Source: a virus | Strand: one strand, 5' to 3' | Length of the DNA stretch: 21,211 nt | IMG/VR virus record: IMGVR_UViG_3300050821_003797 | Coordinates: 1-21,211 of that record | Shown here: one piece after another, positions 1 to 21,211 of the stretch | How the letters are laid out: each line of letters begins with the position of its first letter | How positions within the stretch are numbered: the stretch's first letter is position 1 | Translations under genes and position numbers: made by a program | The notes under the pieces: generated by a model | The model's database searches: none | What the model saw: the letters and a program-made list of their open reading frames with translations, nothing else | Told to the model about the DNA's origin: nothing

Positions 1-101
1 TCCAAAATTGGAGGGGCGGTGAACGCTACACCGTCCCTTACCTCGGTTGATCCTGCTCGGGAGACACGGCATGAACCGCATCGTTTCCGGGTCAGGGACG
101 G
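1..101. promoter_or_regulatory. Competing hairpins, attenuator- or terminator-like
   Basis: Positions 12-21 pair with 29-38 in a 10-bp hairpin (7-nt loop, one G-U pair). The shared arm 24-38 can instead pair with 94-107 over about 14 bp with one bulged base (C29), and this second stem is followed on the plus strand by C and five Ts (109-113). The two foldings exclude each other, the geometry of an attenuator or of a terminator for a plus-strand transcript entering from the left. No convincing gene was found in 1-101. A leftward reading frame opens at about 81 and runs off the window, but it has no strong ribosome site. The folding is read by eye; the role is inferred. Confidence 0.35.
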
Positions 102-161
102 TTAGCGCTTTTTGCCGTGCTTTTTGCCGCGCTTGTGAGCAACAGGGCCGAAGCTGAACAT
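102..161 (-). CDS. 19-residue basic micro-ORF
   Basis: The predicted product is MFSFGPVAHKRGKKHGKKR: a short hydrophobic start followed by a lysine/arginine/glycine/histidine tail. The ATG at 161 is preceded by a good Shine-Dalgarno sequence (AAAGGGGG, about 8 nt spacing). The tail comes from a 12-nt tandem DNA repeat (GCTTTTTGCCGT/C on the plus strand). The ORF lies just downstream of the terminator that closes the portal operon, so it would need its own promoter or readthrough. It could be a nucleic-acid-binding micro-protein or merely a chance ORF at the edge of a structured region. No family is recognised. Confidence 0.3.
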   Translation of the reverse strand: MFSFGPVAHKRGKKHGKKR

Positions 162-200
162 TGTTTAGTCCCCCTTTCTTAGAATCAAATCCTTCTGTAA

Positions 201-250
201 AAGCAAAAGGCCCCTGAGATTTGTCCGCTGGGGACTATCTCAGGAGCCTT
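201..250 (-). terminator. Rho-independent terminator of the packaging operon
   Basis: Arms 207-220 and 237-250 form a 14-bp stem with a single mismatch around a 16-nt loop. Read leftward, the stem is followed by a T-rich tract (CCTTTTGCTTTTAC). It lies 80 nt past the last leftward gene (stop at 330), exactly where a terminator for that operon should be. A shorter additional pairing (166-173 with 230-237, TAGTCCCC/GGGGACTA) could compete with the loop. Confidence 0.75.
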
Positions 251-329
251 CTGGTTGGTCGGGAGAAGCGTTGTCTCCGAACCTCAGTAAGAATCTCAAT
301 GCGAGTTGAGCATAAAACGAATCACGCTG

Positions 330-548
330 TCAAGAACTGATTTTTGCATTCTCTTCAAACTGGATCACGTGAGGGCATCCCTGCGACAGGTCGATATACA
401 TTCTCCCCGTCGCGTGCTCTCCGCGAAGTTGCAAAAGAATTGAGGCAATCACATCAGGCGTGATGTCCAAGCCAGTAACGGAGAACATTCTTTCGCGCAC
501 AATACGATGCTTTTCTCGTGCCTTGATTTCTACAATATGAGTGCTCAC
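330..548 (-). CDS. Small unknown protein at the 3' end of the portal operon
   Basis: A 72-residue protein with no family I recognise. It is mixed alpha/beta in composition, with a helical middle (PDVIASILLQLR) and an acidic-to-neutral C-terminus. The start is GTG overlapping the portal stop (GTGTGAGC). The purine-rich GGAGGACGGAAGG in the portal's last codons serves as a strong ribosome site, so translation is coupled to the portal. It is the last gene before the terminator at 201-250. Position after the portal suggests a head-morphogenesis accessory role, but that is context only. Confidence 0.7.
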   Translation of the reverse strand: MSTHIVEIKAREKHRIVRERMFSVTGLDITPDVIASILLQLRGEHATGRMYIDLSQGCPHVIQFEENAKISS

Positions 549-2620
549 ACCTTCCGTCCTCCGCCCTCCGACTGAGTGATTGTTGAGGAACCATCGGTGC
601 GTTGCTTGAGTGCCGGCGCTTCATTACCAGATGGAGGTCGGCCTTCTGGACCACTCTTTCCAGGAGCGGGAGCTCCTGGAGGCGATCCCGCCTTAAGGCT
701 TACGCCAATCTCCTGCATTCTTGCGGCGAACATCAAATCGCCTTCTTGTTCGTTCTTCCATTTCTCCATCACAGTCGATCCAGTAATAGTTCCGTAGTTT
801 GGAACTGCCCACGAATCAGCCACGGTCTGTGAATCAATCTTTACGCCAGCCTTCTTGAGTTGAATAAGGCCAAGTTTCATCGCCATTTGCGTGATTTCAT
901 GCAGGGATCGCGGAGTGATTGAGAACCGTAGGTTCCCAGCAAACATTCGCGCACGTTTGATGATGTCGTATGCAGACTTATTGGGGTTGTCGTCCGTTCC
1001 GGGATCTTCTCCCGGCATGTGCGAGGGAACGAGAGTGTCTGGGCTGTAGTCCAGAGTTTCCATAGTGAAGTTGTCTTCTCCTACGTACTGCATCACTCGC
1101 GCTGCCGGTAGGTATTGCAGAATGAGGTACTTAACTTGGTCGGCAATCTCACGCATTGGCGGTTCCATTGAACGCGACATGTCTTCAATGATTGGCCCGG
1201 TAACTTCGAGAATCTTCTCCATGTCGTCGCCTGCCATACGAGCCTTCGCCAACGCCATTGCATCTTTGATCGCGTGCTGGGAGTCCATCGCGTTCGTCAG
1301 ATATTCTAGCCACGTGAAGTCTGTGGGGTCGAGTTTTATTACCTCTGGAGGTATCGGTATCTGGAATGGCTTGTCCACCTGAGAGCCATCGTAACCACAA
1401 CGCGCACGCGGTTGCATCGGGTCAAACGCTTTTGCCTCACGCGGGGAAACAGAGTTGATGTCGTAAGCCAATGGCATGTCGAGTTGAACACGCTTTTTAT
1501 CAGCCATGCCTCGCTCTTGTTCAGTGATTGTGTTCTGGAGATCGAATCCATCCCGCGTCATTGAGAAACCAAGAGGCTCCCAAGGCCAATGGTCAATAGA
1601 AAAGGGAATGAGGTCAACACGCCCATGCCAGTTGAAACTTGGTCCGTCATACATGATGCAGTTTTCCGATGAGATCATCAGTCGGCGATAGGGATACAGC
1701 CTCGCGTCGTTCTCGTCTGCTTTCCGCAGTCCCCCAGATGCATCGGGGATGTCTTGGCCGACGAAAGGAACTTCGTAGTACCACGACGACCCCGGCTCAC
1801 CCATCGGGATCATTTGCTTCGTCGTGTTTCTGGTGAGGTCAATGATGGTCGTGTACCGAACCGGAATCATCAGGTCAGGGAGACTATTAGGACTCGCTCC
1901 GCTTCCCTTGCGCCACATCCGCTGCCATAGATTCCCGTGCGCTGATTTTCTGATCTCAGCCGAATACCAATAGAGCGAAGCAGTGGGCCTCAAGCGGTGC
2001 TGGTACATCGGAAACAGGGCGTGCGCCATGTAAATCGGCATCTCGTCCAGCAACGTCATGGCGTAGGCTTTTTGAAAGTTACCGGAGGGAGGAAGTTGTG
2101 TTGGCAGGACGCACGGTGAACCATAACTGAGCAGTTGAATTGAACCGTGACCTGTCACCAAATCGCGGGAGTAAATCGGCCTCACCCATCCCGTACAAGT
2201 TGCCGCTGAGTATTGCAGAGCTTCCTTGATTGAAAGGTCAAACGATTGCTCAAGATAAATTGCCCTGGTGAGCAGGTTCATTTGGTGCGCTTGCTTGGCG
2301 AAGGTGGGGTTATCAGATGAATACCCCCACAGAGGACGAAGTTTAGCCAGCGTCCCAACAATCTCGCGCACGTTTCGTTTCAAGTGGTTCGTGTTGAGTT
2401 GGGAGCGGTAGGCTGGGATGTCAGCCGAAAGAAGTTTCCCGGAGATAACATCGAGAGCCTTTCGCCAGTCTCCGGTTCCGCGCTGTGCCTTGAGCCAAGA
2501 CAATCCGTGCTCGGTACATTCGTTTATCCAGCCCAGCTTGTACGACTCCTTGGAAGCGGCCATTGGAGCCTGCCACTGCTTGTATGGCGTGGATTCGTCG
2601 AGGATTGCGTCGTCAGCCAT
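545..2620 (-). CDS. Phage portal protein (probable)
   Basis: A 691-residue protein downstream of TerL in the same operon, the usual place and size for a large portal (head-tail connector) protein. Portals form the dodecameric ring through which the terminase pumps DNA. No short diagnostic motif exists. The call rests on length, position, and a portal-like pattern: an N-terminal helical region, a mixed middle, a long 'wing-stem' helix-rich stretch at about 360-500 (DLQNTITEQERGMADKKRV, then repeated Met/Ala-rich helices), and a disordered Gly/Pro/Ser-rich tail from about 640. The ATG at 2620 has only a weak GGA ribosome site and directly follows the TAG of a mini-ORF in the same frame. A less likely alternative is another large head protein. 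Confidence 0.7.
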   Translation of the reverse strand: MADDAILDESTPYKQWQAPMAASKESYKLGWINECTEHGLSWLKAQRGTGDWRKALDVISGKLLSADIPAYRSQLNTNHLKRNVREIVGTLAKLRPLWGYSSDNPTFAKQAHQMNLLTRAIYLEQSFDLSIKEALQYSAATCTGWVRPIYSRDLVTGHGSIQLLSYGSPCVLPTQLPPSGNFQKAYAMTLLDEMPIYMAHALFPMYQHRLRPTASLYWYSAEIRKSAHGNLWQRMWRKGSGASPNSLPDLMIPVRYTTIIDLTRNTTKQMIPMGEPGSSWYYEVPFVGQDIPDASGGLRKADENDARLYPYRRLMISSENCIMYDGPSFNWHGRVDLIPFSIDHWPWEPLGFSMTRDGFDLQNTITEQERGMADKKRVQLDMPLAYDINSVSPREAKAFDPMQPRARCGYDGSQVDKPFQIPIPPEVIKLDPTDFTWLEYLTNAMDSQHAIKDAMALAKARMAGDDMEKILEVTGPIIEDMSRSMEPPMREIADQVKYLILQYLPAARVMQYVGEDNFTMETLDYSPDTLVPSHMPGEDPGTDDNPNKSAYDIIKRARMFAGNLRFSITPRSLHEITQMAMKLGLIQLKKAGVKIDSQTVADSWAVPNYGTITGSTVMEKWKNEQEGDLMFAARMQEIGVSLKAGSPPGAPAPGKSGPEGRPPSGNEAPALKQRTDGSSTITQSEGGGRKV

Positions 2621-2656
2621 CTATTCCACAGTGACTAAGAAACCAAGCAGAATCAT
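2621..2656 (-). CDS. 11-residue leader mini-ORF before the portal
   Basis: The ATG at 2656 has a good ribosome site (AAGGA, 5-nt spacing) and encodes the hydrophobic peptide MILLGFLVTVE before a TAG that directly abuts the portal ATG (TAGATG). The mini-ORF is in the same frame as the portal, so reading through the single TAG would add a hydrophobic N-terminal extension. The better ribosome site belongs to the mini-ORF, which suggests that portal translation is coupled to it by re-initiation. It may also be chance in an otherwise empty 110-nt gap. Confidence 0.4.
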   Translation of the reverse strand: MILLGFLVTVE

Positions 2657-2730
2657 TGATTTCCTTATGAGATAAACATGTCGGTAACTTAGCATATAAG
2701 GCATAGGTAGTAGTTTTAGGATGACCCTAT

Positions 2731-3159
2731 TCATAGGCTCTCACCAAGAGTTTCTTCTGGGTTTCGCGGCTTATCCATCTCTCTCATCTCAAGAAAAGCA
2801 CGATCACACGCAAACCGTTTCTTGTATTCCTCGCGCTTCGCGGGTTGATGGACTTCAAGGTAGTAGCGAATGAAGTCGCGCTCGTACTGACTCGTCGCCG
2901 CAGAGTGTAATGTCGCTTGGAGTGAGTCAATCACGTGACGGCGCGCAGTAGCAAACGATATTTCATCCCGCAGTTGTTCGGCCTGACAGCGCTTATAGGT
3001 CTGCTCCTGCAATCGCTTCTGGAGTTTGTCCACTTCGTCCAGCGTATTCGCTTCGCGGCGGTCGTACCCTTTTGGGCAGAGCGTGAAGTAAACCTCATAC
3101 GTGGGTGGGAGTTGGATATCACCTTCACGGTTCTCGAAATAATAAAGATGAATGGCCAC
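2731..3159 (-). CDS. Coiled-coil protein between terminase and portal
   Basis: A 142-residue hypothetical protein. After a short beta-like N-terminus (about 1-30) it is almost entirely charged helix (LDEVDKLQKRLQEQTYKR and onward), with coiled-coil potential at about 40-75. The GTG start overlaps the preceding stop by one base (TAGTG), giving tight coupling to the HTH gene. Its place between TerL/HTH and portal would suit a packaging or scaffolding accessory, but no family is recognised and no catalytic motif is visible. Confidence 0.7.
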   Translation of the reverse strand: MAIHLYYFENREGDIQLPPTYEVYFTLCPKGYDRREANTLDEVDKLQKRLQEQTYKRCQAEQLRDEISFATARRHVIDSLQATLHSAATSQYERDFIRYYLEVHQPAKREEYKKRFACDRAFLEMREMDKPRNPEETLGESL

Positions 3160-3413
3160 TATCGCGTCTCGTTTAATAACTTTTTAAGATGGTCTTCACT
3201 AATTCTATATACCCTTCCTAATTTAACCCCCGACAGTTTGCCACTCCTTAGCCACCGTAGGATAGTCTCTACGTTCAATTGAAGGACAACGGCAACCTGC
3301 TCGGGGGTGTAATACAGGCGATGGGAGCCAGAGCGCCGTAGCTCTGGGTTTGTTATGTCCACGGCAATTCCCGCCCTATTATTGCCGCGCATCCCTAATA
3401 CCTTTATCGCCAT
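3159..3413 (-). CDS. Excisionase-type (HTH_17/MerR-like) DNA-binding protein
   Basis: An 84-residue protein. Residues about 33-80 follow the excisionase-family winged-helix pattern: YYTPEQVAVVLQLNVETILRW, a loop SGKL, then KLGRVYRISEDHLKKLL. Proteins of this fold bind DNA as Xis-type architectural factors or as small regulators. The start overlaps the terminase stop by 10 nt, and the gene lies inside the packaging operon rather than beside an integrase. A packaging role (recognising DNA alongside TerL) or late regulation is therefore as plausible as excision. The first 30 residues are an unstructured, basic extension. Confidence 0.8.
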   Translation of the reverse strand: MAIKVLGMRGNNRAGIAVDITNPELRRSGSHRLYYTPEQVAVVLQLNVETILRWLRSGKLSGVKLGRVYRISEDHLKKLLNETR

Positions 3414-5662
3414 CGGTCCATTTCAGCCGTCGAGGAGTACACGATATCCTCCATACTTATAGCACGACCCGCTCCCGGTTTTGAAGATATGACTTGCCCT
3501 TGATAGGGTTCGACGTTGACGGGCGGCAGGAGTTGCGAGTTGAGCGCACTGAACCTTTTCTGTGACCGCTCAGTCATGGACTTCAAATCGTTTACGATGA
3601 TTTCAGAGATTGCGGCGGCAAACAGACCATCGTCATGCTCACCTTCTTCGTGTTCCTTTTTCTCTTTTCCCGAAGCGGTGTAGTGAACCTCGAAGTGTTT
3701 ACACTCGTCAATCAGCCACGGAGAATTGATGACGTACCACCCGTTTTGAACGGAATGAACGAAGGAGTCCACCAGAATCGGGCGCGACCACGAGTTTGTG
3801 TACCAACCGATTTTCCGTGACTTCTGTTTCTTGAGATCCTTTCCGTCGTAGCGAATGAACGACGGGAACCTAGTGTAGCCCATCTTTCTCATCTGGACCT
3901 GAGCCACGTCCCCTACTGAAGCGATCTGTTCAACTCCAACAATTGGGTTGCGATGCGGAGTCGAGTTCTCCATATACCTTGAGTAGTAGGCGGCAATGCA
4001 CATGACGAAAGCGTAGGCCGCGACGTGAGATACATAAGCCGAACGAAACTCCGCTACCTGAACGTCAGGTTCTCCGCGTCTCTGGGCCGGCGCCGTGACG
4101 CAGATCACAGTCGAGTCTTTCCCCATACCGTTAGATGTGTCCACGCCAATCGAATAGTCGAATCCAGGTTCGGGTGGATGAAAGACCATCAGCTTCGAGT
4201 TCGCGTAATCGCGGAAGGCGTCGGGTTTGGTTTTGAGAGACGCCAAGTATTCCGCGTTGTGTTTCAACGGGATCAGTTCCCAGCGGTACGAGTCTCCGCG
4301 ATTGGAATTGAACATCACGATCTCGCGGGGCTTAGGGTTGTCGTGGCTCCCGTAGTCGATGTCCTCAGTCGGCGGCTCGAAGTCGTCTTCTATAGACTGA
4401 CCAGAAATTCCGAACGCTTGGAAGTCCTGCTTCGCTGCGTTCTCAACCTGCACCATCACGTCGTAGCCAAAGACGGACTCCTGTGAACGCTGGAGGGCTT
4501 CGATATCATCTCCCGCCATTTCCTGAAACCAGATCGCCTCCATGCCTTTGGCTTTATGTTCCTCGTGCCCGACTTCCCAGAACCACTGCTGCTCAATGGG
4601 CATCGTCCAGTTCGAGCCTAGTTGTTTTCTCAGTAGAGGTGTGCAGGCAATGTAGGCTTCTACGCGAGCAACGTGTTCCCTCGTGTCGGGAAGGCGACGT
4701 TCGTAGAACGCCTCGGGTACGGGGCGCATTCTCAGCCACGCCGGTTTCGGGTAGAGGTCTCTACCGATGACCCACGGGAAGAAGACCGGACAGAGGCGGC
4801 AGGTGCGCGAGGCCCAGTTTTCTTTCGAGTAGTGCCAGGTTTCTGCCCACCAGCCTTCGTCTCCTTCTCCTGTTGATTCAAGTATTCCAAAAATAGACGG
4901 AGATGCATGCACAGCCTTAAATAGTGACGCCTCAATTTGCTCTTTGGCGTTTGTGAATGACGCGCATTCCGAGAGATGATATAGAGTCGGAGTAGATCCA
5001 CGCGCAATTCCTGACATCTGGTTTCCATGCTGGACGTACACTCCCGAATTGAGTTGTCCGAACGTAAGTTCTCCATTTTCTGTCTCCACGCGAGAAGTGT
5101 ATTGCGGGCGCAACCAGATGGGAAGCATATCGTATCCCATCAGAAGTTTCTTGCCCATCATCTTCGACTTCTGCCGGTCGGCGCTGGCTATGATCGCATT
5201 CACGCCGTTTGAAAAAATAATGCGAAACATGATGAGCAGTTCGACGACAGTGGTCATACCTAATTGTCTTGCTTTAAGAATCATGATCTCGATAGCGGCA
5301 TCGAGTTCTTCAAGATCGGAGATGACGTTGAAAAGAAGCAGCTGGGCCAAGCGGAAAGTAAAGCGGCGAATCACGCCCTCTTCATCGGTAACGTATCCAT
5401 ATCGCGTCAAGGCATACGCGGCATCGCACATCACCAGTAGTTGCTCATTGAGCATCCATTGCGATTCCTGGACAGAAAGATTTTTGGTGGCGACCGGAAG
5501 ACCTGTCGAGTCGTAATGATATTTATTTCCCTTGCGAAGACGTTCCTCGAATTCCTCGACTTCCCACACCTCATGGTGCGTCAGGCGAATAGGAATTCCC
5601 TGCTCCATAAGATCGGCCTCCGCGAGCGCGATGCGTCTGTCAACGTGCCTCTGGCAGTACAT
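3404..5662 (-). CDS. terL: Terminase large subunit (TerL)
   Basis: The DNA-packaging motor: an ATPase that docks at the portal and a nuclease that cuts the concatemer. The deviant Walker A KARQLGMTT is at about 131-139, followed by a Walker B-like LYHLSE with the catalytic Glu near 233, and the coupling motif ESTGEG at 263-268. The C-terminal RNase H-like nuclease shows its acidic triad: GVDTSNG with Asp near 509, GVEQ with Glu near 579, and EHDDG with Asp 678/679. At about 750 residues it is long for TerL. The first ~100 residues are extra, and about 300-440 forms a long insertion between ATPase and nuclease. The preferred ATG at 5662 overlaps the previous stop (TGATG); a TTG one codon earlier is possible. 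All active-site residues appear intact. Confidence 0.95.
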   Translation of the reverse strand: MYCQRHVDRRIALAEADLMEQGIPIRLTHHEVWEVEEFEERLRKGNKYHYDSTGLPVATKNLSVQESQWMLNEQLLVMCDAAYALTRYGYVTDEEGVIRRFTFRLAQLLLFNVISDLEELDAAIEIMILKARQLGMTTVVELLIMFRIIFSNGVNAIIASADRQKSKMMGKKLLMGYDMLPIWLRPQYTSRVETENGELTFGQLNSGVYVQHGNQMSGIARGSTPTLYHLSECASFTNAKEQIEASLFKAVHASPSIFGILESTGEGDEGWWAETWHYSKENWASRTCRLCPVFFPWVIGRDLYPKPAWLRMRPVPEAFYERRLPDTREHVARVEAYIACTPLLRKQLGSNWTMPIEQQWFWEVGHEEHKAKGMEAIWFQEMAGDDIEALQRSQESVFGYDVMVQVENAAKQDFQAFGISGQSIEDDFEPPTEDIDYGSHDNPKPREIVMFNSNRGDSYRWELIPLKHNAEYLASLKTKPDAFRDYANSKLMVFHPPEPGFDYSIGVDTSNGMGKDSTVICVTAPAQRRGEPDVQVAEFRSAYVSHVAAYAFVMCIAAYYSRYMENSTPHRNPIVGVEQIASVGDVAQVQMRKMGYTRFPSFIRYDGKDLKKQKSRKIGWYTNSWSRPILVDSFVHSVQNGWYVINSPWLIDECKHFEVHYTASGKEKKEHEEGEHDDGLFAAAISEIIVNDLKSMTERSQKRFSALNSQLLPPVNVEPYQGQVISSKPGAGRAISMEDIVYSSTAEMDRWR

Positions 5663-6333
5663 CAATCGTCCTCGTACTCGGCATCCACTGTAACGGTAGG
5701 TTCTTTCGCTTCTGGCAATGCTCGCTGCGTGTCAACGGAAAGATTGAAGCGATTTGTAAATCGGCGGATCGTGTTCTCTGGGGATGGAGCTGTGACCGGG
5801 ACTGTTTGCGATGCGGCCTGAGAGCTTGCATTCGCATTGACGTTCACGTTTACTTGGTAACCTTTCGGGCTGGGAAGGTGACCCATGTGTTTCAGGTTCC
5901 ACTCTCGGTCTTTTTCTCCTTCCGGGGTAAGCGCTCTGTTCACAGAAAAACGCATGATGTCCGGGTGAGCTAAAGCCGCAATGGTGCTGCCTTCAATCGC
6001 TCCGACCGCATGAATGGTTTCGACGATGGCACGCAACAGTTGGAGGGGATCTACTTTAGCCGCAATGCAGAACGCTTCAATCGGCAGGACGTTGCGAAAA
6101 TATCCAGGCAGCGTGATTTCGTCATAGACCGCGAGAAAAGTTCTGGCGACCGGAGAGCCAGAAGCGCGAAGATAATCAATTGCAGTGTCCTTGTTTCCGG
6201 TAAGCCTTCGCAGTAATGGAGCGATCTTGGGAGCGAGGATTACTTCATTGGGATTAACTCCGATCAGACGGTATCCGCGCTGCTTGACCAAGGCGCTTTG
6301 ATTTTCAGGAATGAGTTTAACTTTCTTCGGCAA
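5662..6333 (-). CDS. Candidate terminase small subunit
   Basis: A 223-residue protein directly upstream of TerL with a one-base stop/start overlap. Size and position fit a small terminase subunit, which recognises the packaging site and loads TerL. No classical N-terminal HTH is obvious to me. The visible core is a helical segment at about 85-135 (DPLQLLRAIVETIHAVGAIE...), followed by a low-complexity Val/Asn/Ala/Ser/Thr linker at about 158-185 and an acidic tail (AEYEDD) that could contact the motor. The start is TTG, chosen because AGGAG lies 7 nt upstream. Functional assignment is by position only. Confidence 0.55.
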   Translation of the reverse strand: MPKKVKLIPENQSALVKQRGYRLIGVNPNEVILAPKIAPLLRRLTGNKDTAIDYLRASGSPVARTFLAVYDEITLPGYFRNVLPIEAFCIAAKVDPLQLLRAIVETIHAVGAIEGSTIAALAHPDIMRFSVNRALTPEGEKDREWNLKHMGHLPSPKGYQVNVNVNANASSQAASQTVPVTAPSPENTIRRFTNRFNLSVDTQRALPEAKEPTVTVDAEYEDD

Positions 6334-6535
6334 CCGGATGCTCCTGCTCCCACTGTTTATTCCATTCCTTGACCGATGATACCGAAATTTCGGCCCTCCT
6401 GATGCCCCGACGTGCTGGAGTGCGCTCGCGTTCGATGGCTACAAGTTCCTGCAATGAGCCGGCGATAGATTCGATAGCCGCGCATATGCGCTTGAGCCAC
6501 GCCACCATGCGAGCGATCTGCCATCCGATAATCAA
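6317..6535 (-). CDS. Small helical protein, unknown
   Basis: A 72-residue basic, helix-rich protein (IARMVAWLKRICAAIESIAGSLQELVAIERER), possibly coiled-coil. The TTG start overlaps the previous stop (TTGA) with AAGGA about 8 nt upstream. An internal ATG nine codons in is an alternative start. It overlaps the start of the terminase-small candidate by 17 nt. No family is recognised. Confidence 0.6.
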   Translation of the reverse strand: MIIGWQIARMVAWLKRICAAIESIAGSLQELVAIERERTPARRGIRRAEISVSSVKEWNKQWEQEHPVAEES

Positions 6536-7194
6536 GGTTTGATTCCTTCCTCAAACGCCTGCTTCACCATTCGAGTCAGATCAACATCCACTGGAGGGAC
6601 GATCACATCCTCAACGGTCTCCTTCGGATACATCACAGGTTCCTCGACCGGCATCGGGTTCCCGCCAGTGTCCCGTCCCTGGCGAAGCACTGACACAGGT
6701 AGTCCATGCTCGATCCTTGAAACATTGGGCGACTCGATCACGCGAGTGCGCTGTGTTGCCGATACGTAAGCGTTGGTGGAAAGTTCCGGCTCGTACTCGG
6801 TCACACCATCGTTGGCGAGACAGAGAAGTTTCGATTCATCCGCTGCCGGAATGAAGTGGGCTCCGTCCTTTAGTTCCCCGCAGTTCTTACAAATCTCAAG
6901 CTCCGACAGAGGCTTTTTCAAAGGTGGTGCGGGTTCAAGGGCGGCCAATTGCGGTTCCTTTTCCACCTTATCGTCCGCTGCCTGGTGTGACTGCACGACG
7001 GTCGTAGAAGTATTGAATGCGGGGTTGTCCATGTGCAGAATAACGCGCAGTTCATAAGACACCCGGCCATAAGCCACCCGCGAGGTCATCATACAATCGC
7101 GTTGCAGAACATCGTGAACGTCGGCTTCGATGATCTTTGCGAGTTCATCGCCTCGAAGCGGATTATTAGGAACTTGCTCGCGTGCGGTTGGCAT
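6532..7194 (-). CDS. Unknown protein with a Cys pair
   Basis: A 220-residue hypothetical protein. Residues about 1-60 are ordered alpha/beta, about 65-95 are Glu/Pro/Ala-rich linker, and about 100-130 hold EICKNCGELKDG with a later Cys, a possible small metal-binding or zinc-knuckle-like patch. The C-terminus (MVKQAFEEGIKP) is helical. The ATG follows the previous TAA directly, with AGGAG upstream. Its neighbours are structural/packaging genes, but the sequence does not define a function. Confidence 0.65.
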   Translation of the reverse strand: MPTAREQVPNNPLRGDELAKIIEADVHDVLQRDCMMTSRVAYGRVSYELRVILHMDNPAFNTSTTVVQSHQAADDKVEKEPQLAALEPAPPLKKPLSELEICKNCGELKDGAHFIPAADESKLLCLANDGVTEYEPELSTNAYVSATQRTRVIESPNVSRIEHGLPVSVLRQGRDTGGNPMPVEEPVMYPKETVEDVIVPPVDVDLTRMVKQAFEEGIKP

Positions 7195-7542
7195 TTAATT
7201 TACTCTCCTTAACAATGACTTCTTGGAACTAGCAGTGATACCAGTCCCCGGTTTTCTCCTGGCCCTTTTTTCAACGAACTTTCTGACCCGTAATTCCAGA
7301 ATAGAACGCGTACACCGGGGATCGTCCAAATCCAGTCGGCGAATGTCGCGCATCAATATATTTTTGGCAAGCAACTCCAGTATCCAGTTGTAGTGCCACT
7401 CGCGGTCATAGAAAATATGCGATGGCCTGACCTGAGTTTCCAGTTTCAGACGCGGCTGCAACTCTTCCCAGCGATTTGCGATCTTTTTCCGCGTGCCCTC
7501 GGTGAGCACAATCTTGGATCGTGGCGCGTTGGCATTCATCAT
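7195..7542 (-). CDS. Small basic protein, unknown
   Basis: A 115-residue, strongly basic protein, especially at the C-terminus (RKFVEKRARRKPGTGITASSKKSLLRR). The centre (about 45-95) is predicted helical with aromatic residues (YDREWHYNWILELLAKNI). The basic tail suggests nucleic-acid contact. It starts with a tandem ATG three bases after the preceding stop, with no strong ribosome site, so coupling to the upstream gene is likely. No family is recognised. Confidence 0.65.
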   Translation of the reverse strand: MMNANAPRSKIVLTEGTRKKIANRWEELQPRLKLETQVRPSHIFYDREWHYNWILELLAKNILMRDIRRLDLDDPRCTRSILELRVRKFVEKRARRKPGTGITASSKKSLLRRVN

Positions 7543-7545
7543 TTT

Positions 7546-8145
7546 TCAAGTACCGAGGGTTTCTCTAGTTCCTTCCCATATGAATTGATCGAGCGGGAAG
7601 TGAGCGGCACATGCGCAACAAAAGGTGCCGCTGTAAAAACCAGGATCACGTGCGTAAGTCTCTGCCAAATCCGTTCCCATCGTAGTCGTAGAGTTGCAGG
7701 TTTTATGGCGATAGGTTCTGCGGACTGGTCTAATGAATCCCTTTGCCCGCTCTGCGGGGCATAGGACTACGTAATCCTTTTGCTGGCCGTTGGGCAATAG
7801 TTCGCGGTGGTCTGGAGTCTCTGGGTTACCGCTCGTCATGCACCGCTTGGTACGATCAACCGGAGGAATGTTCTTAAGACGTTCCTGCTCGCGCTTATTT
7901 GCCGCTTCTCTCTCGGACTCCTCTGCATGCTTGATGAGGAGCCAAGCCAGCCGGCGAGCCTGGTTAGCAGAGAAAACGATATGCTCGTACTCAATACCAC
8001 AGTTACACAGCTCCTCGGTGTTACCGCGATAGGCGCAGTTGGTCTTGTGCTGTTCCCGTTTCTTCCTATTCGGAGGGATGTTGACTACGATCTCTTCCTG
8101 CTCATTACGTCCGACTTCTAGGAAGCCCTCGATTTGATCGGTCAT
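7546..8145 (-). CDS. Cysteine-rich, probably zinc-binding protein
   Basis: A 199-residue protein with two Cys-rich ends: CAYRGNTEELCNCG at about 37-50, and about 150-185 with C...TYARDPGFYSGTFCCACAAHFPLDQFIW. The C-terminal pattern (ETYARDP.FY..TFC..C..HFP....W.G) is one I know from short uncharacterised phage and bacterial proteins and looks like a zinc ribbon. A charged helix lies between them (EESEREAANKREQERLK). The ATG overlaps the previous TAA by one base, with AGGAG upstream. The function is unknown; it is probably a structural metal-binding protein rather than an enzyme. Confidence 0.7.
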   Translation of the reverse strand: MTDQIEGFLEVGRNEQEEIVVNIPPNRKKREQHKTNCAYRGNTEELCNCGIEYEHIVFSANQARRLAWLLIKHAEESEREAANKREQERLKNIPPVDRTKRCMTSGNPETPDHRELLPNGQQKDYVVLCPAERAKGFIRPVRRTYRHKTCNSTTTMGTDLAETYARDPGFYSGTFCCACAAHFPLDQFIWEGTRETLGT

Positions 8146-8363
8146 TAGTCATTCTCCTTGATTCGCGTAAGCGTCAGAATCTTGTCATCGTCATCTACTG
8201 CCATTGCCAGAGTCCCCATCGGGACGACTCTAAAAAGATCTGCAATTGAGATTGAGATAACACCGCCCGCATCATCAATCAGCTTACACAGGGCGGCATT
8301 TATCATGACCCGGCATTCGTCTTCGCTCCACTGTCGCTTTGATAGATTTGAGAAAGTCATCAT
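8145..8363 (-). CDS. Small unknown protein
   Basis: A 72-residue protein with an N-terminal helix (SEDECRVMINAALCKLIDDAG) and a beta-rich second half (VISISIADLFRVVPMG...KILTLTRI). The start overlaps the stop of the preceding gene (TAATGATG). No family is recognised. It is part of an uninterrupted leftward operon. Confidence 0.6.
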   Translation of the reverse strand: MMTFSNLSKRQWSEDECRVMINAALCKLIDDAGGVISISIADLFRVVPMGTLAMAVDDDDKILTLTRIKEND

Positions 8364-8758
8364 TAGAATATTGGTGGAGGCGGAAGTTTGGTTTCTTTCG
8401 CCAACTCCACTCGCTGCTGGGACTCGGCGTACATGTCGGCTATGGCTTCAAGCGCAAACGCAATCCTCTCCATTGCCCGTTCGTCTTTGGCGATGCTATC
8501 GGCGATATCAATCGGGCGGTGAACAGGTGGAGCGGATTCAATGACTGGCGGAACGACCTCTGGCTCGAACTGCATACGCCCCACTGCAACCGACATCCAG
8601 AACCAATCCTTTTGCTCGGTCGTGAGCGTGTCCCACTTTTCCCGCGTCATCTCACGATCCGCCAATTCCTGACGCGACACCGGGAGCCACTTACCCCCAA
8701 CCCAAAGCTCCACGCTGTCATCGCTCAGAATCAACTCGTCCTGGTCCACGCAGTCCAC
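8363..8758 (-). CDS. Unknown acidic protein
   Basis: A 131-residue protein. The N-terminus (about 10-65) is mixed, with several tryptophans (VELWVGGKWLPVSRQELADREM...KDWFWMSVAVG). A proline-rich hinge (about 70-85) leads to a helix at about 88-120 (DERAMERIAFALEAIADMYAES), and it ends in PPPPIF. The GTG start is one base past the previous stop. No family is recognised. A small phage virion or chaperone-like protein is possible from context. Confidence 0.6.
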   Translation of the reverse strand: MDCVDQDELILSDDSVELWVGGKWLPVSRQELADREMTREKWDTLTTEQKDWFWMSVAVGRMQFEPEVVPPVIESAPPVHRPIDIADSIAKDERAMERIAFALEAIADMYAESQQRVELAKETKLPPPPIF

Positions 8759-8759
8759 G

Positions 8760-9026
8760 TCAGTTCACCGGCCCCGGTTCTGGTTTTTGCAACACCAGCA
8801 TATTACCTAGCAGCGACCCCGCCTGATACTGAATCGGAATCGAAACTGAGACTGTGATCGTTCCGTTGAGATTGAGTGGCTTGTCATCCGGCCCCATGAG
8901 TGTTCCTGCGGCTTGTATGTCCGTAACTTGAAAGATCAGCGCCGCTTCCTGCAGAGCGACTCTCACAAGATCATCCTTGTGAATTGTGTTCCCAATCGCA
9001 TCCACTGGCCAAGCATCTTGCGTCAT
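8760..9026 (-). CDS. Small beta-rich protein
   Basis: An 88-residue protein starting at the ATG at 9026, chosen over an upstream in-frame ATG because GGAGG lies 5 nt before it. The sequence is mostly beta (GNTIHKDDLVRVALQEAALIFQ..., then TITVSVSIPI), with a small-barrel look typical of phage accessory proteins. It ends in a Pro-rich tail. A terminator-like hairpin lies just upstream of it (9042-9071), so it may be expressed at a different level from the Ig-like gene before it. Confidence 0.6.
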   Translation of the reverse strand: MTQDAWPVDAIGNTIHKDDLVRVALQEAALIFQVTDIQAAGTLMGPDDKPLNLNGTITVSVSIPIQYQAGSLLGNMLVLQKPEPGPVN

Positions 9027-9041
9027 CAAAGCCTCCAAGAG

Positions 9042-9071
9042 AAAAATACGGGCAGCATGACTGCCACCCGT
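9042..9071 (-). terminator. Intra-operon terminator-like hairpin
   Basis: Read leftward, ACGGG...CCCGT (arms 9067-9071 and 9048-9052) encloses a further CAG/CTG pairing with a 3-nt bulge, followed by ATTTTTC. It sits in the 54-nt gap after the Ig-like gene and could partially terminate, leaving high expression of the first two genes of the operon. Confidence 0.45.
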
Positions 9072-9080
9072 AACCAACAG

Positions 9081-9497
9081 TTAGTTCGCAACCAAAGACA
9101 ATGTTGCAGAAGACGCCGTCTCAACCACGGTAATCGTGTCCGAAGCGGTCAGATTGTTCGCCGAATCTACTCCTGTAATCGTTGCCTTGGCCGATCCCCC
9201 AGTAGCCGCGACCCCAGTCACCAACCCCGAGTTCGGATCTACTGTCGCCACTGTCGAATCACTCGACGTGAACGTCACCGGACCCGCACTGGGCAGCTTA
9301 TCCCCTGTCCCGTTCGGCCCCGACCACTCTTGAAAGTTACTACTCGCTGTTTTTCCTACCAGAATTGTTGCCGGCATTCGACTCTCCTTTTGTTTGAAAT
9401 GTAACGTCGCCGATAGCCGAGGTCGCAGCACTGCATAAATCCGCTCCTCCACCACCAGTATTCTTTCCAGCAGCTTAATCTTTTCCAAATCTAACAT
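9081..9497 (-). CDS. Ig-like (BIG2-type) domain protein
   Basis: The C-terminal ~98 residues form a bacterial Ig-like fold: VTFTSSDSTVATVDPNSGLVTG is the classic BIG2 signature, followed by AKATITGVDSANN and a final DTITVVE strand. Such domains decorate phage heads or tails and bind surface sugars or matrix. Two starts are plausible: ATG 9497 (AAGGTGG upstream), giving an extra 40-residue helix (LEKIKLLERILVVEERI), and ATG 9377, with a better AAGGAG site, giving a 98-residue single-domain protein. The longer form is given because the extra helix looks coded. The gene is near the operon head and just before a terminator-like hairpin, consistent with an abundant virion protein. Confidence 0.75.
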   Translation of the reverse strand: MLDLEKIKLLERILVVEERIYAVLRPRLSATLHFKQKESRMPATILVGKTASSNFQEWSGPNGTGDKLPSAGPVTFTSSDSTVATVDPNSGLVTGVAATGGSAKATITGVDSANNLTASDTITVVETASSATLSLVAN

Positions 9498-9523
9498 GTC
9501 ATCCCCACCTTGTATGAGAACTC

Positions 9524-9829
9524 TTATTTCGCTCCCTTTTTCAAAACGCACGCCCCACAGTCGCAATTAATGGCGTGAGGTGGGCCGTAGTATGGTCGGT
9601 CCACAACACTCAACGCGCGCACTGACTGTACTTGAATAACTGGACTCGCGACTCGCTTTTTTATCATCTCACGCTTAGGAACCCGAACTACTACATCGTT
9701 CCCCGCAGTCGAAGCTGACTTCAAGACCGCGATGATCCACTCCCTCTGTCTTACCCCAGCCTTCGCCGCCGCTACATTCACGTCTCTCAATAACTCTTCC
9801 CCAACATTCCTCACGTGAATATCCGGCAT
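9524..9829 (-). CDS. Ribbon-helix-helix protein heading the leftward operon
   Basis: A 101-residue protein. Residues 1-42 (MPDIHVRNVGEELLRDVNV, then AAAKAGVRQREWIIAVLKSA) match the RHH (CopG/Arc-type) pattern of one strand then two helices, which dimerise and bind DNA with the strand. The remainder is a basic linker and a C-terminal CDCGAC motif that may hold a metal or disulfide. There is no Shine-Dalgarno sequence. A -10-like GATAAT ends nine bases before the ATG, suggesting leaderless translation. As first gene of the packaging operon it is a good candidate for an autoregulator. Confidence 0.8.
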   Translation of the reverse strand: MPDIHVRNVGEELLRDVNVAAAKAGVRQREWIIAVLKSASTAGNDVVVRVPKREMIKKRVASPVIQVQSVRALSVVDRPYYGPPHAINCDCGACVLKKGAK

Positions 9830-9837
9830 TTATTACT

Positions 9838-9865
9838 GATTATCATGATTATCGTGTTGAGTCAA
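9838..9865 (-). promoter_or_regulatory. Candidate promoter of the packaging operon
   Basis: On the minus strand, TTGACT (9865-9860), a 15-bp spacer and GATAAT (9844-9839) lie just upstream of the RHH gene start at 9829. The -10 overlaps two direct copies of GATTATC (9838-9844 and 9847-9853) with a 9-bp period and the palindrome ATCATGAT. Such short repeats are the kind of site RHH dimers bind. The spacer is shorter than ideal. Confidence 0.45.
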
Positions 9866-10288
9866 TTTTTACATGAATTTTTTGAGTTGGTATCAACAGA
9901 CCCAAAGGTGGACTCCGCCGTACCGTGGTGTCTTGGGCGGACAACTCAACGGTTCCGCATGGTCGTTGGCATAGATCAGCCTACAGAGGAACCGCGTCCG
10001 ACTGCCAGCGATAGCCAAACCTTCGTGCCCCACGCGCCCGCTATGCTCCCATTCCCGCATGTACAGCGTTATCTAGGCTTAGGACATCGGTCACGAGCAA
10101 CCAGGCCACGGCTAAGGACAATGGGGTTATCGCTAATTCACCAGAATTGGCAAACGAGAGGACAAGCAGTGCTCGGGACACACGCCAATCAAGCATTTCC
10201 CGCGCTGCGCGAGCGCAAACCTACATCGCAAACGCCCGCAAACCTTCGTGATTGCGAAGGATACTCTCGCGCACGGATAGTTCTGGAG
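9866..10288. other. Gene-free divergent region with short repeats
   Basis: No credible gene. The one long open frame has a composition unlike its neighbours. Visible structure includes three CGCAAAC direct repeats (10214-10220, 10227-10233, 10237-10243), an exact 11-mer repeat AAACCTTCGTG (10017-10027 and 10240-10250), near-repeats GGCTTAGGACA/GGCTAAGGACA (10076, 10110), a perfect 6-bp hairpin at 10243-10260, and a TCCGCC/GGCGGA stem (9914-9941). It lies at the strand switch between late and early-type blocks, so an origin, a control region or an RNA gene is possible. The sequence alone does not decide. Confidence 0.4.
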
Positions 10289-10308
10289 AAAAATGGCGCA
10301 TTGCGCCA
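10289..10308 (-). terminator. Terminator of the zinc-ribbon gene
   Basis: Read leftward, TGGCGCA-A-TGCGCCA (10294-10308) is followed immediately by TTTTT (10293-10289). It lies 13 bases after the stop of the zinc-ribbon gene, a compact intrinsic terminator that isolates this gene from the region to the left. Confidence 0.6.
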
Positions 10309-10321
10309 ATAAGGGATTGGG

Positions 10322-10504
10322 TTATGAAGTGGTAGGAGTTGCGCTCTTGCGCGTGGTGGTATGAAAGAACATGCGACCGCAAGACTTGCGGTTAGAGCAA
10401 CGTTGAGCGTTGTCGCTGACGGTAACTGTATCGCAAGCTGGGCACTTCCAAGCAGTTAGTTTGACTCGGATGGGTTTAACGGTGCGGGGTTGGGAAGAGT
10501 CCAT
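10322..10504 (-). CDS. Small zinc-ribbon protein
   Basis: A 60-residue basic protein with four cysteines arranged CPAC (21-24) and C36...C42 (CSNRKSC), i.e. C-x2-C-x11-C-x5-C, a zinc ribbon likely to bind nucleic acid. The start at ATG 10504 is chosen because the upstream in-frame extension would run through the promoter region. No ribosome site is seen. The gene has its own terminator (10289-10308) and faces the DUF932 gene across a 137-bp divergent region holding two operator-like dyads, so it may be a small transcription regulator. Confidence 0.6.
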   Translation of the reverse strand: MDSSQPRTVKPIRVKLTAWKCPACDTVTVSDNAQRCSNRKSCGRMFFHTTTRKSATPTTS

Positions 10505-10511
10505 GCGGACA

Positions 10512-10587
10512 TACTTACATAGTGACTGACTAATTGTCAAACACAGATACGATTTCTCTTGACAGGTTGTCAGACTCATGAAAGACT
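10512..10587. promoter_or_regulatory. Divergent promoters with two operator-like dyads
   Basis: Two 13-bp dyads of form TGAC-N5-GTCA occur at 10527-10539 and 10560-10572, 33 bp apart (about three helical turns). The right dyad overlaps a plus-strand TTGACA (10559-10564) facing the DUF932 gene. The left overlaps a minus-strand TTGACA (10540-10535) facing the zinc-ribbon gene. The -10 elements at 17-bp spacing are poor (AAGACT rightward, TAAGTA leftward). The arrangement suggests one repressor controlling both directions, perhaps with looping. Confidence 0.45.
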
Positions 10588-10641
10588 CGCAATCCTAAGA
10601 CCTGACCGAACTACACGCGGCAGGCAAAGGAGAATCAAACA

Positions 10642-11511
10642 ATGTCTTACCTTCATGACTTCGCAATTGGCGCACGAGCGAACCGAACCCAGAGCCCGCT
10701 AACCCTTGAGATGGTGCGGCAGTATGCTCCGTCTGCATTCGCCACTGCGCCGCATTCCAGCCGATCCGAGCGGTACACCTACATTCCAACCGTCAATGTC
10801 ATTGAAGGGATGATTAAAGCAGGTTTCCAGCCCTTCAGTGCATCGCAGAGCCGGTCAAGAATCGAAGGCAAGAGCGAATTTACAAAGCATATGATCCGAT
10901 TCCGCCACCAAGACGTGACCGCTGCCCTAGCGGTTGGTGACGTGATCCCAGAAGTGATTCTTGTGAACTCCCACGATGGAACTAGTGCCTACAAGCTCAT
11001 CGCTGGCATGTTCCGCTTGGTCTGCTCGAATGGTCTCATGGTCGCGGATTCGACTACGGGCAGCGTTTCCGTTATGCACAAGGGCAACATAATCGCGGAA
11101 GTAGTAGAGGCTTCCAATGAGATTATCTCTCACTCGGAAAAGGCTCTGACCGCTGTAGGCGAGTGGGGCAGACTGCAATTGACCGATGGCGAGCAACGCG
11201 CATTCGCAGAGGCAGCGCACACCGTCCGGTTCGCGGATGCGGAAGGCAAGGTGTCAACTCCGATCACGGCAGAGCAGCTATTGCGTCCGCGCCGTTCCGA
11301 GGATCACGGCTCTGACTTATGGAAAACCTTTAACCGCGTGCAAGAGAACGTAATCAAGGGCGGATTGCACGGAGTGATCCGGGATGATAACGGGCGCCGT
11401 CTCCGAGCTGTGAGCACTCGCCAGGTCAAAGGGATTGACCAAGACGTTAAACTCAACCGCGCCATGTGGCAGTTAGCCGAGCGCATGGCCGAACTGAAAC
11501 AAGCCGCCTAG
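10642..11511 (+). CDS. DUF932 phage/plasmid-like protein
   Basis: A 289-residue member of the DUF932 family found on phages and plasmids. The family signatures are clear: LVNSHDGTSAYKL at about 107-119 and GMFRLVCSNGLMV at about 122-134. The remainder is helical with a basic C-terminus. The biochemical function of the family is not established. Members are usually expressed from accessory/early regions of mobile elements. AGGAGA precedes the ATG at good spacing. It is the first gene of the plus-strand block and is followed by a hairpin (11521-11543), so it may be its own transcript. Confidence 0.85.
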   Translation: MSYLHDFAIGARANRTQSPLTLEMVRQYAPSAFATAPHSSRSERYTYIPTVNVIEGMIKAGFQPFSASQSRSRIEGKSEFTKHMIRFRHQDVTAALAVGDVIPEVILVNSHDGTSAYKLIAGMFRLVCSNGLMVADSTTGSVSVMHKGNIIAEVVEASNEIISHSEKALTAVGEWGRLQLTDGEQRAFAEAAHTVRFADAEGKVSTPITAEQLLRPRRSEDHGSDLWKTFNRVQENVIKGGLHGVIRDDNGRRLRAVSTRQVKGIDQDVKLNRAMWQLAERMAELKQAA

Positions 11512-11520
11512 GTGCGACAT

Positions 11521-11543
11521 TAGCCCGTTTCGCAGACGGGCTA
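11521..11543 (+). terminator. Terminator-like hairpin after DUF932
   Basis: TAGCCCGT (11521-11528) and ACGGGCTA (11536-11543) form a perfect 8-bp stem with a 7-nt loop, starting nine bases after the DUF932 stop. The following tract (TTGATTC) is only weakly T-rich, so termination may be partial. Confidence 0.5.
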
Positions 11544-11560
11544 TTGATTCACCTGAGCTT

Positions 11561-11573
11561 TCCAAAATTGGAG
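11561..11573. repeat. Dyad TCCAA-AA-TTGGA, second copy of the window's first 13 bases
   Basis: The 13-mer TCCAAAATTGGAG is identical at 1-13 and 11561-11573. It is a 5+5 bp dyad with an AA centre. Here it overlaps the ribosome site (GGAG) of the small gene starting at 11579, so a bound protein could control that gene. A third copy, in inverse orientation, is at 17482-17493 inside a coding region. Confidence 0.5.
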
Positions 11574-11578
11574 AACAA

Positions 11579-11773
11579 ATGGAAGCCATGACACACGAGG
11601 AAGCGCATCTATGGTCGCAGTGGTTAAACTCTCTTTCCATCCGCGCAGTTGAGGAATCCCTCTCGGACAATACAGAAATAGTGGATTGTCAGCGGATGCG
11701 CTTTGCAGTTGAGGCGTCTGCCCTGGCCTTGCGTGCTGAGTTGGTTAGAGGAGGATTTTTGTGGAAGCAGTAG
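11579..11773 (+). CDS. Small protein upstream of the recombinase
   Basis: A 64-residue, acidic, helix-rich protein (EEAHLWSQWLNSLSIRAVEESL..., AVEASALALRAELVRGG). The ATG has GGAG five bases upstream. Its 3' end overlaps the recombinase start by 13 nt, so translation is coupled. It may be a partner or regulator of the recombinase, but no family is recognised. Confidence 0.6.
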   Translation: MEAMTHEEAHLWSQWLNSLSIRAVEESLSDNTEIVDCQRMRFAVEASALALRAELVRGGFLWKQ

Positions 11774-12432
11774 CGTACATGAGATGCAGTTCCAAAGGTT
11801 CCCTAAACGGGGATACCTGGCAACGGCAGATTGCCGCAATACAGGCGTGCGCCCTAGCTCAAGGCTTCGAGCTGGCCCAAGAGTTCCGCGAGGAAGCCGT
11901 ACCGGGCAAGATGGACGAGGATCATAGACCAGCATTCCAGTTGATGATTGCATCGCTGCTCGGGAACGGATGCAGGACAATTATTGTTGAGTCCCTAGAT
12001 CGTCTGGCACGCGAGTACCGGATTCAGGAATCGCTGATTATCTATATTGCCAGCAAGGGACTCACGCTGATATCCGCGAACACTGGCGAGAATATTACCG
12101 AGGCCATGATGGGCGATCCCATGCGTCGGGCTCTGGTGCAGATTCAAGGAATCCTAGCGGAGTTGGATAAAAACATGATCGTGGCCAAACTCCGCAAGGC
12201 CAGAGAACGGAACAAAATAAGCAACGGCCGCTGCGAAGGTCGCAAGCCCTTTGGGATGAAACCGGGGGAATCGCTGGTGCTGGAGCACATCCGAAAGTAC
12301 CGAGCACAAGGTTATCAATACTGGTCTATCGCGGAATGGCTGAATGCTGAAGGCCACAAAACCCGCTACGGAAAGAAGTGGCACGCGGGAACTGTGGCCA
12401 AGATTCTTGCGCGGGAAAAGAAGACCGCATGA
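11761..12432 (+). CDS. Small serine recombinase (resolvase/invertase family)
   Basis: A 223-residue site-specific recombinase. The resolvase domain (1-~150) has the nucleophile in AYMRCSS (Ser10, with Arg8), WQRQIAAIQ, and the active-site ESLDRLAREYR (Arg81 and Arg84), followed by the long E-helix (GDPMRRALVQIQGILAELDKN). The C-terminal ~65 residues (GRCEGRKPFG, then a helix, IAEWLNAEGHKTRYGKKWHAGTV) resemble the start of the Recombinase domain and a small HTH. The large zinc-bearing region of phage integrases is absent. It could resolve multimers, invert DNA or act as a minimal integrase. The GTG start has GGAGG six bases upstream. Confidence 0.9.
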   Translation: MEAVAYMRCSSKGSLNGDTWQRQIAAIQACALAQGFELAQEFREEAVPGKMDEDHRPAFQLMIASLLGNGCRTIIVESLDRLAREYRIQESLIIYIASKGLTLISANTGENITEAMMGDPMRRALVQIQGILAELDKNMIVAKLRKARERNKISNGRCEGRKPFGMKPGESLVLEHIRKYRAQGYQYWSIAEWLNAEGHKTRYGKKWHAGTVAKILAREKKTA

Positions 12433-12617
12433 ATAAGTTGATGGACAAAATCGCTAGGAACATCATGAAACCTTCCGTGATGTTCCGGTTTTTGAACCAT
12501 ACACAGTTTTATTGTCGCGTACCGGGATGTAAGCGGTTTGCTGGCAGGCGCCCACTTTGCCGCAAACATCAGGGAAGTACTAAATTCCAGTACCTCTCTA
12601 ACAAGAGAGCCGTATGA
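12429..12617 (+). CDS. Zinc-finger-like small protein
   Basis: A 62-residue basic protein joined to the recombinase by an ATGA overlap. The centre reads YCRVPGCKRFAGRRPLCRKH, a C-x4-C...C-x2-H cluster that can hold one zinc, with basic flanks and an N-terminal helix. Nucleic-acid binding is likely, and it may assist the recombinase. The start at 12429 is chosen from the overlap; a longer reading frame upstream would lie inside the recombinase gene. Confidence 0.6.
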   Translation: MNKLMDKIARNIMKPSVMFRFLNHTQFYCRVPGCKRFAGRRPLCRKHQGSTKFQYLSNKRAV

Positions 12618-12724
12618 CCAAGGAATTTTTGAGGATCACCGTAGCCGTTTGTCTGTTCGTGTTCGGGATTGCGTCCTTTGTGCTCGGATGCGAGCTTCGG
12701 GCTTTGTTTGTCAGTTACAGATAA
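12614..12724 (+). CDS. 36-residue single-pass membrane peptide
   Basis: The ATG overlaps the preceding stop (ATGA). The product begins MTKEFLRI and continues with a hydrophobic segment at about 8-24 (TVAVCLFVFGIASFVLG), then C25 and a short basic end (ELRALFVSYR). It is a typical tiny phage membrane protein. The VLGC could be read as a poor lipobox, which would make it an Rz1-like lipopeptide, but position -2 is atypical and no Rz partner is seen. Confidence 0.5.
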   Translation: MTKEFLRITVAVCLFVFGIASFVLGCELRALFVSYR

Positions 12725-12755
12725 AAATCCTCCAGCTTTGGAATAGTGAGGCAAC

Positions 12756-12995
12756 ATGCGCGCCGCTGACCTGATTACCGACGATGGAACCGTGAGGCCG
12801 TTTGTGGTCGAGTGTCGCCGTGGTCTCACGCATTGGCAGTGGAGAGCATCGGACACCTGGAATAAGTGGCAAAACTCTTGGCTGCCGTCTATCGAGGATT
12901 TCTCTCGCCTCAAGTCTGACATGCAACTCATTAGGCCAGAATCGCTCATCATTTGGCCGGAAGAAGATGGACAATTCACTTGGGAGGACTGCTGA
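12756..12995 (+). CDS. Small Trp-rich protein, unknown
   Basis: A 79-residue protein with six tryptophans (HWQWRASDTWNKWQNSW and later), acidic at the C-terminus (PEEDGQFTWEDC). GAGG lies four bases before the ATG. It may be a small beta-sandwich or surface-binding protein. No family is recognised. Confidence 0.6.
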   Translation: MRAADLITDDGTVRPFVVECRRGLTHWQWRASDTWNKWQNSWLPSIEDFSRLKSDMQLIRPESLIIWPEEDGQFTWEDC

Positions 12996-12997
12996 TT

Positions 12998-13258
12998 ATG
13001 CTCGCATGGGGAGAAAGTAAGGGAGCGCTGCTGAATCGGCGTCTCCATGAATTAAACGATGGAACTAGCCCAGTCAGAGAAGACCCTGACTGGTACTGGT
13101 ACTCACTCGGCATCGAAGTATCGAACGCACCGGAAGATGACAAGGAGCACGGAATACCGGTCTGGCTTGGCTGGGGTATCGCGTTTCTTGTTGGCGCGGC
13201 AATTTGGACTGTGTTAATTTGGGCGGCAACGGAGGGGTACAAACATGTTGGACGTTAA
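12998..13258 (+). CDS. Small protein with C-terminal membrane anchor
   Basis: An 86-residue protein: a polar N-terminal ~55 residues (DWYWYSLGIEV, EDDKEHG) and one transmembrane helix at about 58-77 (PVWLGWGIAFLVGAAIWTVLIW), followed by a short basic tail. The ATG at 12998 is two bases past the previous stop; GGAGG lies about ten bases upstream. It overlaps the propeller gene by 14 nt, so membrane anchor and secreted propeller are probably made together. Cell-surface or superinfection function is a possibility only. Confidence 0.6.
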   Translation: MLAWGESKGALLNRRLHELNDGTSPVREDPDWYWYSLGIEVSNAPEDDKEHGIPVWLGWGIAFLVGAAIWTVLIWAATEGYKHVGR

Positions 13259-14438
13259 ACGAATCGTGTTCACAGTCTTGGCTCTGGCTTCTATGGCCAG
13301 TGCTCAGTTTCTCAACTCAGAACTAACCGATCCCGCAGGACAGCAGCAGGATCAACTCGGAACTTCTGTCGCTATCAGCGGGAGCGTGCAAGCATCTATG
13401 CGCGCCGGCACCGTGGGGCTATTTGAACCGGACGCGAAGCTGGGGTGGAAGGGCGCCGTCATGGCTGGGACATTGCGCGCCTCGGACGGAGCACAGCTTG
13501 CGAACGTGGCAATATCTGATTCCGGGAAAGTGGTAGTTGCTGGAGCGCCGAGCGAACAAGCGGCTTATGTTTTCGTCGAACCTGCTTCTGGCTGGGTGGA
13601 TTCCACTGAAACCGCGAAGCTAACAGCGTCCGATGGACAGCAAGGCAATTTGTTCGGCTCATCCGTATCGCTGAATGGCCCCACGGTCATGGTTGGCGAT
13701 CCGCTGGCCGGCGAGGCTTACATTTACCTGCAACCTGCAAGCGGCTGGGTTAACGCTACAGAGACCGCCAGACTCACAGAAGGAAAGCAGGTAGGTGGAG
13801 ACCTGTTTGGTGCTTCCGTGGCCGTGTACGGCTTCCGTGCTGCCGTGGTGGCCCCTCTGGGGGATGGTTCTGGATGTGGCGCTGTGTATGTCTATCAAGA
13901 ACCTTTACAGGGCTGGTCTGGAGTGCAGTCCGAGCAGGGAATATTGACGGTCAAGAATACAACGAGCTGCCAGAATCACCTGTACGGCCCTGTTTCCGAG
14001 ATAGCCGGGACCGTGGTCATTGGCGGATTCTATTTCAGCCCATCAACCGGCCGTCTCGGTGCTGGGTACATCTACAACCAGCCACAAGGCGGCTGGGTTT
14101 CTACCAGTACCCCAGATGCCGTGTTGATGATGCAGGAGTACTACAAGTCATCCCCGCAGTCCGTGGCAATGGACCAGGACACCGTAGTGCTCGGCGATCC
14201 GGTTCCAACCAACGGTCAGCAGCAATGGCGCGGGAGTGGGTTTGTGTACTTCAAGCCGCAAACGGGCTGGGTTACAGCTCCGCAGTCGTTACGCCTAGTA
14301 CCTCACCAGACCGATACCCTAGCCGGCTCAAGCGTGGCCGTACAGAAGGGGAAAGTCTTTCTTGGTTCTCCTGGTACTACGGTAAACGGCAACCAAGGTC
14401 AAGGTGCGACGTTTGTTTACACAGCGAAGGCGAAATGA
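13245..14438 (+). CDS. Secreted FG-GAP-like beta-propeller protein
   Basis: A 397-residue protein with a clear signal peptide: basic MLDVKR, hydrophobic core IVFTVLALASM, cleavage after ASA at about residue 20. The mature part has about six repeats of roughly 50-60 residues. Each has an 'LFG.SVS/A' strand, a 'VMVGDP'-type turn, an 'AYIY' strand and a Gly-Trp near 68, 117, 168, 224, 284 and 342, the layout of FG-GAP/integrin-alpha-like propellers. Such proteins act outside the cytoplasm in adhesion or carbohydrate/protein binding. GGAGGGG precedes the ATG. A secreted propeller in a phage is unusual and is either a host-altering 'moron' gene or a virion/host-surface factor. The repeat phrasing points to an Acidobacteriota-type origin. 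Confidence 0.8.
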   Translation: MLDVKRIVFTVLALASMASAQFLNSELTDPAGQQQDQLGTSVAISGSVQASMRAGTVGLFEPDAKLGWKGAVMAGTLRASDGAQLANVAISDSGKVVVAGAPSEQAAYVFVEPASGWVDSTETAKLTASDGQQGNLFGSSVSLNGPTVMVGDPLAGEAYIYLQPASGWVNATETARLTEGKQVGGDLFGASVAVYGFRAAVVAPLGDGSGCGAVYVYQEPLQGWSGVQSEQGILTVKNTTSCQNHLYGPVSEIAGTVVIGGFYFSPSTGRLGAGYIYNQPQGGWVSTSTPDAVLMMQEYYKSSPQSVAMDQDTVVLGDPVPTNGQQQWRGSGFVYFKPQTGWVTAPQSLRLVPHQTDTLAGSSVAVQKGKVFLGSPGTTVNGNQGQGATFVYTAKAK

Positions 14439-14596
14439 AAGATTTTCAATTTTAGAAACCGTAAGAGTGGGTAACCGGGATGTGGTCTTTGGCCGCAATA
14501 CAGCCGTTAGGATGATGTTGGCTAAGCCTGTGGCCCTTGACCACTCCCGGAGGGTGAATCGTTCGTCCTGGCTCATCCCTGCGCTGGGACGGTGCC

Positions 14597-15139
14597 TCAG
14601 AATGGCAACGTATCAAAATCTACGGAACCTTTACAGAAGTCGAGTGTAGAGCCGGGAGGCAGGTCATCCTTCTTGGCCTTCCGGCGTATCTCTTGCAATT
14701 CTGCTACGGTGCTCGGGTAACTCACTGCCTGCTTGAAGTCCTTAATTGTGATCCACTCATCCACAAAGTCCCAGCGCCCGCCTTCGTGCTTCTGTCCCCA
14801 TGATTGAATCAGAATTCGAGAGCCAGAGAGCAAACACAGCTTTGCTTCCATACTGGCTAGAATTTTGTTGCGGCGAGTCGAGTGATTGGATCGTGAGGTT
14901 ACTTGAACGAAGATCACACTGCCCAAGGTGTTCCCTTGTAGGTCTGTTACTCGACCTGGGTACAGGGCAACCATATCGAACACTTCCCAGAGGTCCGAAC
15001 TGATCTCGATCATCGGTTGATGACCGCAGGCACGGCAGGCCCGTTTCTTGCGATCAGGGAATTTCTTTTTTTTCTCAACCGTTCCGACTAGATACCCGCG
15101 CTCGGTCAGGTTTTGGCGTGAGCGTAACTGTGGGGTCAT
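14597..15139 (-). CDS. PD-(D/E)XK-like nuclease, atypical active site
   Basis: A 180-residue protein. Residues 31-42 hold a basic CRACGHQ motif. The core DLWEVFDMVALYPG at about 49-62, then VIFVQVTSRSNHSTRRNKI at about 75-93 and RILIQSWGQK at about 108-117 follow the strand-strand-helix-strand pattern of small restriction-like or Holliday-resolvase-like nucleases. The Asp of FD would be the first catalytic residue. The usual E-x-K is Q-V-T here, so activity is uncertain. It is the last gene of the leftward block and joins the preceding one by ATGA. Fold assignment is from pattern only. Confidence 0.5.
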   Translation of the reverse strand: MTPQLRSRQNLTERGYLVGTVEKKKKFPDRKKRACRACGHQPMIEISSDLWEVFDMVALYPGRVTDLQGNTLGSVIFVQVTSRSNHSTRRNKILASMEAKLCLLSGSRILIQSWGQKHEGGRWDFVDEWITIKDFKQAVSYPSTVAELQEIRRKAKKDDLPPGSTLDFCKGSVDFDTLPF

Positions 15140-15516
15140 AATTCACCATCCAAGCAAGCATCTGATACAGCCTTTTGCCATTTGTGAATTTCAGGAGGCA
15201 ATTTGCTCCACGCTTCCTTGAATCGTTCCATCTGCTTCGGGTCTGGCTGTTTGTACATCCGCGACACGGCCATCGAGAATTCATCCCACGGTAGCGGCAA
15301 GCTGCCCATGATGACAGCACACATCCTCGCTACATCGGGATCACGAAATGGCCCGAGGGCAATTGCAGTACTCCGCACGTGAGTCACATTGAAAAATTCC
15401 GACGTGTCAATATCGGGGTTTGATATTGGTTTCGTGATAACGAAATGCGGTGATGCAGTTGGCCAAGACGCCACGGTGCTCAACTCGCCAGTTTTAGTGT
15501 TGTACAGTTCGATCAT
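15136..15516 (-). CDS. Unknown protein in the replication-type operon
   Basis: A 126-residue protein, beta-rich at first (IELYNTKTGELSTVASW, FVITKPIS) and helical in the second half (DPDVARMCAVIMGSLPLPW, MERFKEAWSKLPPEIHKW). ATGA overlaps join it at both ends. No family is recognised. Confidence 0.65.
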   Translation of the reverse strand: MIELYNTKTGELSTVASWPTASPHFVITKPISNPDIDTSEFFNVTHVRSTAIALGPFRDPDVARMCAVIMGSLPLPWDEFSMAVSRMYKQPDPKQMERFKEAWSKLPPEIHKWQKAVSDACLDGEL

Positions 15517-15815
15517 GCGCGACTCCAGTGCAACTGAGATGGTACCGCTTCTTGTTGCCCGTGTTTAATGCGGTGACACTTCCCACATTTGCCCGACGTT
15601 GACTCCTGCGTGTCGTCCCTGCGTGATCCACCCATGCCGCGACCGTCTGTGTGGTCTAGGTGGAACGAGTCATCGAATATCGGAGGCGCATCCAACCGCG
15701 TAGGTCTGCCACAGTCAATGCAACTCCCACGCTGCAAGGCCCACATGGCACGGCGAAATTCGGTGTAGTGGACTCCGGTCCTGATCGTTCGGCAGTCTTT
15801 CGTTTTCGTTATCAT
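15513..15815 (-). CDS. HNH endonuclease
   Basis: A 100-residue HNH nuclease. A CIDC pair (Cys32, Cys35) and a second CGKC pair (Cys77, Cys80) can hold the structural zinc. The catalytic FHLDHTDG (His52, Asp54, His55) is followed by GGSRRDDTQ and HRIKH. This is the compact stand-alone form common in phages, either a packaging-associated nuclease or a homing/defence nuclease. It lies in a replication-type operon far from TerL, which makes a packaging role less certain. ATG overlaps the upstream stop (ATGA). Confidence 0.88.
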   Translation of the reverse strand: MITKTKDCRTIRTGVHYTEFRRAMWALQRGSCIDCGRPTRLDAPPIFDDSFHLDHTDGRGMGGSRRDDTQESTSGKCGKCHRIKHGQQEAVPSQLHWSRA

Positions 15816-15970
15816 TTTCGATGCTGGTTAATCGCTTCTCGAATGTGTTCAGCCAGTTTTTCTAAAGTTGGAAACCCGACATTGCAGTCATGGCACCAGG
15901 CGCGATGCGGCTCTGGAATCTTGAACTGCGGTTTCAGTGACAAGAGCGGCTTGATCTCTGGCAGGTTCAT
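15812..15970 (-). CDS. C2H2-like zinc-finger mini-protein
   Basis: A 52-residue protein starting at ATG 15970, chosen from the ATGA overlap with the upstream gene. WCHDCNVGF...AEH...NQH gives C-x2-C-x12-H-x7-H, close to a C2H2 finger, though the last spacing is longer than usual. The N-terminus is Pro/Lys-rich. It directly precedes the HNH gene and may bind DNA. Confidence 0.6.
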   Translation of the reverse strand: MNLPEIKPLLSLKPQFKIPEPHRAWCHDCNVGFPTLEKLAEHIREAINQHRK

Positions 15971-16611
15971 TCGCCAAGAGTCCTCAACTGCGCTGCGCGC
16001 TCTCGGTTCGAGTACGGCCCTTCTTCCCACTGGGCGTCCAGGTAATCAGCGCACAAGCCTTCGACAAACTCCTCGACGGGGGCTGAGGGATTGTTCATAG
16101 TTCGATAACACTGCAACGCTTCGTCGAACACTTCTGCGGCCGAAACAGGGAAGTTGAGCACTCGCGCATCGCACTCCTCGATCAACTGCTCTGGGTGTTT
16201 CTCCGTGACAACTTTCCGCAAGTCACGCGGTTTTTTCTTTGCAGCCTCGCGTACCTCGGGATCTCTGCGAACTGCCGGCGAGAGTTTGCGGAGTGTCGTG
16301 GTCGAGTCCAAATCAATCTCTGCCAGCTCCGCATCGGAAAAGTCGTCTTTCAATTCTTTATAGCGCCCGGTTACGAGGTAGATGTAAGCGCGAGACTTCG
16401 GAGCTGCCGCCAGAATCCACTGGTGGAAACTCTTGAAGCCGAGTAAGAGGTAATCCCGGTCCCGCTCGACATCGCAGCAGACGCGGGCTATGGCGCTCCA
16501 ATCATTGAATCGAGCCTCAAACTCTCGCACGAAGTGATCTCGATACTCTGCCCGATCTTGGGGAGTGAGACTTGATGAGGGGCGGACTTCTATGTCAACG
16601 CACGTTCCCAT
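15967..16611 (-). CDS. Unknown helical protein, possibly DNA-binding
   Basis: A 214-residue, mainly helical protein. The region about 25-75 (EARFNDWSAIARVCCDVERDRDYLLLGFKSFHQW) followed by SRAYIYLVTGRY recalls phage/plasmid proteins that begin 'speed of growth/host plant-like' sensing helices with an HTH. About 95-135 has LRKLSPAVRRDPEVREAAKKK, a basic patch like those in ParB-type HTH proteins. The similarity is loose, so no function is assigned. One base separates it from the upstream gene. Confidence 0.6.
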   Translation of the reverse strand: MGTCVDIEVRPSSSLTPQDRAEYRDHFVREFEARFNDWSAIARVCCDVERDRDYLLLGFKSFHQWILAAAPKSRAYIYLVTGRYKELKDDFSDAELAEIDLDSTTTLRKLSPAVRRDPEVREAAKKKPRDLRKVVTEKHPEQLIEECDARVLNFPVSAAEVFDEALQCYRTMNNPSAPVEEFVEGLCADYLDAQWEEGPYSNRERAAQLRTLGE

Positions 16612-16612
16612 T

Positions 16613-16867
16613 TTACCGTGTCCTCCACACTCGTAAGCCGTAAGGAACAGCGCGGAACTCGAAGGTCCACCCGGTCACACGTTGCGCGTTGCGCCGTGAA
16701 CTTGAAAGAGAATTCCATGCCCTGTATTTTGCCTTAGGTCTCGGTCCCTGCCACCAGATGTACTTGACCAAGAAACTATCCCCAACATTCAACCGCTTCC
16801 ACGGGTAGTGATGCTTACCTCGGAAACCTTCCGCTGGCATCGGTATCCCTGTTTGAACCGGAACCAT
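16613..16867 (-). CDS. Short phage protein of the 'YPW..L.VGDSF' type
   Basis: An 84-residue basic protein. The pattern YPWKRLNVGDSFLV ... GWTFEFRAVPYGLRVWR is one I know from many short uncharacterised phage proteins located among replication genes. Its function is not established. GGAGGGCG precedes the ATG at good spacing, and the gene follows the loader candidate by four bases. Confidence 0.65.
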   Translation of the reverse strand: MVPVQTGIPMPAEGFRGKHHYPWKRLNVGDSFLVKYIWWQGPRPKAKYRAWNSLSSSRRNAQRVTGWTFEFRAVPYGLRVWRTR

Positions 16868-16870
16868 GAT

Positions 16871-17344
16871 TCACGCCCTCCACTCAGGACTGCCACCGCG
16901 CAACTTGTCGAGCGAATCGTAAATCACGCCCCACTCCGAAGTGGTCAGTTGCCGATTGACCTGTGCGCGTTTCTTCGCGTGCTCACGAACGAGGTACAGA
17001 ATGTCATTCTCGCCGTACCCTTTACCGTGCCGATCCCGGCACTCTGCGTTACAACCTTGAGCGAAAGCCTTTGGTGGAACAAAGGTCTTGCAGATATCAA
17101 TGATTTGAAACGGCACCGGGAAAAACATTGCGAGCTGGCGGTGAGTGTCGAAAGCAAACTCAATCGCCTCCAGACTGAACCCGCTTAAATCCTGTTCCCA
17201 GCGTGCGATCTCGGCGGGTGTCAATTCTTTCTGAGGGAAGGTTTCGAGTTGAATCTGTAGCAACTCTCCGATTCTGTCGAGCTTGCTCAAGGGCGGCACT
17301 ATTTCGCCGTGCCCGGTGCGTCTGCGCGGTTTGGATTGAGGCAT
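16871..17344 (-). CDS. Candidate helicase loader or replication accessory
   Basis: A 157-residue protein. The segment ELTPAEIARWEQDLSGFSLEA followed by IEFAFDTHRQLAMFFPVPFQIIDI resembles the helical N-terminal pattern of phage helicase-loader/inhibitor proteins (W..L..F....I..A......F.P...I). The C-terminus is basic and helical (LVREHAKKRAQVNRQLTTSEWGVIYDSL). The ATG has AAGGAG five bases upstream, so this start is good even though it lies inside the 3' part of the upstream gene. No helicase gene is in the window. Confidence 0.5.
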   Translation of the reverse strand: MPQSKPRRRTGHGEIVPPLSKLDRIGELLQIQLETFPQKELTPAEIARWEQDLSGFSLEAIEFAFDTHRQLAMFFPVPFQIIDICKTFVPPKAFAQGCNAECRDRHGKGYGENDILYLVREHAKKRAQVNRQLTTSEWGVIYDSLDKLRGGSPEWRA

Positions 17345-17648
17345 CTGGACTCCTTCTGAATCTGTCTAGGGGGCCAACTGAGTAATCGTGTATCCGGGAA
17401 AGGAAGCTGCGAGGGCGTTCACCTGGTGCGATGTCGTCTGACACGCCGTAGTTATACAACCAACGCTTAAATTCTGGCAATTCCAATTTTGGAGAACTCT
17501 TGAGCAGGCGGGTTAACTGATTAGCTTCCGCTCCATCCCAAGGGCAGCTATGACCCCAGCGCCATTCGTAGAAGTGGAGCACCATCAACTTGAAGTCTGC
17601 GAAGCGATGACCGTTCCCATTGGGAGGAGTGAGTTTAAATTCACTCAT
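17160..17648 (-). CDS. Unknown replication-region protein with long 3' overlap
   Basis: A 162-residue protein starting at ATG 17648 (GAGG six bases upstream). The first ~100 residues look well-coded and alpha-helical (FADFKLMVLHFYEWRWGHSC, EANQLTRLLKSSPKLELPEF, then RWLYNYGVS, PGERPRSFLSRIHDY). From about residue 102 the frame runs 185 nt into the next gene and the composition becomes Arg/Ser/Thr-rich, typical of a second frame. The real product may include this tail, or a stop or frameshift may be missing. It sits just before the helicase-loader candidate and may work with it. Confidence 0.6.
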   Translation of the reverse strand: MSEFKLTPPNGNGHRFADFKLMVLHFYEWRWGHSCPWDGAEANQLTRLLKSSPKLELPEFKRWLYNYGVSDDIAPGERPRSFLSRIHDYSVGPLDRFRRSPDASIQTAQTHRARRNSAALEQARQNRRVATDSTRNLPSERIDTRRDRTLGTGFKRVQSGGD

Positions 17649-17871
17649 GTGTTGCCTCGAATGTGCTACGTCCCGCCTTGGGCTTACGGAAGTCCTCCGC
17701 GTTGGGACAGGTTGACCAGTGAGCAATCGCGGTTCCGTGGTTCATTGGAATCTTCTTGCCCTTTGGAGTGTGCCACCATTCAATATTCTCTCCGCACGCC
17801 CTACACTTCGCCGTACCCTCGTGTCGGTACCCGGATGCCGTCATTTCTTCCAAGGTTTTTGGGAATCCCAC
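17641..17871 (-). CDS. Small zinc-binding phage protein
   Basis: A 76-residue protein: FPKTLEEMTASGYRHEGTAK, then CRACGENIEWWHTPKGKKIPM and a later HWSTCP. This 'C..C...IEWW.TP.GK.IP' pattern is a recurrent short phage protein with one zinc site (Cys pair plus distal His/Cys). The start GTG 17871 is chosen because GGGGGAAT precedes it and a promoter-like element upstream would overlap any longer N-terminus. ATG 17844 is an alternative. It overlaps the next gene by eight bases. Function unknown. Confidence 0.75.
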   Translation of the reverse strand: MGFPKTLEEMTASGYRHEGTAKCRACGENIEWWHTPKGKKIPMNHGTAIAHWSTCPNAEDFRKPKAGRSTFEATHE

Positions 17872-17947
17872 ATTCCCCCGCTTTCTTCTAGATAATGCTT
17901 TCAGGTGGAGTTTTTGATTGTGTTTACCTGCTCTCCACTGATAAGGC

Positions 17948-17976
17948 ATTACCGAGTTGTAGATTTTAGAGATCAA
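17948..17976 (-). promoter_or_regulatory. Candidate promoter of the leftward replication-type operon
   Basis: On the minus strand, TTGATC (17976-17971), a 17-bp spacer and GGTAAT (17953-17948) lie about 75 bases upstream of the first gene's GTG. The match to consensus is moderate. It is the best such pair in the gap. Confidence 0.35.
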
Positions 17977-18215
17977 GTCATCCCTTAATGGTGAATGGGC
18001 ACGCGAAGACCAAAGGCTCTGGAACCGCAGCCAATCTCGGTCTACGCGCATCCCCCAACGGAGCCTAGGGCTTTCGCGTGTCTTCTACCCCTCACAATAT
18101 GTAGACCGTGCCGAAATCTCTATCGGTTTAGGATCTAGCCTTGACGAGTCGGAAGGAGGCTCAAGACAGCCCCAAAGCACCCGCCGCACGTTTCCGAGCG
18201 GAAAACGGCTGGTTT
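17977..18215. other. Gene-free part of the second divergent region
   Basis: About 240 bases with no gene I can support. Reading frames here are short and have a composition unlike their neighbours. Nothing further is recognised in this part. The structured part of the region begins at about 18216. Confidence 0.4.
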
Positions 18216-18300
18216 TGGTAGAATGGCTGTATCAGGTAGCCGTTCTTCCGTACCAACCCTTGAAACACAAGAAAGCCCCGCGAAAGCGAGGCTTTCTTCT
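18216..18300 (+). ncRNA. Candidate short RNA ending in a GNRA-loop terminator
   Basis: An extended -10 (TGG-TAGAAT, 18216-18224) without a good -35 lies about 45 bases upstream of a strong intrinsic terminator, with no ORF between. Transcription starting near 18231 would give an RNA of about 70 nt. It could be a regulatory RNA of the divergent region, or the hairpin may simply stop readthrough in either direction. Confidence 0.3.
18269..18298. terminator. Strong bidirectional terminator, GAAA loop
   Basis: Arms 18269-18281 and 18286-18298 form a 13-bp stem with one mismatch, closed by a GAAA tetraloop. Its outer arm AAGAAAGCC/GGCTTTCTT supplies T-rich tracts on both strands, as in typical intrinsic terminators. 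Confidence 0.75.
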
Positions 18301-18335
18301 ATTCCAAATACATTCAATGATTGCGTTGTATTCAT

Positions 18336-18387
18336 ACTGGAACCTTTATGCCCCCAGATCACCGGGTTCCAGTCGGCGTCTGGGGGC
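18336..18387. repeat. Interleaved inverted repeats, pseudoknot-like
   Basis: ACTGGAACC (18336-18344) pairs perfectly with GGTTCCAGT (18365-18373), and GCCCCCAGA (18350-18358) pairs perfectly with TCTGGGGGC (18379-18387). The order is A-B-A'-B', both with a 29-nt offset, leaving connectors of 5, 6 and 5 nt. As RNA this would be an H-type pseudoknot with two 9-bp stems. As DNA it is a paired operator. It lies between the terminator and the promoter of the rightward recombination operon. Confidence 0.6.
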
Positions 18388-18468
18388 GAACCCTCTAGGC
18401 GAGAGCAATATTCTTGTACACCTTTCCGCGAAGCAATGCAAGTATTTTATTTTCCACAGCGATTTTTC

Positions 18469-18497
18469 TTGACACGCACTTCAATAAGGATTATTAC
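18469..18497 (+). promoter_or_regulatory. Sigma70-type promoter of the rightward operon
   Basis: TTGACA (18469-18474), a 17-bp spacer and TATTAC (18492-18497). The dyad AATAA-GGA-TTATT (18483-18495) overlaps the -10 and is a possible operator. The ATG of the first gene is only eight bases past the -10, so the message would be leaderless or nearly so. Confidence 0.65.
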
Positions 18498-18505
18498 AAG
18501 AACTC

Positions 18506-18649
18506 ATGGACACTCAATTTATTCAGCTTCGCAAGTTCCCGTGCGATATGGCACGCCTAGCGAAGTCAAAAGCTGCGCTGGCAGGGCAGACATTGGATGA
18601 GTACCTAACTCAACTACTGATTAAGGCCCTGACGATGAGGAAGAAATGA
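18506..18649 (+). CDS. 47-residue ribbon-helix-helix protein
   Basis: The product begins MDTQFIQLRKFPCDMARLAK and continues with SKAALAGQTLDEYLTQLLIKAL, which fits the RHH pattern: a short strand, helix 1, a turn, then helix 2. Proteins of this size bind operators as dimers of Arc/CopG type. No ribosome site lies at useful distance, an in-frame stop lies just upstream, and the promoter -10 is eight bases from the ATG, so leaderless translation is likely. It overlaps the next gene by ATGA. As first gene of the operon it is a likely autoregulator. Confidence 0.7.
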   Translation: MDTQFIQLRKFPCDMARLAKSKAALAGQTLDEYLTQLLIKALTMRKK

Positions 18650-19272
18650 AGAATGAACTAGAGCTACACGTCGAGACTCCGCTTAAATGGCCGGAGGATC
18701 GTCCTCGCACCAGGTTCCAAGACCGTAAACCTCAGAACGCTTGGAAGCTGACCTACCAAGACACAATGGCTGCGCTTGAGCGGGAAATGCGGATGTCTAA
18801 GGTCACCTTCGCCAAGATCACGCACAACCCTCCCGGCCACGAGGATGCTGGAGTCGCAGTCTGGATGTCCCGCAAGCCGATGGACGACTACGCATGGCAG
18901 GATGAGTTTGGTTTCATCGGAGAGATTCCCACAGTGCAGGAGTTGGATCGGGCCTATATGCAGAAGGCGCGCAAGTGTGCTCCAGACTGCCCTACCCCCA
19001 ACGTGGACAGGTTTCGGGAGTTGACTAAACTCCGAGACCAAGGACGGCGATGGATTCGCGGCGAAAGAATGGTTGAGCACGAGTCCGTCATGGCATCCGA
19101 CAAGTTCAAAGAGGTGCGCCACAACCTCAACGCGATTCGCATCACATTGGCTGCACTCCGGCAGATCGAGCGCTGTGGTGATCCGGCAATGACCGAACAA
19201 GCATGGCGGGGTTTCAGGCCAGCACTAGCCGCTGGACCTTCGGAGGACATCAATGCCACAACCGTTGCTTAG
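18646..19272 (+). CDS. J-domain-like phage protein with degenerate HPD
   Basis: A 208-residue protein. Residues about 20-80 (PRTRFQDRKPQNAWKLTYQD, ... LEREMRM, ... GVAVWMSRKP) match a phage-specific N-terminal module. About 84-137 (WQDEFGF...PTVQELDRAYMQKARK-C-APD-CPTPNVDRFRELTKLRDQGRRW) follows the helix II-loop-helix III pattern of a DnaJ domain. The hallmark HPD, which activates DnaK, is APD here (112-114), so DnaK stimulation is probably lost. The C-terminal half is helical (LNAIRITLAALRQIERCG). It is joined to the RHH gene by ATGA and overlaps the next gene by 20 nt. Probably a replication/recombination partner; J-domain identity is by pattern. Confidence 0.55.
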   Translation: MKNELELHVETPLKWPEDRPRTRFQDRKPQNAWKLTYQDTMAALEREMRMSKVTFAKITHNPPGHEDAGVAVWMSRKPMDDYAWQDEFGFIGEIPTVQELDRAYMQKARKCAPDCPTPNVDRFRELTKLRDQGRRWIRGERMVEHESVMASDKFKEVRHNLNAIRITLAALRQIERCGDPAMTEQAWRGFRPALAAGPSEDINATTVA

Positions 19273-19702
19273 TGGACAGCAGGAGTATGTGGAACCTGTC
19301 AGCGATCTCCAAAACCAGATTGACGCCCTGGAGACTCGCGTAGCGGAACTGGAAGCAAACCAAGGCCAAGTAAAGCGGGACGCGGTTCTGGCGCTGCTTA
19401 ACCTCTTGGCGCAGTCGCTTCGCCACGTAGCCTCTGGGCAGATGGATATCGCGGAGTCAGTTCCACCACAAGCATCCGCTCCACAGTTTGACCCGCAATG
19501 GCAAGCGTGGAAACAGAAGCTAGGCGGGAATACGGCCCCGGCCAAGGTCATTGATGCGCTATTGACTCATGGCCCATTGAATCGGACACAGTTACGATCC
19601 GCCGCCGAGTTGGGATGGTCAACTTTAGATGCAGCGACCGCACGCCTGAAAAACCTCAGCCTCATTGAAAAGAGTGGTGACCGCTGGAATCTTAAATCCT
19701 GA
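19253..19702 (+). CDS. Coiled-coil plus winged-helix-like protein
   Basis: A 149-residue protein. Residues about 15-40 form a coiled coil (VSDLQNQIDALETRVAELEA). A Pro/Ala/Gln linker follows (about 68-90). About 95-147 (APAKVIDALLTHGPLNRTQL, then RSAAELGWSTLDAATARLKN, ending in LSLIEKSGDRWNL) is a winged helix with an HTH, suggesting DNA binding. It is within a recombination-type operon and may regulate it or bind DNA structurally. Confidence 0.65.
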   Translation: MPQPLLSGQQEYVEPVSDLQNQIDALETRVAELEANQGQVKRDAVLALLNLLAQSLRHVASGQMDIAESVPPQASAPQFDPQWQAWKQKLGGNTAPAKVIDALLTHGPLNRTQLRSAAELGWSTLDAATARLKNLSLIEKSGDRWNLKS

Positions 19703-19712
19703 AAGGAGAACA

Positions 19713-20231
19713 ATGGCAACTACGAAGTTTTTTCATCAACTATCCGCCCCAATCAAAACCTTCCTGCACATGAGGACGCCGAAGCGTGCAGCCGACAAAC
19801 AAGAGATCCCGATTACATTCAGAATTTCACTTAACGGGAACAACATCCGCTCTGCCCCTAAGTTTGTGCAGTCGGCGTACCAAGAGATTCAAGATGGAGC
19901 CGATTATGTTGGCCTCAAGAAGGAACTGGAGAACGTCAATATTGAGTTCTACAACCTTCCAGATAACAAGAAGCCCAACTTCCGGCTCCCTCGACTACAC
20001 CTGTCGAAACTGGCAGTCAAGGAAGTGTCCAATTCAGAAGGCGACGTAAGCCAGGTTCTATCTTTCGAGACGATGTATCCGTGGGATTCGGAAGTATGGG
20101 CATACCTTGGCGACCATTACGCCACGGACGTGTTCACTAAATTCGACTCCGCACAAGCGACACTGCTCGACTTGGAGGAAGCGGACGAGAAGGGTGAGGA
20201 TCAGCCAGAACTCGCGGAGGCCGGGGACTAG
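19713..20231 (+). CDS. Unknown protein upstream of the RecB-like nuclease
   Basis: A 172-residue protein starting at ATG 19713, preceded by AAAGGAGAAC; a longer open frame upstream overlaps the previous gene and is rejected. It is mixed alpha/beta with a strongly acidic C-terminus (LDLEEADEKGEDQPELAEAGD) like that of single-stranded-DNA-binding proteins, whose acidic tails recruit partners. The rest gives no clear OB-fold signature. Its position before a RecB/Cas4-type nuclease makes an SSB or annealing-protein role possible but unproven. Confidence 0.6.
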   Translation: MATTKFFHQLSAPIKTFLHMRTPKRAADKQEIPITFRISLNGNNIRSAPKFVQSAYQEIQDGADYVGLKKELENVNIEFYNLPDNKKPNFRLPRLHLSKLAVKEVSNSEGDVSQVLSFETMYPWDSEVWAYLGDHYATDVFTKFDSAQATLLDLEEADEKGEDQPELAEAGD

Positions 20232-20857
20232 TGACCTCTCCAGTAATTTTCGATCCGGTAAAACATGAGTACCGGAACAGCAATGGGTTACAGGTGCTTT
20301 CTGTAACCCAAATTCTTTCCTTGGCAGGGATATGCGACTTCTCGTTTGTCGAGGAGGAGATTCGCGTCCGTTCAATGGAGCGCGGTACCTCGGTTCACTG
20401 GCTTCTCCAACTCGAAGATGAGGGGGCGCTGGACCCGAGAAAGATTCCATTGCGACTGCGGCCGTACCGCCGAGCGTACTTATATTGGAAAGATTCCAGC
20501 GGCTTCAAGCCTGATTTGATCGAGAGGCAGTTCATCTCGCACTACGGTTACGCTGGCACAGTTGACCGCTACGGTCATCTTCCAAAGACGCCGAATTACC
20601 CGAACGGGAGCAGCGCGGTTGTAGATTTCAAGACCGGGGAGGTTCCTGACTGGGTACGCTACCAGTTAGTAGCCTACGCTATGCGGATGCATGCGAACCC
20701 AGGCGTAGCTAGAACCGTCCGTCGAATCGCGCTGGCCCTGCGCGCAGATGGTACTTACGGAGTAAAGGAATTCCCGGCTTCCACATGGGACACAGACTGG
20801 GCCACATTTTTAGAATCGAAGAGGAGAGTTGATGCCAGACACGTTGACCACCAATGA
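20231..20857 (+). CDS. RecB/Cas4-family PD-(D/E)XK exonuclease
   Basis: A 208-residue nuclease with the RecB-type motif series: RGTSVHW (His56), GYAGTVDRYG (Asp112), VVDFKTGEVP (Asp132 and Lys134) and RYQLVAYA (Gln145/Tyr149, the QxxxY motif). Such enzymes resect DNA ends for phage recombination. It lacks the extra Cys residues of Cas4 iron-sulfur clusters. The start is GTG at 20231, sharing one base with the previous TAG. Its C-terminus overlaps the next gene by 26 nt. Confidence 0.9.
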   Translation: MTSPVIFDPVKHEYRNSNGLQVLSVTQILSLAGICDFSFVEEEIRVRSMERGTSVHWLLQLEDEGALDPRKIPLRLRPYRRAYLYWKDSSGFKPDLIERQFISHYGYAGTVDRYGHLPKTPNYPNGSSAVVDFKTGEVPDWVRYQLVAYAMRMHANPGVARTVRRIALALRADGTYGVKEFPASTWDTDWATFLESKRRVDARHVDHQ

Positions 20858-21211
20858 ACAGGAAATTAAGCAAGAAGCGCTGACCATCGTCGAGCAGGCC
20901 AAGATCGTAAAGATCACCGATCAGCCGAGCTACGACACCGCTACTGAGTTGCTCCTTGAGCGGGTGATGCCGTTCCGCAAGCGTTGGAAGGAGTATTGGA
21001 ACGAACTGAGGGAACCGGCCTACCGCGCCTACCAAGCGGTGATGGACAAATTCAATGAGGGCGACAAACCACTTGAAGCGGCCGAGCGTAGCATTAAAGC
21101 TGAGATTCAGCGATGGGACGCGGAGCAACGGCGTATTCAACAGGAATTGCAGCGTAAGGCGGAAGATGATGCTCGCCAGCGCGAGGAAGAAGAACGGCTA
21201 CAGGCTGCAAC
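20832..21211 (+). CDS. Coiled-coil recombination-operon protein, cut by the window edge
   Basis: At least 126 residues, open at the window end. It starts at ATG 20832 with GAGGAGAG upstream. The middle (YDTATELLLERVMPFRKRWKEYWNELREPAYRA) is helical, and the last part is a long charged coiled coil (AEIQRWDAEQRRIQQELQ, then RKAEDDARQREEEERLQ). The pattern recalls helical phage proteins found beside SSAP/exonuclease genes (DUF1351-like), but I would not assign a family from what is visible. Confidence 0.75.
   Translation, partial: MPDTLTTNEQEIKQEALTIVEQAKIVKITDQPSYDTATELLLERVMPFRKRWKEYWNELREPAYRAYQAVMDKFNEGDKPLEAAERSIKAEIQRWDAEQRRIQQELQRKAEDDARQREEEERLQAA

Follow-up and report, generated by a model that had tools for sequence, protein, structure and literature searches.

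A compact interleaved inverted repeat beside an intrinsic terminator in a phage of probable acidobacterial host: a candidate pseudoknot RNA

The intergenic region and its flanking genes

The stretch of DNA analysed here, hereafter the window, corresponds to an IMG/VR virus record of 21.2 kb (21,211 nucleotides), a fragment whose relatives are acidobacterial phages and prophages. Its terminase is closest to Tunturiibacter phages Tunturi_1 and Tunturi_2 (31% identity), and homologues of the gene following the RHH position occur in contigs from two acidobacterial MAGs. Given this terminase kinship and these homologues, an acidobacterium is the probable host. Two operons, one leftward and one rightward, diverge from a region amounting to approximately 2% of the window, and it is within this region that the element described below is placed. 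Table 1 presents the features of the region and the genes that adjoin it.

Table 1. Features of the intergenic region and adjoining genes (positions are those of the window)
Feature	Position	Strand	Description
First gene of the leftward operon, 136 aa	17641-18051	-	Relatives in L003 and L004; PHROG 5984
Intrinsic terminator	18260-18307	-	AGAAAGCC/GGCTTTCT-type stem; 22-nt arms, 82% complementary
AU-rich hairpin AATACA...TGTATT, between pseudoknot and terminator	18306-18333	-	From the minus-strand minimum free energy (MFE) fold
Arm A	18336-18344	none assigned	ACTGGAACC; exact reverse complement of 18365-18373
Arm B	18350-18358	none assigned	GCCCCCAGA; exact reverse complement of 18379-18387
Arm A'	18365-18373	none assigned	GGTTCCAGT; makes up the 9-nt loop in the minus-strand B'/B hairpin
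Arm B'	18379-18387	none assigned	TCTGGGGGC; pairs exactly with arm B
Second, weaker leftward promoter candidate	18407-18436	-	TTGCTT-18-AATATT; not significant
Rightward promoter	18469-18497	+	TTGACA-17-TATTAC; score reached by 3.5% of shuffles
Candidate leftward promoter	18490-18517	-	TTGAGT-16-AATAAT, TG ahead of the -10; score reached by 27% of shuffles
47-aa gene at the RHH-gene position	18506-18649	+	Placed by position and by the syntenic relatives L002 and L005

On the leftward side, the first genes match no toxin family in profile searches. The terminator that precedes them is of a type that also occurs in acidobacterial genomes, and its sequence suggests that it could function in both directions. 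On the rightward side, the 47-aa protein returned nothing significant in profile searches of its own, and AlphaFold predicts two helices with no confident ribbon; it is from synteny alone that the gene is regarded as a putative RHH gene. Its ATG starts 8 nt after the rightward promoter, so close that the mRNA would apparently be leaderless. The same arrangement is seen in two related loci, L005 and L002: in all three RHH-position genes (18469-18506 in the window, 3008-3047 in L005, 4815-4855 in L002), TTGACA-17-TAxxxx is followed by an ATG approximately 8-11 nt later, and the mRNAs appear leaderless.

Two other genes of the window deserve mention. The first, which follows the RHH position, is a member of a phage and prophage family (18646-19272 in the window, 3193-3834 in L005, 4995-5606 in L017, 4977-5609 in L018) with a DnaJ-like J-domain and an HPD motif; Pfam DnaJ matches below its curated cut-off in L005, L017, and L018, and the motif is degenerate (APD) in the copies of the window and L002. 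A serine recombinase of 223 aa (11761-12432) harbors a resolvase domain and just the start of a recombinase domain, and is possibly a short or truncated integrase.

Frequency and conservation of the interleaved repeat

The initial annotation described two exact 9-bp complementary pairs, interleaved in the order A-B-A'-B', and inspection of positions 18336-18387 bears this out: the four arms are separated by connectors of 5, 6, and 5 nt, both pairs have an offset of 29 nt, and the whole spans 52 nt. Two exactly complementary stems (9+9 bp) that interleave in this way correspond to the arrangement of an H-type pseudoknot. No second interleaved pair of at least 8 bp (8+8 or 9+9) is present elsewhere in the 21.2-kb window.

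How rare such an arrangement is depends on the sequence against which it is measured. For exact 9+9 pairs, the analytic expectation is 3e-4 per 21-kb window for a total length of at most 52 nt and 1e-3 for at most 60 nt, falling to 6e-6 and 2e-5, respectively, in the 454-bp intergenic region. Under a looser rule allowing up to 60 nt per pair, 100 shuffles yielded 0.02 overlapping counts per window, and 400 shuffles yielded no 9+9 cluster, with 1e-4 for the intergenic stretch; shuffles and analytic expectations are thus of the same order of magnitude. Interleaved cases are commoner in real DNA than in shuffles, at 0.26 per 21 kb (240 kb examined), and four 9+9 cases were found in 839 kb of viral loci. 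Over a background of approximately 1.1 Mb, composed of related or random viral loci and of bacterial contigs, the cases are mostly mosaics of one repeated motif, one of them being a GC-rich stretch present in two loci; every one is longer (at least 62 nt), and none is as compact as the 52-nt element. The element is therefore unusual at its spot, yet some like it would turn up by chance if thousands of windows were scanned. Its earlier description as far beyond chance in 52 bases is accurate for the spot itself (approximately 1e-5 in the intergenic region) and too strong once many windows are read. Separately, a 103-kb phage contig sharing the exonuclease gene (L008) harbors an intergenic interleaved inverted repeat of 9 + 11 bp at 5321-5393, which is a pseudoknot candidate in its own right.

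No relative carrying the element was found among IMG/VR pattern scans, 399 related genomes, or phage records. Four IMG/VR pattern scans gave no second interleaved copy; a pattern match in L011 was rejected, being inside a coding gene, and the 33 and 64 matches to half of the element lacked the other half. A degenerate form of B/B' matches 33 contigs, in which only the copy of this window is interleaved. DNA matches in phage records and in the 399 genomes, which are related to an acidobacterial MAG, were discarded: the best share the terminator type alone, and the others are short and at chance level. No Rfam family reached its gathering threshold, and the weak matches (STnc100, istR, and others) were rejected as well, their scores reaching about half the gathering score at most and the best of them aligning mainly via the terminator.

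Syntenic relatives were sought with three neighbouring proteins, the best being L002 and L005, in which the protein after the RHH gene is 87% and 39% identical, respectively. Both have the divergent layout, an RHH gene (matching Pfam RHH_5 in L002, and RHH_1 just below the cut-off in L005) and a leaderless-type promoter as in the window, and the interleaved element is absent from both. In the same intergenic region they harbor a GC hairpin (4207-4245 in L002, 2950-2987 in L005), which resembles B/B' but is a conserved nested A-B-B'-A' structure located on the plus strand, in a rightward leader behind its own promoter. The resemblance of this GCCCTCGGA/TCCGGGGGC hairpin to B/B' extends to 7/9 and 8/9 bases with one apparent compensatory pair; homology is not convincing, as approximately 3% of shuffles score as high. 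The hairpin also has an outer CCAACG/CGTTGG and a T-run and may be a short RNA or an attenuator, and the two regions (4119-4246 in L002, 2856-2987 in L005) carry back-to-back consensus promoters.

These data bear directly on chance, which is a serious rival explanation, if on balance a doubtful one. Two unrelated short inverted repeats may simply overlap in noncoding DNA, or only the GC-rich B/B' pair may matter, A/A' being accidental. With approximately 0.001 cases expected per window, an element singled out after many windows had been scanned could be of this kind, the more so as interleaved repeats exceed shuffled expectation in real DNA, as B/B'-type GC hairpins are widespread, and as neither syntenic relative conserves the element. 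What chance accounts for less easily is the compactness, matched by no background case, and the location in the small part of the window between divergent operons.

Predicted folding and a candidate minus-strand RNA

The minus strand between 18410 and 18265 folds at -64.3 kcal/mol with a z-score of -5.55, versus -4.47 for the plus strand. The terminator is the best part of the minus-strand fold and contributes much of the z-score; without it, the values are -3.24 (minus) versus -2.02 (plus). In the minus-strand MFE fold, B' and B form a 9-bp hairpin with an inner 5-bp stem, whose loop is exactly arm A' (ACUGGAACC). Arm A, located 5 nt downstream on this strand, is complementary to the entire loop. 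Stacking of the two 9-bp helices amounts to -22.7 and -18.0 kcal/mol, a sum of approximately -41 kcal/mol before any pseudoknot penalty. Such a penalty is about 10 kcal/mol, and the pseudoknot (approximately -31 kcal/mol) would thus be competitive with the nested minimum of the minus strand (-28.0 kcal/mol); that of the plus strand is -24.3 kcal/mol. Against it, the inner 5-bp stem of B'/B competes with the pseudoknot, and connectors of 5, 6, and 5 nt leave two 9-bp stems little room, making fraying of stem ends likely. In the minus-strand MFE fold, the AU-rich hairpin together with UGGAAU (18302-18307), ahead of the terminator, gives arm A another possible partner. An arrangement of mutually exclusive attenuator hairpins was considered and rejected, since neither helix overlaps the terminator stem.

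Along the minus strand, a candidate promoter is followed in turn by the element, the AU hairpin, the terminator, and the leftward operon. The reading that we favour, tentatively and at somewhat short of even confidence, is that this order reflects a structured leader or small RNA with an H-type pseudoknot ahead of the terminator. RNA polymerase would start leftward somewhere within 18483-18400; the B'/B hairpin with its inner stem would be made first, exposing A' as a 9-nt loop, and arm A, made next, would pair with the whole of this loop to give the pseudoknot. The AU hairpin would then form before polymerase reaches the intrinsic terminator (18302-18269), where most transcripts would stop, leaving a stable RNA of approximately 140-220 nt; read-through would supply the leftward operon. 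The RNA could accordingly be a small RNA or a cis-acting leader by which the amount of read-through into this operon is set.

Several observations favour this minus-strand RNA: the repeats are exact and intergenic and adjoin an intrinsic terminator of a type known from acidobacterial genomes, and the minus strand is predicted to fold better than the plus strand with and without that terminator. Between the terminator and arm A no plus-strand promoter able to start there was found (best score 4.5), and the element precedes the good rightward promoter. Beyond the terminator the leftward operon has no better promoter (best score 5.76), and the leftward operons of L002 and L005 also begin with a leader of approximately 200-370 nt behind a consensus promoter. 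Other results tell against it. None of the leftward promoter candidates near the element scores above chance in shuffles, the weak Rfam matches centre on the terminator, as does much of the folding signal, and the absence of the element from L002 and L005 leaves neither conservation nor covariation. The structured RNA proposed in the initial annotation nevertheless gains from the intergenic position, the abutting terminator, and the stacking energy, and fares better than the double operator and the recombination or attachment site that it listed beside it.

DNA-level readings and known RNA systems

At the DNA level, the four arms could be binding sites of a phage regulator of the divergent promoters, an explanation that we consider unlikely. 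It draws on the position between divergent operons, followed by the RHH-position gene, and on the arms themselves: CTGG occurs in every arm in one orientation or the other, and CTGGAACC is seen again at 18019. However, arms A and B' agree in merely 5/9 bases, and RHH half-sites are shorter. An RHH operator is expected to overlap its promoter and to be conserved with the RHH gene; the element lies 82 bp upstream of the rightward -35 box and is missing from both syntenic relatives with RHH genes, which makes the proposed double operator a weak candidate.

A more specific RNA reading, which we rate as very unlikely, is that the element resembles the put sites of phage HK022 and acts as a factor-independent antitermination RNA, allowing polymerase past the terminator 30 nt downstream and thereby expression of the leftward operon. 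The put RNAs are approximately 70 nt long, with two stem-loops near early promoters (PMC9378689), and the element would likewise open a phage early operon with a compact two-helix RNA ahead of a terminator. The likeness is drawn from this layout (promoter, two-helix RNA, terminator, early operon) and not from sequence. By contrast, the two put stem-loops are nested and stand side by side, whereas the helices of the element interleave, and HK022 has two put sites where a single copy is seen here.

Finally, an attachment or resolution site of the serine recombinase, in which inverted repeats are common, can be set aside as extremely improbable: serine att sites have one dyad centre round a crossover dinucleotide, beside the integrase gene, whereas the element has two dyad centres 14 bp apart, is not symmetric about one crossover point, has no second copy in the window, and lies 6 kb from the only recombinase (12432 to 18336).

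The minus-strand RNA can also be set beside other pseudoknots. H-type pseudoknots are found in riboswitches and leaders such as SAM-II and preQ1, and the element shares with them interleaved stems within a 50-nt leader; unlike them, it has no Rfam match, and its stems overlap neither a terminator nor a ribosome-binding site. The type III antitoxin ToxI and the pseudo-ToxI of phage TE likewise combine an H-type pseudoknot RNA with a Rho-independent terminator and then a gene (PMC5086642); pseudo-ToxI acts in trans as a decoy that counters a toxin-antitoxin defence of the host. They differ from the element, which is a single copy with no tandem pseudoknot repeats and with no ToxN-like toxin gene identified downstream. 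By analogy, there is a slim chance that the element represents an undescribed class of phage pseudoknot RNA, a short terminated transcript that controls termination into the leftward operon or, like pseudo-ToxI, serves as such a decoy RNA in trans.

As judged from its sequence, the element is at present a well-defined candidate. Acidobacteria are abundant in soil, and their viruses have received little study; should the element be transcribed, it would count as a regulatory RNA of such viruses and would indicate that, where an early phage operon begins, a pseudoknot can precede a terminator.
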